A stretch of 64,000 nucleotides of DNA from an uncultured Alphaproteobacteria bacterium (GTDB lineage Bacteria; Pseudomonadota; Alphaproteobacteria; Rhodobacterales; Rhodobacteraceae). The stretch is from positions 1 to 64,000 of the forward strand of contig CAKMYZ010000009.1 of NCBI GenBank assembly GCA_929200255.1. The letters are read 5' to 3'. Of this stretch, positions 1 to 64,000 are shown piece after piece. Both the position numbers and the translations under genes were made by a program. Position 1 is the first letter of the stretch. The number at the start of each line of letters is the position of its first letter. The notes below the pieces were generated by a model. The model was not told where the DNA came from. It ran no database searches and saw only the letters and a program-made list of their open reading frames with translations.

Positions 1-47
1 ACACTATTTGCCGAGGCGCTCCGTGTCAGAGGTTTGGGAGGATATGC

Positions 48-122
48 TGGCTGGGATGGTAGGATTCGAACCTACGGTACACTGTACCAAAAACAGTTGC
101 CTTACCACTTGGCTACATCCCA
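48..122 (-). tRNA. tRNA-Gln (anticodon UUG), CCA encoded
   Basis: Read on the minus strand, the sequence folds as a standard cloverleaf of 75 nt including an encoded CCA at 48-50. The acceptor arms are TGGGATG (5', 116-122) and CATCCCA (3', 52-58). The anticodon arm is ACTGT-TTTTGGT-ACAGT, which places TTG at positions 34-36 and so decodes CAA as glutamine. The T-arm carries the usual GGTTCGAATCC core. It is transcribed leftwards out of the window. The first 47 bases hold nothing else that I can support. Confidence 0.96.
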
Positions 123-186
123 GCAGCGAGGCGCTAGATACTGCGAAGGGACCAGCGGTTCAAGCCCCGTTTGCAAAGAAATGCAC

Positions 187-1470
187 CTATTCTTTGAGGC
201 TGTCCTCATGCAGCAGATCTTCTGCCTCATCCAACCCCCGTTCGGCGTCGACGATCCGCTCAAGCGATGCATCTTCGCTGGCCTCGACCGCTTCGACATC
301 TGTGCTCTCAAGCGGCTCAGGGACAGGCATCGGCGTGTCCCGTTGTAGCTGGATCACCTGTGTTGCATCGGGAATAACAACCCCTGCGGCCTGAATGGCA
401 AGCTTGACCTGCCGCAACGCCTCACCTTTGGCGCGCACGATTGATGTCTCGTTCTGATCGACCCAACCGGTCACCACCAGTTCAATCCCGGCAGCGTGGA
501 GCGCCTCGATCCAGGTTTGTGCGGCGGGTTCATTAATGATGAAAGGCAGGTTCTGCACGGTCTGCGCAACCAAGGCCCGTGTTGCCTGTAAATCCGCGTC
601 CCGTTCCACCATGATCGAAAACATGAAACGGCGTTCGGCGTTTTGCGAGTAGTTGATGATCCGGCTTTTAAATACGGTCGCATTGGGGATGCGAATGTGA
701 TTGCCGTCGAATGATAAAAGGATCGTCGCGCGGCTGGTCAGGCGGATCACCTTGCCGATATCGCCGTTGATCTCGACCGTGTCATTGGGCCGAAAGGGTT
801 GGCGGAACGAGAGCATGACGGATGCGATGAAATTCTCCACAGTGTCGCGCACGGCAAAGCCGAGTGCCAAGCCGATGATCCCGGCGGCCCCCAAAATCGT
901 ACTGAGTAGCGCAGTGGCATTGACGATATCCAACGCGGTCACGATCCCAAAGACGACAAAGGCAATCCGGACGAGTTGCCGGTAGATTTCGGCAATGAAG
1001 GCATTCGGCGCGAGCCGTTCCCACGGTTGGCGCAGGCGCGCCAGCGCAAATCCGATCAGAACAACCAATGCAAAGGCCGTTGCTGCGATCAGGGCCAGCG
1101 GCAGGAAGACAATGAACTGATCGATACGTGCCCGAAACCGTTCGATCGCAGGATCAAGCCTGCGTCCGATGTCCGTGGTTTCCGTGACCAGATTGCGGAC
1201 GGCCACGACCCCCTCAACCCGCACTGCAAGTGGGTCCAGGTCAGTGGCTTCAATGGCCGACGTTGTTGTGCCACGCAAGGTGACCACACCCTCATTTACG
1301 GTAACGGTGACATCCTCGTAGTTATCCAACTCGCCCAATATCTCGCGGATACGGGTGGCGATGGCTGCATCAAGTTGAGCAGAGTTTTCGGTGGTGATCG
1401 TTCCGTTGGCCTCTTGGGCAATGGCGGCCGGCGAGGCCAGCAAGAAGACAAGCAAGAGAAAGAGGCGCAT
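187..1470 (-). CDS. MscS-family mechanosensitive channel with N-terminal BON domain
   Basis: A 427-residue inner-membrane channel of the small-conductance mechanosensitive family, which releases solutes on osmotic downshock. It opens with a clear signal peptide (MRLFLLL...AIAQ, about 19 residues), then a BON-like domain (about residues 20-100) that should lie in the periplasm. Transmembrane segments follow near 110-135 and 155-215; the last is a glycine/alanine-rich pore helix (STILGAAGIIGLALGF). The MscS beta domain comes next. The C-terminus is a long acidic tail. The start at 1470 is preferred over an upstream in-frame ATG because the signal peptide begins there and an AGGGA ribosome site precedes it. 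It lies 52 bases downstream of kdsA and may be cotranscribed with it. The family call is firm; the gating role of the BON domain is unknown. Confidence 0.9.
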   Translation of the reverse strand: MRLFLLLVFLLASPAAIAQEANGTITTENSAQLDAAIATRIREILGELDNYEDVTVTVNEGVVTLRGTTTSAIEATDLDPLAVRVEGVVAVRNLVTETTDIGRRLDPAIERFRARIDQFIVFLPLALIAATAFALVVLIGFALARLRQPWERLAPNAFIAEIYRQLVRIAFVVFGIVTALDIVNATALLSTILGAAGIIGLALGFAVRDTVENFIASVMLSFRQPFRPNDTVEINGDIGKVIRLTSRATILLSFDGNHIRIPNATVFKSRIINYSQNAERRFMFSIMVERDADLQATRALVAQTVQNLPFIINEPAAQTWIEALHAAGIELVVTGWVDQNETSIVRAKGEALRQVKLAIQAAGVVIPDATQVIQLQRDTPMPVPEPLESTDVEAVEASEDASLERIVDAERGLDEAEDLLHEDSLKE

Positions 1471-1522
1471 CACAACAATCCCTAAATTCGATACTGCGAT
1501 CATATCAGCGAAAGCAGGTCTG

Positions 1523-2356
1523 TCACACGCGCAGCGGATCGGCTTTGGCCAACTCATCAAACGCCATCAGGCTTTTGACAACCGCATCCATCTGATCCAG
1601 CGGAATCATGTTGGGCCCGTCAGAGGGTGCGTTGTCAGGGTCCTCGTGGGTTTCGATAAAGACAGCCGCAATACCAAGCGATACAGCTGCGCGCGCCATC
1701 ACGGGTGCAAATTCACGTTGCCCGCCGGATGATCCGCCCATCCCGCCAGGCTGTTGTACCGAATGTGTGGCATCCATCACCACAGGGTATCCCGTCTTGG
1801 CCATGGCCGGCAATGACCGCATGTCGGCCACCAACGTGTTATAACCAAAGGACGCGCCACGTTCTGTCAGCAGGATGCGTTTGTTGCCGGTGCTTTCAAT
1901 TTTGGCCACAACATTGGGCATGTCCCACGGTGCAAGAAACTGCCCCTTCTTGACGTTGATGACGGCGCCTGTCTCACCTGCGGCCAACAGCAAGTCCGTC
2001 TGACGGCACAGGAACGCGGGGATCTGCATCACATCGCACACTGCCGCCACAGTGCTGCAATGATCTGGCGCATGAATATCCGTCAACACAGGGCAGCCGA
2101 TACTGTCTTTGACCGACTGCATCACCTTCAGGCCCTCATCCATGCCCAGTCCGCGCTTTCCAGCAAGCGACGTGCGATTGGCTTTGTCATAAGAGCCCTT
2201 GAAGATGAATTGTGCACCATGTGCGGCGCAAATCGCGGCCATCTGGCCGGCAATCATCTGGGCATGATCAGTGCTTTCCAACTGGCATGGCCCCGCAATC
2301 ACCAACAGAGGAAGGTCGTTGCTGACGACTAGGTCGCCGATATTCACGTTGTGCAT
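1523..2356 (-). CDS. kdsA: 3-deoxy-8-phosphooctulonate synthase (KDO-8-P synthase)
   Basis: Condenses phosphoenolpyruvate with arabinose-5-phosphate to KDO-8-phosphate, a precursor of LPS inner core and of the KDO linker of group 2 type capsules. The 277-residue protein has the usual family length. It carries the hallmark blocks IAGPCQLES (near residue 20), FKGSYDKANRTS, GxGMDEGL, TDIHAP, INVKKGQFLAPWDM and the C-terminal DATHSVQQPGG. Its start codon overlaps the stop of the kpsE-like gene by one base (TAATG), so translation is probably coupled. Sitting in a capsule-export operon rather than beside general LPS genes, this copy may supply KDO for capsule lipid anchors; that part is inference. 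Confidence 0.95.
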   Translation of the reverse strand: MHNVNIGDLVVSNDLPLLVIAGPCQLESTDHAQMIAGQMAAICAAHGAQFIFKGSYDKANRTSLAGKRGLGMDEGLKVMQSVKDSIGCPVLTDIHAPDHCSTVAAVCDVMQIPAFLCRQTDLLLAAGETGAVINVKKGQFLAPWDMPNVVAKIESTGNKRILLTERGASFGYNTLVADMRSLPAMAKTGYPVVMDATHSVQQPGGMGGSSGGQREFAPVMARAAVSLGIAAVFIETHEDPDNAPSDGPNMIPLDQMDAVVKSLMAFDELAKADPLRV

Positions 2357-3918
2357 TAGGCGCTCACTTGTTCACGAAGAATGGATGCCGTCAGCGAGAT
2401 CATCAGATAAACCCCCGAAAAGATCAAAAATGCCAGCAGTGTGTTTTCAAAGGCCCGTGGATAGCTGGCCTCATCGGGGATCACCGGGCTGACGCTTTGC
2501 GACAGGTAGCGGACCTGACGGTTTGCTTCGATCCGGGCGGTTTCCATCTGGGTCAGCGCCTGCTGCACCATGACCGTCTGGAAATTGTAGTTCTCCTCGG
2601 CGGTGCGCAACTCGGTATTTCGGGCCGCGAGCGAGACCTGATCGTCATTGCCGCCGGTCAACTGATCGCGCAAATCGGCGATCAAGGCGTCGATATTGCT
2701 GATCTGATCCCGCAGGGACTGCACCTGTACCTGGCTGGGTCGATCCACGTTCAGGCGCGATTGCAGGACCAGTTCCAACCGCTGCCTTTCACTTTCCAAT
2801 GTGCTGATCTGCGACATGCGCGCAGTTGTTTCACTGACCGGGTCAATCTGGCGTACGCCCTCCTGAATAGCCAGCCAGGCAGCCAATGCATCGGCCCTGC
2901 GCTGTTCTGCTTCTTGATAGCTTTCCAGCGCACCGCGCATCTGATCACCGCGCAACCGGCTTGTCAGCTGATCCACCTGTTCTTCGGCATAGCCAATCAA
3001 AGCCTGCGAGAATTCGTAGCTTTTCACAGGGTCCGCCGCGACGACCTCCATCCTGATGATGCCTTCGGTAGGGTCATAGCTGATGCTGACCTGCTTGGTA
3101 AAAAGCTTAAATGCGTCTTCGTTTGTGGCATCGGCCTCAAGCCGCTGAATGCCGTCAATTTCGGGGTCACTGAAATGCGCCTTAAAACCATGGTCGGCGT
3201 CCAGCCGCAGCATCGCCTCGCGTGAGGCCAGATAAGACTGCACCGCGATACTGTCTTGCTGGGTTGCCATGGACGTGCCCTGAAACAGGCTGCCGAGCCC
3301 GCCGGGGTTCCCGTTTTGCGGCTGCGCCTGCTGGATCACGATTTCAGAGTTTGTGGCGTACATCGGCGTGGCGATGTTGTAGAAATACCAGCCGACCATG
3401 AAGGTTGGTAAAAAGATGAAAAAGGCAAGCCGGGTGAATAGCAACAGCAACTTGCGCTGTCTGCGTCGCGCGATATCACGCTGGATTTGGCGGATCTCAG
3501 CAGCGTTTCGGTTCGCCACTTCCTGGCTCTTTGCTGCCGGGACGGTGATGCCCATCTCTGGTTCTGCTTGGGGGAGTTGGAAGCGCCCCTTCTTACCCGG
3601 AACAGCCGCACCGTCAGGTTTGACCAATTCAAGCACAGAGCTGCGCTGAAAGGGATTGATACCTGCGGCACGCAACTGGCGGACGGCATCATAGTCAGAA
3701 GACGCCTCAAACCCATTCTTAAGGGCAACCCGGCGCGCCATGCGCAATTGCCGCCCGGTCAGACCTTCTTTGCTAATTGCGTCGATTTGCTCGGCATGGG
3801 TCGGTGTGACGGCCTCAGGCGCATCGGTCGCCGCATCTGGCGTTGCCTTATCAGCACCATCATCAACAACCTTGCCGCGCCGCACGCGGAATTTCTTAAC
3901 CTTGGGTTTGGTAGTCAT
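2356..3918 (-). CDS. Capsule polysaccharide export inner-membrane protein, KpsE/Wzz-like
   Basis: A 520-residue protein of the polysaccharide co-polymerase type that couples a capsule ABC exporter to the outer-membrane channel. It has a charged cytoplasmic N-terminus of about 155 residues, a first membrane segment (LLLLFTRLAFFIFLPTFMVG), a large periplasmic region rich in Glu/Gln/Arg heptads predicted to form coiled coil, and a closing membrane helix (NTLLAFLIFSGVYLMISL). The N-terminal extension is longer than in E. coli KpsE. The start at 3918 (MTTKPKVKKF) is chosen over an upstream ATG because the intervening residues are a shadow of the ATPase gene; even so the two genes overlap by 23 bases. 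Confidence in the family is good; the substrate is unknown. Confidence 0.82.
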   Translation of the reverse strand: MTTKPKVKKFRVRRGKVVDDGADKATPDAATDAPEAVTPTHAEQIDAISKEGLTGRQLRMARRVALKNGFEASSDYDAVRQLRAAGINPFQRSSVLELVKPDGAAVPGKKGRFQLPQAEPEMGITVPAAKSQEVANRNAAEIRQIQRDIARRRQRKLLLLFTRLAFFIFLPTFMVGWYFYNIATPMYATNSEIVIQQAQPQNGNPGGLGSLFQGTSMATQQDSIAVQSYLASREAMLRLDADHGFKAHFSDPEIDGIQRLEADATNEDAFKLFTKQVSISYDPTEGIIRMEVVAADPVKSYEFSQALIGYAEEQVDQLTSRLRGDQMRGALESYQEAEQRRADALAAWLAIQEGVRQIDPVSETTARMSQISTLESERQRLELVLQSRLNVDRPSQVQVQSLRDQISNIDALIADLRDQLTGGNDDQVSLAARNTELRTAEENYNFQTVMVQQALTQMETARIEANRQVRYLSQSVSPVIPDEASYPRAFENTLLAFLIFSGVYLMISLTASILREQVSA

Positions 3919-4555
3919 AGAGCAATCTTGCCTCTTCCAAGGTGTCAAACATATGCAGTTGGCCATTCTTGAGGACAGCCGCTGATTTGGCCAGCCGCTC
4001 TAGCGTTGCGGGTTGATGCGAAACGATGATCACTGTCGCCTTTTCCAACCTTTCACGCAGGATATCACCTGCTTTGCGATTAAACTCAACATCTGTCGAT
4101 CCAGGCATGCCTTCGTCGATCAGGTATATATCAAAATCCAACGCCAACAGTAAGGCAAAGGAAAACCGCGCGCGCATTCCTGATGAATAGGTGCCAACAG
4201 GCATATCAAAATACTCCTCCAGACCGCAAAGCCAGCGGCAGAAGGCCTCAATATAGTCGGGATCAAGCCCGTAGAGGCGTGCGATGTAGCGACAATTCTC
4301 CATCGCGGAAATATTCTGTGTCACGCCCCCCATGAAGCCCAGTGGAAATGAGACCCGGCAGTTGCGCGTGATCCGCCCTTCATCTGGTTTTTCCAGCCCG
4401 GACATCATGTTGATCAATGTCGTCTTGCCAGTGCCATTCGGGGCCAGAATGCCAAGGGAATTTCCCAGTTCCACGCGAAACGAAGCGCGGTCAAGGATCA
4501 CCTTGCGCTGCGTGCCGGTCCAAAAGGATTTACTGACTTCCGCAAATTCCAGCAT
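3896..4555 (-). CDS. kpsT: Capsule polysaccharide export ABC ATPase, KpsT-like
   Basis: A 219-residue ATPase subunit of an ABC-2 polysaccharide exporter. Walker A is APNGTGKTT (residues 38-46). The signature is the KpsT-type variant YSSGMRAR rather than LSGGQ, and Walker B reads DIYLIDE. These features are typical of capsule/O-antigen exporters. The start at 4555 (MLEFAEVSK) matches the usual N-terminus; an upstream in-frame ATG at 4606 would add 17 unlikely residues. The KpsM-type permease that should partner it is not adjacent: about 290 bases of non-coding DNA lie upstream, then an iron gene in the opposite direction. The permease is therefore presumably encoded elsewhere. Confidence 0.88.
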   Translation of the reverse strand: MLEFAEVSKSFWTGTQRKVILDRASFRVELGNSLGILAPNGTGKTTLINMMSGLEKPDEGRITRNCRVSFPLGFMGGVTQNISAMENCRYIARLYGLDPDYIEAFCRWLCGLEEYFDMPVGTYSSGMRARFSFALLLALDFDIYLIDEGMPGSTDVEFNRKAGDILRERLEKATVIIVSHQPATLERLAKSAAVLKNGQLHMFDTLEEARLLYDYQTQG

Positions 4556-4606
4556 GTCACTCTCGTCAATCTCCGCCTCAGTGCTAAGGCAGCAGCCTAA
4601 GGGCAA

Positions 4607-4849
4607 CAGATTAACATGCCCTCACGCCATGATATAGCGCCTGATTGCGGCATCAATACAGCGACGTTTGCGTGATTTTCGCGCTCGTTTGAACCCGAGA
4701 TCCAGTGCTGCATCAGTTGGCAGGGCATCACTGACCTTATGACAGGGGTTTAAGCATATATCCGAGTTTTTTTATCGGGATATCTGGACAAGCTAAAAAA
4801 TGGCGTTAGAACATTTCCCGAGAAAAAGACTCAGTAAAGGGATCTGACC
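4607..4849. promoter_or_regulatory. Divergent intergenic region between kpsT and fbpA
   Basis: No gene is visible in these 243 bases. They must hold the promoters of the leftward capsule operon and the rightward iron-binding-protein gene. An imperfect inverted repeat, ATATCC (4758-4763) and GGATAT (4778-4783), flanks a T-rich stretch. A purine-rich ribosome site (AAAGGGA) lies just before the fbpA start at 4850. I could not match the repeat to a known iron-responsive operator such as the ICE or RirA box, so its role is open. Confidence 0.4.
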
Positions 4850-5875
4850 ATGAAAACGACAACCATCGCACTGCTCGCCTGCGCCACCGCAGCGACAGCA
4901 CTTGCGTCATCGGCTATGGCCGAGGGCGAATTGAACCTCTATTCCTCTCGCCATTATGACACCGATGAGCGCCTGTATTCCGACTTTACCGACCAAACGG
5001 GCATCACCATCAACCGCATTGAGGGCAAGGCTGATGAGTTGATCGCACGAATGCAGGCCGAAGGTGTCAACTCTCCTGCCGATGTCCTGCTCACGGTTGA
5101 TACATCGCGCCTTGAACGCGCGAAGAACGCAGGCGTTCTACAGTCCGTCGATAGCAGCGTTCTGGAAGCCCGGATCCCCGAAAGCCTGCAGGATGCAGAG
5201 AACCAGTGGTTCGGCTTTAGCCAGCGCGCGCGGATCATCTTTTATGACAAGACAGATGTCACCAACCCGCCACTGACATATCTTGACCTGGCTGATCCAG
5301 CTTACGAAGGCATGGTCTGTCACCGGTCTTCGACCAATGTTTATTCGCAAACACTCCTGTCCGCTGTGATCGAAAACCACGGCACGGAAGCCGCAACAGA
5401 ATGGGCACAGGGCTTTGTGAATAACTTCGCCCGTGATCCGCAAGGTGGCGACACCGATCAGCTGCGCGGACTGGTGTCGGGCGAGTGTGATGTCTCGATC
5501 TCGAACACCTACTATTTCGCGCGGGCGCTGCGCAAAGATGTGGATGGGCTGAACGCCGACGCCTTGGCCAATATCGGCTGGGTCTTCCCTGCTCAAAATG
5601 CCGAGGGTGCACATATGAACTTGTCGGGCGGCGGTGTGGCCGCAAATGCGCCAAACCGTGACAACGCCGTCAAGTTCCTTGAATACCTCGCCTCGGATCA
5701 GGCGCAGCAGTATTTCAGCGCGGGCAATGATGAATATCCCGCCGTACCCGGCGTGGGCCTGTCGGAATCCGTGGCCGCCCTTGGCCTGTTCCGCCCCGAT
5801 GCAATCGACCTGACCGAAGTTGCCAAAAACGTGCCAGAGGCGCAGGTGATCTTCAACCAGGTTGGTTGGGAATGA
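4850..5875 (+). CDS. fbpA: Periplasmic Fe(III)-binding protein of an iron ABC transporter
   Basis: A 341-residue solute-binding protein of the FbpA/FutA class that captures ferric iron in the periplasm. A signal peptide (MKTTTIALLACATAATALASSAMA) is followed by GELNLYSSRHYDTDE, the typical first strand with the conserved YSSRHY, and later by SNTYYFARAL, whose paired tyrosines are the classic iron ligands. Length and motif order fit the family. It is monocistronic here: a strong terminator follows, and neither the permease nor the ATPase is adjacent. A matching permease gene lies about 37 kb away in the same window (42687-44318), so the system appears to be split across loci. Confidence 0.9.
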   Translation: MKTTTIALLACATAATALASSAMAEGELNLYSSRHYDTDERLYSDFTDQTGITINRIEGKADELIARMQAEGVNSPADVLLTVDTSRLERAKNAGVLQSVDSSVLEARIPESLQDAENQWFGFSQRARIIFYDKTDVTNPPLTYLDLADPAYEGMVCHRSSTNVYSQTLLSAVIENHGTEAATEWAQGFVNNFARDPQGGDTDQLRGLVSGECDVSISNTYYFARALRKDVDGLNADALANIGWVFPAQNAEGAHMNLSGGGVAANAPNRDNAVKFLEYLASDQAQQYFSAGNDEYPAVPGVGLSESVAALGLFRPDAIDLTEVAKNVPEAQVIFNQVGWE

Positions 5876-5902
5876 GTCTCCCCACACATTCCTGACCTCA
5901 AG

Positions 5903-5930
5903 GGGCGTTGCGCAGGCAACGCCCTTTTTT
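5903..5930 (+). terminator. Rho-independent terminator after fbpA
   Basis: A perfect 9-bp stem, GGGCGTTGC / GCAACGCCC, closes a GCAG tetraloop and is followed at once by six T residues. It starts 27 bases after the fbpA stop, so it should end that transcript before the antiporter operon. Confidence 0.93.
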
Positions 5931-6107
5931 CTGCGCAATGTCGTTGGGCCAGTTCGCGATCTGTGTCTACGGCGTTTCCTGCAGAAACGCGCCTTTACTG
6001 TTTCGTGACATAAAAAACTTTCTGAAAACCTCTGAATCGCATTCCAAATTTTGCAAAATTCGGTGAAAACTGCGCAAGCTACAGAACCGAGAAGATCAGG
6101 AGTTTCA

Positions 6108-8981
6108 GTGTCCCTCTTTTTTATTGTCGCCTTACCGTTCTTTGGTGCTCTGCTGCCGGGGCTGATGAATGCGGCTGGCCGGTCGGCCTGTGCTGGTGTC
6201 ACATTCACCGTCACTTTGGCGGCCTTCATTGGTCTGCTCAGCAATATGCCAACCGTTCTGGCAGGCGATGTGGTGATGGCGCGGGTCGACTGGATGCCTG
6301 CCCTGGGGCTGAACTTTACCCTGATGCTGGATGGCCTGGGTTTTTTCTTTGCGCTTTTGATTCTGGGTATCGGCCTTTTGATCATCGCCTATGCGCGCCA
6401 ATACCTTAGCCGCGCCGACAATATGGGTGAGTTCTTTACGTACCTGCTGCTCTTTCAAGGTGCGATGGTTGGCATTGTCCTGAGCGACAACATCCTGCTT
6501 CTGCTCATCTTCTGGGAACTGACCTCGCTCTCCTCCTTCCTGCTCATCGGTTATTGGAAGCACCTGCCTGCAGGGCGCCAAGGTGCGCGGATGGCCTTGA
6601 CCGTCACGGGAATGGGCGGGTTGGCGATGATTGGTGGTATGCTCATTCTAGGCCAAATCGCTGGCAGCTATGACCTGAGCGTCATTCTGCAAAACCGCCA
6701 TCTCATTCAGGCTGATCCGCTATATTTACCGGCACTGATCCTGATCCTGTTGGGGTGCTTTACAAAGTCGGCACAATTCCCGTTCCACTTCTGGCTGCCA
6801 CATGCCATGGCGGCACCCACACCCGTGTCGGCCTACCTGCACTCTGCAACCATGGTCAAAGCAGGCATTTTCCTGATGGCGCGGATGTGGCCGGTCTTGT
6901 CTGGCACAACCGAATGGTTCGTTATCGTGACCACCGCAGGCCTGATCACAATGGTTTTGGGCGCGGTCATTGCGATGTTTAAACACGACCTTAAGGCGTT
7001 GCTGGCCTTCTCAACAGTCAGTCACCTTGGCTTGATCACCATGCTTTTGGGCACAGGCACCGCCTTTGGCGCCATGGCAGCAGTGTTCCACATCCTCAAC
7101 CACGCGACGTTCAAAGCGGCCTTGTTCATGTCGGCCGGCATCATCGACCACGAAGCCCATACACGTGACATCCGACGGTTGGGTGGCCTGCGCCGTCTGA
7201 TGCCTGTGACCTTCATGATCGTTTCACTGGCCGCATTGTCCATGGCCGGTATTCCCTTGCTGAATGGTTTCCTGTCCAAAGAGATGATGCTGGAAGAGGC
7301 CAACCACACAGTGCTGTTCAGCAGCCCTTGGCTGGTGCCGGTTCTGGCCACGATAGGATCGCTTTTCTCCGCCGCTTATTGCTTCCGTCTGATCTCTCAC
7401 GTTTTCCTCGGCCCTGTCAGGGATGACTACCCCGCGACACCACATGACCCCGGTGCCGGCATGTGGCTGCCACCGGGGTTGTTGATCATCCCTGTTGTCG
7501 GCATCGGTGTGGCGCCGTTTCTGGCAGAGCCCTTCGTCAAACTGGTGACAGCCGCCGTGCTGGGTGACGCCGCAGAGATGCCTTCAGCACACCTGAAAAT
7601 CTGGCACGGGCTGGTGCCGGCGCTTTATATGTCCATCATCGCGGTTGTTGGTGGTCTGGCGATGCTCGCGATCTTCAACCCGGCTCTGCGTCTGTGGGAA
7701 AACACACCGCGACCCGAGGCCAAGGTGATCTTTGAGGCCATCGTCGAAGGTGCTGCCCGGCTGGCGCAGCTTTTGATCCTGCCGCTGCACAATGGGGCCT
7801 TCACGCGTTACGCCGCGATAGGCATCATCACCATTATGGTTGCAGGTTACTACGCTTGGACCACCGGCACACTGGGCGCGCCAACGCATGCGCTGCAAAA
7901 GACCGGCCCGGTCCTGATCGCTGGATGGGCCATGTTAGTCGCGGCAACCGTCGGGATGGTATTCCTGCATCGCAACCGCTTCCTGTCGCTCATTCTGATC
8001 GGGATCGTGGGCCTGATGGTTTCCATCGGCTTTGTGTTCCTCAGCGCGCCTGATCTGGCCATGACCCAATTCACGGTTGAGGTGGTGACAATCATCCTGA
8101 TGCTACTTGCGTTGAATTTTCTACCCAACCGCACGCCCATCGAAAGCACCGTGCTGCGCCGCCTGCGCGATGCTGCGGTGGCCATAGGGGGGGGCTTGGC
8201 GAGTTTCGCACTGGCCTACTACTATTTGCTACGCGATCCAGTGGCCGCCCCGATATCTGAGTTCCATCTCGCCAATTCCTACAAGGGCGGCGGCGGTACG
8301 AATGTCGTCAATGTGATTCTTGTCGACTTTCGCGGCTTTGACACCTTTGGCGAGATCATCGTGCTGAGCATCGCGGCGCTGTTGATCTATGCGCTGACAG
8401 AAACACTGCTACGCGGGCGGATCGGCGCAAAGCTTTTGAACCGTAAGCCCGATCAGGCGCAAGCTGGCGGTGTGCATCCAATGATGATGGTTGTGTTGAC
8501 GCGGGGCATGATGCCCGTTGTCCTGATGGTCGGGTTTTTTATCTTCCTCAGTGGTCACAACGAACCCGGTGGCGGCTTCATCGCCGGATTGATCGTGTCG
8601 ATTGGTGTGGTGATGCAATACATGGCCAGCGGCTTTGCCTGGACATCGGCCCGGCTGAAGTATCCCTATCATGGGGTGATTGGCGCAGGCGTGCTGGTTG
8701 CCGGGCTGACCGGTATCGGGTCATGGTTTGTTGGCAAAGCATTCCTGACCTCTGATTTCACTTATGTCCGCATTCCACCGTTTGAAAAGTTCGAGCTGGC
8801 GACAGCCGCGCTCTTTGATTTGGGCGTGTTCTTATCTGTGGTTGGTGCTGTCATGCTGTCACTTGAAAGTTTCTCGCGCCTGGCGCGGCGTGCAGGTATG
8901 ACCGAAAGCCCTCACCCGATGGATATCGACCCCTCTCGTGGCGATGATACGCCCCTCTCACCACGTAAGGAGGGTGTGTAA
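6108..8981 (+). CDS. mrpA: Mrp/Pha monovalent cation/H+ antiporter, fused subunits A and B
   Basis: The large subunit of the multi-subunit Mrp antiporter that exchanges Na+ or K+ for protons. The 957-residue protein has the NuoL-like proton-translocating core (about 14 helices, with blocks such as WELTSLSSFLLIGYWKH and FPFHFWLPHAMAAPTPVSAYLHS). It continues into a C-terminal MrpB domain from about residue 800 (TRGMMPVVLMVGFFIFLSGH, then NEPGGGFIAGLI). Subunits A and B are thus fused, as in rhizobial PhaAB. GTG at 6108 is chosen as start because AGGAG (6098-6102) lies five bases upstream; an in-frame TTG at 6051 lacks a ribosome site. It is the first gene of a six-gene operon. Confidence 0.93.
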   Translation: MSLFFIVALPFFGALLPGLMNAAGRSACAGVTFTVTLAAFIGLLSNMPTVLAGDVVMARVDWMPALGLNFTLMLDGLGFFFALLILGIGLLIIAYARQYLSRADNMGEFFTYLLLFQGAMVGIVLSDNILLLLIFWELTSLSSFLLIGYWKHLPAGRQGARMALTVTGMGGLAMIGGMLILGQIAGSYDLSVILQNRHLIQADPLYLPALILILLGCFTKSAQFPFHFWLPHAMAAPTPVSAYLHSATMVKAGIFLMARMWPVLSGTTEWFVIVTTAGLITMVLGAVIAMFKHDLKALLAFSTVSHLGLITMLLGTGTAFGAMAAVFHILNHATFKAALFMSAGIIDHEAHTRDIRRLGGLRRLMPVTFMIVSLAALSMAGIPLLNGFLSKEMMLEEANHTVLFSSPWLVPVLATIGSLFSAAYCFRLISHVFLGPVRDDYPATPHDPGAGMWLPPGLLIIPVVGIGVAPFLAEPFVKLVTAAVLGDAAEMPSAHLKIWHGLVPALYMSIIAVVGGLAMLAIFNPALRLWENTPRPEAKVIFEAIVEGAARLAQLLILPLHNGAFTRYAAIGIITIMVAGYYAWTTGTLGAPTHALQKTGPVLIAGWAMLVAATVGMVFLHRNRFLSLILIGIVGLMVSIGFVFLSAPDLAMTQFTVEVVTIILMLLALNFLPNRTPIESTVLRRLRDAAVAIGGGLASFALAYYYLLRDPVAAPISEFHLANSYKGGGGTNVVNVILVDFRGFDTFGEIIVLSIAALLIYALTETLLRGRIGAKLLNRKPDQAQAGGVHPMMMVVLTRGMMPVVLMVGFFIFLSGHNEPGGGFIAGLIVSIGVVMQYMASGFAWTSARLKYPYHGVIGAGVLVAGLTGIGSWFVGKAFLTSDFTYVRIPPFEKFELATAALFDLGVFLSVVGAVMLSLESFSRLARRAGMTESPHPMDIDPSRGDDTPLSPRKEGV

Positions 8982-8982
8982 G

Positions 8983-9339
8983 ATGGAGTTACTGATTGCA
9001 TCCGCCATCGGCATCATGACGGCTGCCGGAATTTACCTTGTGCTGCGATTGCGGACCTTCCCGGTGATCTTGGGCATCTCACTACTGACATATGCTGTGA
9101 ATGTCTTTTTGTTCACATCCGGGCGGGTCACGGTCGGCGCGCCGCCGGTGTTGCGCGACGATATCACCACTTATACCGATCCCCTACCACAGGCGCTGGT
9201 GCTGACGGCCATCGTGATTTCCTTTGGGATGACCGCCGTTGTCGTGATGATCGGGCTTGGCGCGTTTCTGGGGTCTGACGATGACCATGTTGATGACCGC
9301 CCTGCCCTGCAAGATGACGGATCGGAGGGCACATCATGA
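8983..9339 (+). CDS. mrpC: Mrp/Pha antiporter subunit C
   Basis: A 118-residue NuoK-like subunit with three membrane helices (ASAIGIMTAAGIYLVLRL, VILGISLLTYAVNVFLF, LVLTAIVISFGMTAVVVMI). It carries the family signature DPLPQALVLTAIVISFG. ATG at 8983 follows an AAGGAGG site and begins one base after the mrpA stop. An upstream in-frame ATG would run into mrpA and is rejected. The tail is acidic and overlaps the start of subunit D by four bases (ATGA). Confidence 0.94.
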   Translation: MELLIASAIGIMTAAGIYLVLRLRTFPVILGISLLTYAVNVFLFTSGRVTVGAPPVLRDDITTYTDPLPQALVLTAIVISFGMTAVVVMIGLGAFLGSDDDHVDDRPALQDDGSEGTS

Positions 9340-10880
9340 CCCATTGGTTGATTGCCCCCATCGTCTTACCTGCAATGCTCGCACCATTCATCGTTCTGGC
9401 CGCCCGATACCATATCGGCATTCAACGGGTCTTTTCGATTGTGGGTGTACTGGCCCTGATCATGATTTCCGGTGGCCTTGTCTGGGCGACCTCTGATGGC
9501 ACTGTCTTGCTCTACCAGCTGGGCGATTGGGCCGCACCCTTTGGAATCGTTGTGGTAGGCGACAGGTTGTCCACGATGATGGTGCTCTTGACCGTTGTTC
9601 TGGCACTCTTTGTGCTGATCTATGCGATTAGTTCAGGTTGGGATGAGCGCGGCAACCACTTCCACGCACTGTTGCAGTTTCAGCTGATGGGGATATTGGG
9701 GGCCTTCCTGACGGGGGACCTTTTCAACCTCTTTGTCTTCTTTGAGGTGCTGCTGATCGCATCCTATGGTCTGATGATCCACGCGGGCGGCACAGCGCGC
9801 TTGCGCGCTGGCGTTCAATATGTGCTGTTCAACCTCATTGGCTCGACCCTGTTTCTTTTCGCGCTTGGCGCTATCTATGCAGAAACCGGCACGCTCAACA
9901 TGGCGGATCTGGCCAACCGGGTGGCACTGATTGACCCAGAGGAAACGGTTGGGATCCGCGTCGCGGCTGTGCTCCTGCTCTTGGTCTTTGCCATCAAGGC
10001 GGCATTGGTACCGCTACATTTCTGGCTGCCATCAAGCTATGCCGAAGCACCCGCACCGGTTGCCGCCCTATTTGCAATCATGACAAAGGTTGGCGCCTAC
10101 GCCATCATTCGGGTCTATACGATGATCTTTCCGCCTGAATTGGCGGTGACATCAGGTCTGCATACGGCATGGTTGCTGCCTGTGGCGCTGATCTCGCTAG
10201 CGGTTGGGATGATAGGGGTGCTTGCCGCCAAGAAACTGGATCGTCTGGTTGCCTTCTCGATCATTGGATCAATGGGGATGGTGATTGCGTCCATAGCACT
10301 TTTCTCGCCCGAGGGGATTGCTGCGGCACTTTACTATATCGTGCATTCGACATTGGCCGGAGCGGCCCTTTTTCTGATTGCCGATCTGGTGCGGTCAGGA
10401 CGCAAGAACCTTGATCTGACACCGCAACCCCCAATCGCAGGTGCTGCTCTCACGGCGGGGCTCTACTTTGCGGCTGCCATCGCCATGGCTGGCCTGCCAC
10501 CCCTGTCGGGCTTCCTTGGCAAGCTGCTAGTGCTGGATGCGGCTTACAATACGCGCCTGATGGTCTGGATCTGGGCCATCGTTCTGGGATCAAGCCTGGT
10601 GAGCATTGTCGGCTTCGCCCGCGCAGGCAGCGTCCTGTTCTGGAAAGCAACAAGCGTGGACGTGCCCGAGGATGCATCGGTATCGCCAGTCCCGGCAACG
10701 ATGTCATATGTTGCAATAGGCGGGTTGGTGGCATTGCTAACTGCGCACACCGTTTTTGCCGGCCAGATGCACCGCTACACAACGCAAGTGGCCGCGCAGC
10801 TTTTTGAACCGGCACCCTATATCTCGACCGTTGTGGACACGCCGGGCAAACTGAGCGAACCAACGGCAGAGGATCACTGA
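9336..10880 (+). CDS. mrpD: Mrp/Pha antiporter subunit D
   Basis: A 514-residue NuoM/N-like proton-pumping subunit. Conserved blocks include GDLFNLFVFFEVLLIASYGL, where the glutamate is in the membrane, and AALVPLHFWLPSSYAEAPAPVAALFA, where the lysine lies just before it. About 14 membrane helices can be counted. Start ATG overlaps the mrpC stop and the stop lies one base before subunit E, fitting a single translated operon. Confidence 0.95.
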   Translation: MTHWLIAPIVLPAMLAPFIVLAARYHIGIQRVFSIVGVLALIMISGGLVWATSDGTVLLYQLGDWAAPFGIVVVGDRLSTMMVLLTVVLALFVLIYAISSGWDERGNHFHALLQFQLMGILGAFLTGDLFNLFVFFEVLLIASYGLMIHAGGTARLRAGVQYVLFNLIGSTLFLFALGAIYAETGTLNMADLANRVALIDPEETVGIRVAAVLLLLVFAIKAALVPLHFWLPSSYAEAPAPVAALFAIMTKVGAYAIIRVYTMIFPPELAVTSGLHTAWLLPVALISLAVGMIGVLAAKKLDRLVAFSIIGSMGMVIASIALFSPEGIAAALYYIVHSTLAGAALFLIADLVRSGRKNLDLTPQPPIAGAALTAGLYFAAAIAMAGLPPLSGFLGKLLVLDAAYNTRLMVWIWAIVLGSSLVSIVGFARAGSVLFWKATSVDVPEDASVSPVPATMSYVAIGGLVALLTAHTVFAGQMHRYTTQVAAQLFEPAPYISTVVDTPGKLSEPTAEDH

Positions 10881-10881
10881 C

Positions 10882-11382
10882 ATGACACGCGCATTCAACT
10901 GGCTGATACCTCACCCCCTTTTGACGCTGATCCTGACGCTTGTCTGGATGCTGCTGCAAAATGAACTGTCGGCAGGCATGGTTGTCTTCGGTGTCATACT
11001 GGGTGTGATTATCCCATGGGGCACCTCCATTTGGTGGCCGGACACGCCCAAAGGGTTTCGCTTGGGCAAGATGATCAGCTATAGCTTTGTGGTGATCTGG
11101 GACATCATTGTTGCGAATATCCAAGTTGCCTGGATCGTGCTGACAGTGCCCACCTCCAAGCTGAAGCCCGCATGGATTGTCGTCCCGCTGGAATTGCGCG
11201 AACCTGAAGCCATTACCATGCTGGCTGGCACAATCACGCTGACGCCCGGAACGGTCTCGGCCGACCTGTCCGATCAGGGGCACAGCCTGTTGGTGCATGT
11301 GCTGCACACCGACGATCCTGATGGCGTACTTGATGACATCAAGACCCGTTACGAGGCCCGCCTGTTGGAGATTTTTTCATGA
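10882..11382 (+). CDS. mrpE: Mrp/Pha antiporter subunit E
   Basis: A 166-residue small subunit with two or three N-terminal membrane helices (HPLLTLILTLVWMLLQNEL, AGMVVFGVILGVIIPWG) and a soluble C-terminal domain. That domain contains the typical TITLTPGTVSADLSDQGHSLLVHVL block found in all MrpE proteins. Its stop overlaps the start of subunit F by four bases. The exact role of E within the complex is not well known for the family. Confidence 0.93.
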   Translation: MTRAFNWLIPHPLLTLILTLVWMLLQNELSAGMVVFGVILGVIIPWGTSIWWPDTPKGFRLGKMISYSFVVIWDIIVANIQVAWIVLTVPTSKLKPAWIVVPLELREPEAITMLAGTITLTPGTVSADLSDQGHSLLVHVLHTDDPDGVLDDIKTRYEARLLEIFS

Positions 11383-11666
11383 TACTTGCAACGCAGTTCC
11401 TGAACGCCGCGCTGGCCATCACATTTGTCTCCCTCGCTCTTGGGCAACTTATGTCGATGGTACGGCTGATTCTGGGCCCCACATCGGGCGACCGGATTCT
11501 GGCGTTGGACACGATGGTGATTAATGCGCTGGGTCTGGTCATCGTGCTGGGCATCCATCAGGGCGTACAAATCTACTTTGAGGTGGCGTTGCTGATTGCG
11601 ATGTTGGGTTTCGTGTCAACCGTCGCCATGGCCCGATTCATTTTGCGGGGGGACATCATCGAATGA
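11379..11666 (+). CDS. mrpF: Mrp/Pha antiporter subunit F
   Basis: A 95-residue three-helix membrane protein with the family block GPTSGDRILALDTMVINALGL in its middle and FVSTVAMARFILRG near the end. It overlaps both neighbours by four bases (ATGA), so the subunits should be made in fixed ratio. Confidence 0.93.
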   Translation: MILATQFLNAALAITFVSLALGQLMSMVRLILGPTSGDRILALDTMVINALGLVIVLGIHQGVQIYFEVALLIAMLGFVSTVAMARFILRGDIIE

Positions 11667-12046
11667 CCCCACAAATTATCAGCACCTATCTTGCCGGCCT
11701 GTCTTTGATCATTGGGTCAGGCTTTGTTGTGGTTGGGGTGATTGGACTGCTCAAGTTCAACGACCCCATGACCCGGCTTCATGCGCCAACAAAAGTGGGG
11801 ACGGTGGGCATCGGCATGTTGCTGGCTGCCTCAATCGTTCATTCCTACGGCATCGGAGAACCGTCCACACACGAGCTCTTGATCATGGCCTTTCTGTTTG
11901 TGACGGCACCGATATCGGCGAATTTCATCGCCAAGGTAAACATCCATCGCCGCGCCTGCGAGACGCCGCCCGCGCCACCCGAAGACGACACATGGTCAAC
12001 CCTCAACGTGCCTGAGGGAAACATTGAGGCGGACAAGGCCACGTAG
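11663..12046 (+). CDS. mrpG: Mrp/Pha antiporter subunit G
   Basis: A 127-residue membrane protein with the MrpG/PhaG signature: VVGVIGLLKFNDPMTRLHAP, then KVGTVGIG and ELLIMAFLFVTAPISANFIAK. Three membrane helices are visible. The C-terminal 30 residues are polar and proline-rich. It is the last gene of the antiporter operon; no clear terminator hairpin was found after it. Confidence 0.93.
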   Translation: MTPQIISTYLAGLSLIIGSGFVVVGVIGLLKFNDPMTRLHAPTKVGTVGIGMLLAASIVHSYGIGEPSTHELLIMAFLFVTAPISANFIAKVNIHRRACETPPAPPEDDTWSTLNVPEGNIEADKAT

Positions 12047-12084
12047 GCCGCTTAACGCTCCGCCTTCATCCACTGAGGTCGTCA

Positions 12085-12351
12085 ATGATCCGGATGGGCG
12101 GTTCTGGTGACGGCTCATTGCTCGGCAACCGACAAGAATCTGCTGTACTCGCGATTGGCGGAAGTTGATCGACCCGGCCATTGTCTGAAACTTTCCACAG
12201 GACCGGAGTAGGCGTGTTGGCGGCGATGCCTGCACCATCGGGGGCGACCTATGGTCCGACTTTCTTGGGGCATTTTCTGAACACCGGCGTTGATCTGGCC
12301 ATCGCCTCCTCAGGCTGCGCCCCATTGGGTCGGCGCCACCCACTGTCATAA
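12085..12351 (+). pseudogene. Possible decayed reading frame with internal TGA
   Basis: In the 390-base gap between mrpG and phnC, one frame starting at ATG 12085 reads through to TAA 12349-12351 with a single in-frame TGA (codon 28, 12166-12168). After the TGA it reads sensibly (for example ATYGPTFLGHFLNTGVDLAI) and its third codon positions look GC-rich, as in nearby genes. I do not recognise the product. It could be a gene remnant or chance; I see no selenocysteine context. The rest of the gap holds the putative phn promoter. Confidence 0.2.
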
Positions 12352-12371
12352 ATCCTAGACAAAATCTTCAC
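12343..12371 (+). promoter_or_regulatory. Pho-box-like array upstream of phnC
   Basis: Three 7-bp repeats at 11-bp spacing, CTGTCAT (12343), CCTAGAC (12354) and TCTTCAC (12365), are separated by the A/T-rich spacers AAAT and AAAA. The first repeat plus spacer matches the PhoB consensus CTGTCAT-AWAW exactly; the other two are partial matches. The array ends about 71 bases before the phnC start, the right place for phosphate-starvation activation of phosphonate uptake. Control by PhoB is inferred. Confidence 0.6.
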
Positions 12372-12442
12372 ATTTCTGAATCGTCCGCGCCAAGAAAGCT
12401 TTACGAAAGCCGCACATTGTTCGCCGCAACAGGGGAATGATA

Positions 12443-13255
12443 ATGCTGCAAGTCAAACAACTGACCAAAAAATTCGGACCAAAGACCGCGGTTGATAACA
12501 TCAGCTTTGACGTGAGCGGGTCAGCGATGATCGGCATCATCGGTCGGTCTGGCGCAGGTAAATCAACTTTTTTGCGGATCATGAACCGTATGGACCGCGC
12601 GACCACCGGTACCATCTCATTTGACGGGCTGGATGTGACAGCGGCCACTGGTGCCGCCAAACGCGCATGGCAATCACGTTGTGCAATGATCTTTCAGCAG
12701 TTCAATCTGGTGCCGCGTATGGATGTTGCATCCAACGTGCTGCATGGCACGCTTAACCGCCGCTCGACACTGGCGACGGTCTTCAATCTTTACCCGCAGG
12801 CGGACATCCACCAGGCCATCGAAATCCTTGATCGCCTCGGCATCGCCGAACAGGCCGCTAAACGCGCCGACGCCCTGTCGGGTGGGCAACAGCAACGCGT
12901 GGCCATTGCCCGCGCCCTGATGCAAGATCCAGAGATTATTCTGGCGGATGAACCCATCGCCTCGCTTGATCCGATGAACGCCCAGGTCGTCATGCAAACC
13001 CTGCGCCGCATCCACGAAGAAGACGGTCGCATGGTCATCGCTAACCTGCACGCACTGGATACCGCGCGCCGCTACTGCGACCGCGTCATTGGGATGCGCG
13101 ACGGACGGATCGTATTTGACGGCACGCCCGAGCAACTGACAACAGGTGTCGCCCGCGACATCTATGGCGCCGGAGACAGCTTCTCCGAAGCGACCACATC
13201 AACTGAAATCGAAACACCAGCGAGCGTGCCACGCCCCGCGCCCGTACTTGCCTGA
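12443..13255 (+). CDS. phnC: Phosphonate ABC transporter ATP-binding protein
   Basis: The 270-residue ATPase of the phosphonate importer. Walker A is [10 protein letters not shown], the signature [15 protein letters not shown] and Walker [13 protein letters not shown], with the PhnC-typical insert [16 protein letters not shown]. An in-frame ATG lies six bases upstream (12437), but the AGGGG ribosome site fits 12443 better. A 45-residue C-terminal tail rich in Ser/Thr/Pro extends beyond the core. First gene of phnCDE1E2, behind a Pho-box-like array. Confidence 0.94.
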
Positions 13256-13291
13256 TTTTCCAACCATCCAATCCAAAAATCGGAGAAACCC

Positions 13292-14206
13292 ATGAAGACG
13301 ACCCTTTCAGCGGCCCTTGCCGCGAGCACACTCTTATCTTCGGCGGCTGTTGCCGACGGCCATGCCATCACAGAATTCCGCATCGGAATTCTGGGCGGCG
13401 AAAATGCGCAAGACCGCATGAACTCCTACAGCTGTTTGCAGGACTATGCGGCAGAAGCGTTGGGCGTTGAGGTCAAGCTTTTTGCCCCTGCAGATTACAA
13501 CGGCGTGATCCAGGGTCTGCTTGGCGGCACAATCGACATGGCGTGGCTGGGCGCCTCTTCTTACGCGGCCACTTACCTGCAAAACCCCGAAGCGGTCGAA
13601 CCGGTGCTGGTAAAGCAGAATGTTGACGGCTCTATCGGCTATCACTCAATCGGGTTCGCCCGCGCTGATAGCGGCATCACATCGCTGGACGACATGCAGA
13701 ACCGCGTGTTTGGCTTTGGCGACCCAAACTCGACATCCGGGTACTTGATCCCATCGATTGAGATCCCCGAGAAAACCGGTGCCACCATGGAATCTGGTGA
13801 CTATTTCGGCGAGGTGAAGTTCACTGGCGGTCACGAACAGACGATTGTTGCCGTATTCAACGGCGATATCGACGGTGGTGTCACATGGGCCGATGGTCAG
13901 GGCAACTGGGAAGACGGCTATAACTCTGGCGCGCTGCGCAAGGCGGTTGATGCCGGCCTGGTTGACATGAACGAGTTGGTCCAGATCTGGCAGTCCAAAG
14001 TCATCCCCGAGGGCCCAGTGGTTCTGCGCCAGTCCCTGCCCGATGATGTGAAGGCCACAATGACCGCATTGGTTGATGGTCTTTACGAGGCCGATCCAGA
14101 CTGCGCCTATGGTGTGGCGGCAGGTGAAACGCTGGGCTTTCTTCCTGTGACCCACGAAACTTACATCTCCGTCATCGAAGCGCGCCGCGCCAAAATCGGC
14201 GGCTGA
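13292..14206 (+). CDS. phnD: Phosphonate ABC transporter substrate-binding protein
   Basis: A 304-residue periplasmic binding protein. A signal peptide (MKTTLSAALAASTLLSSAAVA) precedes FRIGILGGENAQDRM, the normal PhnD start of the mature domain. The ligand-binding blocks IDMAWLGASSYAA, GFGDPNSTSGYLIPS and GGVTWADGQ follow. A GGAGA ribosome site precedes the ATG. A hairpin with a short T run separates it from phnE, which may raise its level above that of the permeases. Confidence 0.94.
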   Translation: MKTTLSAALAASTLLSSAAVADGHAITEFRIGILGGENAQDRMNSYSCLQDYAAEALGVEVKLFAPADYNGVIQGLLGGTIDMAWLGASSYAATYLQNPEAVEPVLVKQNVDGSIGYHSIGFARADSGITSLDDMQNRVFGFGDPNSTSGYLIPSIEIPEKTGATMESGDYFGEVKFTGGHEQTIVAVFNGDIDGGVTWADGQGNWEDGYNSGALRKAVDAGLVDMNELVQIWQSKVIPEGPVVLRQSLPDDVKATMTALVDGLYEADPDCAYGVAAGETLGFLPVTHETYISVIEARRAKIGG

Positions 14207-14223
14207 TACAGTTGAAATCAAAT

Positions 14224-14249
14224 CGGCGGCCCCTGTGGGCCGTCGTTTT
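14224..14249 (+). terminator. Intercistronic hairpin between phnD and phnE1
   Basis: A 9-bp stem, CGGCGGCCC (14224-14232) with GGGCCGTCG (14237-14245), contains one G-U pair, closes a CTGT loop and is followed by TTTT. It lies 18 bases after the phnD stop. It could act as a partial terminator or as a 3' end protecting the phnD message. Confidence 0.6.
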
Positions 14250-14267
14250 CATTTGTGGGGGATTGGT

Positions 14268-15140
14268 ATGACCGACGCAAATACGGCCGAGCCTTCTGAT
14301 CTTGGTGACATCCGCGAAAACTATCTGGCGCAGGTACAGCGCCGCCGTCTTTATGGTGGCCTGACCCTCATGATCTTTGTGCTACTGATGGTGTCAGGTT
14401 TTGTCGTCGCAGACGACCGCAACGCCGGTGGTTTCTGGGACGGGCTGCACCAGATTGGGGACTATCCGGCCGATGTCCTGTCGGAGGCTTGGGAAAAGCG
14501 CGCCGATCTGCCATCGCTGCTGTGGAAATTCCTCCCCGCGTTGACCGAGACGATTAATATTGCTGCGGTCTCCACATTGCTCGGCGCCTGTGCGGGCCTT
14601 GTTCTGTCATTGCTGGCCACCCGTGGCCTCGCGCGCTGGCCGCGCCTCATCCCACTGTTTCGTCGGTTGATGGACATGCTGCGGGCCTTTCCCGAGATCG
14701 TGATCGCACTCATGCTGATCTTCGTTTTGGGTGGCGGGCCGATACCGGCGATGATCGCGATTGCACTGCACACCGCTGGTGCTTTGGGGAAAATGTTTTC
14801 TGAGGTGGCGGAGAACGCCGATCTAAAGCCGGTCGAAGGCCTGTCATCAACCGGGGCCACCTGGGCACAACGCATGTGGCTTGGCGTCCTTCCACAGGTC
14901 GCGCCAAATTACCTCAGCTATGCGCTCTTGCGGCTTGAAATCAACATCCGTGCCTCGGCCATCCTTGGCTTTGTCGGCGCTGGCGGCATCGGCTACGAAT
15001 TACGCAATACGATGGCATGGGGACCGGGCCGTTTTGATGAGGCGGCGGCGATTTTCGTCCTGCTGTTCAGCACCATTGTTTTGTTTGACCAAGTTTCAAG
15101 CCAATATCGCAACCGTTTGACCGAAGGATTGGGCCAATGA
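14268..15140 (+). CDS. phnE: Phosphonate ABC transporter permease 1
   Basis: A 290-residue inner-membrane permease. It has an N-terminal helix (GGLTLMIFVLLMVSGFVVA) and then the binding-protein-dependent transport domain with about five helices. The EAA-type loop reads GLSSTGATWAQRMWLGVLPQVAPNYLSYALLRLEINIR in two parts around residues 200-235. ATG at 14268 follows GGGGGA; an upstream in-frame ATG would lie close to the hairpin. The stop overlaps the next permease by four bases. Confidence 0.92.
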   Translation: MTDANTAEPSDLGDIRENYLAQVQRRRLYGGLTLMIFVLLMVSGFVVADDRNAGGFWDGLHQIGDYPADVLSEAWEKRADLPSLLWKFLPALTETINIAAVSTLLGACAGLVLSLLATRGLARWPRLIPLFRRLMDMLRAFPEIVIALMLIFVLGGGPIPAMIAIALHTAGALGKMFSEVAENADLKPVEGLSSTGATWAQRMWLGVLPQVAPNYLSYALLRLEINIRASAILGFVGAGGIGYELRNTMAWGPGRFDEAAAIFVLLFSTIVLFDQVSSQYRNRLTEGLGQ

Positions 15141-16450
15141 CCGCTGTTGATCTTGATCATGCAAAGACCTCCGCAGTCCACAGCTTTGCGCGCAAGCGTC
15201 TGATCGGTTTTACACTGCTTGTCCTGACCCTTGTCTATTTCGTCTTTATCATCTTCGCCTTTGATGTGGCGGGGCTTGCCAAGCGGGCCAATTGGGACAA
15301 CGCCGTCACGCTTGCCTCTGACAGTTGGTCCTACAAGACGCATGTGACACGCACCAATCGCACGGGCGAGATCAGTTATGCCGTCGAAGGCGAGCGCAAG
15401 GGCGAGTATCCAGCAGGACAACGGCCCGACTGGGTCGGCGGAACAGCAGATATCACCGTTGACCTAGGCGAAGGTCACATCGTGCGGCTTTTGCCCGACA
15501 ATGTGACAGAGTTCGAGGTACCCGGCTTTGGCCTGATCCGCGCTCAGGCCGAAGGGCGCCAGATCACCACCAACCTGCCTGATGACCTTCCTGAATGGAT
15601 CAATGCATCAACCCGGCGCGTCGCCGTAACAACACCCGAAGGCCGGGTCATGATCACCGGTGCCAAGACCGATATCTTCAACTACTTTCCAGGGTGGGAG
15701 CTGTTCTGGTTCACTTTTGAGAGCCCCTATTACGGCAAATCCCCCACCCAGATTCTGTTTGGTGATCAAATCGATCCGGCACGCGGGAATGTCGCAGGTG
15801 CTGTGTCGGATGTCTGGAACAATCCGATGTGGCGGCATAACGATGTGGCCTGGGCCATAGGTGAGACGATTTTGATGGCCTTTCTCGGCACGTTCGGGGC
15901 TGCGATGGTCGCCTTGCCTTTGGCATTTCTGGCAGCCAAACGGTTTACACCGATCATGATCCTGCGTGCTGCAACCCGCCGCCTGTTCGACTTTGTACGC
16001 GGCGTGGATGCCCTGATCTGGACAGTTGTGCTGGCACGGGCCTTTGGACCGGGACCGATGACAGGCGCGCTGGCCATTCTGATTACCGACACCGGCACCT
16101 TTGGTAAAACGTTCTCTGAAGCGTTGGAAAATGTCGATCAGAAACAGATTGATGGGGTTGCGTCCACCGGGGCCAAGCCATTGCAACGTTATCGCTTTGG
16201 CGTGATCCCGCAGGTTGCCCCGGTGCTGCTGGCGCAGATCTTCTATTTTCTGGAATCCAACACGCGCTCTGCCACAATCATTGGTGCCATCACCGGGGGT
16301 GGCATTGGCCTTATGCTGACACAAGCAATCCAAACCCAGAAGGATTGGGAAGAGGTCGCTTACTACATCACATTGATCATCATCATGGTCATGCTGATGG
16401 ACTGGCTATCGGGCTGGCTGCGCGGCAAACTCATTGGATGGAGGAATTGA
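15137..16450 (+). CDS. phnE: Phosphonate ABC transporter permease 2, extended N-terminus
   Basis: The second permease of the phosphonate importer, 437 residues and therefore about 150 longer than phnE1. The extra part follows the first membrane helix (residues about 20-45). It looks like a soluble beta-rich periplasmic domain ([21 protein letters not shown] and on to about residue 190) before the transport domain starts near 230. The EAA-type loop [20 protein letters not shown] is intact. Such long second PhnE proteins occur in alphaproteobacterial phn operons; the function of the extra domain is unknown. It overlaps phnE1, and its last bases overlap no other confirmed start. Confidence 0.88.
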
Positions 16451-16451
16451 C

Positions 16452-17069
16452 ATGACACGTCTGAACGCAAAGGAAGCAGTTGTCCATGAAGGGTGCAGCA
16501 TCACGGATGCCCACTTTGGCGCATTCACAGAGGTCGGCGCCGGCAGCCGGATCGCAAACAGCACATTTCTGGACTACGCCTATTGCGACCGCTATGCCGA
16601 TATCGCCAATGCCACCGTTGGTAAATTTTCCAACGTCGCGGCCTTCGTCCGGATCGGGGCAACGGACCACCCGCTAAACACAGCATCCTGCCATCATTTC
16701 CTCTATCGCTCTGCTGACTATTGGGATGATGCCGAAAACGACGCGGCATTCTTTGCCCACCGCAAATCCAGACGCACGGTCGTTGGGCATGACACGTGGA
16801 TCGGTCATGGTGCAATGATCAAACCCGAGGTCGTTGTGGGCGATGGTGCTGTTGTCGCCTCTGGCGCCGTCGTCACAAAGGATGTCGCGCCTTACACGAT
16901 AGTCGCAGGGACACCAGCCAAACCCTTGCGCCTGCGTCAGCCCCCCGCGATCGCAGAACGGATGATTGCGTTGGCGTGGTGGGACTGGCCGCATGCGGAG
17001 TTGCGCGAAAGGCTGGATGATTTCCGCACCCTCGCCGCCGAAGCCTTTTTGGACAAGTACGAAAGTTAG
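16452..17069 (+). CDS. Phosphonate-cluster hexapeptide-repeat acyltransferase
   Basis: A 205-residue left-handed beta-helix acyltransferase of the type regularly found in C-P lyase operons. Hexapeptide repeats run from about residue 10 ([24 protein letters not shown]) to about 165, with the cofactor-binding end [20 protein letters not shown] and [23 protein letters not shown] at 16452 follows GGAGGAATTGAC; the earlier in-frame ATG overlaps the permease. Related proteins are annotated as acetyltransferases, but the acceptor is not established; an amino-phosphonate or phosphoribosyl intermediate is a reasonable guess only. It ends four bases into the phnF stop region of the opposite strand. Confidence 0.82.
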
Positions 17070-17794
17070 CCATCAAGCGTAAGTGTGACCCGATCACCGG
17101 CAAAGAATGTGCGCCCATATTCGACAGGAACGAGCGCGGCGTCTGCATTGACGCTGGTAGATTTCAACAGCGGATCACCTTCACGCAGATGCAGGTGAAG
17201 CGCATGTGTCGGTGCCGCCAGCACTGCCGTTAACCGGGTTGATACGCGGGTGTAGTCAGTCACGCCAACCTCTGCCAATGCCGCTGTCACCCCGCTATGG
17301 GTTTGCAACGCCACATCAAGGCCCGGCAAACGCTCAAACGGAAAAACGCTCTCGAACACGGAAATTGGCAGTCCATCGCCCAGCGACAAGCCATGGTAGG
17401 CATAAACCTGTGCGCCCTCGGCAATTTGCAGTGCCTGTGCCTCGCCTGCTGCTGCCGCGCGCACCTCGATCTGCAAAATGCGCTTTTCTGGGCGGCGCCC
17501 GGCGGCCAGTAGGTTCTCGTGAAAGCGGACCCTTTTCCCGATGGCGTAGTCAGTCGGCTGCGCTGCAACAAAAGCCCCTGCCCCACGGCGAGTACGCACC
17601 AACCCCTCCTTGGTTAGCTGGGCTAGCGCATGGCGCACCGTATGCCGGTTCACACCAAAGCGCGCGGCCAATGCTGCCTCGGTCGGTAGCTTGTCACCGG
17701 GGGTGTAGCGGCCCTCCGCAATACTGTTGCGCAGGTCCGCCGCGATCGAGCGCCAGATGGGCGTTCGGCGGGATTTGGCTGGATCGTTACACAA
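17066..17794 (-). CDS. phnF: GntR/HutC-family regulator of phosphonate metabolism
   Basis: A 242-residue repressor with an N-terminal winged helix ([35 protein letters not shown], about residues 30-70) and a C-terminal UTRA ligand domain. The RHTVRHAL recognition helix is close to that of E. coli PhnF. The only usable start is TTG at 17794, because an in-frame stop lies two codons upstream. GAGGA precedes it at a rather long distance. It is transcribed away from phnG and probably represses both directions. Confidence 0.88.
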
Positions 17795-17875
17795 AGTTCA
17801 CAAAATTCCTCTGGGGTAATGGTTCGAATCTGCTATGATATGTCTAGTTGTATAGTAATATCGAAAGTTGTCGAG
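17784..17875 (+). promoter_or_regulatory. phnF-phnG divergent control region
   Basis: This short region holds the promoters of phnF and phnG-N. Two degenerate Pho-box-like units, TCGTTAC (17784) and AGTTCAC (17795), are spaced by 11 bases. A -10-like TATGAT lies at 17834-17839. Just downstream are adjacent near-repeats ATGTCTAG and TTGTATAG, a possible PhnF operator that would block phnG transcription. All of these assignments are by eye and tentative. Confidence 0.35.
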
Positions 17876-18331
17876 ATGAAAGATCACGCGGACGACACAA
17901 CAGCCCGCAAAGCTTGGATGAACCTGCTATCCAAAGCGCCCGACGGGCAGATTGCCGCACTTCTGGATGCGTCAGGTCCGCGCCCAGATTTCACCTGGCT
18001 GCGTCCACCTGAGATTGGCAGCGTTATGGTGCGGGGCCGTGCTGGCGGCACTGGCGCACCATTCAATCTGGGAGAGATGACCATCACACGCTGTGCGCTG
18101 CGACTTCCCTGCGACACAGTCGGGCACGGCTACGTCCAGGGGCGCCGCAAAGCAGATGCAGAGGCCGCCGCCCTTGTTGATGCCCTGATGCAGACAGACG
18201 CCGCGGCCACCATCCAGGCGCAGGTCCTGTCCCAGATCGCAGAGGCGCGCGCCACAGCACAGCAAACACGCGCAGCAAAAGCAGCCGCAACCAAAGTCGA
18301 ATTCTTCACAATGGCCAGAGGGGAAGATTGA
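17876..18331 (+). CDS. phnG: C-P lyase core complex subunit PhnG
   Basis: A 151-residue subunit of the PhnGHIJ core that transfers the phosphonate to ribose of ATP. It shows the family features RKAWMNLLSKAPDGQ, the central TLTRCALRLP-like segment (MTITRCALRLP) and VGHGYVQGRRKADAEAAALVDALMQ. ATG at 17876 is the first start inside the conserved region; the frame is open a little further upstream through the promoter. Its stop shares a base with the phnH start (TGATG). Confidence 0.93.
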   Translation: MKDHADDTTARKAWMNLLSKAPDGQIAALLDASGPRPDFTWLRPPEIGSVMVRGRAGGTGAPFNLGEMTITRCALRLPCDTVGHGYVQGRRKADAEAAALVDALMQTDAAATIQAQVLSQIAEARATAQQTRAAKAAATKVEFFTMARGED

Positions 18332-18894
18332 TGCCCAGCCAAACACTCGAGGGTGGTTTTACAGAACCCGCGGTTCAATCCGCGACGGCGTTTCGCAGCG
18401 TGATGGAGGCGATGGCACGTCCCGGCACCTGCCATACGATCACAGGTGCCACACCACCCAGCCCCCTATCGAAGGCCGCAGGTGCCGTTCTGCTGACGCT
18501 TTGCGACACAAACACGCCGCTCTACCTTGCCGGACCGACCGATACGCCGGAGGTTCGTGCATGGATTGCGTTTCACACCGGTGCACCGTTGGTGGGCCCA
18601 ACAGTTTGCGCATTCGCCATAGGGTCATGGGCCGATTTGATGCCGCTTGATCCCTACCCAATTGGCACGCCAGACTATCCTGACAGGTCTGCCACATTGA
18701 TCGTCGAAACCGACACATTGCCCAGCGAAAAAGCGGCGCTGATCGGACCAGGGATCAAAGATAAGGCATATCTTTCGCTACCTGATCTGGCGCCGATACA
18801 GATCAACCACCGGCTCTTTCCACTTGGACTCGATTTCATTTTCACAAGCGAGGCAACAGTCACTGCCCTGCCCCGATCAACACAGGTGTCCTGA
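18331..18894 (+). CDS. phnH: C-P lyase core complex subunit PhnH
   Basis: A 187-residue subunit of the C-P lyase core. Recognised by EPAVQSATAFRSVMEAMARPG near the N-terminus, the motif LTLCDTNTPLY, and the C-terminal DFIFTSEATVTALPRST. ATG at 18331 overlaps the phnG stop by one base, and the stop shares one base with the phnI start, so the subunits should be translated together. Confidence 0.94.
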   Translation: MPSQTLEGGFTEPAVQSATAFRSVMEAMARPGTCHTITGATPPSPLSKAAGAVLLTLCDTNTPLYLAGPTDTPEVRAWIAFHTGAPLVGPTVCAFAIGSWADLMPLDPYPIGTPDYPDRSATLIVETDTLPSEKAALIGPGIKDKAYLSLPDLAPIQINHRLFPLGLDFIFTSEATVTALPRSTQVS

Positions 18895-19982
18895 TGTATG
18901 TAGCTGTCAAAGGTGGCGAACGAGCCATTGAAAATGCCCATGCCTGGCTTGCCGAAGAACGTCGTGGCGACCAAACCGTGCCAGAGCTCTCGGTCGCGCA
19001 AATCCGCGAACAGATGACGCTGGCCGTCAATCGTGTGATGGCTGAAGGATCACTTTATGACCCTGATCTGGCCGCGCTTGCCATCAAACAGGCGCGCGGC
19101 GATCTGATTGAGGCGATCTTTCTGATACGCGCCTATCGCACGACATTGCCGCGCTTTGGCACCAGTCAGCCCATCGATACCGAAAGCATGGCCTGCGACC
19201 GGCGTATCTCGGCCACTTTCAAGGATCTGCCCGGCGGGCAGGTTTTGGGGCCGACATTTGACTACACGCACCGTTTGCTGGACTTTAAACTGGCCGCCGA
19301 TAGTGACGTTACAGAAGCGCCCCAACGTGATGCCCCTGATCGGCGGATGCCCCATGTGGCGGACTTCCTCAACAGGGAGGGGCTGATCGAAGAGGCCCCG
19401 CATGACGATACCGAACCGCGCGACCTGACACGTGAACCGCTTGAGATGCCGGCCGACCGGCCCCTGCGCCTGCAATCGCTAGCGCGGGCCGACGAAGGGT
19501 TCATCCTATCGCTTGCCTACTCCTCCCAGCGTGGCTACGGGCGCAACCACGCCTTTGTGGGTGAACTGCGCATTGGTCAGCTTGCGGTGGAAATGGATAT
19601 CCCAGAACTGGGGTTTTCCATTGAAATTGGTGAAATCACAGTGACCGAATGCGAAAGCGTCAACCAGTTCATCGGCTCCAAAACAGAGCCGCCGCAATTT
19701 ACCCGTGGCTACGGGCTTGTACTGGGTCAGAGTGAGCGCAAGGCTATCTCAATGGCGGTGGTTGACCGGGCGATGCGTTGGGAAGAACTGGGAGAGGACA
19801 ACGTCGGCGCGCCTGTTCAGGACACCGAATTTGTCCTGTACCACGCTGACAATATTCAAGCGACGGGCTTTCTGGAGCATATCAAACTCCCTCACTACGT
19901 CGATTTCCAATCGGAATTGGAGCTAGTGCGCAAACTGCGCCGCGAGGCAGGTGCGGAACAAGTACAGGAGGCCGCAGAATGA
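18894..19982 (+). CDS. phnI: C-P lyase core complex subunit PhnI
   Basis: A 362-residue nucleosidase subunit that, with PhnGHJL, displaces adenine from ATP by the phosphonate. Family blocks visible include MYVAVKGGERAIENAHAWLAE at the start, AEGSLYDPDLAALAIKQARGD, ISATFKDLPGGQVLGPTFDY and SLAYSSQRGYGRNHAFVGELR. Length is normal. It overlaps phnJ by four bases. Confidence 0.95.
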   Translation: MYVAVKGGERAIENAHAWLAEERRGDQTVPELSVAQIREQMTLAVNRVMAEGSLYDPDLAALAIKQARGDLIEAIFLIRAYRTTLPRFGTSQPIDTESMACDRRISATFKDLPGGQVLGPTFDYTHRLLDFKLAADSDVTEAPQRDAPDRRMPHVADFLNREGLIEEAPHDDTEPRDLTREPLEMPADRPLRLQSLARADEGFILSLAYSSQRGYGRNHAFVGELRIGQLAVEMDIPELGFSIEIGEITVTECESVNQFIGSKTEPPQFTRGYGLVLGQSERKAISMAVVDRAMRWEELGEDNVGAPVQDTEFVLYHADNIQATGFLEHIKLPHYVDFQSELELVRKLRREAGAEQVQEAAE

Positions 19983-20836
19983 CCGACCAAGCCTACAACT
20001 TTGCCTATCTGGACGAACAGACCAAGCGCATGATCCGTCGCGCGATCCTCAAGGGGTTGGCGGTGCCGGGGTATCAGGTGCCCTTTGCCAGCCGCGAGAT
20101 GCCGATGCCTTATGGCTGGGGCACAGGTGGCGTACAGGTATCCGCCGCTGTGATGACCACTGATGACTGTTTCAAAGTCATCGATCAGGGGGCCGACGAT
20201 ACGACAAACGCGGTTTCAATCCGCAGCTTCTTCAAGCGCACAGCGGGTGTCAAAGCAACAACCCGCACAGCCGAGGCATCAATAATCCAGACCCGCCACC
20301 GCATCCCCGAAGACGCGCTGACAGAGAGTCAGATCCTCGTCTATCAGGTACCAATCCCGGAACCTTTGCGATTTCTGGAACCCCGCGAAAGCGAGACGCG
20401 CAAGATGCACAGTCTTGAGGAATACGGGTTGATGCATGTGAAACTTTACGAAGACATCAGCCGGCATGGGCATATCGCAACCTCTTACGCCTATCCGGTC
20501 AAGGTCGAAGGGCGCTACGTGATGGACCCATCGCCCATTCCAAAATTCGACAATCCCAAACTGGGCGACTGTCCGGCAATCCAGCTGTTTGGCGCGGGCC
20601 GCGAGCAGCGCATCTATGCACTGCCCCCTTACACCCAGGTGATCAGCCTCGATTTTGAAGATCACCCATTTGATCCGTCAAAGGCAGATCATGCCTGTGG
20701 GCTTTGCGGCGCTGAACACAGCTACCTTGATGAGGTAATCATCGATGATGCTGGTGGGCGGATGTTTGTCTGCTCTGACACTGATTTTTGCAGATCCCGT
20801 CAGGAGGATGGGCACAAAGGAAAGGACGCAGCATGA
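19979..20836 (+). CDS. phnJ: Alpha-D-ribose 1-methylphosphonate 5-phosphate C-P lyase
   Basis: The radical-SAM enzyme that breaks the C-P bond and releases the alkane. It is 285 residues long, with the normal start YNFAYLDEQTKRMIRRAILKG. The four cysteines expected for the iron-sulfur cluster sit at the C-terminus as C-x2-C (CGLC), then about 21 residues, then C-x5-C (CSDTDFC). The catalytic glycine-rich region PMPYGWGTGGVQVSAA is also present. It overlaps both neighbours, so the core complex genes form one unit. Confidence 0.96.
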   Translation: MTDQAYNFAYLDEQTKRMIRRAILKGLAVPGYQVPFASREMPMPYGWGTGGVQVSAAVMTTDDCFKVIDQGADDTTNAVSIRSFFKRTAGVKATTRTAEASIIQTRHRIPEDALTESQILVYQVPIPEPLRFLEPRESETRKMHSLEEYGLMHVKLYEDISRHGHIATSYAYPVKVEGRYVMDPSPIPKFDNPKLGDCPAIQLFGAGREQRIYALPPYTQVISLDFEDHPFDPSKADHACGLCGAEHSYLDEVIIDDAGGRMFVCSDTDFCRSRQEDGHKGKDAA

Positions 20837-21609
20837 CCGATCACGCGCTACTATCTGTGCGCGGCGTGTCAAAACGCTATGGCAGGCATATCGGATGCGC
20901 CGATGTATCATTTGGTCTCTATCCCGGTGAAGTGATGGGGATCGTTGGTGAATCCGGCTCTGGCAAGTCCACCTTGCTGAACTGCATGGCTGGGCACCTC
21001 ACACCCGACGCAGGCGAGGTGTTCTTTGACACCGCCGTTGATGGACCCCGCGACACATTACGCATGTCAGAGCCTGAGCGGCGCATGCTATCGCGCACCG
21101 ACTGGGCCTTTGTGCATCAACATGCGCGCGATGGACTACGCATGGGCGTCAGCGCAGGCGGCAACGTGGGCGAGCGGCTGATGGCGGTTGGCGCGCGCAA
21201 CTATGGCGTGATCCGCGATAGCGCCGAAGATTGGCTGGAACGGGTCGAGATCGACAAGAGCCGCATCGATGACCGCCCCACCGCTTTTTCTGGCGGCATG
21301 CAGCAGCGTTTGCAGATTGCGCGCAATCTGGTGACCGGTCCGCGGCTTGTCTTCATGGATGAACCCACTGGTGGCCTGGATGTCAGCGTGCAGGCGCGAC
21401 TGCTCGATTTGCTGCGCTCGCTGGTGCGCGACATGGGGCTTTCGGCTGTGGTTGTGACGCATGATCTCGCTGTTGTCCGGCTCCTTGCCAATCGCCTGAT
21501 GGTGATGAAATCCGGGCAGGTCGTTGAATCCGGCCTGACCGATCAAGTGCTTGACGACCCGCAGCACGCCTATACCCAGCTGCTTGTCAGCTCCATCCTG
21601 CAAGTGTGA
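20833..21609 (+). CDS. phnK: C-P lyase-associated ABC-type protein PhnK
   Basis: A 258-residue soluble ABC ATPase that docks on the PhnGHIJ core rather than on a membrane permease. Walker A is GESGSGKSTLLN, the signature FSGGMQQRLQIARNL and Walker B LVFMDEPTGGLD. ATG at 20833 overlaps the phnJ stop; upstream in-frame starts fall in phnJ and are rejected. Confidence 0.94.
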   Translation: MTDHALLSVRGVSKRYGRHIGCADVSFGLYPGEVMGIVGESGSGKSTLLNCMAGHLTPDAGEVFFDTAVDGPRDTLRMSEPERRMLSRTDWAFVHQHARDGLRMGVSAGGNVGERLMAVGARNYGVIRDSAEDWLERVEIDKSRIDDRPTAFSGGMQQRLQIARNLVTGPRLVFMDEPTGGLDVSVQARLLDLLRSLVRDMGLSAVVVTHDLAVVRLLANRLMVMKSGQVVESGLTDQVLDDPQHAYTQLLVSSILQV

Positions 21610-21619
21610 GGTCGCAATA

Positions 21620-22303
21620 ATGTTTGAACTCAAAGATGTGTCCAAGACCTTCACCCTGCACAATCAGGGCGGGGCCGTTATTGAAGTGATGTCAGGGGCC
21701 AGCCTTTCGGTCCGCCCGGGCGAATGCGTGGCCCTGACCGGGGCATCGGGCGCGGGAAAGTCGACGCTCATGCGGATGCTTTATGGCAACTATCGCGCGC
21801 AACACGGGGTGATTTCGGTGGATGGTGTCAACATCGTTCAGGCCGCGCCGCGCGAAGTGATCCGTCTGCGGCGCGAGGTTCTGGGTTACGTCAGCCAGTT
21901 CTTGCGCGTCGTGCCCCGCGTGCCCACGCTGAACGTTGTGGCCGAGCCGCTTCTGGCGTTGGGTGTTCCGACACCCGAAGCCAAGGAACGCGCGGCGGAC
22001 CTGCTGGCCCGGCTGAACATTCCCAAACCTTTGTGGGCCCTGTCCCCGACAACGTTTTCCGGCGGCGAACAACAGCGCGTCAACATCGCGCGCGGCTTTG
22101 CCCACAGCTTTCCGGCCCTCTTGCTGGATGAACCCACGGCGAGCCTTGATGCCACCAATCGCGCTGTTGTCCTTGACCTGATCCAGGAAGCCAAGGCGCG
22201 CGGGGCCGCAATCATTGGGATTTTTCATGATGAGGCCGCACGGGCGCAGGTCTGCGACCAGGAAATTGACGTCACGGGCTTTGCCCCGTCACAGGCGGCA
22301 TAA
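21620..22303 (+). CDS. phnL: C-P lyase-associated ABC-type protein PhnL
   Basis: A 227-residue ABC ATPase. Walker A is GASGAGKSTLMRML, the signature FSGGEQQRVNIARGF and Walker B LLLDEPTASLD. The start MFELKDVSKTFTLHNQGG is typical of PhnL. The start at 21620, ten bases after phnK, is preferred over an upstream ATG inside phnK. The stop shares a base with phnN. In the family, PhnL supports the nucleosidase step; how it uses ATP there is not fully settled. Confidence 0.94.
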   Translation: MFELKDVSKTFTLHNQGGAVIEVMSGASLSVRPGECVALTGASGAGKSTLMRMLYGNYRAQHGVISVDGVNIVQAAPREVIRLRREVLGYVSQFLRVVPRVPTLNVVAEPLLALGVPTPEAKERAADLLARLNIPKPLWALSPTTFSGGEQQRVNIARGFAHSFPALLLDEPTASLDATNRAVVLDLIQEAKARGAAIIGIFHDEAARAQVCDQEIDVTGFAPSQAA

Positions 22304-22845
22304 TGGCGGGGCGGTTGATCGCAGTTGTCGGACCCTCGGGTGTCGGTAAGGACAGTGTAATGGCCGGGATCGCAGCGCAGTTGCCGCATCTGGCGCTGGT
22401 TCGCCGCACCATCACACGGGACCCGGACCTTGGTGGCGAAGCCTATGACGCAGTCGCGCCGGAAAAATTCGACCAGATGGTCGATCAGGGCGCCTTTTGC
22501 ATCCACTGGGGCGCTCATGACCTGCGCTACGGCATCCCTTCAAAGGTGTTGCGCGATGTAGTTGCCGGGGCCGAGGTACTTGCCAACTTCTCACGCAGTG
22601 CTTTGCTGCAGGCAAATGCGATCTTTCCTGCGATGACAGTGCTGAATATCACCGCAAGCGATGCGGTGCTTGCGCAGCGGCTTCGCGGGCGCAAACGGGA
22701 ATGCGATGCACAGATTGCGAAGCGCCTGGCACAGGCAGCGAAACCACTGCCTGCGGGTATCGACGTGATCACCTTATACAATGACGGGCCGCTAAGAAGG
22801 ACAGTCGATGCCGCGGTCAAAGCCCTTCACCCTGTGAGGGCATAG
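22303..22845 (+). CDS. phnN: Ribose 1,5-bisphosphate phosphokinase
   Basis: A 180-residue kinase that converts ribose 1,5-bisphosphate to PRPP, so that the C-P lyase product enters nucleotide metabolism. It has the guanylate-kinase-like P-loop AVVGPSGVGKDSVM and the family features RRTITRDPDLGGEAYDAV, FCIHWGAHDLRYGIP and RLRGRKRE. Its last 19 bases overlap, tail to tail, the end of the DUF1045 gene on the other strand. Confidence 0.94.
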   Translation: MAGRLIAVVGPSGVGKDSVMAGIAAQLPHLALVRRTITRDPDLGGEAYDAVAPEKFDQMVDQGAFCIHWGAHDLRYGIPSKVLRDVVAGAEVLANFSRSALLQANAIFPAMTVLNITASDAVLAQRLRGRKRECDAQIAKRLAQAAKPLPAGIDVITLYNDGPLRRTVDAAVKALHPVRA

Positions 22846-23498
22846 CGATGGATCATCTCAAACAGACCATCCGTACGCTCGCCTACCAGCGCCAGCTCTC
22901 TGACAACAAAGAGATCGGCGAGCGGAGGCAAATGTGTGGTCAAGACGGTCTCCCAATGGCTCAGCTCTTTGGGGGAAAGTTCACCAGTCAGCGTAAGATG
23001 AAAGCGAAAAGCGTCCAGTACATAAGGGTAGCCCCATTGTATCAGGTGCGCCTCCTGATGTGGGGCCAGATCCGCCGCCCGGCGGCGCGCCAGTTCTGCG
23101 TCGCTCATCGGCGCACGAAACCGATCCAGATCCATCACACAGGCCGCCGCCAACTTCGCAAGATCGTCGGTCGGCCTCGAAGGAATCAGGGCCAGAAAGC
23201 GACCCAGCCCGCTCAGTTTCAATGGGCCACTGACCGCAGGGGCGTGGCCAGCAGCCAGGGTTGCGACCGCATCTTTCAAGCTGGACAGGCTCTGGCCCTC
23301 GGCCAGTCGAAATGGCGGTTTCAACGTACCATGAAACCCGTATTTGCGCGGTGTCATAGTGACGTCACCAAGGCCCGCGATATTCGGCTGAGCGGCTGCC
23401 TCCCCACCGGCAATATCCCATCCCAACCATGCGGCACCGAAATCGGCCATCGCCCCGTCGGGCGGCACATAATAAATTGCAAAGCGAGTGTATGACAT
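22827..23498 (-). CDS. DUF1045 phosphonate-operon protein, 2H-phosphoesterase-like
   Basis: A 223-residue protein of the family found almost only in C-P lyase clusters. It carries two H-x-T-x motifs, HGTL (56-59) and HLTL (167-170), the paired catalytic signature of 2H phosphoesterases that act on cyclic phosphates. No PhnP (the metallo-hydrolase that opens ribosyl 1,2-cyclic phosphate 5-phosphate) is seen in the cluster, so this protein may take its place; that is inference. ATG at 23498 follows AAAGGAG. It is transcribed against the phnG-N genes and away from phnM. Confidence 0.85.
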   Translation of the reverse strand: MSYTRFAIYYVPPDGAMADFGAAWLGWDIAGGEAAAQPNIAGLGDVTMTPRKYGFHGTLKPPFRLAEGQSLSSLKDAVATLAAGHAPAVSGPLKLSGLGRFLALIPSRPTDDLAKLAAACVMDLDRFRAPMSDAELARRRAADLAPHQEAHLIQWGYPYVLDAFRFHLTLTGELSPKELSHWETVLTTHLPPLADLFVVRELALVGERTDGLFEMIHRYALTG

Positions 23499-23547
23499 GA
23501 ATTCTCCTTTCAACCCCAACAGTCTAACTGACCTTCACGACAGTGAG

Positions 23548-24690
23548 ATGTCAGCTTCGCTTTGCCTTGCCAATGCGGAACTGGTGTTACCTGACGCTGT
23601 CGTTCGCGGGCGGGTTACTATTCAGGGTGGCACAATCGCAGACATTGCCGAAGGCGGCGAGGTGCCGGCAGGTGCAGTAGATTGTCAGGGTGACTATGTC
23701 ATTCCCGGCTTGGTTGAGCTGCACACCGACAACCTCGAGCGTCACATCGAACCGCGCCCAGAAGTTGACTGGCCACACCTGCCCGCACTAATCGCACATG
23801 ACGCGGAACTGGCTTCGACAGGCATAACGACCGTCTTTGACGCCTTGCGGGTCGGGTCACTACACAAAAGCAAAGCACGCTACGAAGCTTATGCGCGGGG
23901 CCTGGCGGACGAACTTTTGGCAGCGCGGGCAGCGGAGCTGTTTAAGATCAGTCATTTTCTGCACCTACGTGCCGAAGTCTGCTCTGAAACCCTGTTGGAC
24001 GAGCTGGCAGAGTTCAGCCCAGAAGATCGCGTCGGCATTGTCAGCCTGATGGATCACACACCGGGCCAGCGGCAGTTTCGGGACTTGACGGCGTTCAAAA
24101 CCTACGTCGCAAAGAAAAGAGGAATGACCGAGGCAGAATTCGCAGAGCACCACGCCAGACTTCTGGAGTTACAGAAACGCGTCGGTGAAGAGCATGAGGT
24201 TGGAGCCGTCAGGGAAGCCAAGCGGCTAAACGCTGCACTGGCCAGCCATGACGACACCACCGCGGAGCATGTTGCAACCTCATACACCAATGGTGTCAGT
24301 TTTGCCGAGTTCCCAACCACATTGGAAGCCGCCCAGGCATGTCGCGACACCGGCATCAGGATCATGATGGGCGCCCCTAACATTGTGCGCGGTGGCTCAC
24401 ATTCCGGTAACGTTTCCGCGGTAGAACTGGCAGAGCATGGCTTACTTGACATTATCTCGTCAGACTACGTCCCATCAGCGCTCTTGTTATCAGCGTTTCA
24501 ACTGTCGCGGCTCTGGGACGACCTGCCACGCGCCATCGCCTGTGTGACAGAGTGTCCGGCCAAAGCAGCAGGTCTTTTGGATCGTGGCACGCTGACGCCC
24601 GGGCTGCGCGGAGATGTCGTGCGCATCGCTGCAAGCAATGAAACACCCATCATCAAAGGCGTTTGGAGCAGGGGCGCGCGCATCAGCTAG
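23548..24690 (+). CDS. phnM: Alpha-D-ribose 1-methylphosphonate 5-triphosphate diphosphatase
   Basis: The amidohydrolase that removes pyrophosphate from the ribosyl-phosphonate triphosphate before C-P bond cleavage. It is 380 residues long from ATG 23548. Metal-site blocks include VIPGLVELHTDNLERHIEPRP and, near the end, DIISSDYVPSALL. The frame stays open to 23488, but starting there would overlap the divergent DUF1045 start, so the shorter form is preferred although its ribosome site is weak. Its promoter should lie in the 49 bases between the two genes. Confidence 0.92.
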   Translation: MSASLCLANAELVLPDAVVRGRVTIQGGTIADIAEGGEVPAGAVDCQGDYVIPGLVELHTDNLERHIEPRPEVDWPHLPALIAHDAELASTGITTVFDALRVGSLHKSKARYEAYARGLADELLAARAAELFKISHFLHLRAEVCSETLLDELAEFSPEDRVGIVSLMDHTPGQRQFRDLTAFKTYVAKKRGMTEAEFAEHHARLLELQKRVGEEHEVGAVREAKRLNAALASHDDTTAEHVATSYTNGVSFAEFPTTLEAAQACRDTGIRIMMGAPNIVRGGSHSGNVSAVELAEHGLLDIISSDYVPSALLLSAFQLSRLWDDLPRAIACVTECPAKAAGLLDRGTLTPGLRGDVVRIAASNETPIIKGVWSRGARIS

Positions 24691-24705
24691 CAGGCCAGCG
24701 CTAGC
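24686..24705. repeat. Inverted repeat across convergent stop codons
   Basis: GCTAGC (24686-24691) and GCTAGC (24700-24705) flank an 8-base loop and include both the phnM stop and the hexosaminidase stop. The symmetry could give a short hairpin on either transcript. No T run follows, so a terminator role is doubtful. Confidence 0.25.
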
Positions 24706-26482
24706 GCAGCACCACATGCCCTTGCGGGTCCAGATCATAATGGGTCGTCAGATCCAGAAACACGCTCTGCGCTGGCGGCTGCTCTTGCCATGCCATAGCA
24801 CTCACGCCGAGCATCCGCGGCATCAGCATTGGCCAAAGCTGATGATCCTGTGTCGTGAACTCGGACCAGAAGGCGCCCTGTACACCGATGATGCGATCCA
24901 CCAAAGCCGGGTCCGGCACCGGGTCCCAGTTGACCGTATCGGCTGTATCGATAAATGCGGCCCAACTTGCCCCCCAATCATCTGGATCATCGGTATGCGC
25001 CATATCCAGATAGACATGCTGCCCAGGCGTCATCACAACATCATAACCTGCGCGCGCCGCATCAAGACCAGGGCCCTGCCCTGTCCAGCTGAACAAGATC
25101 GCGTCATGGCCGATACCGCCGCCAGCACCCTGTGCGGCTTCTTCCCATGCGGCAGGCCGTTGGCCGTTCGCCTGCACGATGGCGGCAAGCCGCGATATCG
25201 TCCAGCCTTGCAAATCCTTGGTTGTCTCCAGCCCTTCTTGCACCATCAGTGTCCGGGCCATTGGACTGCCCATCCACGTGCCTTCCGGCAATTCATCGCA
25301 TCCCAGATGCAGGTGGCCAAACGGGAAAAAATCACCCACTTCACGTGTAACCGCCTCTAAGATCTCCCAGGTCTTGGGCTGCGCAGGGTTGAGGGCATTG
25401 CCGCGATAGCCTTGCACCGATGCCTCGGCTCCGTTGTCAGCGGGATCGCGTGTTTCCGGGAATATCGTCGTGATCGCAAGCGCATGGGCGGGTGCCTCGA
25501 TCTCTGGCATCACTTCGATATTGAGCGCCTTGGCATGGGCGATGATCTGCCGCGCATCGTCCTTGGAGTAACTGCCACCCTCGATGGGTTTCCCGTTGAA
25601 CATGCCCGGCAGGGTCTGACCTTCGCCGCGAAATGCCGTCTTCTGCCACAACTCTGGCACGGAACTGATCTCAAGACGGAAGGCCTCATCATCGGCAAAG
25701 TGCCAGTGAAACCGGTTCAGTTTCAGCATTGCCATCAGATCAAGAAGCGCCAGAATTGTGGGGCGCTCATAAAAATGGCGCGCGGTATCAAGATGCTGCC
25801 CCCGCCAGCCAAAGCGAGGGGTGTCAGTGATGCGCCCCTTAGGCAAAGGCCCCTGTTGCAGCAAGGTCAGCAGCGTGATCCCGGCATAGAAGCGGCCGCC
25901 GTAAGAACCAGCCGAGATGCGCACAGCATCATCGGATATTTCAATTTCATAAGCATCTTCAGGCAGGTCAGTCGCTGTAACCAAAACAGGGTGTGTTCCG
26001 CAAAACGCCATCCCCTGCCGTTGGGCCAGTTCTGCAACCCCGTCCAGCGCTGGATCATCACACTGGAAACCATCGATCTCTAATGAGCCACCTGACGGGG
26101 TCCAACGGGTTGGTTGCGGGACAAGTGCCAACCCATCTACGGGCACAGGCTCTGCACTTGGTGGTTTGTGGCGACCCGCGGGCGTGGCCGGCAATGGAAT
26201 AATCTCGCCGTCACAGCGTAGGTAGGGGCCCAAGGGCATCCAGGCTCTGTTTGCGGGCTTGAAGTCGCCGCTGTACTTGATGACAACCTCATGTATCTGT
26301 CCCGCTTGCAGATCAGGCAGGGCAATCTCGATATAGCTTCCCAGTGATCGGATGCTGTGTCCACCGGATACGGGCGCCAACGGTGCCATGCCAGAGCAGC
26401 ACAGCACCGGCGCATGCAGGTCGCGGTCGGGCACGATGCTGCACAGCATCTGCATGCCCACGATACGGCAGGAATATTGCAT
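24701..26482 (-). CDS. Beta-N-acetylhexosaminidase, glycoside hydrolase family 20
   Basis: A 593-residue enzyme that removes terminal beta-linked GlcNAc or GalNAc. After an N-terminal domain, the family 20b fold starts near residue 145 and the catalytic barrel near 225 (RFGWRGQHLDTARHF, LNRFHWHFADDEAFRLE). The catalytic Asp-Glu pair is in HLHLGCDELPEGTW. No signal peptide is seen, so it should act in the cytoplasm on imported oligosaccharides, in keeping with the ABC importer across the divergent promoter. It begins one base after the stop of the GntR regulator and is probably in its operon. GH20 enzymes often take both GlcNAc and GalNAc, matching the downstream pathway genes. Confidence 0.92.
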   Translation of the reverse strand: MQYSCRIVGMQMLCSIVPDRDLHAPVLCCSGMAPLAPVSGGHSIRSLGSYIEIALPDLQAGQIHEVVIKYSGDFKPANRAWMPLGPYLRCDGEIIPLPATPAGRHKPPSAEPVPVDGLALVPQPTRWTPSGGSLEIDGFQCDDPALDGVAELAQRQGMAFCGTHPVLVTATDLPEDAYEIEISDDAVRISAGSYGGRFYAGITLLTLLQQGPLPKGRITDTPRFGWRGQHLDTARHFYERPTILALLDLMAMLKLNRFHWHFADDEAFRLEISSVPELWQKTAFRGEGQTLPGMFNGKPIEGGSYSKDDARQIIAHAKALNIEVMPEIEAPAHALAITTIFPETRDPADNGAEASVQGYRGNALNPAQPKTWEILEAVTREVGDFFPFGHLHLGCDELPEGTWMGSPMARTLMVQEGLETTKDLQGWTISRLAAIVQANGQRPAAWEEAAQGAGGGIGHDAILFSWTGQGPGLDAARAGYDVVMTPGQHVYLDMAHTDDPDDWGASWAAFIDTADTVNWDPVPDPALVDRIIGVQGAFWSEFTTQDHQLWPMLMPRMLGVSAMAWQEQPPAQSVFLDLTTHYDLDPQGHVVLR

Positions 26483-26483
26483 G

Positions 26484-27239
26484 TTAGTCTAACCTTAGCT
26501 CGGACACGAAGTCATAGATCTCAGAACGGTAAAAACCGCTGGTGAATTCGATCGGACGTCCCGTGGCCAGATATCCGGTCCGGTCGATCTGCAGAACTGC
26601 GGCACCCTGCGCCAACCCCAGCATCTCTGCCACGGATGCAGTTGCGTTGACTGCCCTGACGCGCTGAATGGCACGCGTTGGTGCCATGTTGCGCGCACGC
26701 AGCAGATCATAAAGCGATGTGTCAACCTTATCAGGGCGTGGCAGGATATCTTCGGGCAAGGACGAATATTCCAAGGCCATCGGCACACCGTCACCGCTGC
26801 GCTGCCGGTGAATGCGGGCAACCTGATGATGCGCGGCCAGACCCAGCACGGTTGTCTCTAGCGGCGTTGGGCGGAACAGTCCTTTGAGCAGGACACGACT
26901 TGAGGACACAATACCGCGTGCCTGCAGATTCTCGGTAAATGACACCAGCGAAGACAGTGACTGCTCAAACCGTTCATTCTGCCCGCGCACGAACGACCCC
27001 GCCCCGTGCCGTTGTTCAATCATGCCTGCTGACACAAGTTCACCGATTGCCTTGCGCACAGTGACACGGCTGATCTGGGCAATTTCCGCGATCTCACGTT
27101 CGGAAGGCAGTTGATCATCAGGTGCCAACTCACCCGATGTAATCAGCCCGACAATATGGCGATACAACTGCTTGTAGCGAGGTCCCCGTCCCGTTCGAAA
27201 CCACTGGGAAGCATCAAGCTCAACAGCGAAGTCTGTCAT
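26484..27239 (-). CDS. GntR/HutC-family regulator, likely amino-sugar repressor
   Basis: A 251-residue regulator with a winged helix (PDDQLPSEREIAEIAQISRVTVRKAIGELVSAGMI, residues about 40-75) and a UTRA effector domain. The arrangement matches NagR/NagQ/DasR-type sensors of amino-sugar phosphates. A strong ribosome site (GAGGAGG) precedes its ATG. It is divergent from the sugar ABC operon and upstream of the hexosaminidase. Repeated TGGTATTA-like sites in the shared control region are its likely targets. Ligand identity is inferred from context. Confidence 0.85.
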   Translation of the reverse strand: MTDFAVELDASQWFRTGRGPRYKQLYRHIVGLITSGELAPDDQLPSEREIAEIAQISRVTVRKAIGELVSAGMIEQRHGAGSFVRGQNERFEQSLSSLVSFTENLQARGIVSSSRVLLKGLFRPTPLETTVLGLAAHHQVARIHRQRSGDGVPMALEYSSLPEDILPRPDKVDTSLYDLLRARNMAPTRAIQRVRAVNATASVAEMLGLAQGAAVLQIDRTGYLATGRPIEFTSGFYRSEIYDFVSELRLD

Positions 27240-27266
27240 TTTGCGCCTCCTCGGCCGGTATCATGA

Positions 27267-27378
27267 AATAATACCAATTTCGCAATATAATACCATCATC
27301 GGCACCAACACTCCCGGAAATACTCTTTTATTATTGACGTTTAGGCAAGTCCATAATTTTGGTATTAAACTGGTAGTA
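27267..27378. promoter_or_regulatory. Four TGGTATTA-like sites between GntR gene and sugar operon
   Basis: Two copies point left (the complement of TGGTATTATT at 27267-27276 and of TGGTATTATA at 27286-27295). Two point right (TGGTATTA at 27360-27367 and TGGTAGTA at 27371-27378), the latter pair 11 bases apart, one helical turn. Such sites resemble HutC-type amino-sugar operators (GGTAT half sites) and would let the neighbouring GntR protein control both operons. The assignment is by sequence symmetry only. Confidence 0.55.
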
Positions 27379-27443
27379 ATATTTCGCACCTGGTTTACGC
27401 TGGACAAAAGCGGTTGATTCGACGCCGCAACTCCGGGGGAAAC

Positions 27444-28382
27444 ATGGCGGAAACGTCCCAAGCAGCGAAACAGACTTTCCAGGCGCAACAAAACCGGGCG
27501 CTGCCGGAAAGTGTCTTTGCGTGGATGCTGATCGCGCCGGCGATGCTTTTCATTGCGGTTATCGTTGCCTGGCCTTTGGCCGAGACGGTGCGCCTGTCCT
27601 TCATGGAGGCTAATCTTGGCGGTGAAGAATATGTTGGCCTGGCCAACTATGCCGATCTGATGGACAGCCGGAAATTTCACCAAACGATCGTGCGCACGTT
27701 CTACTGGATGTTCCTGTCGGTTGGCCTGAAACTGGTCCTTGGTCTGATTGGTGCGACATTGTTGAACGCAGCGGTGCCGGGGCGCGGGCTATTTCGAGTG
27801 CTGGTTATGCCGCCGTGGGTTATCCCGATTGCGATTGGCTGTATCGGTTGGCTCTGGCTCTATAATGGGTACTTCGGTGTCCTGTCGGGCACGATGATGC
27901 AGCTTGGCATCACGGATGGACCGTTTGAATTTCTCGCGCACAAGCAATCGGCATTCTACTCTGCCGTTGTCACAGACGTCTGGGTGGGAACACCGATGGT
28001 GACGTTGTTCTTCTTGGCAGCGATGCAGGGTGTTCCGAAAGACCTGTATGAAGCGGCCTATGTCGACGGCGCGAGCCGCTGGTATCGCTTCCGCCGTATC
28101 ACAATCCCACAGATCATGCCGGTGATCGTGTCGATGTCCCTGCTTTCTGCAATCTTCACCTTCAACTCATTCGAGATCATCTGGATCTTGACCGAAGGTG
28201 GACCACGCAGTGCAACAACGACCCTGATTGTGGATACCTACAAGACGGCCATCAGCAACTTCAAATTCGGCGAAGGGTCGGCGCGTGCCGTGGTCATCGT
28301 GATCCTGTTGGGCACATTCAGCCTGATCTATCTGTTCTTCCTCAACAAGGTGAACAAATACTACGAAAGTGGCAAGAAATGA
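27444..28382 (+). CDS. Sugar ABC transporter permease (MalF type)
   Basis: A 312-residue inner-membrane permease with six helices, the first being WMLIAPAMLFIAVIVAWPLAE. The EAA loop is EAAYVDGASRWYRFRRITIP. ATG at 27444 follows GGGGGAA; an upstream ATG at 27414 lacks a ribosome site. First gene of the amino-sugar operon; its stop overlaps the second permease by four bases. Confidence 0.93.
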   Translation: MAETSQAAKQTFQAQQNRALPESVFAWMLIAPAMLFIAVIVAWPLAETVRLSFMEANLGGEEYVGLANYADLMDSRKFHQTIVRTFYWMFLSVGLKLVLGLIGATLLNAAVPGRGLFRVLVMPPWVIPIAIGCIGWLWLYNGYFGVLSGTMMQLGITDGPFEFLAHKQSAFYSAVVTDVWVGTPMVTLFFLAAMQGVPKDLYEAAYVDGASRWYRFRRITIPQIMPVIVSMSLLSAIFTFNSFEIIWILTEGGPRSATTTLIVDTYKTAISNFKFGEGSARAVVIVILLGTFSLIYLFFLNKVNKYYESGKK

Positions 28383-29221
28383 TGGACCGTTACACAAAGC
28401 TGCAAATGGTCGGCATCTATGCCGCAATCACGATCTTCCTGATCTTCATCCTGCTGCCGTTCTTTGAGATGTTCATGGCGTCACTACGCCCGCTCGAACA
28501 TCTGTTCCGCAGCCCCTACCAGTTCTGGTCAGATGATTTTTCCTTTCAGGCCTATCGCGACATGTGGGTCACCGTACCCCTGCTGGGTCGCTATATCCTG
28601 AACTCTATCTTCATCGCATCGATGGTGACAGGGATCACGATGGTTTTTGTCGTACCTGCCGCCTATGCCTACGCCCGGCTTCAGTTCCCGTTCAAGAACC
28701 TCACGCTTGGCATCTTTCTGGGCGTGAATATGTTCACCGGTGCAGTCCTGTTGATCCCACTCTACCGTGTCCTGCGCACCATGGGCCTGCTGAATACCTA
28801 TTGGGCCATGATTGTTCCTGGTGTGGCCTTTCTGATCCCCACGGGTATCTGGCTGCTGCGGTCTTACCTTGAAAAGATCCCGCGCGAGCTGGAAGAAGCC
28901 GCTTTCGTGGATGGCGCCAGCCGCATGTATACCCTGCGCCGCGTTGTGCTGCCATTGGCCGTGCCCGGTCTGATCGTTGTCGGTGTCGCGGTGTTTATCG
29001 GCGCCTATGCCCAACAGTTTCTCTTTGCGATCACGTTCAACCAACAACGTGAGCTGCAACCCCTGCCAGCCGGACTGTTCGAATTTATCGGCTATCAGGA
29101 CGTCACCTGGAACGAGATGATGGCTGCTGCCTTGGTCGGCGTGCTGCCGGTCATGGTCATCTTCTTGTTCCTGCAAAAGTATCTCGTCGCGGGACTGACC
29201 GCTGGCGCGGTTAAAGAATAA
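28379..29221 (+). CDS. Sugar ABC transporter permease (MalG type)
   Basis: A 280-residue permease of the MalG class with six helices and the EAA loop EEAAFVDGASRMYTLRRVVLP. It begins ATGATG at the stop of the first permease. Together the two make the channel of the importer whose binding protein and ATPase follow. Confidence 0.93.
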   Translation: MMDRYTKLQMVGIYAAITIFLIFILLPFFEMFMASLRPLEHLFRSPYQFWSDDFSFQAYRDMWVTVPLLGRYILNSIFIASMVTGITMVFVVPAAYAYARLQFPFKNLTLGIFLGVNMFTGAVLLIPLYRVLRTMGLLNTYWAMIVPGVAFLIPTGIWLLRSYLEKIPRELEEAAFVDGASRMYTLRRVVLPLAVPGLIVVGVAVFIGAYAQQFLFAITFNQQRELQPLPAGLFEFIGYQDVTWNEMMAAALVGVLPVMVIFLFLQKYLVAGLTAGAVKE

Positions 29222-29248
29222 TCAATCAGTCAACTAGGGAGACTAAAT

Positions 29249-30460
29249 ATGAAACGAATGAAAATGACTTTGGGGGCGGTGTTGCTGTCCAGCGGAGCCT
29301 CAATGGCCGTGGCTGACAGCCATGCAACAGAACTGCACTTTATCATGTGTGGCGGCGAGGTGCGTGATGCAGATCAGGCTGTTGTCGATCAGTTCATCGC
29401 GGACAATGAAGGCGTGACCGTTAATCTAGAAGCCGTGCCATGGGGCACATGTCAGGACAAATCCCTGACATTGGCAGCAGCTGGCGATCCACCATCCATC
29501 GCTTACATGGGCAGTCGCACATTACGTCAACTGGCCAACAACGACCTGATCGTCCCGGCCCAGATCGGTGATGATGTGATGTATCAGGACGGTGTGCTGA
29601 ACACGGTGACCATCGAAGGTCAGGAGTGGGGCTATCCGCACGCATTCTCGACCAAGGCGCTTTATATCAACTGCGATATCGTTGAAGCTTCCGGTCAGGA
29701 ATGCGTTGCACCTACAACATGGGACGACATGTATGCTATGGCGCAGGGCGTTGTGGACAACACAGACAGCGCTGGTGTTGGACTTGCAGGCAAAGACTTT
29801 GACAACACGATGCACCAGTTCCTGAACTACCTCTATTCCAACGGTGGTGCCGTAATCGATCCGGCGACGGGCGAAAACATGCTCGACAGCCAGCAGACAC
29901 GCGAGACGCTGGAGTTCTACGGCAGGCTTGTTGATGTGGCGCAGGAGGGCCCAACAGCCTGGGAACGTGATCAACTTAAGGATCTGTTCAACGACGGTCA
30001 GATCGCGATGTATGTTCAGGGCCCATGGGGTTATGGCCAGCACAACGAAGACATCAATCAATTGGTTGCGCCCGTCCCTGCCGGCCCATCCGGTGAAAGC
30101 GGTACAATCCTGATCACTGACAGCATCGTTGTGTTCAAAGGTTCTGGCCATGAAGAGCTGGCACATGATCTGGCCCAGCGCATCACATCCGGCGACAGCC
30201 AGTATGACCTGGACAGCAGCTGGGGCCTGACACCGATCCTTGATTATGCTGCAATGGGCAAAACCGATCTCTACTATGAGAGCGGCATCTGGCCAAACTT
30301 CACAGCAACAATTTCGACAGGCGGCCCAGAGCCAATCGTCGAAGACTTCAAGTCGCTGCAGTCGGTCTTCACCAACATGGTGCAGGGTATCATCCTCAAG
30401 GATGACACTGTTGACAACCTGGTGACCATCGCCGGGGAAGAACTCGACGACGCACTTTAA
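29249..30460 (+). CDS. Sugar ABC transporter substrate-binding protein
   Basis: A 403-residue periplasmic binding protein of the family 1 type. A signal peptide (MKRMKMTLGAVLLSSGASMAVA) is followed by the mature domain starting DSHATELHF. Typical blocks are AAGDPPSIAYMGSRTLRQLA and LFNDGQIAMYVQGPWGYG. The mature protein has several cysteines (CGG, GTCQDK, NCDIV, QECVAP), which could form disulfides. The ligand is unknown; the operon suggests GlcNAc-, GalNAc- or their oligosaccharides. A hairpin after the gene may raise its expression over the ATPase. Confidence 0.9.
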   Translation: MKRMKMTLGAVLLSSGASMAVADSHATELHFIMCGGEVRDADQAVVDQFIADNEGVTVNLEAVPWGTCQDKSLTLAAAGDPPSIAYMGSRTLRQLANNDLIVPAQIGDDVMYQDGVLNTVTIEGQEWGYPHAFSTKALYINCDIVEASGQECVAPTTWDDMYAMAQGVVDNTDSAGVGLAGKDFDNTMHQFLNYLYSNGGAVIDPATGENMLDSQQTRETLEFYGRLVDVAQEGPTAWERDQLKDLFNDGQIAMYVQGPWGYGQHNEDINQLVAPVPAGPSGESGTILITDSIVVFKGSGHEELAHDLAQRITSGDSQYDLDSSWGLTPILDYAAMGKTDLYYESGIWPNFTATISTGGPEPIVEDFKSLQSVFTNMVQGIILKDDTVDNLVTIAGEELDDAL

Positions 30461-30475
30461 GGGGTTCTCCCTGTT

Positions 30476-30501
30476 CCGGGTGGCGGTCCGCTGCCGCCCG
30501 G
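30476..30501 (+). terminator. Intercistronic hairpin after the binding-protein gene
   Basis: An 11-bp stem with two G-U pairs, CCGGGTGGCGG (30476-30486) and CTGCCGCCCGG (30491-30501), closes a TCCG loop and is followed by a pyrimidine stretch (TTCTTCTCT). It sits between the binding protein and ATPase genes and probably reduces or stabilises rather than fully ends transcription. Confidence 0.55.
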
Positions 30502-30537
30502 TTCTTCTCTCAGAATTTCGAACGGAAGCACGGCATC

Positions 30538-31638
30538 ATGGCGACTCTTGATCTCCTCTCCATCAGCAAATCATTCGGTGCCGCCAAGGTGCTGCATGAC
30601 ATCAGCCTCGCGATTGAGGACAAGGAGTTTGTTGTTTTCGTTGGGCCCTCTGGCTGCGGCAAGTCGACATTGCTGCGGATCATCGCAGGGCTGGAAGAAG
30701 CAACAGCCGGTCAGGTCATGATTGGCGGCAATGACGTCAGCGCCGCGCACCCGGTGGATCGCGGCATCTCGATGGTGTTTCAATCCTACGCGCTTTATCC
30801 CCACCTGAGCGTTTATGAAAATATCGCCTTTCCGCTGCGTGTGCAGAAGATGGATCAAGCCAGCTTGAACGAAAGCGTGCATCGCGCCGCCGATATCCTG
30901 CAACTCACTGACAAGCTACAACTCAAGCCGGGTCAACTTTCAGGTGGTCAACGTCAGCGTGTTGCCATCGGTCGCTCTATCGTGCGCAACCCCAAGGTTT
31001 TCCTTTTTGATGAACCGCTCTCGAACCTCGACGCGGCTTTGCGTGGCGACATGCGCGTTGAACTCAGCCAGTTGCACCGCAACCTTGACGCCACAATGGT
31101 CTATGTGACCCATGATCAGGTGGAAGCCATGACCATGGCCGACCGTATCGTGGTCCTGAACGGTGGCCGGGTTGAACAATTTGGTACGCCGATGGAGCTT
31201 TACCACCACCCCAAGACTAAATTCGTGGCCTCCTTCATCGGCCAACCGAATATGAACCTCGTCCCAGCCACTGTTGAGGGCGCCGATGCGAATAGCATCA
31301 AGGTTGCCCTGTCCGGCGGGCATCAGATGTCACTGCCCGTCGATGGCAGCACCGTGAACAAAGGCGACAAGGTTGAAGTGGGCATTCGCCCTGAACATGT
31401 GGCGCTTGGCAGCAATGGGTTGGACGTCGCTGTCAACGTGCTTGAACGCCTCGGCGGTGTCTCCATCACCTATGGCACCGTTGGCGACGGCACCCGCTTC
31501 TGCGCCTCGCTGCCCGGTGATGCCCGGATTACCGAAGGCGGCGCCATCAGCCTTGGCGTCGCACCAGAGGATTGCCACGTCTTTGATGCCGCAGGCGATG
31601 TACTGCAGCGCAAGTCAGCACCGGAGTTGGTAGAATGA
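30538..31638 (+). CDS. Sugar ABC transporter ATP-binding protein (UgpC/MsmK type)
   Basis: A 366-residue ATPase with Walker A GPSGCGKSTLLR, signature LSGGQRQRVAIGRS, Walker B VFLFDEPLSNLD and a C-terminal OB-type regulatory domain (from about residue 240; GIRPEHVAL motif). It overlaps the dehydrogenase start by four bases. It energises the two permeases just upstream. Confidence 0.94.
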   Translation: MATLDLLSISKSFGAAKVLHDISLAIEDKEFVVFVGPSGCGKSTLLRIIAGLEEATAGQVMIGGNDVSAAHPVDRGISMVFQSYALYPHLSVYENIAFPLRVQKMDQASLNESVHRAADILQLTDKLQLKPGQLSGGQRQRVAIGRSIVRNPKVFLFDEPLSNLDAALRGDMRVELSQLHRNLDATMVYVTHDQVEAMTMADRIVVLNGGRVEQFGTPMELYHHPKTKFVASFIGQPNMNLVPATVEGADANSIKVALSGGHQMSLPVDGSTVNKGDKVEVGIRPEHVALGSNGLDVAVNVLERLGGVSITYGTVGDGTRFCASLPGDARITEGGAISLGVAPEDCHVFDAAGDVLQRKSAPELVE

Positions 31639-32795
31639 AGGTTGTCACGGCCGGGATCGGCCTGAGGGCCGGGCATGTCCTTTCAATTCTGAAAGAGGCG
31701 ATGCCCGAGGTCGCATTTGTTGGCTACTACGACCCACAACCCACACATCTGGAGATGATCGGAACTGATACCCCCCGCTTTGATGACGTTGAAGGAATGC
31801 TGGCCGCGACCACGCCGGATCTCTTCTTTGTCGGTTCGCCCAACAGCTTTCACCTTGAACATATCAAGATTGGCCTGAAGGCAGGTGTTCGCATCTTTAC
31901 GGAAAAGCCAGTTGTAACAACCAAAACGGACACGATGGAGCTTGCCGCCCTTTTGGCAGAGCATGGCACCAATAGCGTGATGGTCGGGCTTGTCTTGCGA
32001 TATTCGCAGCATATGGTTGATCTGCGCGCGGTGCTGGATCAATTGGGCCCCGTCGTATCGCTGGAAGCCAACGAACATATCGGGCCTTATCATGGGGCAT
32101 TTTTCATGCGCGACTGGCGGCGCATGATCAAATGGTCGGGCGGCTTCATGCTCGAAAAATGCTGCCATGACATTGACATCTACAACATGGTCACCGGCTC
32201 CCGACCCAACAAAGTGGCCAGCTTTGGCGGGCGGAAATCGTTCGTGCCAGAATTCTCGCCGACCTCGAACACCGAAAACGAAATCATGCACCGCAAGAAA
32301 AACGAAATCATGCACCGCAAGAAAAGTGTGTGGGAAAGCATCGACGATCCCTTCCGCTCTGACGGCGATATCATCGACCACCAGACAGCGATCCTGCATT
32401 ATGAAAACGGGGCCTCACTGGCATTCCACACCAACCTCAACGTGCCGGATGAACATCGCCGCTTTTGCGTGATGTGTGCTTTGGGCATGGCCGAAGGTGA
32501 TTTCGTGCGCGGGCATCTGAAGGTCACAGCGCGAGACGGCACTGTGCTGGCCGATCACGACTACACACAGATGGATGCCGCGCGTGCCTCAGCGCACTAT
32601 GGCGCAGATCACATGATGGTGGATGACATTGTGGCTTTTTTGACTGGCAAGACCGACAGCCTCCCAGTGGGCGTTGTGGATGCGTTGGAAGCCGGGCTTG
32701 CCGCCATGGCAATAGACGAGGCGCGGATCACCGGTCAGATCGTCGATCTGACCGACACTTGGGCCGAATTTGACAGTTGCGGACTAAGAGCATGA
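31635..32795 (+). CDS. Gfo/Idh/MocA-family oxidoreductase with internal 8-residue duplication
   Basis: A 386-residue NAD(P)-dependent sugar dehydrogenase-like protein. The N-terminal Rossmann part ends with the conserved EKP (IFTEKPVVTT, about residue 95). The substrate domain has GGFMLEKCCHDIDIYNMVTG with the usual histidine-aspartate pair. Residues NEIMHRKK occur twice in a row because of a perfect 24-bp tandem repeat (32277-32324), probably lying in a surface loop. Its role in amino-sugar use is not clear: an oxidative or an NAD-assisted hydrolytic step on the sugar is possible. It overlaps its neighbours by four bases on both sides. Confidence 0.8.
   Translation: MKVVTAGIGLRAGHVLSILKEAMPEVAFVGYYDPQPTHLEMIGTDTPRFDDVEGMLAATTPDLFFVGSPNSFHLEHIKIGLKAGVRIFTEKPVVTTKTDTMELAALLAEHGTNSVMVGLVLRYSQHMVDLRAVLDQLGPVVSLEANEHIGPYHGAFFMRDWRRMIKWSGGFMLEKCCHDIDIYNMVTGSRPNKVASFGGRKSFVPEFSPTSNTENEIMHRKKNEIMHRKKSVWESIDDPFRSDGDIIDHQTAILHYENGASLAFHTNLNVPDEHRRFCVMCALGMAEGDFVRGHLKVTARDGTVLADHDYTQMDAARASAHYGADHMMVDDIVAFLTGKTDSLPVGVVDALEAGLAAMAIDEARITGQIVDLTDTWAEFDSCGLRA
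32277..32324 (+). repeat. Perfect 24-bp tandem duplication within a CDS
   Basis: Two identical copies (32277-32300 and 32301-32324) encode NEIMHRKK twice and keep the frame open. The identity of both copies suggests a recent event or an assembly artefact rather than an ancient repeat. Confidence 0.97.
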
Positions 32796-33796
32796 TACGC
32801 GCAGACAAACACCCCGGCCGCCTGATGGCGTCTGAATCCGCAGAGGCATTGGGCGTCTTTTGCAGGGCCGCCCGACAACCCGTTGACGGGGACGCTATCG
32901 AAACACCAAAAGCAATCTATACGATTGCGCGCGGATCATCCGATGCGGCGGCCAATATCCTGTCGTATGAATTCATGCGCGAATTGCGCGTGCCGATGAC
33001 CTCACTGCCGCCATCGGTTTTCTCACTCGGCAAAGGTGTTAGGCTTGATGGGGCGGTGGCTCTTGTCATCAGTCAATCAGGTGCAAGCGATGATCTGGTC
33101 CGCTCTGCCAAGGGCGCGCAGGAGGCCGGGGCGCAGGTGCTGGCCATCACAAATCAGCCCGACAGCCCAGTTGAGGCGCAGGCGGGTATGACGGTTCCCA
33201 TTGATGCAGGCGATGAACTCGCCGTCCCAGCCACAAAGACCGTGATCGGTTCGGTGGCCGCAGGAATGGCGCTGCTTTCAGCCATGAAACCTGCCTACCG
33301 CGCAAAGGCGATGGGCGCTGCCGAACTGCTGGCCAATTGCAACCCGCAGCATCCGCAAGCGGCGTCCTTGCAGTCCGCATTGCTGCGCGCCCGTCATGTC
33401 TATGTCATCGGGCGCGACACCGGATATGGCGCCGCCCATGAGGTTGCATTGAAGCTCAAGGAATGCTGCGCCATCCACGCCGAGGCCTATTCAAGCTCCG
33501 AAGTCTTGCATGGGCCGCTGCAACTGGCCACCAACCCACTGATGGTGCTGATCCTTGATACCGGCGATGCGGTCATACAAGACAGCCTTGACCAAGCCGA
33601 AGCGCGGTTCCGTGGCACCGATTGTGACGTGCATAGGATCAGCCCAAATGATCTGGACTTCTACGGCCTTGTTCCCGGCGCATCTGCGGCCCTCTTACTG
33701 GCTGTGATGTACCCGATTATCCTGAACACCGCACTTGCACTGGGCCTTGACCCGGATGCTCCGCAGACGCTCTCAAAAGTGACACAAACGACATGA
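32792..33796 (+). CDS. SIS-domain glucosamine-6-phosphate deaminase, NagB-II type
   Basis: A 334-residue protein with two sugar-isomerase domains, like the isomerase half of GlmS. The first carries IARGSSDAAANILSYEF and SQSGASDDLV, the second YVIGRDTGYGAAHEVALKLKECC, SSSEVLHGP. No glutaminase domain is present. This fits NagB-II, which converts glucosamine-6-phosphate to fructose-6-phosphate and ammonia. ATG at 32792 overlaps the upstream stop, and the stop overlaps agaS by four bases. A true NagB is not seen here, which supports the call. Confidence 0.85.
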   Translation: MIRADKHPGRLMASESAEALGVFCRAARQPVDGDAIETPKAIYTIARGSSDAAANILSYEFMRELRVPMTSLPPSVFSLGKGVRLDGAVALVISQSGASDDLVRSAKGAQEAGAQVLAITNQPDSPVEAQAGMTVPIDAGDELAVPATKTVIGSVAAGMALLSAMKPAYRAKAMGAAELLANCNPQHPQAASLQSALLRARHVYVIGRDTGYGAAHEVALKLKECCAIHAEAYSSSEVLHGPLQLATNPLMVLILDTGDAVIQDSLDQAEARFRGTDCDVHRISPNDLDFYGLVPGASAALLLAVMYPIILNTALALGLDPDAPQTLSKVTQTT

Positions 33797-34845
33797 CACA
33801 AGCACATTCAAAATGGGCAACCTGGCAAGAGCTGCAGCGCCAGCCAGAGATTTGGCGGCATTGGGGCGCAACCATGGACGTAGCAGGCCTGCGCGCATGG
33901 ATCGCTGAGCAGGACTATGACGAAGTCTGGTTCTGCGGCGCGGGCACAAGTGCCTATATCGGTGATATCATAGCAGCGTCACTGAAAGGCACGCGCTCAG
34001 TACCCACAACGGATATTGTGGCCAACCCAAAGCATGTTCTGTCTGGCGCGCGCCCTCTGGTGGTCAGCTTTGGCCGTTCAGGCAACAGCACCGAAACCAT
34101 CGGCACGCTTGATGCGCTGGATAACTTTGCGCCAACGGCACCACGCCTGAACATCACGTGTAACAAGGACAGCGCGCTGGCCACACGGACATCCGCAGCA
34201 CCAACACAGGTCATTGTGCTGCCCGACGCGACACATGACGCGGGCTTTGCAATGACGTCCAGCTTCTCAACCATGTTGCTGACCGCTCTGGCGCTTTTTG
34301 ACGCGCCCTGCGACGTGCCCGGCCGCCTTTCCATGCTTGCGGATCAGCTCGAAGCGCTTTTGCCCCGGTTCGAGGGCCTATCCAGACCCGACCGTGCCGT
34401 TTATGTTGGCGCTGGTCCTTTGACCTTTGCCGCGCGTGAGGCCGCCCTGAAAGTGATGGAACTCTCTGCCGGACAGATACCGGCGCTATGGGACAGTTCT
34501 CTGGGCTTTCGGCACGGTCCCAAATCGTTTGTCACATCCGATACACACATCACCATATTCACCAGCCCCGATCACCCCACGCACGACTACGACATGGATC
34601 TGGCGCAGGAACTGCGCACCCAATTCCCGCTGGCAACCACGCAGACCATTGGACCGGGCGGAGATATTGATCTTCCCATGCCCTTTGGCGCTGTTTGGGC
34701 CGCACAGCTTTGTGTGGCCGCAGCACAGGTGAGTGGTGTTCAGTGGTCGGATGCATTGGGTCTGAATGTCGATGATCCCTTCAGCGGGCAAAACACGCTG
34801 AGCCGGGTTGTTTCTGGCGTTAAACTCTATCCGGCGGTGGCATGA
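33793..34845 (+). CDS. agaS: AgaS-type galactosamine-6-phosphate deaminase/isomerase
   Basis: A 350-residue double SIS protein clearly closer to E. coli AgaS than to the preceding NagB-II. Shared blocks include FCGAGTSAYIGDIIA, VPTTDIVANP, VVSFGRSGNSTETI, ITCNKDSAL, THDAGFAMTSSFSTM and GFRHGPKSFV. AgaS deaminates galactosamine-6-phosphate to tagatose-6-phosphate. Finding both a GlcN- and a GalN-directed SIS enzyme side by side implies use of both amino sugars. It overlaps the kinase gene by four bases. Confidence 0.9.
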   Translation: MTQAHSKWATWQELQRQPEIWRHWGATMDVAGLRAWIAEQDYDEVWFCGAGTSAYIGDIIAASLKGTRSVPTTDIVANPKHVLSGARPLVVSFGRSGNSTETIGTLDALDNFAPTAPRLNITCNKDSALATRTSAAPTQVIVLPDATHDAGFAMTSSFSTMLLTALALFDAPCDVPGRLSMLADQLEALLPRFEGLSRPDRAVYVGAGPLTFAAREAALKVMELSAGQIPALWDSSLGFRHGPKSFVTSDTHITIFTSPDHPTHDYDMDLAQELRTQFPLATTQTIGPGGDIDLPMPFGAVWAAQLCVAAAQVSGVQWSDALGLNVDDPFSGQNTLSRVVSGVKLYPAVA

Positions 34846-35747
34846 CGGCGGCAGGCATCGATATTGGTGGCACCAAGATTGAGGTGCAGCTTTTTGACGC
34901 TGACTGGTCAGTAGTCGGGCGGCAGCGGGTTGCGACGCCCGTAAACTATGATGACCTTGTTTCAGCTGTTGTGGCGCAAATCAAATGGGCCGAAAATCGG
35001 GTCAACGGTCCGCTCGCAGTCGGGGTTGGTGCCGCCGGTCTTGTCAATCCGCGCACAGGCCTCGCCCTGACGGCAAACCTGCCAGCCACCAATCACCCCT
35101 TCCCCACTGATATCGCCAAAGGCGCGGATCGTCAGATCACTTATGTAAACGATTGCCGCGCGCTGGCGCTGTCAGAGGCCGTTTTTGGCGCCGGTCAAGG
35201 CAAACGGACGGTCATGTCACTCATCCTTGGTACCGGTGTCGGCGGCGGGATCGCGGTTGATCAGGCCATCTTGCAAGGCCCTACGGCCATGGGCGGAGAG
35301 TTTGGGCACACCGCCGCCGCCGCCCACGTCGTGAACGCCCATGACCTGCCACTATGGCAATGTGGCTGCGGGCGAACCGGGTGCATCGAGACCTACATCG
35401 CCGGGCCGGGCCTTGCGCGATTGGCTGAACACGTGACAGGTCAAGACATGACCCCAGAAGGGATCGCGGCCCAGCGCCACGGCAAAATGGCACAGGTCTG
35501 GGCGATCTGGTGCACTTTCGTGGGTGAGTTCATTCATACACTGACACTGACAGCGGACCCTGATGTGATTGTGCTTGGCGGCGGGCTCAGCAAGATCGAC
35601 GGAATCACAGATGACATGATGCAGGCCGCCAAAGCAGCACAGATTGGCGATTTTGGCGTACCGCAGATCGTCTTGGCCAAGGGCGGCGATGCCAGCGGCG
35701 CGCGTGGTGCGGCCTATGCCGCGTGGCAGGCGCAATCTGATGCCTGA
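34842..35747 (+). CDS. ROK-family N-acetylhexosamine kinase
   Basis: A 301-residue sugar kinase. The N-terminal phosphate loop is GIDIGGTKIEV, the adenosine motif is LGTGVGGGIAVD, and the ROK zinc cluster is CGCGRTGCIETYI (about residues 172-184, normal Cys set). The GEFGH histidine motif is also intact. By context it should phosphorylate imported GlcNAc and perhaps GalNAc. Its end overlaps the GatZ-family gene by eight bases. Confidence 0.88.
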   Translation: MTAAGIDIGGTKIEVQLFDADWSVVGRQRVATPVNYDDLVSAVVAQIKWAENRVNGPLAVGVGAAGLVNPRTGLALTANLPATNHPFPTDIAKGADRQITYVNDCRALALSEAVFGAGQGKRTVMSLILGTGVGGGIAVDQAILQGPTAMGGEFGHTAAAAHVVNAHDLPLWQCGCGRTGCIETYIAGPGLARLAEHVTGQDMTPEGIAAQRHGKMAQVWAIWCTFVGEFIHTLTLTADPDVIVLGGGLSKIDGITDDMMQAAKAAQIGDFGVPQIVLAKGGDASGARGAAYAAWQAQSDA

Positions 35748-36969
35748 TGTCTTACGCGATATCATCCGGCGTAACCGCGCAGGGTGTGCCATAGCTATTC
35801 CATCCGTATGCTCTGCCCATCCCGACGTTCTGCGCGCGTCCTTGGGCCTGGCCCAACGGCTTGGCCGGCAGGTTGTGATCGAGGCCACGTCCAATCAGGT
35901 CAATCAGGATGGCGGCTATACCGGCATGACCCCACGCGGGTTTGTCGAGTTTGTCTATGGCATCGCGGACATGGCGGCAGTGGATTGTGATCTGATCATC
36001 TTTGGGGGCGATCATCTGGGCCCGCAGGCCTGGCGGTCACAGGATGTTGAACTCGCAATGGAAAAAGCCGAAACCATGGTGCGCGACTATGTGGCCGCTG
36101 GCTTTGGCAAAATCCATCTGGATTGTTCGGAAGGCTGTGCAGGGGAACCCGCCCAGCTTGGTGATGCACAGACCGCCGAAAGATCGGCAAAACTGGCGGG
36201 TATCTGTGCGGAGGTTGCCGGTGATCTGCTCTTCGTCGTTGGGACCGAAGTGCCGCCACCCGGTGGCGCACGCGCGGATGAAGATGGCGATATTCCCCCA
36301 ACTGATCCTGCGGCAGCCCGCGCCACGCTTGATGCACATGATCAGGCATTTGGCGACATGGCACCACTGATTGGTGGCCTTGTGGTCCAGCCGGGCGTCG
36401 AATTCAGCCCGACGGCCGTGCACCACATGCCACTTGATCGCGACCCTGGATTGCGCGACAGCATCGCAGACCGCCCCGGCGTCTGCCTTGAGGCGCATTC
36501 AACCGACTACCAAGACCCTGCCGTTTTTCCCAGACTGGCAGAGCTTGGGTTTGCCTTCCAGAAGGTCGGCCCTGCCCTGACGTTCGCCTACCGCAAGGCG
36601 CTTTATGGGTTGGACCAGCTGCGCGCGGACAGGGGCGCACTGCAATCCGCAATGGAGGCGGTGATGTTGGCTGACCCTTCAAAATGGCAGGGGCACTATA
36701 CCGGGTCCGATGAGGCGCTTTATCAACAGCGCCATTTCGGACTGGCCGATCGCATCCGCTATTATTGGCCGACGGCGCAGGCCCAATCAGCGGTGGGTGA
36801 CCTGTTGTCATCGTTCGACGCGCCAATTACGGACAATGCATTGAAAAACGTTTTTGATAGTGACGTGCTGGATCGGGCGGCAAACGGGTCTGGCGATCAA
36901 TTGACCCGCCTGATCGACGCGCACATCAGCCTCGCGCTGGAACCCTATTTCTTTGAGGACGCCACATGA
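35740..36969 (+). CDS. GatZ/KbaZ-family protein, likely tagatose-6-phosphate 4-epimerase
   Basis: A 409-residue member of the GatZ/KbaZ family, with SVCSAHPDVLRASL, IEATSNQVNQDGGYTGMTP, IIFGGDHLGPQAW, KIHLDCSEGCAGEP, VVGTEVPPPGG and EAHSTDYQ. In enterics these proteins are the non-catalytic partner of GatY/KbaY aldolases. No GatY partner or tagatose-6-phosphate kinase is in the cluster. A stand-alone family member in Agrobacterium has been shown to be a D-tagatose-6-phosphate 4-epimerase, and that activity would neatly turn the AgaS product into fructose-6-phosphate. The start at 35740 (MPDVLRDII) is chosen by operon overlap. Family is certain; reaction is inferred. Confidence 0.82.
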   Translation: MPDVLRDIIRRNRAGCAIAIPSVCSAHPDVLRASLGLAQRLGRQVVIEATSNQVNQDGGYTGMTPRGFVEFVYGIADMAAVDCDLIIFGGDHLGPQAWRSQDVELAMEKAETMVRDYVAAGFGKIHLDCSEGCAGEPAQLGDAQTAERSAKLAGICAEVAGDLLFVVGTEVPPPGGARADEDGDIPPTDPAAARATLDAHDQAFGDMAPLIGGLVVQPGVEFSPTAVHHMPLDRDPGLRDSIADRPGVCLEAHSTDYQDPAVFPRLAELGFAFQKVGPALTFAYRKALYGLDQLRADRGALQSAMEAVMLADPSKWQGHYTGSDEALYQQRHFGLADRIRYYWPTAQAQSAVGDLLSSFDAPITDNALKNVFDSDVLDRAANGSGDQLTRLIDAHISLALEPYFFEDAT

Positions 36970-38105
36970 CTGAACATTGGATTTGTCCCGATCGCATGTT
37001 TGACGGCACCGAGGTTGTGTCCGGCATGTCGCTTCGCATTCAGGGAGGCAAGATCACCGCGTTTTCCACTGAAGCGAAGGACGGCGTCCGGGTTCAAGGA
37101 TGCCTCTCGCCGGGGTTTGTTGATTTGCAGGTCAATGGTGGTGGCGGTATCCTTTTAAATGCAGCGCCAACACGCGCCACCATGGCAAAAATTGCAACGG
37201 CGCATCGAAAATTCGGCACGGTGGCAATCCTGCCGACTGTGATCACAGATCACCCGGACGTGCTTGACCAAGCCGCCGATGCGATCCTTGCCGCGATGGG
37301 CGACGTCGGGATCATTGGCCTGCATATCGAAGGGCCACATATCTCGCCGGCGCGGCGGGGCACACATGAGGCGGCCTTTGTGCGCCCCATGGACGACCGC
37401 ACGATGGCGGTGGTTGCACGGCTTCGCGCTGCTGATGTGCCGGTGATGATCACACTGGCGCCTGAGGCTGCCACGGCCGCGCAGATCGCAACGCTGGCCG
37501 ACCAAGGTGCTGTTGTTTCAATCGGGCATACCGATGGCACTGCGGAACAAATTGAAGGCGCCATCGCGGCCGGGGTCTCCTGCGGGACCCATCTGTTTAA
37601 CGCGATGCCCACTCTGCAAAGCCGCGCGCCCGGTGCGGTTGGCGCGATCCTGAATGCCGGTGTGCATTTTGGCATCATCTGCGACGGGCATCACGTCGAC
37701 TATCGCATGATCCAACTGGCGCTCCGCGCCGCGGCGAAACCTGACCGCGCATTCCTGGTCTCCGATGCTATGGCCACGATTGGAGGGGCTGATCATTTTG
37801 ATCTTTACGGGCGCCCTGTGCATCTCAAAGACGGTCGGCTGATCAATACAGAAGGTAATCTGGCCGGTGCCCATGTCACCCAAACCGAAGGTGTGCAGCG
37901 TCTTGTGGCGCATGTGGGCGTGCCTTTGGACAAAGCCCTGCGCATGGCTGTCACCATCCCCGCCAAGCTGATGGGGCAACCCCAGCTGTCCGAGGTAGTC
38001 AACCGCGATATATCCGACCTGATCATGTTGTCGGATGACCTGAGCGTATCAGCTCTGGCCGGACATCTCACCGGGTCGCATGGGGCGCTCAATGCCGCCG
38101 AGTAA
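36966..38105 (+). CDS. nagA: N-acetylglucosamine-6-phosphate deacetylase
   Basis: A 379-residue amidohydrolase that removes the acetyl group from GlcNAc-6-phosphate. Family blocks are SPGFVDLQVNGGGG, GLHIEGPHISPARRGTHE, SIGHTDGTAEQI, THLFNAM, ICDGHHVDYRM and the catalytic LVSDAMATIGG. Only one deacetylase gene is present, so it may also serve GalNAc-6-phosphate. It overlaps the GatZ-family gene by four bases. Confidence 0.94.
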   Translation: MTEHWICPDRMFDGTEVVSGMSLRIQGGKITAFSTEAKDGVRVQGCLSPGFVDLQVNGGGGILLNAAPTRATMAKIATAHRKFGTVAILPTVITDHPDVLDQAADAILAAMGDVGIIGLHIEGPHISPARRGTHEAAFVRPMDDRTMAVVARLRAADVPVMITLAPEAATAAQIATLADQGAVVSIGHTDGTAEQIEGAIAAGVSCGTHLFNAMPTLQSRAPGAVGAILNAGVHFGIICDGHHVDYRMIQLALRAAAKPDRAFLVSDAMATIGGADHFDLYGRPVHLKDGRLINTEGNLAGAHVTQTEGVQRLVAHVGVPLDKALRMAVTIPAKLMGQPQLSEVVNRDISDLIMLSDDLSVSALAGHLTGSHGALNAAE

Positions 38106-38811
38106 GCCCATGCTGCTTGAGGTTTGTGTGGAATCTGCCGCTGCTCTTGCCATTTGTCAGGGTGTCGCTGACCGGATCGAACTTTGCAGCGGGCTCGATA
38201 TTGGGGGCCTGACACCCAGTCGCGGGCTTATGCAGCAGGCCAAGGTGTCTGGTCTGGAAACTCATGTCCTGATCCGGCCACAGGTTGGGGATTTCGCTTT
38301 TGACCAAAACGCGCTTGAAATGGCGATTGCGGACATCAAACACACAAAAGCAGTTGGGCTGCACGGGGTCGTCATCGGGGCAACGGCAGACGGGGCCTTG
38401 GATCAGGACGCATTGCAAAAGATGTTGCAAGCCACAGATGGCCTGACCAAAACACTGCACCGCGCCTTTGACGTCGTGGAGGATCAATTCGCAGCGCTGG
38501 ACACGGCTATTGCCATGGGATTTGACCGCATCCTGACCTCTGGTGGGGCCACGACAGCCTACGCCGGGCGCGCGCAACTTGCCGAACTCAATACATATGC
38601 CAATGGCCGGATTGAGATTATGGCCGGCTCTGGCGTCAACAGCGCAAACATTGCCGAAATCGTGGCTGATACCGGCCTCACATCGTTCCATGCATCCTGC
38701 ACATCCAAACGCACAATACAGGGAAAGATTGCCGATTTGGGGTTTGGGCAGTATCGCCGCACAATCGACAAGGCCGAATTGCTGGCACTGAAGACCGCGC
38801 TCAGCGACTGA
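38092..38811 (+). CDS. cutC: CutC-family TIM-barrel protein
   Basis: A 239-residue CutC homologue: LLEVCVESAAALAICQGVADRIELCSGL in two parts, GGLTPSRGLM, HVLIRPQVGDF, LHRAFDVVED and ILTSGGATTAYAG are all typical. ATG 38092 (MPPSKPMLLEV) overlaps nagA by 14 bases; ATG 38110 (MLLEVCVES) is an alternative. The family was named for copper tolerance, but that role is doubtful. Here it ends a sugar operon, which hints at a carbohydrate role. A copper regulator and pump follow on the other strand, so a copper link cannot be excluded. Confidence 0.88.
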   Translation: MPPSKPMLLEVCVESAAALAICQGVADRIELCSGLDIGGLTPSRGLMQQAKVSGLETHVLIRPQVGDFAFDQNALEMAIADIKHTKAVGLHGVVIGATADGALDQDALQKMLQATDGLTKTLHRAFDVVEDQFAALDTAIAMGFDRILTSGGATTAYAGRAQLAELNTYANGRIEIMAGSGVNSANIAEIVADTGLTSFHASCTSKRTIQGKIADLGFGQYRRTIDKAELLALKTALSD

Positions 38812-38816
38812 TCACC

Positions 38817-39206
38817 CTATGCCAACGTCTCAAGCTTGCTCAGAATGGGGCAGTCCGGTCGCGCGTCCCCGGCGCAATCGCGCACCAGATCACCCAACGT
38901 ATCACGCATTCCGCTTAGATCTGCGATCTTTGCGTCGATCTGCGACAGATGCGCTTTGGCGATTGCGCGCACATCCGCACTGGCCCGCCCTTTGTCTTCC
39001 CACAAAGCGAGCAGGTTGCGGCAATCCTCAATCGAAAACCCCAAAGCCCGCGCGCGCCCGACAAAGTTCAGCTTGTGCACATCCCGATCGCGGAACACGC
39101 GGTAACCATTGACGTCGCGCTGCGGCTTGATCAGCCCGATATCTTCATAATAGCGGATCGTCTTGGTTGGCAGATTTGCCTTCGCTGCGGCAGTACCGAT
39201 ATTCAT
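38817..39206 (-). CDS. cueR: MerR-family copper-responsive regulator CueR
   Basis: A 129-residue regulator with the MerR helix-turn-helix ([24 protein letters not shown], residues 2-25), a dimerisation helix and two cysteines in a C-terminal loop ([10 protein letters not shown]) placed as in Cu(I)-sensing CueR. Its start overlaps the copA stop by four bases, so it is made from the copA message and regulates itself. A CueR-type promoter lies before copA. Confidence 0.92.
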
Positions 39207-41692
39207 GAAAGGGCCTCCTTGGTCGCAGGCGCGTGCGGTAGCCCTCCCGCTGGGCCCACGCCTTTGTTCACCCAGCGCAACCGCAGGGCGTTGGACAGGA
39301 CAAAGACGCTCGACAATGCCATCGCACCAGCGGCAAGCATCGGCGAAAGCTGCGGGCCGCCAAACGGAACAAGTAAACCCGCCGCAACCGGGATAAGCGC
39401 CACATTATAGGCAAACGCCCAGAACAGGTTTTGCCGGATGTTCACCATGGTCGCACGGCTGATCGCAAAGGCATTCAGAACACCACCCAAATTGTCGGAC
39501 ATCAGCACGACATCCGCGCTTTCAATAGCTACATCTGTGCCGGTCCCGATCGCGACGCCGACATCAACAGAGGCAAGGGCGGGCGCGTCGTTAATTCCGT
39601 CACCCACAAAGGCAATCTTTTTGTCACCCCGCAAATCTTCAAGAGCTGCGACCTTGCCTTGCGGCAACACCTCGGCGGCCACTTGATTGATGCCAAGTTC
39701 AGAGGCAATCACCTGCGCGGTGTCTTTGGTGTCTCCGGTGATCATGGCAACCTCTTTGCCCATTGCCCGCAAGGCATCAATCATCGCAAGGGCATCAGGT
39801 CTAACCGGGTCGGACACCGCAACCAATCCTGCCATCCGGCCATCAATCGCCACGAAAACCGGGGTGCGCCCCAATCGCGCAAGCCCATCTGCCTGTGTCT
39901 CCCATCCCTCAAGATCGACCTGCTCACGCATCATGAGGCGCGCTGCGCCAATCATGACGTCCTGTCCGTCAATCCGGCCACGCACGCCAAATCCGGCATG
40001 GCTTTCAAAATCACCAACCTGCAACAGCGCAATGCCCTGCGCCCGCGTCTTGCGCACAATCGCTTCGCCGATGGGGTGTTCTGATCCTGCCTCGAGGCTG
40101 GCCGCGGCCCGCAACAGGGTGCCGGCGCCAACGCCATCAGCCGTGACAAGATCAGTAACTGTTGGCTGACCAAGCGTCAGTGTGCCCGTCTTGTCAAAGG
40201 CCACAATCGCAACGTCCTGCAAGGCCTGCAAAGCATCGCCCTTGCGAAACAGCACACCCATCTCGGCCGCACGCCCGGTGCCCACCATAATCGAGGTCGG
40301 CGTAGCCAACCCCATTGCGCAAGGGCAAGCCACGATCAACACGGCAACACCAGCGACAAGGGACCGACCCAGCCCATCATCAGAACCAAATACCAGCCAG
40401 GCGGCAACGGTAAGGACAGCGATCAGCAGGATCGCCGGCACGAACCAGAGCGTGATACGATTGACGAGGTCCTGAATAGGCAATTTCGCGCCTTGGGCGT
40501 CCTCAACCATACGGATGATTTGCGCCAAGAGCGTATCATTCCCTGTCTTCTGCACACGAAACACCAAACCACCTGCGCCGTTGACAGTGCCACCGGTCAC
40601 GATGTCGCCCGGCGTTTTCTCTACCGGCACAGGTTCACCCGTTAACATGCTCTCATCCACAAATGACCGCCCCTCGACCACGGCGCCATCTAGCGCAACG
40701 CGCTCGCCAGGGCGCACACGGACCATGTCATCGACTTGCAGTTGCGCAATCGGCGTTTCAATTGCCTCCTCATCGCGTAGCAAAATCGCTGTTTGCGGCT
40801 GCAAACCGATCAGCCTGCGAACGGCCTCACCGGTGCGGCCCTTGGCACGTGCTTCAAGCGTGCGACCGAGCAGGATCAGGGTGACGATGACGGCGGCAGC
40901 CTCGAAATAAACCGCCCGGGCACCGGCGGGCAACAGATCAGGCAGGAAGGTCGCGATGGTGGAAAAGGCCCAAGCAGCACCCGTGCCAATCGCCACCAAT
41001 GCGTTCATGTCAGGGGCGCCGCGGAACAGCGCGGGCAAGCCCTTCATAAAAAATATCCGTCCGGGGAAAGCCAGAACCGCCGTGACCAGCACAAACTGGA
41101 TAATCCAGCTTGTTTGCCGCCCGATGGTTTGATCAATCAGTGCAGCGACACCGGGGATGAAATGACTGCCCATCTCCATCGCGAAAACCGGCAGGGTCGT
41201 GGCGGCGGCAAACCACGCCTTGCGGCTCAGATCCGCGACCTCGGCCGCCTTGCGGTTCCAGGGTGCCGCATTTTGCGCTTTGATCTGCGCGGAATACCCT
41301 GCCTGTTTGATTGCCGCGATCCATGCAATAGGATCACCCTGCCCTGAAAAATGAGTAACAGTTATCGTCTCAGCCGCGAGGTTTGCCGTCGCGCCCAAGA
41401 CGCCGGGGACATCGCGCAAGCATGCCTCGACCCGGCCCACACAAGATGCACAGGTCATGCTGCCCACTGCGAGCTTGGTTTGCTCGGTCCGGGCGGGGTA
41501 ACCAACTTCCTTCAGGCGATCCAGGATTTCGGGTAGCCGGTTGGCGGTATCGATACGCAGTGAGGTTGTTTCGCTGGCCAAATTCACACGAACATCGTCG
41601 ACGCCCTGCACCGCCGCCAGCGCCTGCTCTGCCCGGCCAACACATGACCCGCAGGATAACCCTTCAAGTTGAAATGTGATTTGGGTGCTCAT
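39203..41692 (-). CDS. copA: Cu(I)-exporting P1B-type ATPase
   Basis: An 829-residue copper pump. Two N-terminal metal-binding domains carry GLSCGSC (about residue 11) and SMTCASC (about residue 78). The membrane copper site is [11 protein letters not shown], the phosphorylation site DKTGTLT, the actuator motif [11 protein letters not shown], the P1B-specific SEHPIGEAI and the hinge [10 protein letters not shown]. Eight membrane helices can be assigned. It exports Cu(I) to the periplasm. It is the first gene of a copA-cueR operon. Confidence 0.96.
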
Positions 41693-41720
41693 AGGTACTG
41701 CTTCCTTGATGGATGCACCT

Positions 41721-41751
41721 TACATGAGGGTTCCACTTACTGGAAGGTCAA
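41721..41751 (-). promoter_or_regulatory. CueR-type promoter of copA
   Basis: On the minus strand, TTGACC (complement of 41746-41751) and CATGTA (complement of 41721-41726) are separated by 19 bases, the long spacer typical of MerR-family promoters. The spacer holds the dyad TTCCA-CTTAC-TGGAA (41731-41745), closely resembling the known CueR operator. It lies about 30 bases upstream of the copA start. Confidence 0.82.
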
Positions 41752-41784
41752 GGGTCTTGACCATGTTTCCCTGAACGACCCAAC

Positions 41785-42504
41785 CTATTCTGCTTCGCGG
41801 GCGTCCGTGACATAGCCCTGCAACTCCGCCAACGGGACAGCACCGGGAACAAGCGCATTGCCTATCACAAAAGCAGGCGTGCCGGTAAACCCGAGCCCTT
41901 GCGCCAAGGCTTGCGTGGTCTCGAAATGTGCGGTGATTTCCGGTGCATCCATATCCACGATCAGCTGATCCACATCGATGCCGACGCCGCGGGCAGCCGC
42001 AAGAACCGACGCTTCAGTCGCGCGTCCGCGCAATTCCATCAACGCCCAATGCAGCTCTTCGTATTTGCCCTGCGCACGGGCTGCCAAAGCGGCGCGCGAC
42101 GCATAGACTGACCCTTCACCCAAAATGGGCCACTCGCGATAGACCACTTTGAGATCGGCGTCTTCCGCCAACAGCGTCTTCACTTCGGCGGCTGCCCGTT
42201 TGCAGTAGGGACAGTTATAGTCAAAAAACTCGACGATCACCGCATCCCCATCAGCACTGCCAAGGAAAGGTGCATTTGGATCGTTCTCCAACAAAGCCCG
42301 CTGCTCTTGCAGGACCTGCGCCTGTTCTGCGGCCTGGGTCGCGTTGCGCTGCTGTTCAAGGATCGCCACCGCTTCCAGAATAATCTGCGGGTTCTCTAAA
42401 ATCGCCTCAAGCGCAAGCTGCTTGATCTGCTCTTCTGTCATTTCCTGCGCCATAGCGCTGTACGGCATAAGCGCGAGAGCCGCCGCCATAATCAATCTCT
42501 GCAT
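41785..42504 (-). CDS. DsbA-like thiol:disulfide oxidoreductase
   Basis: A 239-residue periplasmic thioredoxin-fold protein. A signal peptide (MQRLIMAAALALMPYSAMA) is followed by a helical region of about 60 residues and the DsbA-like domain with the active site FFDYNCPYCKRAA. The cis-proline loop is FTGTPAFVIGN. It is close to ScsC/BdbD-type proteins, which are sometimes linked to copper tolerance, and copA lies just downstream. The start at 42504 is fixed by the signal peptide and a GGGG site; the frame is open further upstream without sense. Confidence 0.88.
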   Translation of the reverse strand: MQRLIMAAALALMPYSAMAQEMTEEQIKQLALEAILENPQIILEAVAILEQQRNATQAAEQAQVLQEQRALLENDPNAPFLGSADGDAVIVEFFDYNCPYCKRAAAEVKTLLAEDADLKVVYREWPILGEGSVYASRAALAARAQGKYEELHWALMELRGRATEASVLAAARGVGIDVDQLIVDMDAPEITAHFETTQALAQGLGFTGTPAFVIGNALVPGAVPLAELQGYVTDAREAE

Positions 42505-42686
42505 GGTGTGCCCCGTCGCTGTAAAGCATTGCAATCTAAGTTGCGCACATAAAATCACTTCGGGCCGGGATGTACCAGACACAACTCCGTAAGTTGCCAG
42601 ATGTCGCGGGGATGATTGGTGACTTGCCCCCGGCGCGGGCTTTGGATTACCTGCATCCCATGGAACGACGGCACCACAAGGGTCAG

Positions 42687-44318
42687 ATGATGCGCACCTT
42701 GCTAAGCAAGGGGTTTATGGTGATTGCAATCACCGTGACCGCGATCTGCGTTGTGCCCTATCTGGGCGTGCTGGCGGCTGCCTTCTCGGGCTCTTTCGAA
42801 ACACTCAGCCATTTAGCCGCGACGGTGTTGGGACGCTATACGCTCACCACGATCACATTGGTGGTCATGGTGATGATGTGCAGCGCAATCATCGGTGCGG
42901 GTGCAGCCTGGCTTGTCACCATGACCGAGTTCCCCGGGCGACGCTGGATCGAGATAGCCCTGGCCCTGCCACTGGCCTTCCCAGCCTACGTACTGGCCTA
43001 TGGCTATACCCATGTGCTTGATCATCCGGGCATTGTGCAAACCACATTGCGGGATGTCACAGGCTGGGGACCACGCGACTATTGGTTTCCCGAAATTCGA
43101 TCAACTGGCGGTGCGGCCATGATGCTGACACTGGTGCTTTATCCTTATGTGTATTTGCTGGCACGAGCGGCCTTCGCGGCACAGGGTGCGGGCACTTTTC
43201 TGGCGGCGCGAGTGTTGGGGAAATCGCCGTTTCAGGCGTTCTTTCAGGTCTCATTGCCCATGGCGCGCCCTGCAATAGCGTCAGGGGTCATGCTGGTTGC
43301 GATGGAGACGATCGCGGATTTTGGCACCGTGGCTTATTTTGGCGTGCAGACCTTTGCGGTGGGGATCTACACAAGCTGGTTCACCATGGCCGACAGGGCA
43401 GCTGCTGCGCAACTGGCATTGGGGCTTTTGGCGTTCGCACTCCTTCTGGCGATGCTGGAACGGTCAAGCCGGGGCAACGCAAAATACACCAATGGGCGTC
43501 GCAATATGCCGATGGATCGCCTGAGACTGAGCAGTGCGCAACAGATCGGCGCCATTCTCTTTTGCCTGACACCTGTACTCTTCGGGGTCATCCTGCCCGT
43601 CATCACGCTGACAACCATGGCGCTGGGATCGGAGCAAAATTTGTTGAGCCCACGCTATCTGGGCTTTATCCAAAACTCGCTGACGCTCGCCAGTGTCGCT
43701 GCTGCGCTGGCGGTGCTGGCTGCGTTGGTTTTGGGCACCCTGCACCGGGTGCGGGCAACGCGGCTGACGGGGATATCGCTTTATCTCGCCCGGATCGGCT
43801 ACGCTGTGCCCGGCGGGGTTATTGCAGTCGGATTGCTGGTGCCTTTCGCCGCATTCGACAACGGGCTTGATGCATGGATGCGCGCGAATTTCGACGTTTC
43901 AACAGGGCTTTTGTTCACCGGCTCGATCTGGCTGCTGATCTTTGCCTACCTCATCCGCTTTCTGGCGGCGGCTATTGGTGCCTATGAGGGGGGCATTGCA
44001 TCAGTCGGGGCAAATATGGATGCAGCCGCGCGCACGCTGGGGCAGGATATGCCCGGCCTTGTGCGACGCATTCACATGCCGCTTTTGCGGACCAGCCTGC
44101 TGACGGCCGGGCTGATCGTCTTTGTTGATGTCATGAAGGAACTGCCAGCCACGCTGATCATGCGGCCCTTCAACTATGACACGCTGGCCGTGCAGGCATA
44201 TCGGCTGGCGTCGGATGAACGGCTTGAGGGGGCGGCGGTGCCGAGCCTTGTCATTGCGGCCATCGGGCTGATCCCTGTGATCCTGCTTTGCCGCCGGATT
44301 GGGGCGGGGCGGGCCTGA
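42687..44318 (+). CDS. fbpB: Fe(III) ABC transporter permease, fused double domain
   Basis: A permease of about 543 residues with two transport domains of six helices each, as usual for FbpB. EAA-like loops are FLAARVLGKSPFQAFFQVSLP and AARTLGQDMPGLVRRIHMPLL; KELPATLIMRPFNYDTLAVQ near the end is typical of ferric-iron permeases. The frame is open from 42570, but AAGGG at 42678-42682 points to the ATG pair at 42687/42690. It stands alone, with no binding protein or ATPase beside it. The FbpA gene at 4850 is a natural partner. Confidence 0.88.
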   Translation: MMRTLLSKGFMVIAITVTAICVVPYLGVLAAAFSGSFETLSHLAATVLGRYTLTTITLVVMVMMCSAIIGAGAAWLVTMTEFPGRRWIEIALALPLAFPAYVLAYGYTHVLDHPGIVQTTLRDVTGWGPRDYWFPEIRSTGGAAMMLTLVLYPYVYLLARAAFAAQGAGTFLAARVLGKSPFQAFFQVSLPMARPAIASGVMLVAMETIADFGTVAYFGVQTFAVGIYTSWFTMADRAAAAQLALGLLAFALLLAMLERSSRGNAKYTNGRRNMPMDRLRLSSAQQIGAILFCLTPVLFGVILPVITLTTMALGSEQNLLSPRYLGFIQNSLTLASVAAALAVLAALVLGTLHRVRATRLTGISLYLARIGYAVPGGVIAVGLLVPFAAFDNGLDAWMRANFDVSTGLLFTGSIWLLIFAYLIRFLAAAIGAYEGGIASVGANMDAAARTLGQDMPGLVRRIHMPLLRTSLLTAGLIVFVDVMKELPATLIMRPFNYDTLAVQAYRLASDERLEGAAVPSLVIAAIGLIPVILLCRRIGAGRA

Positions 44319-44321
44319 GCG

Positions 44322-45107
44322 TTATTTTCCCTTCCAGACCGGATCACGCTTTTCGGCAAAAGCACGCGCGCCTTCAAGCTGATCTTCTGAACGATAGAGC
44401 TTCTCGACCGTCTCAAACTGACTTTTGGTGATCTTGTTCATTGCGTCCTGAAATTTCATATCCTCTGCCTCGCGCACGACCTCTTTCAAGGCGGCATAAA
44501 CCAGTGGCGGGCCAGACGCGATCAGGGCGGCCGTCTTGCGCGCCTCTGCCATCAGATCGTCTGCCGGAACGACACGATTGATCAAACCCCAGCGCGCGGC
44601 CTCCTCGGCATCAATCCAGCGCCCGGTCAGCAGCATTTCCATGGCAATGTGATAGGGAATGCGCTTTGGTAATTTAATCGATGCGGCATCCGCAACCGTA
44701 CCCGAGCGGATTTCCGGCAAGGCAAAACTTGCATGCTCTGCGGCTAGCAGGATGTCACCCGAAAGCGCCAGCTCCAACCCGCCGCCACAACAAATCCCGT
44801 TGATCGCCATGATCACCGGCTTGTTCAGCCCGCGCAATTCCTGCAAGCCACCAAAGCCCCCACGGCCATAGTCGCCATCCACAGCGTCCCCGTCAGCGGC
44901 GGCTTTCAAATCCCAACCCGGGCAAAAGAACTTCGCGCCAGCACCGGTCACAATCGCAACCCGCAGATCGGGATCATCGCGAAAGTCGGCAAAAACCTCG
45001 CCCATGATCCGGCTGGTGGCCAGATCAATCGCATTTGCCTTGGGGCGGTCCAACGTCACCTCAAGGACATGCCCGTCTGTTCTTGTCTTGATAGGGGTAT
45101 CAGTCAT
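44322..45107 (-). CDS. caiD: Crotonase-family enoyl-CoA hydratase, CaiD-like
   Basis: A 261-residue crotonase strongly resembling E. coli carnitinyl-CoA dehydratase: LDRPKANAIDLATSRIMGEVF, DLRVAIVTGAGAKFF, GWDLKAAADGDA and the C-terminal AFAEKRDPVWKGK follow the CaiD sequence nearly block by block. The oxyanion-hole loops are also present. CaiD hydrates crotonobetainyl-CoA; here the substrate may be that or another trimethylammonium or branched enoyl-CoA. It overlaps the ligase gene upstream by four bases and ends four bases from the fbpB stop. Confidence 0.85.
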   Translation of the reverse strand: MTDTPIKTRTDGHVLEVTLDRPKANAIDLATSRIMGEVFADFRDDPDLRVAIVTGAGAKFFCPGWDLKAAADGDAVDGDYGRGGFGGLQELRGLNKPVIMAINGICCGGGLELALSGDILLAAEHASFALPEIRSGTVADAASIKLPKRIPYHIAMEMLLTGRWIDAEEAARWGLINRVVPADDLMAEARKTAALIASGPPLVYAALKEVVREAEDMKFQDAMNKITKSQFETVEKLYRSEDQLEGARAFAEKRDPVWKGK

Positions 45108-45823
45108 TGGGGATCTCCTGTGGTGATCAGTGCATCAACGGCGATGGCATGGGTCGGGCCGCAAAGCAGCGGATTAATCTCTACTTCGAAAGGGGTTTCA
45201 GCGATCACATAGGATTGCACAGCCATGACCGCGTCAATGATCGCGTCGATATTTGCCGCTGGTCTACCGCGATAGCCTTGCAGGACGCGGACGATACGCA
45301 GCTTTGATAGACCTGCACGCACTTGGTCGCGGTTGGCCGGGACGGTCATATTGACGCTGTCCACCAATAACTCCGTCAAGATACCGCCCGCAGCCAGGGT
45401 CAGAACATAGCCATGTGCAGGGTCTCGCACGACACCGACCAGCAACTCAGCAATCGTGTCGACAATCATCTCTTCTACCAGAAAACGCGTAGTGGGCATC
45501 CCGCGCGCGGCGTCTAACAAGGTGGCTTCATCCGGCAATCCCACGGCCACCGCACCCGCTTCGGTCTTATGGGCGATCCCTTCCCCTTTAAGCACAAGCG
45601 GATAGGTGAGGTCACGCGCAACAGTCGCCAGATCCTTCAGCGCCGCCCGTCGGGACTGAGGGGTTTGCACACCATAAGCGGCAAGGGCCGCCTTTGATGC
45701 AGCCTCACTCAGAACGCTGCCTGCCGTAATTTCAGGCGGGATAAAGACCGCTGGATCATCACCATTTCCCCGCCCAAACCTGCGGCGACGCTGATCGCCT
45801 CTAAGGCTTCTGGCATACCGCAC
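45104..45823 (-). pseudogene. ADP-forming acyl-CoA ligase, ATP-grasp part (frame-shifted 3' half)
   Basis: The C-terminal ATP-grasp domain of an ADP-forming acyl-CoA synthetase: LSEAASKAALAAYGVQTPQSRRA, YPLVLKGEGIAHKTEAGAVAVGL and FEVEINPLL. Meaningful protein sequence starts about 35 residues in; the first residues (MRYARSLRGDQ) are an out-of-frame reading of the upstream part. One extra G in the run near 45763 would join both halves into a single protein of about 690 residues, the usual fused form. Separate alpha and beta subunits are known in archaea, but no good start codon or ribosome site exists here. A disrupted gene or a sequence error is more likely. Confidence 0.65.
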
Positions 45824-47136
45824 ATGGGCAGAATGCCCTTACGCACCAACCGCTGCGCCACGGCCTCTGGCATTGTCTCGACCACCGAACTCAGCACGGC
45901 GATGGGGCGGCCTGTCTGAGCCTGCGCGCAATACACCGCATTCAAGGCTAAGTCCCAATCGGGCGCGGTACATTTGTCCGGGCGGGGAAAGTCCAGAACA
46001 ACGATGCCCAACGCGATGTCATCCCTCATCATGGCGGCATAGGTCGCGGTCATCGCATCCTCATCGCCCCAGATGAACGTGTGATAATCAAGTGGATTTG
46101 ACAGGGCCACCAGCGGCCCTAGCACCCTGCGCAGCATGCCCTCTTGCGCCGATGTCAGTGGCGGAAACGAAACGGCCGTACCTATTGCCGTATCGGCCAT
46201 CAGGCTTGCCTCGCCCCCAGAGCAAGATAGCGACGCCACCCGAGCAGAGCGCAGCGGGCCGACCATGTGCAATAGCTTGAGCGTTTCCAGCAATGCAGAC
46301 AGTGACGTTACACGCCCAATGCCCAAACGGGCCAGCAACGCATCAGCCCCCGCATCACTCCCGGCGATGGAGGCCGTATGCGAAACTGCGGCTTGCTGCG
46401 CTTGCGCTGACCTGCCGATCTTGAGCGCGACAATCCGTTTGCCAATCGCCTGCGCGATCCTTGCCAGATCAACAAATGCCGCAAGATCATCGATGCCTTC
46501 CACGTAAAGCCCAAGCGCCGTGACCTTGGGGTTCGCCAAAAGGGCCTTGCCAATCTCTGACAGTCCGGTCTGCGCCTGATTGCCAACTGTGGCCACAAAG
46601 GCCATGGGCAAACCACGCATCTGCATCGTCATGTTGATTGCCACGTTGGACGACTGCATGACAAGGGCAACACCGCTGTCTACCCGGTCGCCGCCATGTT
46701 GATCAGGCCACAAGGCGACACCGTCCAAGTAGTTCAGAAATCCATAACAGTTGGGCCCCAGCACCGGCATATCACCGGCAGCAGCCAGCAAGGCGGTTTG
46801 CAGATCATCACCATCTGCCACCTCATGCGCCGCTTCGCGAAACCCCGCAGCAAAGCAAACGGCACCCCCGGCACCCATCTGCACAAGTTGCGTGACGACA
46901 TCGATGGTGGCGTGGCGGTTCACCCCTATAAAGACGGCATCCGGCGGCGCAGGCAGGTCGCCAACACAGCGCAATGGCCTGATGCCTGCAATGTCATTCT
47001 TTGTCGGATGCACCGCATGGATCGCCCCGGCAAAGCCCATCTTTTGGCATTGCAAGATGACTTGCTCGCACCAATCGCCGCCGCCCACAACGGCGATAGA
47101 GTCGGGTTGGAAGAGCCGTTGGAGCCGGTCCATCAT
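45709..47136 (-). CDS. ADP-forming acyl-CoA ligase, CoA-binding part (5' portion)
   Basis: A 475-residue protein with the CoA-binding Rossmann domain (PDSIAVVGGGDWCEQVI) and two succinyl-CoA-ligase-like domains. The phosphohistidine region is AVSHTASIAGSDAGADALL. The last 19 residues or so (from EMVMIQRS) look like a frame-shift product, since the other frame continues the expected linker. Enzymes of this type activate short carboxylates with CoA and ATP. It overlaps the acyl-CoA dehydrogenase stop and with the next two genes forms a tight operon that reads as a CoA-dependent route for a small, perhaps betaine-like, acid. Confidence 0.75.
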   Translation of the reverse strand: MMDRLQRLFQPDSIAVVGGGDWCEQVILQCQKMGFAGAIHAVHPTKNDIAGIRPLRCVGDLPAPPDAVFIGVNRHATIDVVTQLVQMGAGGAVCFAAGFREAAHEVADGDDLQTALLAAAGDMPVLGPNCYGFLNYLDGVALWPDQHGGDRVDSGVALVMQSSNVAINMTMQMRGLPMAFVATVGNQAQTGLSEIGKALLANPKVTALGLYVEGIDDLAAFVDLARIAQAIGKRIVALKIGRSAQAQQAAVSHTASIAGSDAGADALLARLGIGRVTSLSALLETLKLLHMVGPLRSARVASLSCSGGEASLMADTAIGTAVSFPPLTSAQEGMLRRVLGPLVALSNPLDYHTFIWGDEDAMTATYAAMMRDDIALGIVVLDFPRPDKCTAPDWDLALNAVYCAQAQTGRPIAVLSSVVETMPEAVAQRLVRKGILPMCGMPEALEAISVAAGLGGEMVMIQRSLSRLKLRQAAF

Positions 47137-48293
47137 GCACCCAACGGGCGCAACAGTTCGCGGCTGATGATGTGGCGTTGAATCTCGGACGTGCCATCCC
47201 AGATACGTTCAACACGAGCGTCACGCCAGAACCGTTCAATCGGAAAATCATTCATCAGGCCCATGCCACCATAGATTTGCAGCGTTGCATCGGTGACCCG
47301 CGCGAGCATCTCGGTTGCATAGACCTTGGCCGACGCGATCTCGCGGTTCGCAGGCAAGCCTTCGTCCAGACGCCATGCTGCTGCCAGCGTCATCAGATCA
47401 GCGGCGTCAATCTCGGTGATCATATCGGCAATCTGAAAGCTGACGCCCTGAAACTTGCCAATTGGCTGTCCAAATTGCTGGCGTTCTGCGGCATAGTTCA
47501 GCGCATATTCAAAACAACGGCGTGCCCGTCCAACGGACATTGTCGCAACCGTAATCCGTGTGGCGTAGAGCCATTCGTTCATCACCGCAAACCCACCATC
47601 AACCTCGCCCAGAACCTGTGCGTCGGGCAAGCGGCAATTGTCGAACTCCAGAATACAGTTGGTGTAGCCACGGTGACTGACCGAGGCATAGCCATCACGC
47701 ACCGCAAAACCCACCGTTCCACGGTCCACGAGGAACGTAGTGATCCGTTTCTTGGGGCCACGCGGCGTCTCATCAACACCAGTTGCCACAAAGACAATGA
47801 AAAAGTCGGCGTGATCGGCACCCGAGATGAAGTGCTTCGCGCCATTGAGCACCCAATCACCACCATCGCGGACCGCACCGCATTTCATACCGCGCACGTC
47901 GGACCCCGCATCAGGTTCGGTCATGGCCAGCGCATCCATGCGCTCTCCCCGCACCGCTGGCAACAGATAGCGGTCGCGCTGCTCCCCTTCGCAGGCCATC
48001 AGGATGTTTTGCGGACGCCCAAAGAAGTGGTTAAGCGCCATCGACCCACGACCCAGTTCCCGTTCAACCAAAGCAAAGTCAACGTGGCTGAGACCCGCGC
48101 CCCCAACCTCTTGAGGAAAGTTGCAGGCGTAGAATCCCAGTTCAATTGTCTTGCGCCTGATCTCGTCCGCAATCTCTTTGGGGACCTCACCGGATCGTTC
48201 GACGATATCTTCATGCGGGTAGATTTCATGTTCCACAAATGTGCGGACCGTATCCACAATCATCTGCTGTTCCTGAGTGAGGCCAAAATGCAT
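47133..48293 (-). CDS. Acyl-CoA dehydrogenase
   Basis: A 386-residue FAD enzyme of the acyl-CoA dehydrogenase superfamily: AMTEPDAGSDVRGMKC, KHFISGADHADFFIV, QQFGQPIGKFQG and LQIYGGMGLMND. At the place where many family members have the catalytic base Glu (IYEGT), this one has Asp (IWDGTSEIQ), a known but less frequent variant. ATG at 48293 follows GGAG; an earlier ATG is four codons upstream. First gene of the operon with the CoA ligase and CaiD-like hydratase. Confidence 0.87.
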   Translation of the reverse strand: MHFGLTQEQQMIVDTVRTFVEHEIYPHEDIVERSGEVPKEIADEIRRKTIELGFYACNFPQEVGGAGLSHVDFALVERELGRGSMALNHFFGRPQNILMACEGEQRDRYLLPAVRGERMDALAMTEPDAGSDVRGMKCGAVRDGGDWVLNGAKHFISGADHADFFIVFVATGVDETPRGPKKRITTFLVDRGTVGFAVRDGYASVSHRGYTNCILEFDNCRLPDAQVLGEVDGGFAVMNEWLYATRITVATMSVGRARRCFEYALNYAAERQQFGQPIGKFQGVSFQIADMITEIDAADLMTLAAAWRLDEGLPANREIASAKVYATEMLARVTDATLQIYGGMGLMNDFPIERFWRDARVERIWDGTSEIQRHIISRELLRPLGA

Positions 48294-48405
48294 GGCAGGC
48301 TCCATCGCGATATTCCGAAGGAAAGCCTAAGAAGGCCTTCTGAAAAAGTCATGCGAAATTCTGAACGGGCTGGTATAAATGTCCCGGGTTGAAATGGAGC
48401 AGGCC

Positions 48406-48669
48406 ATGTTTGACGTATGCAATGAAACGGTCAGCGTTCTTTATGCCGTTATTTTTGGCGCGGGCGATGCCTGCGTGCGGCTTGATCTGTGGTCGCTGGG
48501 TTGGGCCTTTGTAGCCTTCATTGTCCTTGTTGTGATTGCGCAGTTTGCGGCGCGCAAGCTCTGGGCGCGGATCACCCGGCCTTCGGGCAAAGACATATAC
48601 TCCGACGAACAGCCGCTACCAATGGGACGCGGCGACACTGAAAGCCCGATCAAACGCAGCCGGTTCTAG
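48406..48669 (+). CDS. Small single-helix membrane protein, unknown function
   Basis: An 87-residue protein starting MFDVCNETVSVLYAVIFGAG, with one good membrane helix (SLGWAFVAFIVLVVIAQFAA) and a basic, polar C-terminus. ATG at 48406 is six bases after GGAG (48396-48399). It lies between the acyl-CoA dehydrogenase (divergent) and bhcR (convergent). I do not recognise the family. Reading frame, ribosome site and composition all look genuine. Confidence 0.6.
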   Translation: MFDVCNETVSVLYAVIFGAGDACVRLDLWSLGWAFVAFIVLVVIAQFAARKLWARITRPSGKDIYSDEQPLPMGRGDTESPIKRSRF

Positions 48670-48678
48670 GATCAGGCC

Positions 48679-49503
48679 CTAACCCGCGGGGCGGTGGTTT
48701 CCGCCTGTTGCCCGCGTCAGTTGCTGGGCTGCCTCCATCACAGGACCGGCAAGCGCCTCGATCCGATCCAGCGTGATCCGCGAGGTGGGGCCGGACACAG
48801 AGATCCCCGCGACAGCCTCACCAAAGACATTGTAGACCGGGGCCGCGATACATCGCATGCCCAGATTGCGTTCTTCGCCATCCACCGCATAGCCGCGTGC
48901 CTTGGTGATCTTGAGGTCCGCGATCATGGCCTCCGGATCGACCAAAGTGAATTCCGTAAAACGCTCCATCTGTCCCGCGACCAAGACCTGCCGCTGGCGT
49001 TTGTCATCCATCCGGCTAAGCAACGCCTTGCCAATACCAGATGAATGCATCGCCGACGCCGTGCCCGGCGGAAAGAAGGCGCGTATCGTTGCATGAGTCT
49101 CTACCTGCCCCAGAAACAGCACCTTACCATCCCGCTCAATCCCCAGATTGGCGGTTTCACCTGTTGCCTCCATCAATGCGCGCATGATTGGGCGCGCGCG
49201 TTCAACAAGTGACGTCCGCCGCAAAAAATGCGCCCCGGTCAGATAAGCCTCAGCACCAACATTCCAAACTTGGGTTTGCGCATCAAAGTCGGCAAAGCCG
49301 CGTCCGTGGAAAGTCGTCAGCACCCGGTAAATCGTGGCAGGCGACTGTTCCAGCGCACCAGCAATTTCTGACAAGGTGCCACCCTGCATCTCGCCCAATT
49401 GCACCAACACCTCAAGCGCGCGGTCAAGCGACTTGATCGTATTCTGCGTACTTTTGCTGTCCCAGGCCTTGGGGCGCCCACGTCCCCGTTTCGTCCCATC
49501 CAC
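48679..49503 (-). CDS. bhcR: IclR-family regulator of the beta-hydroxyaspartate cycle
   Basis: A 274-residue IclR regulator with an N-terminal winged helix (LSEIAGALEQSPATIYRVLTTFHGRGF, residues about 45-70) and a C-terminal effector domain (SGIGKALLSRM, ARGYAVDGEERNLGMRCIAAPV). Divergent from bhcABCD, exactly as in Paracoccus, where BhcR senses glyoxylate. GTG at 49503 is chosen because AAGGA lies seven bases upstream; a TTG five codons earlier lacks a ribosome site. Confidence 0.9.
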   Translation of the reverse strand: MDGTKRGRGRPKAWDSKSTQNTIKSLDRALEVLVQLGEMQGGTLSEIAGALEQSPATIYRVLTTFHGRGFADFDAQTQVWNVGAEAYLTGAHFLRRTSLVERARPIMRALMEATGETANLGIERDGKVLFLGQVETHATIRAFFPPGTASAMHSSGIGKALLSRMDDKRQRQVLVAGQMERFTEFTLVDPEAMIADLKITKARGYAVDGEERNLGMRCIAAPVYNVFGEAVAGISVSGPTSRITLDRIEALAGPVMEAAQQLTRATGGNHRPAG

Positions 49504-49531
49504 GGTGATTTCCTTCAATATTGAAAAATCA

Positions 49532-49546
49532 TTTCATTTTATGAAA
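49532..49546. promoter_or_regulatory. Palindrome between bhcR and bhcA, likely BhcR operator
   Basis: A perfect inverted repeat, TTTCAT-TTT-ATGAAA, in an A/T-rich 165-base divergent region. Length and symmetry fit IclR-family operators. It lies about 120 bases before bhcA and just upstream of bhcR, so it could govern both. Confidence 0.55.
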
Positions 49547-49668
49547 AAAATAACTCACTGACAACAAATAACTAATTCCCCCACCTCTGATCTGAGGAGC
49601 AATTTCAAAAAAATTGAGTGACGTGGACATCCCTGACAAAACAGGCTCAACCCAATGGAGGATCGGCC

Positions 49669-50859
49669 ATGAGTTTTCAAAATCCAGTATTCATCCCCGG
49701 CCCGACGAATATGCCCGAGGCTATTCGCAAGGCCTGCGATATGCCGACGATTGACCACCGTTCCCCATTGTTTGGGCAGATCTTGCACCCCACCCGGGCC
49801 GGCGTTCAGGAGATCCTGAAATCGGAAAGCGCCGAGATTTTCATTTTCCCATCCACCGGCACAGGCGGCTGGGAAACAGCAATGACCAACACGATGTCCG
49901 CTGGCGACACCGTCCTTGCGGCGCGTAACGGCATGTTCAGCCACCGCTGGATCGATATGTGCCAGCGCCACGAACTGGATGTTCAGATTGTGGATACACC
50001 GTGGGGTCATGGTCTGCCTGCGGATCGTTACGCGGATATTCTGGCGGCTGACAAAGAGCACAAGATCAAGGTTGTTCTTGCCACGCACAATGAAACCGCA
50101 ACCGGCGCGAAATCCGATATTGCTGCCGTGCGAAAGGCGCTGGATGATGCAGGCCACCCCGCTCTGCTCTTTGTGGATGGTGTCAGCTCAATCGGATCCA
50201 TGGATTTCCGCTTTGACGAATGGGGCGTCGATGTTGCCGTGACGGGTTCGCAAAAGGGTTTCATGCTGCCTCCCGGGTTGGCCATCGTCGGTTTCAGCCA
50301 AAAGGCGCTGGACGCCAACAAAACGGCCGGGCTACCGCGCACGTTTTTTGATGTTGCGGATATGACCAAAGGTTACGCGGCGAATGCGTACCCCTACACC
50401 CCTGCTGTCGGCCTGATGAGCGGTCTTCTTCTGGCCACTGAAATGTTATTGAAAGAAGGCCTCAACAACGTCTTTGCACGTCATACACGTATCGCTTCGG
50501 GTGTACGTGCCGCGGTCAATGCTTGGGAGCTGGAGCTTTGCGCTGCGACACCTGATGTCTATTCTGATACTGTCAGCGCAATCAAAACACCCGAAGGCTT
50601 CGACGCGGGTGATATCGTGACACATGCAGCGCAGAAATACGGCGTTGCCTTTGGTGCCGGCCTTGGTGAGGTCGCAGGCAAGGTGTTCCGTATCGGTCAC
50701 TTGGGCAGCATGACAGACGTCATGGCCCTTTCAGGGATCGCGACAGCCGAGATGTGCATGGTGGACCTCGGCCTTGATATCAAACTCGGCTCTGGCGTTG
50801 CCGCGGCGCAGGAATTCTACCGCAGCACGACCAGCGTCGCACCCGAGGATACAGTGTGA
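49669..50859 (+). CDS. bhcA: L-aspartate:glyoxylate aminotransferase
   Basis: A 396-residue class V PLP aminotransferase that makes glycine and oxaloacetate from glyoxylate and aspartate, the entry step of the beta-hydroxyaspartate cycle. FIPGPTNMPEAIRKA opens the protein; the PLP lysine is in VTGSQKGFMLPPG, and the cofactor-binding DGVSSIGSMDF precedes it. ATG at 49669 follows GGAGG. First gene of bhcABCD. Confidence 0.95.
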   Translation: MSFQNPVFIPGPTNMPEAIRKACDMPTIDHRSPLFGQILHPTRAGVQEILKSESAEIFIFPSTGTGGWETAMTNTMSAGDTVLAARNGMFSHRWIDMCQRHELDVQIVDTPWGHGLPADRYADILAADKEHKIKVVLATHNETATGAKSDIAAVRKALDDAGHPALLFVDGVSSIGSMDFRFDEWGVDVAVTGSQKGFMLPPGLAIVGFSQKALDANKTAGLPRTFFDVADMTKGYAANAYPYTPAVGLMSGLLLATEMLLKEGLNNVFARHTRIASGVRAAVNAWELELCAATPDVYSDTVSAIKTPEGFDAGDIVTHAAQKYGVAFGAGLGEVAGKVFRIGHLGSMTDVMALSGIATAEMCMVDLGLDIKLGSGVAAAQEFYRSTTSVAPEDTV

Positions 50860-51830
50860 TGGAAGACCAGGGCGACATGTATATACCAACCTATCAGGAC
50901 ATGCTTGATGCGCACGAACGCATCAAGCCCCACATTCACCGCACGCCGATACGCACGTCGGCATACCTCGATGAGCTGACCGGCGCACAGCTGTTTTTTA
51001 AGTGTGAGAACTTTCAGGAGCCGGGCGCTTTCAAGGTGCGTGGCGCGTCCAACGCGGTATTTGGACTGACGGACGAACAGGTCAAAAATGGTGTGGCGAC
51101 ACACTCTTCCGGCAACCACGCCTCTTGCCTCAGCTATGCCGCGATGCGCCGGGGTATCCCCTGCAACGTGGTGATGCCACGCACCGCACCGCAGGCCAAG
51201 AAAGACACCGTGCGCCGCTACGGTGGCGTGATCACGGAATGCGAACCATCAACAACGTCGCGCGAAGACGCATTTGCGCGCGTGCAGGCCGAAACGGGCG
51301 GCGATTTTGTCCACCCTTACAATGACCCGCGCGTAATTGCAGGTCAGGGCACATGCGCCAAGGAATTCATGGAGCAGGTCGGCGGGCTGGACATGATGGT
51401 TGCACCCATTGGTGGTGGTGGCATGATCTCGGGGACATGTCTGACGCTTTCAACGCTCGCGCCCGAAGTGCAGATCATCGCGGCCGAGCCAGAGCAGGCT
51501 GACGATGCCTATCGCAGCTTCAAGGCCGGTCATATTGTCGCTGATGATGCACCCAAAACCATTGCCGACGGCCTGCTGGTGCCGCTGAAAGAGCGGACCT
51601 GGCACTTTGTGTCCAGCTACGTGACCGACATCTACACCGCCTCAGAGGAAGAGATCATCGACGCGATGAAGATCACCTGGAAGCATTTGCGGATCGTGAT
51701 GGAGGCCAGCAGCGCTGTGCCGCTCGCCACGATCCTCAAGCACAAAAAGAGATTTGCCGGAAAGCGCGTTGGCGTGATCATTACTGGCGGCAACGTAGAC
51801 CTAGACAAGTTACCTTGGATGCAAGGTTAA
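50859..51830 (+). CDS. bhcB: Beta-hydroxyaspartate dehydratase
   Basis: A 323-residue fold-type II PLP enzyme of the serine/threonine dehydratase family. It converts beta-hydroxyaspartate to iminosuccinate. The PLP lysine is in GAFKVRGASNAV, the substrate loop is HSSGNHASCLSY, and the phosphate-binding loop is IGGGGMISGT. ATG 50859 overlaps the bhcA stop; ATG 50877 (MYIPTYQDM), which has AGGG upstream, is an equally possible start. Confidence 0.94.
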   Translation: MEDQGDMYIPTYQDMLDAHERIKPHIHRTPIRTSAYLDELTGAQLFFKCENFQEPGAFKVRGASNAVFGLTDEQVKNGVATHSSGNHASCLSYAAMRRGIPCNVVMPRTAPQAKKDTVRRYGGVITECEPSTTSREDAFARVQAETGGDFVHPYNDPRVIAGQGTCAKEFMEQVGGLDMMVAPIGGGGMISGTCLTLSTLAPEVQIIAAEPEQADDAYRSFKAGHIVADDAPKTIADGLLVPLKERTWHFVSSYVTDIYTASEEEIIDAMKITWKHLRIVMEASSAVPLATILKHKKRFAGKRVGVIITGGNVDLDKLPWMQG

Positions 51831-51842
51831 AGGGAGAAAACC

Positions 51843-53006
51843 ATGAACGATATGAGCAACCTCAAAGACCTCGAAGTTGGCTATGACGTCCCTGCCCTGC
51901 CCGGCATGGATGCGGCCGACATCCAGACACCCTGCCTTGTGCTGGATCTGGACGCACTAGAGCGAAACATCATCAAGATGGGCGATTTCGCCAAATCCCA
52001 CGGTATGCGCCACCGCGTGCACGGCAAGATGCACAAGTCCGTTGATATCGCTTTGTTGCAGGAAAAACTGGGCGGGTCCGTCGGCGTTTGCTGCCAGAAG
52101 GTCTCCGAAGCAGAGGTCTTTGCCCGAGGTGGCATCAAGGATGTGCTAGTATCCAACCAGGTGCGTCAGCCGGAAAAGATCGACCGTCTGGCACGTCTGC
52201 CCAAACTGGGCGCGCGCACCATCTGCTGTGTCGATGACATCGACAACGTGGCTGATCTCTCTGCAGCCGCGATGAATCACGGGACACAGATTGAATGCCT
52301 CGTGGAAATCGATGTAGGTGCAGGCCGTTGCGGTGTGCAACACGGCCAGCCTGTTGTTGACCTGGCAAAAGCCATCGATGCCGCACCGGGCCTGAAATAC
52401 GCAGGCATCCAAGCCTATCAAGGCGCCATGCAGCACCTTGATTCATATGCAGACCGTCAGGGCAAGACCCAGATCGCGATTGATCAGGTCGCCAAGACAC
52501 TTGAGATGTTGCAAGCCGAAGGGATCGAAAGCGATATTGTTGGCGGCGGCGGCACGGGATCCTACTACTTTGAAAGCGCGTCTGGCGTGTTCAATGAATT
52601 GCAATGTGGGTCTTACGCATTCATGGACGCGGATTATGGACGCATCCTCGACAAGGACGGCAACCGCATTGACCGGGGCGAGTGGGAGAACGCGCTGTTC
52701 ATCCTGACCTCCGTCATGAGCCATGCCAAGGCCGACAAAGCCATCGTTGACGCAGGCCTGAAGGCGCAGTCAGTGGACAGTGGCCTGCCAACCGTCTTTG
52801 GTCGCACGGACGTGGAGTACGTGAAATGTTCGGACGAGCATGGTGTTGTGGCAGACCCCGACGGCGCGCTGAAGGTCAATGACAAGCTCAAGCTGGTCCC
52901 CGGTCACTGCGACCCGACCTGCAACGTGCATGATTGGTACGTCGGTGTCAGGGGCGGCAAGGTCGAAGCGCTTTGGCCGGTCTCTGCACGCGGCAAGGCT
53001 TACTGA
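51843..53006 (+). CDS. bhcC: Beta-hydroxyaspartate aldolase
   Basis: A 387-residue fold-type III PLP enzyme related to D-threonine aldolase. It joins glycine and glyoxylate into beta-hydroxyaspartate. The PLP lysine is in HRVHGKMHKSVD; GGGGTGSYYFES binds the phosphate, and a divalent metal site is visible in PGHCDPTCNVHDW. It starts 12 bases after bhcB behind AAAGGGAG. Confidence 0.95.
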   Translation: MNDMSNLKDLEVGYDVPALPGMDAADIQTPCLVLDLDALERNIIKMGDFAKSHGMRHRVHGKMHKSVDIALLQEKLGGSVGVCCQKVSEAEVFARGGIKDVLVSNQVRQPEKIDRLARLPKLGARTICCVDDIDNVADLSAAAMNHGTQIECLVEIDVGAGRCGVQHGQPVVDLAKAIDAAPGLKYAGIQAYQGAMQHLDSYADRQGKTQIAIDQVAKTLEMLQAEGIESDIVGGGGTGSYYFESASGVFNELQCGSYAFMDADYGRILDKDGNRIDRGEWENALFILTSVMSHAKADKAIVDAGLKAQSVDSGLPTVFGRTDVEYVKCSDEHGVVADPDGALKVNDKLKLVPGHCDPTCNVHDWYVGVRGGKVEALWPVSARGKAY

Positions 53007-53091
53007 CGCGCTCTTCCCTCCCTACCGGTCGCTCATCGCGAACACTGCCCGCAAGGGTTTCGATGAGCGGCCGCAAAAGAAAGACCATGAC

Positions 53092-54057
53092 ATGATTATC
53101 GTTCCCGAACGCGAGATTGCAGACCTGATGACCCGTGCGGCGGCTTTTGATGCCGTCGAAAAAGTATTCGCTGCCATGGCATCCGGTGACGCCTACAACT
53201 TTCCGGTCGTCCGCGAGGCGATTGGCCATGAAGACTCCCTATATGGCTTCAAAGGCGGGTTTGACCGGGCGGGCCTGACGCTGGGTCTTAAGGCTGGCGG
53301 CTATTGGCCGCACAATCTCGAAAGGCGGGACCTGGTCAACCACCAGTCCACCGTGTTCCTGTTCGATCCTGACACAGGCAAGGCCAAGGCCATGGTTGGC
53401 GGCAATCTGCTGACCGCACTGCGGACAGCGGCGGCGTCTTCTGTCTCAATCAAGCATCTGGCACGCGAAGACGCCAAGGTCATGGGCATGGTCGGCGCAG
53501 GCCATCAGGCCACGTTCCAATTGCGTGCGGCACTTGAACAGCGCAAATTCGAAAAGGTGATCGGCTGGAACTACCACCCCGAGATGCTGCCTAATATTGA
53601 AAAGGTCGCCAGTGAAGCAGGCCTGCCCTTTGAGGCTGTCGATCTGCCCGGCATGACCGAAGCGGATGTCATCATCTCGATCACCTCTGCATTTGCGCCA
53701 TCCCTGATGGCCGATCATGTTAGTGCCGGCACCCACATCGCCTGTATGGGCACCGACACCAAGGGCAAGCAGGAAGTTGAAGCGGCACTGTTGAAACGTG
53801 CAACGGTCTTTACGGACGAGGTGTCGCAGTCCGTTTCCATCGGCGAGGCCCAGCATGCTGTGGCCGAAGGGCTGATTTCCCCGGCGGACATTCATCAGAT
53901 CGGCGCAGTGATCAACGGAACACATGCGGGGCGCAACAGCGCGGATGATATCACGCTATTTGACGGCACCGGCGTGGGCCTGCAGGACCTGGCTGTTGCG
54001 GCCAGTGTCATGGAGCTTGCTGTCGCAAAGGGGATCGCAATCGAAGTTGATTTCTAA
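53092..54057 (+). CDS. bhcD: Iminosuccinate reductase
   Basis: A 321-residue enzyme of the ornithine cyclodeaminase/mu-crystallin family that reduces iminosuccinate to L-aspartate and so closes the cycle. The substrate-side block is YGFKGGFDRAGLTLGLKAGGYW and the nucleotide loop is GMVGAGHQATFQLRAAL. ATG at 53092 (MIIVPEREIADL) is preferred; the frame is open upstream into bhcC without meaning. Last gene of bhcABCD. Confidence 0.95.
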   Translation: MIIVPEREIADLMTRAAAFDAVEKVFAAMASGDAYNFPVVREAIGHEDSLYGFKGGFDRAGLTLGLKAGGYWPHNLERRDLVNHQSTVFLFDPDTGKAKAMVGGNLLTALRTAAASSVSIKHLAREDAKVMGMVGAGHQATFQLRAALEQRKFEKVIGWNYHPEMLPNIEKVASEAGLPFEAVDLPGMTEADVIISITSAFAPSLMADHVSAGTHIACMGTDTKGKQEVEAALLKRATVFTDEVSQSVSIGEAQHAVAEGLISPADIHQIGAVINGTHAGRNSADDITLFDGTGVGLQDLAVAASVMELAVAKGIAIEVDF

Positions 54058-54135
54058 GGAGCGCCAGGTCAACCTTTGCGTTGTTGATCGCATCTCTGTT
54101 GCTTTCCACCGGGCGCCCGAAAAGCAGCGTATCAG

Positions 54136-55062
54136 CTAGAAGCGGATTTCAAACGCGGCCCCCGGCCGATCCAGCAGCCGCATCTCTGCGCCCTGCACCT
54201 GCAGAATGCGCTGCACAATCGGCAGGCCCATACCCGTGCCACCATCCGCGCGGCGAGTGGTAAAAAATGGATCAAAGATACGATCACGATTGCCGGGGCT
54301 GATGCCAGAACCATCATCACTGACCAGCAAGCGACCCTGTTGCAGCTCAAATCGGACCTTGGTCGCGCCATGGCCCAGTGCGTTGCCAATCATATGTGTC
54401 GCAACAAGGCCCAAGACCTCAGCCGAGAGCGGGACAGTCCCATCCGCAACGACCTCTGCGACAGGGTGATCACGCAGGACCTTGGACAAGCGGCACACCC
54501 CGTCCGGCATCGGCTCTTGCGCCTGCGCCAACGCTCGTTGCCCATCCAACAGTGCCTCCATCCGTGCGGTCGCGTCGCTGATGCCCGACAGCAGTTTCAG
54601 TCGATCCTGCGGCGCAAGATCAGGATCAGCCAGCAGTTCTGCCGCGCCTTGGATGATAGTGAGAGGTGACTTCAACTCATGTGTTACGTGATCCGCGTAG
54701 GATCGCAAAACCGCTTCACGCCCACGCAGGCGCGCTGTCATCTCGATCACCGCCTGCCCCAGCTGGGAAAACTCGGGCGTGCCGAAATGTGCGGGCGGTG
54801 CATCCGCTCCTTCTTGCTGCACAAAACCGGTCAGTTCCCGCACGGGGCGCAGAACCAGCCGCCATAGCAGCCAGCCGAGAAGCAATGTGGCGATCAACGC
54901 CATCCAGCCGATCAGCCATGTCGTCTCGGCCCAGCCAAGCACGCCGCCCGCTACCCGAAAGTAGCCAACGCCAATGAGCGGCAACGCAAATACCGTCGCA
55001 AGTGTCCCACCAAGCACCAGCGCCAAGGGCGGCCGCCATTTTCGGATCACCCGCCGCGGCAT
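54136..55062 (-). CDS. Sensor histidine kinase
   Basis: A 308-residue membrane kinase with two N-terminal helices (LALVLGGTLATVFALPLIGVGY and TTWLIGWMALIATLLLGWLLW) separated by only a dozen residues, so it has almost no periplasmic sensor. A HAMP-like region follows, then the phosphoacceptor YADHVTHELKSPLTII (His about residue 128), and the ATP site with DDGSGISPGNR and GGTGMGLPIV. The sensor input may come from the membrane or from the DUF4173-type protein of the same operon. It overlaps the response regulator by 16 bases. Confidence 0.9.
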   Translation of the reverse strand: MPRRVIRKWRPPLALVLGGTLATVFALPLIGVGYFRVAGGVLGWAETTWLIGWMALIATLLLGWLLWRLVLRPVRELTGFVQQEGADAPPAHFGTPEFSQLGQAVIEMTARLRGREAVLRSYADHVTHELKSPLTIIQGAAELLADPDLAPQDRLKLLSGISDATARMEALLDGQRALAQAQEPMPDGVCRLSKVLRDHPVAEVVADGTVPLSAEVLGLVATHMIGNALGHGATKVRFELQQGRLLVSDDGSGISPGNRDRIFDPFFTTRRADGGTGMGLPIVQRILQVQGAEMRLLDRPGAAFEIRF

Positions 55063-55727
55063 GCGCCCATCCGAATACCGACCCCGTGGACCGTCTCAAT
55101 GGCGTCGGAACAACCAGCCGCCGCGAGCTTGCCCCGCAAGTTGCGCAGATGGCTATCCATCGTACGATCACTGACGTGGATGTTTGTGCCATAGATTGCG
55201 TCGACCAGTTGCGGGCGAGATATCACGTGGTCAGGCCTTGCAATCAGCCGCTCAAGCAGATCCATCTCGCGGGCGGTCAGGGTCACTTGGGCGTCGTTGA
55301 CATGGCAAAGATGACGCGCGGGATCGACGCTGAGCACACCGCGCCGCATCACATTCTGCCCATCTGCCACACCCTGCGTCCGCTTTAGGATCGCGCGGAT
55401 CCGCGCCACCAGTTCGCGTGGCGAAAATGGTTTCGAGACATAGTCATCCGCCCCCAGTTCCAACCCCACGATGCGGTCAACCTCGTCGCTATGGGCCGTC
55501 AAAAACAGAACCGGCACATCAGAGGTTTTGCGCAGGCTACGGCAAACGGCAAGACCGTCCATCTCTGGCATCCCGATATCGAGCACGATCAGGTCGGGTT
55601 GCAGGCTTTGTGCCGCCTCAAGCGCCGCCCGCCCGTCACCTGCTTCGGCCACGGCAAAGCCTGCCTGCCTCAGGGCAATCCGAACAACATCACGAATCTG
55701 GGCATCATCATCTGCAATCAGGATCAT
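55047..55727 (-). CDS. OmpR-family response regulator
   Basis: A 226-residue response regulator: acidic pocket DDD at 6-8, phosphoacceptor in LIVLDIGMPEMDG (Asp about 51), the conserved Thr/Lys in FLTAHSDEVDR and YVSKPFSPREL, then a winged-helix domain (TAREMDLLERLI, HVSDRTMDSHLRNLRGKL). Partner of the kinase just downstream. It overlaps the membrane protein gene by four bases. Confidence 0.94.
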   Translation of the reverse strand: MILIADDDAQIRDVVRIALRQAGFAVAEAGDGRAALEAAQSLQPDLIVLDIGMPEMDGLAVCRSLRKTSDVPVLFLTAHSDEVDRIVGLELGADDYVSKPFSPRELVARIRAILKRTQGVADGQNVMRRGVLSVDPARHLCHVNDAQVTLTAREMDLLERLIARPDHVISRPQLVDAIYGTNIHVSDRTMDSHLRNLRGKLAAAGCSDAIETVHGVGIRMGACRGG

Positions 55728-57160
55728 TGCGCCGCCTCCAATGTGGCCAAGCTACGATGCAGGCGCGCATTGCGGTAGCCCCATTCGCGCCAATCCTTGC
55801 GCGTGCTCAGATGGGGACCCCAACTGCCGCAAAGATCATAGCCGGTGCGCAACTCATCCGCCCTGATGGCAGGCACTGCGCCTTCACTCAGTTGGCATAG
55901 ATAGAAATCTCCTGGGCGGTGATCTGCCAGATTGTTGCGCGCAATGAAACCGTCGATATTGAACAGATTGCAGCAGTAGATGGCAACGAACCCCATACCA
56001 AAGGCGCGTTGCAGAACCCAGCCAACGCTGTGCCGTCCCACCATCTGCATGATGATCAACACAAGCCCCAAGGCCACAAGACCCATCCAGACGAAGGCTG
56101 CGAAGCGCAGCCGCGTCAGGCCGTAGACATCCACATAAAGATCAAGGCGCAGGATGGATGAAACCACCAGCAGGACGGTTTGTGCAATCCAAAGGTAAAG
56201 CAACCGCCGCACCCAGATGGCCGCACCCAGATAAGGTTGGGCAAGCAATGCAAAGAGGCCAGCAAGTACCGCAGTGACCAGCAAAGGATAGGCCCCACGA
56301 TGGGCGTATTCTGCGTATGTCATCCCCTCAGGCAATGCAGCACCGCCCCAGAGGTAACCAATGTCCATCACGGTTTGCATCAGAAAGATCAGATTGAACA
56401 CAACCAAGGCCCGACTGACCGACCGTCCATTCAGCAAGGCCAATTGCACAGAGCAGGTCGGGCGTGATGCAGGTCGCATCAGATTGCCAATCATCGTGGC
56501 CAACCGCAGCAGTGGCCAGATCGCAAGTGCGATCATGGCCCATAGCAACACCCGTGCGAACTCTGGCAACAGATCCATATCAAACTGCCCCAGTGCCACC
56601 AGCCACTGATCCACAAACGGATTGGCTGCGGCAAAAAGCGTCAGAAAAAGCGCACCTATCCCTGCCGGCAATGCCCAATCAAGCAAAACTGATTTCACCG
56701 ACCCCGTCGATGGCGTGGAAACCCGCATCGCAAAGATGTCTCTGCAGGTCTGCACGATACCCGCGCCCGGCAAGCGTAAAACTGCTCTGGTCAAACCCTG
56801 TGGCGCGAATACCGGGGCGGCCAGGATCACGCCGCAAGTCATCAAACCCGCCAGCGCAACCAGAAATGTGCCAAGCTGCACAACCTCAAACAGTGGCGCG
56901 ACACAGATGATCAGGACAGCCAGTGCGGTCAAACTCCGCCGCCTGTCCAATGCGCGATAAAGCGTCAGAAACGTCGCCATGCCTGCAACAAGAAACCAAA
57001 TTGCCAGCCCCGCCCCTGGCCGAAAGTCCCAGATCAACAGATCCGCACACAACACGACAAGCAGCAGGACCGGCCCCGCACGCAGCCCTTTGGGCGGGTC
57101 TTCATCATCCAGCCACCACGCATCATTCGCCAATCGCTCTGGCACACCTCGCACAACCAT
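55724..57160 (-). CDS. DUF4173-type polytopic membrane protein
   Basis: A 478-residue membrane protein with about ten helices. The block ALPEGMTYAEYAHRGAYPLL is the recognisable core of the DUF4153/DUF4173 type. The C-terminal 80 residues are soluble and contain several Trp and Cys residues. A ribosome site (AAAGGAA) precedes ATG 57160. It is first in an operon with a two-component system, which suggests that it modulates or is read by the kinase. Function of the family is unknown. Confidence 0.75.
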   Translation of the reverse strand: MVVRGVPERLANDAWWLDDEDPPKGLRAGPVLLLVVLCADLLIWDFRPGAGLAIWFLVAGMATFLTLYRALDRRRSLTALAVLIICVAPLFEVVQLGTFLVALAGLMTCGVILAAPVFAPQGLTRAVLRLPGAGIVQTCRDIFAMRVSTPSTGSVKSVLLDWALPAGIGALFLTLFAAANPFVDQWLVALGQFDMDLLPEFARVLLWAMIALAIWPLLRLATMIGNLMRPASRPTCSVQLALLNGRSVSRALVVFNLIFLMQTVMDIGYLWGGAALPEGMTYAEYAHRGAYPLLVTAVLAGLFALLAQPYLGAAIWVRRLLYLWIAQTVLLVVSSILRLDLYVDVYGLTRLRFAAFVWMGLVALGLVLIIMQMVGRHSVGWVLQRAFGMGFVAIYCCNLFNIDGFIARNNLADHRPGDFYLCQLSEGAVPAIRADELRTGYDLCGSWGPHLSTRKDWREWGYRNARLHRSLATLEAAQ

Positions 57161-57254
57161 ATCCTGTTCCTTTCTGTTCTTGTCAGAAACGAACTAGGTG
57201 CCGGCTGTGCAGGCGAGATTGCACAGATGTGCAGTTTTTGTGCAGATGGGAGGG

Positions 57255-57938
57255 TTAGCCTTTGGCGGCAGCGCGAATGGCCCGGATATTCGCGCCGTAA
57301 GGTGCCGGGTCCGCAACCGATCCACCTTTGAAGACGGCTGATCCCGCGACCAGAACATCGGCCCCTGCGGCTGTCACCAAGGGGGCGGTTGTCGGATCGA
57401 CGCCGCCATCGATTTCGATGTGGATCGGTCTGTCCCCGATCATCGCGCGCAGTTCGCGGACTTTCTCGACCTGAGAATGGATGAACTTTTGCCCGCCAAA
57501 ACCGGGGTTCACAGTCATAACGCAGATCAGATCAACCATATCGAGCAAAGGGCCAACGGCCGCGGCGGGTGTCCCTGGGTTAAGTGCTACACCGGCCTTG
57601 GCCCCTGCCCCGCGGATCGCCTGTAAGGTACGGTGGATATGCGGGCCAGCCTCAACATGGGCGGTGATGATATCGGCACCTGCCTTTGCAAAACCTTCGA
57701 TGTAAGGATCAACCGGTGCAATCATCAGATGCACATCCATGATACCTTTGATATGCGGACGGATGGCCGCGCAGGTCGCAGGGCCAAAGGTGATATTTGG
57801 CACAAAATGCCCGTCCATGACATCCACATGCACCCAATCAGCCCCTTGCGCTTCGATTGCTGCGCATTCTGCGCCAAAATTGGCAAAGTCGGCGGACAGG
57901 ATTGATGGGGCGATCTTGATGGAACGGTCAAAGGGCAT
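57255..57938 (-). CDS. rpe: Ribulose-phosphate 3-epimerase
   Basis: A 227-residue TIM-barrel enzyme of the pentose phosphate and Calvin pathways. All hallmark blocks are present: [75 protein letters not shown] and [16 protein letters not shown] 57938 follows GAGG; an upstream in-frame start lies in non-coding sequence. Confidence 0.96.
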
Positions 57939-57954
57939 CGGCAACCTCGTGGAA

Positions 57955-58148
57955 CTACGTTGCGCTGGCAATAACCTGCATGGGTTGTTTTGTCACCCGG
58001 TACAGCCGCGTAAATTCGCCATGCACGCGGCTCATGCTGCGCCGCAGCAACAGCTGTGCCAATTTGATGTCATGGGGACTCTGCAATACCGGCAGCGCCT
58101 GCAAAGGCAGGTTGTTCAGCCACAATAGCAAAAAAGACGCTGGGTCAT
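57955..58148 (-). pseudogene. Possible small gene disrupted by one base in a T run
   Basis: On the minus strand ATG at 58146-58148 opens MTQRLF and then stops after ten residues. In the next frame, from the six-T run onward (58130-58135), the sequence reads plausibly to TAG at 57955: LLLWLNNLPLQALPVL, then HDIKLAQLLLRRSMSRVHGE and [12 protein letters not shown]. One extra T would give a continuous 64-residue protein. I do not recognise it. It lies 16 bases upstream of rpe in the same direction. It may be a true frameshift, a sequence error or chance. Confidence 0.3.
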
Positions 58149-58180
58149 TTCAATAAGGCGCCTGCCATGGCAAGAAATAA

Positions 58181-58198
58181 TTTGATCAAACGGTCAAA
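58181..58198. promoter_or_regulatory. TTTGATCAAA palindrome and repeat upstream of deoC
   Basis: A perfect 10-bp palindrome, TTTGATCAAA (58181-58190), runs into a direct repeat GATCAAAC-GGTCAAAC. It lies about 65 bases before the deoC start, a good place for an operator. No regulator gene is adjacent, and the protein that binds is unknown. Confidence 0.35.
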
Positions 58199-58253
58199 CC
58201 TTGCCAAGGAGAGGCCAAAGTGCCACCCTGTGCAGGCACCCTAGGAGGCCCAC

Positions 58254-59249
58254 TTGCAAACCACGCAGACCCCACCACTCACACATGCACAACTGCCCTC
58301 ATTGCATGAGCCGCGCAATGAGGGCACCCCACTTGACCTTGATTGGGTGATGGCCGTGCAGGCCAACACATCTGCGATTGAACGGCGCGCAAAGACGCTG
58401 CCGGGGCGGCGCAGTGTAAAGAAGGATTTTCAGGCCGCGTGGCTGTGCAAAGCGATCAGCCTGATGGACCTGACCACCCTGTCTGGTGACGACAGCGAAG
58501 GGCGCGTGCGGCGCCTGTGTGCCAAAGCGCGACAACCCGTGGCGCAACCCTTGCTGGACGCACTTGGCATGGATGGGCTGACCACTGGGGCAGTCTGCGT
58601 TTATCACGATATGGTTGAAACGGCGGTCAAAGCGCTGGAGGGCACCAGTATCCCCGTCGCTGCCGTCTCGACCGGCTTTCCGGCTGGTCTGTCGCCGTTC
58701 CACCTGCGCATTGCCGAAATCAAAGATAGCGTCGCCGCCGGCGCCCAGGAGATCGACATTGTGATCAGCCGTCGCCATGTGCTGACCGGCAACTGGCAGG
58801 CCCTATATGATGAGATGCGCCAAATGCGCGAAGCATGCGGCGATGCCCACGTCAAAGCGATCCTTGCCACCGGGGAGCTTGGTACATTGCGCAACGTCGC
58901 CCGCGCGTCACTGGTCTGCATGATGGCCGGGGCCGATTTTATCAAGACATCGACGGGCAAAGAACCGGTGAATGCGACGCTGCCCGTGACCCTGACCATG
59001 ATCCGCGCCATCCGCGATTTTGAAGGCCGGACCGGCGTAAAGGTCGGATACAAACCCGCAGGCGGCATCAGTAAGGCCAAAGACGCGCTAGTTTATCTGG
59101 CGATGATCAAAGATGAACTTGGCAATCGCTGGCTGCAACCGGACCTGTTTCGATTTGGTGCGTCCAGCCTGCTTGGCGACATTGAACGGCAACTCGAACA
59201 TCACGCCACCGGCGCCTATTCGGCATCGTGGCGGCATGCGATTGGATAG
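58254..59249 (+). CDS. deoC: Deoxyribose-phosphate aldolase
   Basis: A 331-residue class I aldolase, cleaving 2-deoxyribose-5-phosphate to glyceraldehyde-3-phosphate and acetaldehyde. The Schiff-base lysine is in GADFIKTSTGKEP and the second lysine in VGYKPAGGIS. TTG at 58254 is the best start since AGGAGG (58243-58248) ends five bases upstream. The next gene, an aldehyde dehydrogenase starting three bases later, could oxidise the acetaldehyde. Confidence 0.94.
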   Translation: MQTTQTPPLTHAQLPSLHEPRNEGTPLDLDWVMAVQANTSAIERRAKTLPGRRSVKKDFQAAWLCKAISLMDLTTLSGDDSEGRVRRLCAKARQPVAQPLLDALGMDGLTTGAVCVYHDMVETAVKALEGTSIPVAAVSTGFPAGLSPFHLRIAEIKDSVAAGAQEIDIVISRRHVLTGNWQALYDEMRQMREACGDAHVKAILATGELGTLRNVARASLVCMMAGADFIKTSTGKEPVNATLPVTLTMIRAIRDFEGRTGVKVGYKPAGGISKAKDALVYLAMIKDELGNRWLQPDLFRFGASSLLGDIERQLEHHATGAYSASWRHAIG

Positions 59250-59252
59250 ACC

Positions 59253-61571
59253 ATGACCATCAAAGAAATCTTCAACACTATGGATTACGGCCCAGCCCCA
59301 GAAAGCAGCGCCGAGGCGCTGCAATGGCTGGCGGGCCGCGGCGGCGTTGCGGGGCATTATATCGGCGGCAAATGGGGCCCGATCCGGGACGATTTTGCGT
59401 CCAACAACCCCGCGACGGGCGAAAAACTGGCAGGCGTCACCAAAGGCACCGCCGCGGAAATTGACATCGCTGTCACAGCGGCGCGCAAGGCACAACCCGC
59501 CTGGGCCAAGTCCGGTCATAAACGCGCCCGCATCCTTTATGCCATCGCACGTCTGATGCAAAAGCACGCGCGCTTGCTCGCCGTCATGGAAACCCTCGAC
59601 AATGGCAAGCCGATCCGCGAAAGCCGCGATATCGACGTGCCGCTGGCCATCAGACACTTCTACCACCACGCGGGATTTGCCCAACTGATGAAATCCGAAC
59701 TGCCCGACCGCGAGGCATTGGGCGTTTGTGGGCAGATCATCCCATGGAACTTCCCTCTGCTCATGCTGGCATGGAAAATCGCGCCGGCACTGGCGATGGG
59801 CAACACGGTGGTGCTGAAACCCGCCGAATACACGTCCCTTTCGGCCATGGTCTTTGCCGAAATCTGCACCGAAGCTGGCGTACCACCCGGTGTCGTGAAC
59901 ATCGTGACTGGCGACGGCGAAACCGGTGCAGCGCTGGTCAATGCAGCCGTCGATAAAATCGCCTTCACCGGATCCACCGAAGTGGGCCGCAAAATTCGTG
60001 AGGCGACAGCCGGGTCAGGCAAGGCGCTCTCGCTCGAACTGGGGGGCAAATCCCCCTACATCGTGTTTGAAGATGCCGATATTGATTCAGCCGTCGAAGG
60101 TCTGGTCGATGCAATCTGGTTCAATCAGGGACAGGTCTGCTGTGCCGGGTCGCGCCTGCTGGTACAGGAAGGGATCGCAGATCGTTTCTATGCCAAACTC
60201 AAAACCCGCATGGACGGGCTGCGCATCGGTGATCCACTGGACAAATGTATCGACGTGGGGGCCATCGTGGACCCTGTCCAACTGGACCAGATCACATCAA
60301 TGGTCAGCGCCAACACCGAAGGCGAAACCTACCAAACAAAAGTGCCAGAGGGATGTTTCTACCCGCCCACGCTGATCACCGGGCTGTCACCCGCCTCAAC
60401 CCTGATGCAGGAAGAAATCTTTGGCCCTGTGCTGGCGGCCACAACATTCCGCACCCCTGCTGAGGCGGTCGCGATTGCCAACAACACCCGTTATGGGCTC
60501 GCGGCCTCTGTTTGGTCGGAAAACATCAACCTCGCACTTGATATCGCACCAAAGCTGGTCGCCGGGATCGTCTGGGTGAACGGGACCAATATGATGGATG
60601 CCGCCGCCGGGTTTGGTGGTGTGCGCGAAAGCGGGTTTGGCCGTGAAGGTGGCTGGGAAGGGCTCGCTGGTTACACCAAGTCCAAAACAACGGCAAAACC
60701 GCTTGGCAAAATAGACGCTTTCACAACCGAAGATGGCCACCCCGCCGACCCGCTGGACCGGACAGCAAAGCTCTATATCGGTGGCAAACAGGCGCGGCCC
60801 GATGGCGGCTATTCTACACCGGTCTACAGCCCGCGCGGCAAACTTCTCGGTCATGCCTCTGTCGCCAATCGCAAGGATATCCGCAACGCGGTCGAAGCCT
60901 GCAATAGTGCAAAAGGATGGCCCAAAACCACCGGGCACCTTCGTGCCCAGATCCTTTATTACATCGCGGAAAACCTTTCGGCCCGCGCCGAAGAATTTGC
61001 AACGCGCATCAACAGGATGACCGGTGCGAAATCAGGCGCGGATGAGGTCGAAACCTGCATTCGCACGCTCTTTACCTATGCGGCATGGGCGGACAAATAT
61101 GACGGGCAGGCGCATGGCGTTCCCATTCGTGGCGTCGCTTTGGCGATGAAAGAGCCCGTCGGTAACATCGGTATTCTTTGCGATGATGCGGCACCGCTGG
61201 CCGGTCTGGTTGGCGCGATGGCTCCGGCCATTGCCATGGGCAATCGCGTGATCCTTGCGGCAAGCGAACCTTTCCCGCTGGCCGCAACCGATTTTTACCA
61301 AGTGCTGGAAACATCCGATGTCCCTGCTGGTGTCGTGAACATCATCACCGGGAAGCATAGCGAACTTGCTCCGACCCTCGCCAAGCACCTGGATATTGAT
61401 GTTGTCTGGTCCTTCTCCAGCACCGATCTGAGCGCTGAGATTGAAAAAGCCAGCGCCGGGAACCTCAAGCGGACCTGGGTGAACAACGGCCAAGCGCTCG
61501 CACCGACAACGCATGAATACCTTGTGGCCAGCACAGAGATCAAAAATATCTGGATCCCATACGGCGAATAA
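59253..61571 (+). CDS. ALDH16-type double-domain aldehyde dehydrogenase
   Basis: A 772-residue protein with a complete N-terminal aldehyde dehydrogenase domain (residues about 1-500) and a second, partial one to the C-terminus. The first has GQIIPWNFPLLML, the cofactor loop FTGSTEVGRKI, the base in LELGGKSPY and the catalytic Cys in NQGQVCCAGSR. The second domain has no catalytic Cys block and ends in WVNNGQALAPTTHEYL, as known for ALDH16; a bacterial ALDH16 from Loktanella has been studied structurally. Context suggests a role in oxidising acetaldehyde from DeoC, but the real substrate is not established. Confidence 0.9.
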   Translation: MTIKEIFNTMDYGPAPESSAEALQWLAGRGGVAGHYIGGKWGPIRDDFASNNPATGEKLAGVTKGTAAEIDIAVTAARKAQPAWAKSGHKRARILYAIARLMQKHARLLAVMETLDNGKPIRESRDIDVPLAIRHFYHHAGFAQLMKSELPDREALGVCGQIIPWNFPLLMLAWKIAPALAMGNTVVLKPAEYTSLSAMVFAEICTEAGVPPGVVNIVTGDGETGAALVNAAVDKIAFTGSTEVGRKIREATAGSGKALSLELGGKSPYIVFEDADIDSAVEGLVDAIWFNQGQVCCAGSRLLVQEGIADRFYAKLKTRMDGLRIGDPLDKCIDVGAIVDPVQLDQITSMVSANTEGETYQTKVPEGCFYPPTLITGLSPASTLMQEEIFGPVLAATTFRTPAEAVAIANNTRYGLAASVWSENINLALDIAPKLVAGIVWVNGTNMMDAAAGFGGVRESGFGREGGWEGLAGYTKSKTTAKPLGKIDAFTTEDGHPADPLDRTAKLYIGGKQARPDGGYSTPVYSPRGKLLGHASVANRKDIRNAVEACNSAKGWPKTTGHLRAQILYYIAENLSARAEEFATRINRMTGAKSGADEVETCIRTLFTYAAWADKYDGQAHGVPIRGVALAMKEPVGNIGILCDDAAPLAGLVGAMAPAIAMGNRVILAASEPFPLAATDFYQVLETSDVPAGVVNIITGKHSELAPTLAKHLDIDVVWSFSSTDLSAEIEKASAGNLKRTWVNNGQALAPTTHEYLVASTEIKNIWIPYGE

Positions 61572-61595
61572 CGCGTCAGCGCGCCCTTAAGAGGT

Positions 61596-62285
61596 TCACT
61601 CTACCGGCCGGTTCTTGTTTTTGTCGCGCCATGTGCCAAGCCAGCGCGAAACCCGCCCCTTGCGCGCGGCCACGCCTGCCTGAACCTCGTCCAACTGATC
61701 GCCAGCCGCATCCAGCAATGGATCAACCGACCGTTCACGGAACTGCCGCCACATCGCCCGAATGAACAGCAATGCCACCATGAAGAAAATGAAAAAGAAG
61801 ATGTTGAACCATGGGATGATCCGCACATCAGGGCCCTCGATGGTACGCACGCCGACCGCATTGGGATAGATGCTCGCCCAGCGGATCCGCCAACCGTAGT
61901 GGGTGATCACAGCCCATTCATCACCACGCGCAAGGTTAGCCGCCTCAGCCTGCAAATCAGAACTATCGAATTTGAAATAAGGTGGCCAGATCCAGCCGGT
62001 ATCCTCGTTGCGATAAACCATCACGCCTTCGCTATCGCGCGGAATGAAGCCAAGCAGAAAAGTTTTGCGTTTCTGGGTATTGATCAAACGCAGGTCCCGC
62101 GTCGGCTGCTCTGATGCGCCTGCGTCGGCCTGCGCATAGAAGATCCGGTTGTAGGGGCTAAAATCGGTACGGATAATCTCTGTTGATGTGACCTTCACAA
62201 CATCATGCTGCGGCAGGACATAGTGGAAGAAAAGTCCAACAATCAGCAGAAAAATAACGCGAACAATGGTCTTGAAACGTTTCAT
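61596..62285 (-). CDS. DUF1523-family membrane-anchored protein
   Basis: A 229-residue protein with an N-terminal helix (TIVRVIFLLIVGLFFHYVLP), a periplasmic domain of about 125 residues (VVKVTSTEIIRTD, INTQKRKTFLLGF, YRNEDTGWIWPPYFKFD) and a second helix (PWFNIFFFIFFMVALLFIRAMW) before a basic cytoplasmic tail. The tail is amphipathic and charged. This matches the uncharacterised DUF1523 family. ATG at 62285 is fixed by the membrane helix. It ends a minus-strand operon of four genes. Confidence 0.75.
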   Translation of the reverse strand: MKRFKTIVRVIFLLIVGLFFHYVLPQHDVVKVTSTEIIRTDFSPYNRIFYAQADAGASEQPTRDLRLINTQKRKTFLLGFIPRDSEGVMVYRNEDTGWIWPPYFKFDSSDLQAEAANLARGDEWAVITHYGWRIRWASIYPNAVGVRTIEGPDVRIIPWFNIFFFIFFMVALLFIRAMWRQFRERSVDPLLDAAGDQLDEVQAGVAARKGRVSRWLGTWRDKNKNRPVE

Positions 62286-62295
62286 TTTGAATTCC

Positions 62296-62571
62296 TCAGT
62301 TCGCGTTGATGGTGTAGATGATTGTCGCAATCACAACCGTTGGCACGATATAGACCAGCCCGATCAGCTTCGGCCGTATAGAGCGATTGTAGGCCTGCAT
62401 GCCCTCTGCGACAAAGGCGTCGCGTGCGCCCTCAGCGGCACCCTCTGAATGGTCTGCATCAAACTGCTTTTCCAGCCGTTCCTTGCGCACCGATCGCGAA
62501 TAGACCGACACAGACAGGTAAATCACGCTCAGCCCGATAAAGCCGAAAACGACCAGTCTAATAAATCCCAT
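62296..62571 (-). CDS. Small two-helix membrane protein, unknown function
   Basis: A 91-residue protein with one helix at each end (GFIRLVVFGFIGLSVIYLSV and LIGLVYIVPTVVIATIIYTI) and a charged segment between (RKERLEKQFDADHSEG). Start ATG 62571 shares its base with the stop of the upstream gene (TGATG), so translation should be coupled. No family was recognised. The tight context supports it as a real gene. Confidence 0.7.
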   Translation of the reverse strand: MGFIRLVVFGFIGLSVIYLSVSVYSRSVRKERLEKQFDADHSEGAAEGARDAFVAEGMQAYNRSIRPKLIGLVYIVPTVVIATIIYTINAN

Positions 62572-63923
62572 CAGCGCCTCCCCTTTGCGACAGCACCCCA
62601 CGGGCCAACCCGTGTGATCAAATCAGGTTGGCGGACCTTTGGCGCCTCTGTCATCGATGCCTCATGCCCAAACAATGCTTCACGGGTGCCAGCTTTATCG
62701 ACTTGGTACTCCCGATCAAGAAAATCAACGACATAGGCCCGCTTTTCGTCCGGCCATGCCGCATAGGCACGATAGAAAACCTCCTTGTGGCAAATAAACA
62801 GTTGGCGGATATCCAGCGGTGTCAGCTCTGCCAAAAGCATGTTCACAAGGTCCGCATCCGGGTGGTCCTTGGCACGTAGCGTATAGAAATAAGCAGGATG
62901 TTCCGAGGTAATCGTAGGCCAGGGCCCATCTTCCTCTGCCCAGCGCAGCAGTGCAGCAAGGCCTTGCCATGCCTGCGGTAGCTTGTCCGCATATTGACGA
63001 CCCAAACGGCGTAAATCGCGGCGCGTCGCGCCTTCAAGATCCTCGCCCATCTTCGCTGCAACAGACGCAACGATGAAATCCATCTTTTGATGCAGGATAG
63101 CTGCGGAATCGACACCCCGCGCCTCCATGATCGGCTCAACCAGATCATTGAGTGTCAAAAACTTCGCAATCGCAGAACGGTCATTGAAATCAAAGGTGTA
63201 TGGGATGGGCAGATCATCAAAATCGGTCTTTGTACCCGATACGATCGCCGCCGGATGTCGCACACCGCGGAACACATACATGCCGCCAAAATGATCCGTC
63301 CAAAAGTTGTCCTGAACAAAGGACATCTGCCGCAGCTGCACCGGGTTGCGCATCACATCCCCAGTTTGTTTGGCCATCCCGATCATGCGCCCGATCAGCA
63401 CATCATCGTACCAGCCATCTGGTTCAGTTTTAAACTGGTCGATCATTTCACCCAGCTTTTCAGCGGCAGCGACTGTGCCACTGGTTGTATCCGCCTCCAC
63501 CGACAGCTTGCGGATGTCAAACAAGCGCGCGGGTGTGTCGGCCTGATAGACCGAATTCACCAATTCACCCGCAACTGCATCCTGCGCTGTAAGCGCAAAA
63601 AGCTCTGCCCGGTTTTCAATGATAAATTGCTTCAGTATCCCGCGCGAGGTTGAAAACTTCGCATTCAATAGCGGGGCGCTCGCCTGTTCATTGGTCAGCA
63701 AAATGAACTGCCGATTGACACCCCTGTGGTTGAGATAAAGGTCATCGCCCAACTCATCGCCAACCTCGGGCGAGTATCCTGAAATATCAATATGGAACAC
63801 TTTCAGCGCTGTTTGACGACCGGTCAGATGTTTTAGCGCGCGATTGTACCGCTCGACCAGAATAGGGCTGTCCACCCGGATCAGGTTGCCGAACATGAGA
63901 CCCTTTTCAATCAGGCGATGCAT
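62571..63923 (-). CDS. Conserved uncharacterised protein (DUF6638-like)
   Basis: A 450-residue soluble-looking protein without signal peptide or membrane helices. Distinct segments include KVFHIDISGYSPEVGDELG, FSTSRGILKQFIIENRAE and DNFWTDHFGGMYVFRG. I believe it belongs to a roseobacter-conserved uncharacterised family that goes with DUF1523 proteins, but I cannot confirm this from the sequence. ATG at 63923 follows AAGGAG at some distance; ATG 63896 (MFGNLIRVD), with AAGGG close by, is an alternative. Confidence 0.7.
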   Translation of the reverse strand: MHRLIEKGLMFGNLIRVDSPILVERYNRALKHLTGRQTALKVFHIDISGYSPEVGDELGDDLYLNHRGVNRQFILLTNEQASAPLLNAKFSTSRGILKQFIIENRAELFALTAQDAVAGELVNSVYQADTPARLFDIRKLSVEADTTSGTVAAAEKLGEMIDQFKTEPDGWYDDVLIGRMIGMAKQTGDVMRNPVQLRQMSFVQDNFWTDHFGGMYVFRGVRHPAAIVSGTKTDFDDLPIPYTFDFNDRSAIAKFLTLNDLVEPIMEARGVDSAAILHQKMDFIVASVAAKMGEDLEGATRRDLRRLGRQYADKLPQAWQGLAALLRWAEEDGPWPTITSEHPAYFYTLRAKDHPDADLVNMLLAELTPLDIRQLFICHKEVFYRAYAAWPDEKRAYVVDFLDREYQVDKAGTREALFGHEASMTEAPKVRQPDLITRVGPWGAVAKGRR

Positions 63924-63924
63924 A

Positions 63925-64000
63925 TCACCACGTCTCCTTCACCCATTTGCGCGGCAACCCTGCCACCGACAGCAGCATGATCGGTGCCCAGATGAGAGCG
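63925..64000 (-). CDS. C-terminal end of a gene running off the window
   Basis: On the minus strand the last bases of the window read ALIWAPIMLLSVAGLPRKWVKE and TW before a TGA at 63925-63927. This looks like the end of a membrane protein, with a hydrophobic helix and a basic tail, directly upstream of the 450-residue gene with only one base between stop and start codons. It is too short to name. Confidence 0.5.
   Translation of the reverse strand, partial: ALIWAPIMLLSVAGLPRKWVKETW

Follow-up and report, generated by a model that had tools for sequence, protein, structure and literature searches.

The GlcNAc pathway of the Shewanella type consists of a kinase, NagA and NagB-II. A galactitol/tagatose pathway of Agrobacterium and Sinorhizobium, in which a tagatose kinase is combined with GatZ acting as a tagatose-6-phosphate (T6P) epimerase, was reportedly described by Wichelecki in 2015 and by Kohlmeier in 2019. 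For GalNAc, extracts of a 2017 survey give a single described pathway, ending in triose phosphates (PMC5583593), and GatZ is presented as an aldolase subunit in an excerpt of a 2025 review (PMC12118421). In the extracted text of a study of E. coli, tagatose formation was gatZ-dependent and was restored by gatZ or kbaZ together with the phosphatase gene hxpA, but not by gatZ without hxpA; from these in vivo data its authors inferred that fructose-6-phosphate (F6P) is epimerised to T6P (PMC11907403). Epimerase activity of GatZ is thus already published, and the evidence supports regarding the variant described here as a GalNAc pathway assembled from known enzymes. No GalNAc pathway using a GatZ-family epimerase was found among the matches listed in the open-access literature.

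The host of the present locus is a marine bacterium, and its genome is 99.93% complete. In the window, the whole 64,000-nucleotide stretch of DNA analyzed, five genes on the + strand overlap head to tail at 32792-38105. They encode a NagB-II-like SIS deaminase (32792..33796), an AgaS-like SIS deaminase/isomerase (33793..34845), a ROK-family kinase (34842..35747), a GatZ/KbaZ-family protein (35740..36969, with its ATG at 35740 within the 3' end of the ROK gene) and NagA, an N-acetylhexosamine-6-phosphate deacetylase (36966..38105). Open reading frames and NCBIfam and Pfam family matches confirmed the gene set of the original prediction as one overlapping + strand operon, and its gene content bore out that the operon contains neither a T6P kinase nor GatY/KbaY. 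The unit extends beyond these five genes. On the same strand it is adjoined by an ABC transporter, with permeases of the MalF type (27414..28382) and MalG type (28379..29221), a solute-binding protein (29249..30460; PF01547, 105.5 bits) and an ATPase of the MsmK/UgpC type (30538..31638); the permeases and the ATPase are open reading frames syntenic in relatives, and their types were assigned by reading of the translations. The transporter is followed by a gene for a Gfo/Idh/MocA-family protein, common in such operons (31635..32795; PF01408, 52.9 bits, and an alignment of 14), and NagA by a CutC-family gene, a recurrent neighbour in several related clusters (38080..38811, + strand; PF03932, 208.5 bits). 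Divergently oriented on the - strand are a GntR/HutC-type regulator, identified by NCBIfam GntR-type matches and conserved in position in relatives (26484..27239), and a GH20 beta-N-acetylhexosaminidase, which adjoins the same operon in many relatives and may be the source of GlcNAc and/or GalNAc (24701..26482; PF00728, 288.6 bits). Many further genomes show the same arrangement of genes, which is therefore not due to chance; a culturable relative with the operon is Octadecabacter dasysiphoniae (locus L097). The regulatory intergenic region (27240..27413, no strand) contains GGTAT/ATACC half-sites; GGTAT occurred 74 times in 30 corresponding intergenic regions, compared to 7.6 expected.

The AgaS-like, NagB-II-like, ROK kinase and GatZ proteins all missed their curated NCBIfam cut-offs; the AgaS-like, NagB-II-like and GatZ proteins are clearly related to the families concerned, the first two as putative members. 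NagA scored above its equivalog cut-off (TIGR00221, 234.1 against 225.65 bits). The NagB-II-like protein had its best match in NF046059 (198.8 bits, cut-off 430), and its nearest solved chain, 8eol, is named glucosamine-6-phosphate deaminase, with 3hba also among the best. The AgaS-like protein, 38% identical to E. coli AgaS, matched TIGR02815 best (230.8 bits, cut-off 529.2), and 3c3j, a putative tagatose-6-phosphate isomerase, is its nearest solved relative. The ROK kinase (NF009835, 203.7 bits, cut-off 380; PF00480, 199.2 bits) probably acts on N-acetylhexosamines. Membership of GatZ in the GatZ/KbaZ sequence family was evident from PF08013 (415 bits, cut-off 26.7), with 393.9 bits on the TIGR02810 equivalog (cut-off 568.8). 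In the pathway proposed, the ABC transporter would import both GlcNAc and GalNAc, the ROK kinase would phosphorylate both sugars and a single NagA would deacetylate both. NagB-II would then deaminate glucosamine-6-phosphate to F6P, AgaS would convert galactosamine-6-phosphate to T6P, and GatZ alone would act as the C4 epimerase that turns T6P into F6P, through a metal-dependent retro-aldol/aldol mechanism transferred from the published model of E. coli GatZ. The two branches would thereby merge at F6P, to be followed by phosphoglucose isomerase, the gene for which is present. The catalytic activities, including those assigned to the NagB-II-like and AgaS-like proteins, and the double GlcNAc/GalNAc specificity are predicted from sequence relationships. 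On the evidence below, a GalNAc branch leading through T6P to F6P by a stand-alone GatZ epimerase is considered the likely function of this operon, with good confidence.

The distribution of the two genes was studied in 295 genomes of the host's family, representing 294 genera, with a profile match of E≤1e-30 counted as AgaS. AgaS was found in 29 genomes and GatZ in 51, and all 29 AgaS genomes contained GatZ (hypergeometric 1.4e-26, with kinship ignored and 294 genera counted), so that AgaS without any GatZ was not seen among the 295; outside the family, such cases were looked for on plasmids, in 6 records. Matches above 479 bits accounted for 26 of the 29, and a partial match (G206), one in two frames (G269) and a weak one of 135 bits (G093) were kept; G056, where the contig ends inside the operon, was counted as linked. 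A close NagB-II was present in 23 genomes, 20 of them with both AgaS and GatZ and three with neither, and one locus (L218) carries this operon with AgaS and GatZ, and nothing else, missing. Co-occurrence as a general trait of amino-sugar users was rejected, as only 5 of the 22 genomes that have a more distant NagB-II relative but no AgaS contain GatZ. Clusters of the type AgaR-AgaS-ROK-GatZ-NagA were found in Shinella, Salipiger, Maritimibacter, Tropicimonas and Paracoccus, and queries with NagB-II and GatY found neither there.

The host genome contains a single GatZ. The lack of GatY/KbaY and of a T6P kinase, claimed for the operon, extended to the whole genome in profile searches, which returned no GatY above the TIGR01858 cut-off, no PfkA and no FruK/LacC-type kinase above the TIGR03168 cut-off. 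The sole class II aldolase, C1:122268, reached about 148 bits on TIGR01858 against a cut-off of 443.55 and was rejected as a GatY, as it sits in an inositol cluster, whose gene names rest on an IolC match just under its cut-off and a reading of the translations. Six PfkB-family kinases are encoded, none above any curated cut-off, LacC, FruK and PfkB models included. A canonical route could nevertheless be assembled from one of these kinases and the inositol-cluster aldolase, with GatZ as the accessory subunit as which GatZ/KbaZ is described for E. coli in extracts of two papers (PMC10101011, PMC3668189). The low aldolase score and the kinases below cut-off make this route unlikely in the host. 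GatY was above cut-off in none of the 51 GatZ genomes of the family and PfkA was absent from all 29 AgaS genomes; a class II aldolase under the GatY cut-off was present in 35 of the 51 and a FruK/LacC-subfamily kinase above the TIGR03168 cut-off in 20 of the 29, so that the bisphosphate route could operate in some genomes. Against it, TIGR01858 was unmatched at E≤0.001 in nine of the 29 AgaS genomes, TIGR03168 had no match above cut-off in nine, host included, and four genomes lacked both. Among the genomes of named GatZ loci (50 of 80 loci used), GatY exceeded its cut-off in eight, all of them enteric or Vibrio-type and with KbaY/GatY at the locus. The cut-off can miss a distant GatY, because one Streptomyces locus reached just 210 bits although it carries a KbaY-like gene; class II aldolases with intermediate scores (209-291 bits) occurred in four AgaS-locus genomes.

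Phylogenetic analysis was performed on GatZ sequences, excluding those shorter than 350 or 380 residues or containing stops. The first tree comprised 129 of 130 rows; the second comprised 124, after removal of L065 (degenerate) and of L066, L113, L139, L147, L165 and L176 (copies or near-copies) and addition of two rows. The 99%-supported set that contains the operon's GatZ comprises 47 rows, of which 43 are AgaS-linked without GatY; a separate 99%-supported set contains all 16 GatY-linked rows. Also separate was the tagatose-kinase-linked set, which includes the S. meliloti protein; a tagatose-kinase-like gene adjoins GatZ in 43 of the 130 labelled rows and in S. meliloti. Comparison with the Agrobacterium epimerase and enteric GatZ/KbaZ had been suggested as a check: the protein does stand apart from the GatY-linked set, but it shows no particular affinity to the Sinorhizobium type, for which S. 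meliloti GatZ was placed, and forms its own group.

In seven of the 29 AgaS genomes no GatZ stands between ROK and NagA in the operon, and each of these genomes has a single GatZ at another place (7/7 against a base rate of 29/273; 7.5e-8), the pattern of L177/L086. These unlinked cases led us to reject mere linkage as the explanation of the co-occurrence. An eighth case is a Neorhizobium plasmid with AgaS-ROK-NagA, where GatZ is missing from the cluster but is encoded at two other sites of the plasmid. Of the seven substitutes, six group with 99% support among rows otherwise labelled tagatose-kinase-linked, and since such groups provide GatZ to operons without their own copy, T6P is suggested as the shared metabolite. 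That other GatZ lineages appear to stand in for the missing copy favours the epimerase reading. A search for the operon's operator-like motif in front of the seven unlinked genes gave no hit; none of the best scores there reached the 95% point of 200 random stretches taken from the respective locus, and co-regulation is therefore not supported for them. Taken together, gene content, tree and co-occurrence support the original prediction that the GalNAc branch would run through T6P straight to F6P without the bisphosphate aldolase.

All seven residues predicted to form the metal and catalytic site of E. coli GatZ (C20, E44, D87, H88, E171, H257 and K279) are kept in the GatZ of the operon and in 129 of the 130 rows aligned, all but L065. 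AgaS-linked rows, unlike both other groups, have Q at E. coli N92 and E at M127 (44 of 44 compared), and because these positions are near the predicted active site, catalysis may differ. The two residues, the Gfo/Idh/MocA protein of many clusters and the pairing of weaker AgaS relatives with GatZ in Rhizobium and Gluconobacter would fit a cluster for GlcNAc and another amino sugar, with GatZ epimerising a different phosphoketose, or a GatZ running mainly towards T6P. The probability of this explanation is judged to be quite small, as the nearest solved AgaS relative, 3c3j, bears the name of a putative T6P isomerase, T6P is the reported product of E. coli AgaS in an excerpt of PMC3668189, and supply of operons by tagatose-kinase-linked GatZ points to T6P. 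That GatZ itself is the T6P kinase, with an unrecognised class I aldolase cleaving the bisphosphate, is suggested by the PDB names of its solved relatives 3txv (5.4e-90) and 2fiq (1.5e-79), both tagatose 6-phosphate kinase, but is highly improbable, because extracts of PMC11907403 tie the family to class II aldolases, model the metal site whose residues are kept here and report epimerisation supported by E. coli gatZ and kbaZ in vivo.

If the T6P epimerase pathway is correct, many Alphaproteobacteria would degrade GalNAc without phosphorylation of T6P and without tagatose-bisphosphate aldolase, meeting the GlcNAc route at F6P, a point of entry suited to genomes that lack PfkA. What is annotated as a 'non-catalytic subunit', as on a Paracoccus plasmid, would in that case be an enzyme, and the real role of GatZ/KbaZ would become testable in organisms without a recognisable GatY. 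A wider generalization, given somewhat less than an even chance, is that T6P 4-epimerase is the general GalNAc exit in Alphaproteobacteria, GatZ of several lineages serving AgaS from within the operon or from elsewhere. The GatY-partnered aldolase role would then be confined to one clade (enteric bacteria and Vibrio), where epimerisation may still be the real reaction.

The operon shares with the Shewanella-type GlcNAc pathway a ROK-type kinase, NagA and a NagB-II relative, with F6P as its predicted end point, and differs from it in having AgaS and GatZ in the same operon, L218 being the version without both. The galactitol/tagatose pathway of Agrobacterium and Sinorhizobium also has a GatZ-family protein without GatY, acting on T6P as is predicted for the operon; there, however, a kinase produces T6P from tagatose, whereas here it would be made from galactosamine-6-phosphate by AgaS, and the GatZ proteins of that type lie outside the tree set of the operon's GatZ. 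The E. coli GatZ/KbaZ C4 epimerases belong to the same Pfam family and have the same predicted catalytic residues, but in the extracted text tagatose was made from glucose and the reaction is not presented as a GalNAc route (PMC11907403). The E. coli aga/kba cluster (L096) is similar in its AgaS-type enzyme and GatZ/KbaZ-family protein and, as given in extracts of PMC3668189, degrades GalNAc via T6P, the route predicted for the present operon. It differs in containing KbaY and PTS genes, whereas the present operon, without GatY/KbaY, combines an ABC transporter and a ROK kinase with NagB-II in the same operon.

The operon was mapped in its parent assembly (genome G000; 3.61 Mb, completeness 99.93%), in which the window occupies positions 1-64000 of contig C9. 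On the + strand, ABC transporter genes (27414-31638) are followed by genes for a Gfo/Idh/MocA-family protein (31635-32795), two SIS proteins (NagB-II-like, then AgaS-like), a ROK kinase, a member of the GatZ family, NagA and a CutC-family protein (38080-38811). Gene ends overlap from the ATPase gene onwards, and the GatZ start codon (ATG, 35740, + strand) lies within the 3' end of the gene for the ROK kinase. The opposite strand encodes a regulator of GntR type and a hexosaminidase of family GH20. The ORF map and family matches bore out the original prediction that the named genes stand together in one overlapping operon. NagA scored above its NCBIfam cut-off; NagB-II, AgaS and GatZ each gave the expected NCBIfam model as top match with scores under the curated cut-offs, and the ROK kinase was likewise under its cut-off. 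The closest solved structures, 3c3j for AgaS, 8eol and 3hba for NagB-II and 3txv and 2fiq for GatZ, were consistent with the family assignments; we take 3txv to be from Sinorhizobium and 2fiq and 3c3j from E. coli. Among the matches listed, the closest named relative of the GatZ was that of Octadecabacter dasysiphoniae (73% identity).

Several features were observed around these genes. GGTAT/ATACC half-sites, frequently TTTGGTATTATAnTGGTAG, are present at 27240-27413 and conserved in GntR-transporter intergenic regions (n=30); they are a likely operator of the GntR-type regulator. The Gfo/Idh/MocA-family protein recurs in GntR-type and AgaR-type amino-sugar clusters alike, and 8qc2 and 8qc3 are the solved structures that it matches best; it may be an NAD-dependent glycosidase. 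A direct repeat with 24-base spacing in its gene (32280-32325) gives an in-frame gain of eight residues, absent in 13/13 aligned relatives, one of which has different residues there. The CutC-family gene is found near many such clusters in either orientation, including those at loci L094, L118, L126 and L221, which suggests a role in amino-sugar use and not in copper metabolism.

Co-occurrence was studied with three profile queries (GatZ, AgaS and NagB-II) in 295 family genomes, which count as 294 genera. GatZ (PF08013) was found in 51 genomes and AgaS (E<=1e-30) in 29, all of which fell within the 51 (hypergeometric probability 1.4e-26, kinship ignored). The AgaS matches exceeded 479 bits in 26 of the 29; the lesser three were partial (G206), split over two frames (G269) or weak (G093). 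The NagB-II profile (E<=1e-60) matched 46 genomes, 23 with close and 23 with distant relatives. Both AgaS and GatZ accompanied the close relatives in 20/23 genomes and neither did in 3/23, whereas among the distant ones AgaS occurred in 1/23 and GatZ in 5 of the 22 AgaS-negative genomes. GatZ thus tracks AgaS more than general amino-sugar use.

Seven genomes (G294, of the same genus as the window genome, G013, G049, G163, G050, G165 and G080) carry an AgaS-ROK-NagA operon with no GatZ between ROK and NagA. Each has exactly one GatZ, located elsewhere in the genome, compared with a base rate of 29/273 (probability 7.5e-8); G056, unlinked by coordinates, was left out of this count because of a contig break. 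By the query set used, two of these GatZ genes (L074, L077) adjoin a tagatose kinase, L069 adjoins a weaker relative of AgaS, and L075, L086, L092 and L093 adjoin neither; L086 is next to sugar-transporter genes. In the GatZ tree, 99%-supported sets placed L074 and L077 among 12 tagatose-kinase-linked rows, L075 in a set of 13 whose other rows are so linked, and L086, L092 and L093 in a set of 8 whose other five rows are labelled tagatose-kinase-linked; L069 stood on its own. Within L093:7824-10856, the lone GatZ gene lies directly 3' of a gene whose translation reads like phosphoglucomutase. A Neorhizobium plasmid also has AgaS-ROK-NagA lacking GatZ, with two GatZ places on that replicon. Most simply, the AgaS product is one that GatZ proteins of several lineages can remove; for a tagatose-kinase-linked GatZ this would be tagatose-6-phosphate (T6P). 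As a mirror case, L218 has GntR, ABC, MocA, NagB-II, ROK and NagA and neither AgaS nor GatZ. L217 also lacks both, but on a contig of only 4.5 kb, and L219 has NagB-II alone, the rest of the operon missing. L129 of Pseudovibrio japonicus is L218 in reverse, a GntR-type operon with AgaS and GatZ and no NagB-II match.

The GatZ tree (124 proteins, quick method, SH-aLRT support, no bootstrap) agreed with an AgaS-linked GatZ type separate from the GatY-linked proteins. A 99% branch set apart 47 rows including the window protein, of which 43 come from AgaS loci that lack GatY; of the other four, three were unlabelled and L114 carried a tagatose-kinase label based on a weak match. A second 99% branch of 19 rows held all 16 GatY-linked proteins with L138, L160 and L166. 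The S. meliloti GatZ, whose gene is adjoined by a tagatose-kinase-like gene, belongs to a set of nine (99% support) that includes eight tagatose-kinase-linked rows. The seven residues that PMC11907403 proposes for E. coli GatZ were complete in 129/130 aligned proteins. The exception, L065, had 4/7 of these predicted catalytic residues changed and belongs to a decaying operon (L065:8731-11711, G206) with stops in the NagB-II match and with AgaS and ROK reduced to short pieces. Two nearby positions, N92 to Q and M127 to E (E. coli numbering), mark 44 AgaS-linked rows versus the others.

The canonical alternative would send T6P through a kinase and the GatY/KbaY aldolase, with GatZ as its subunit. 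Neither enzyme was found in the operon. In the whole genome, the operon's GatZ is the only PF08013 gene, and the sole class II aldolase (PF01116) lies inside an inositol cluster and scored 148 bits on the GatY/KbaY model, under the cut-off of 443.55. None of six PfkB-family kinases, with matches including ribokinase, IolC and fructokinase models, passed a curated cut-off, TIGR03168 (FruK/LacC) gave no match above cut-off, and PfkA was absent. Phosphoglucose isomerase was found, so fructose-6-phosphate (F6P) is usable. Across the 51 GatZ genomes none had GatY above the TIGR01858 cut-off; 35 had a weaker match and 16 no match, the latter including 9 of the 29 AgaS genomes. PfkA was found in 0/29 AgaS genomes. 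A FruK/LacC-subfamily kinase above cut-off was present in 20 and in none of the other nine, the window genome included; 4/29 had neither this kinase nor any TIGR01858 match. Among genomes reached via named GatZ loci, 8/50 passed the TIGR01858 cut-off, and the locus carried KbaY or GatY in all eight. Four genomes with neither KbaY nor GatY seen at their AgaS-GatZ loci encode intermediate aldolases elsewhere, namely G307 (291 bits), G313 (217), G308 (209) and G328 (209), and the Streptomyces locus that carries a KbaY-like gene reached just 210; the cut-off may therefore miss distant GatY, and the bisphosphate route is possible in these four genomes.

Arrangements were compared among the best 80 loci of one scan. 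Rhodobacterales and Pseudovibrio had the GntR-type operon. A shorter cluster that lacks NagB-II (AgaR-AgaS-ROK-GatZ-NagA) occurred in Shinella, Salipiger, Maritimibacter, Tropicimonas and Paracoccus, with L221 as an annotated example, and in Devosia so far as its short contig extends; it looks like a GalNAc-only form of the proposed pathway. Other loci combined tagatose kinase and GatZ. GatY/KbaY-type loci were found in enteric bacteria, Vibrio, Photobacterium and Streptomyces, the KbaY of the last being more distant. Loci of Salinicola, Nitrospirillum, Boudabousia and Novosphingobium had KbaZ and AgaS, with no KbaY match within the stretch examined. In Rhizobium, Gluconobacter and others (L123, L124, L132, L145, L147, L150, L167, L171), GatZ clusters with an AgaR-like gene and a weak relative of AgaS (about 30%), perhaps the same exit serving another sugar.

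The best explanation of the operon, and a probable one, is conversion of the AgaS product T6P to F6P by the lone GatZ, as originally predicted for the GalNAc branch, judged from co-occurrence, GatZ supplied from elsewhere in the genome and the lack of GatY. According to PMC11907403, tagatose formation in E. coli requires gatZ and is brought back by gatZ or kbaZ together with hxpA, not by gatZ alone; that paper also cites work on Agrobacterium and Sinorhizobium and a 4-epimerase activity of the aldolase FbaA in vitro. As the published E. coli evidence comes solely from in vivo work, confidence in the epimerase route was slightly lowered. In other papers, a single GalNAc pathway is described so far (PMC5583593), GatZ is listed as an aldolase subunit (PMC12118421), and a predicted T6P 4-epimerase adjoins a predicted tagatose kinase (PMC12405394). 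Titles and abstract openings among the open-access matches listed contained no GalNAc route joining AgaS and a GatZ epimerase; subscription papers may differ. The components of the proposed route are already known. Within the literature searched, three things appear new: their combination into a GalNAc-to-F6P route, the co-occurrence of AgaS with GatZ, and the provision of GatZ from another genomic site.
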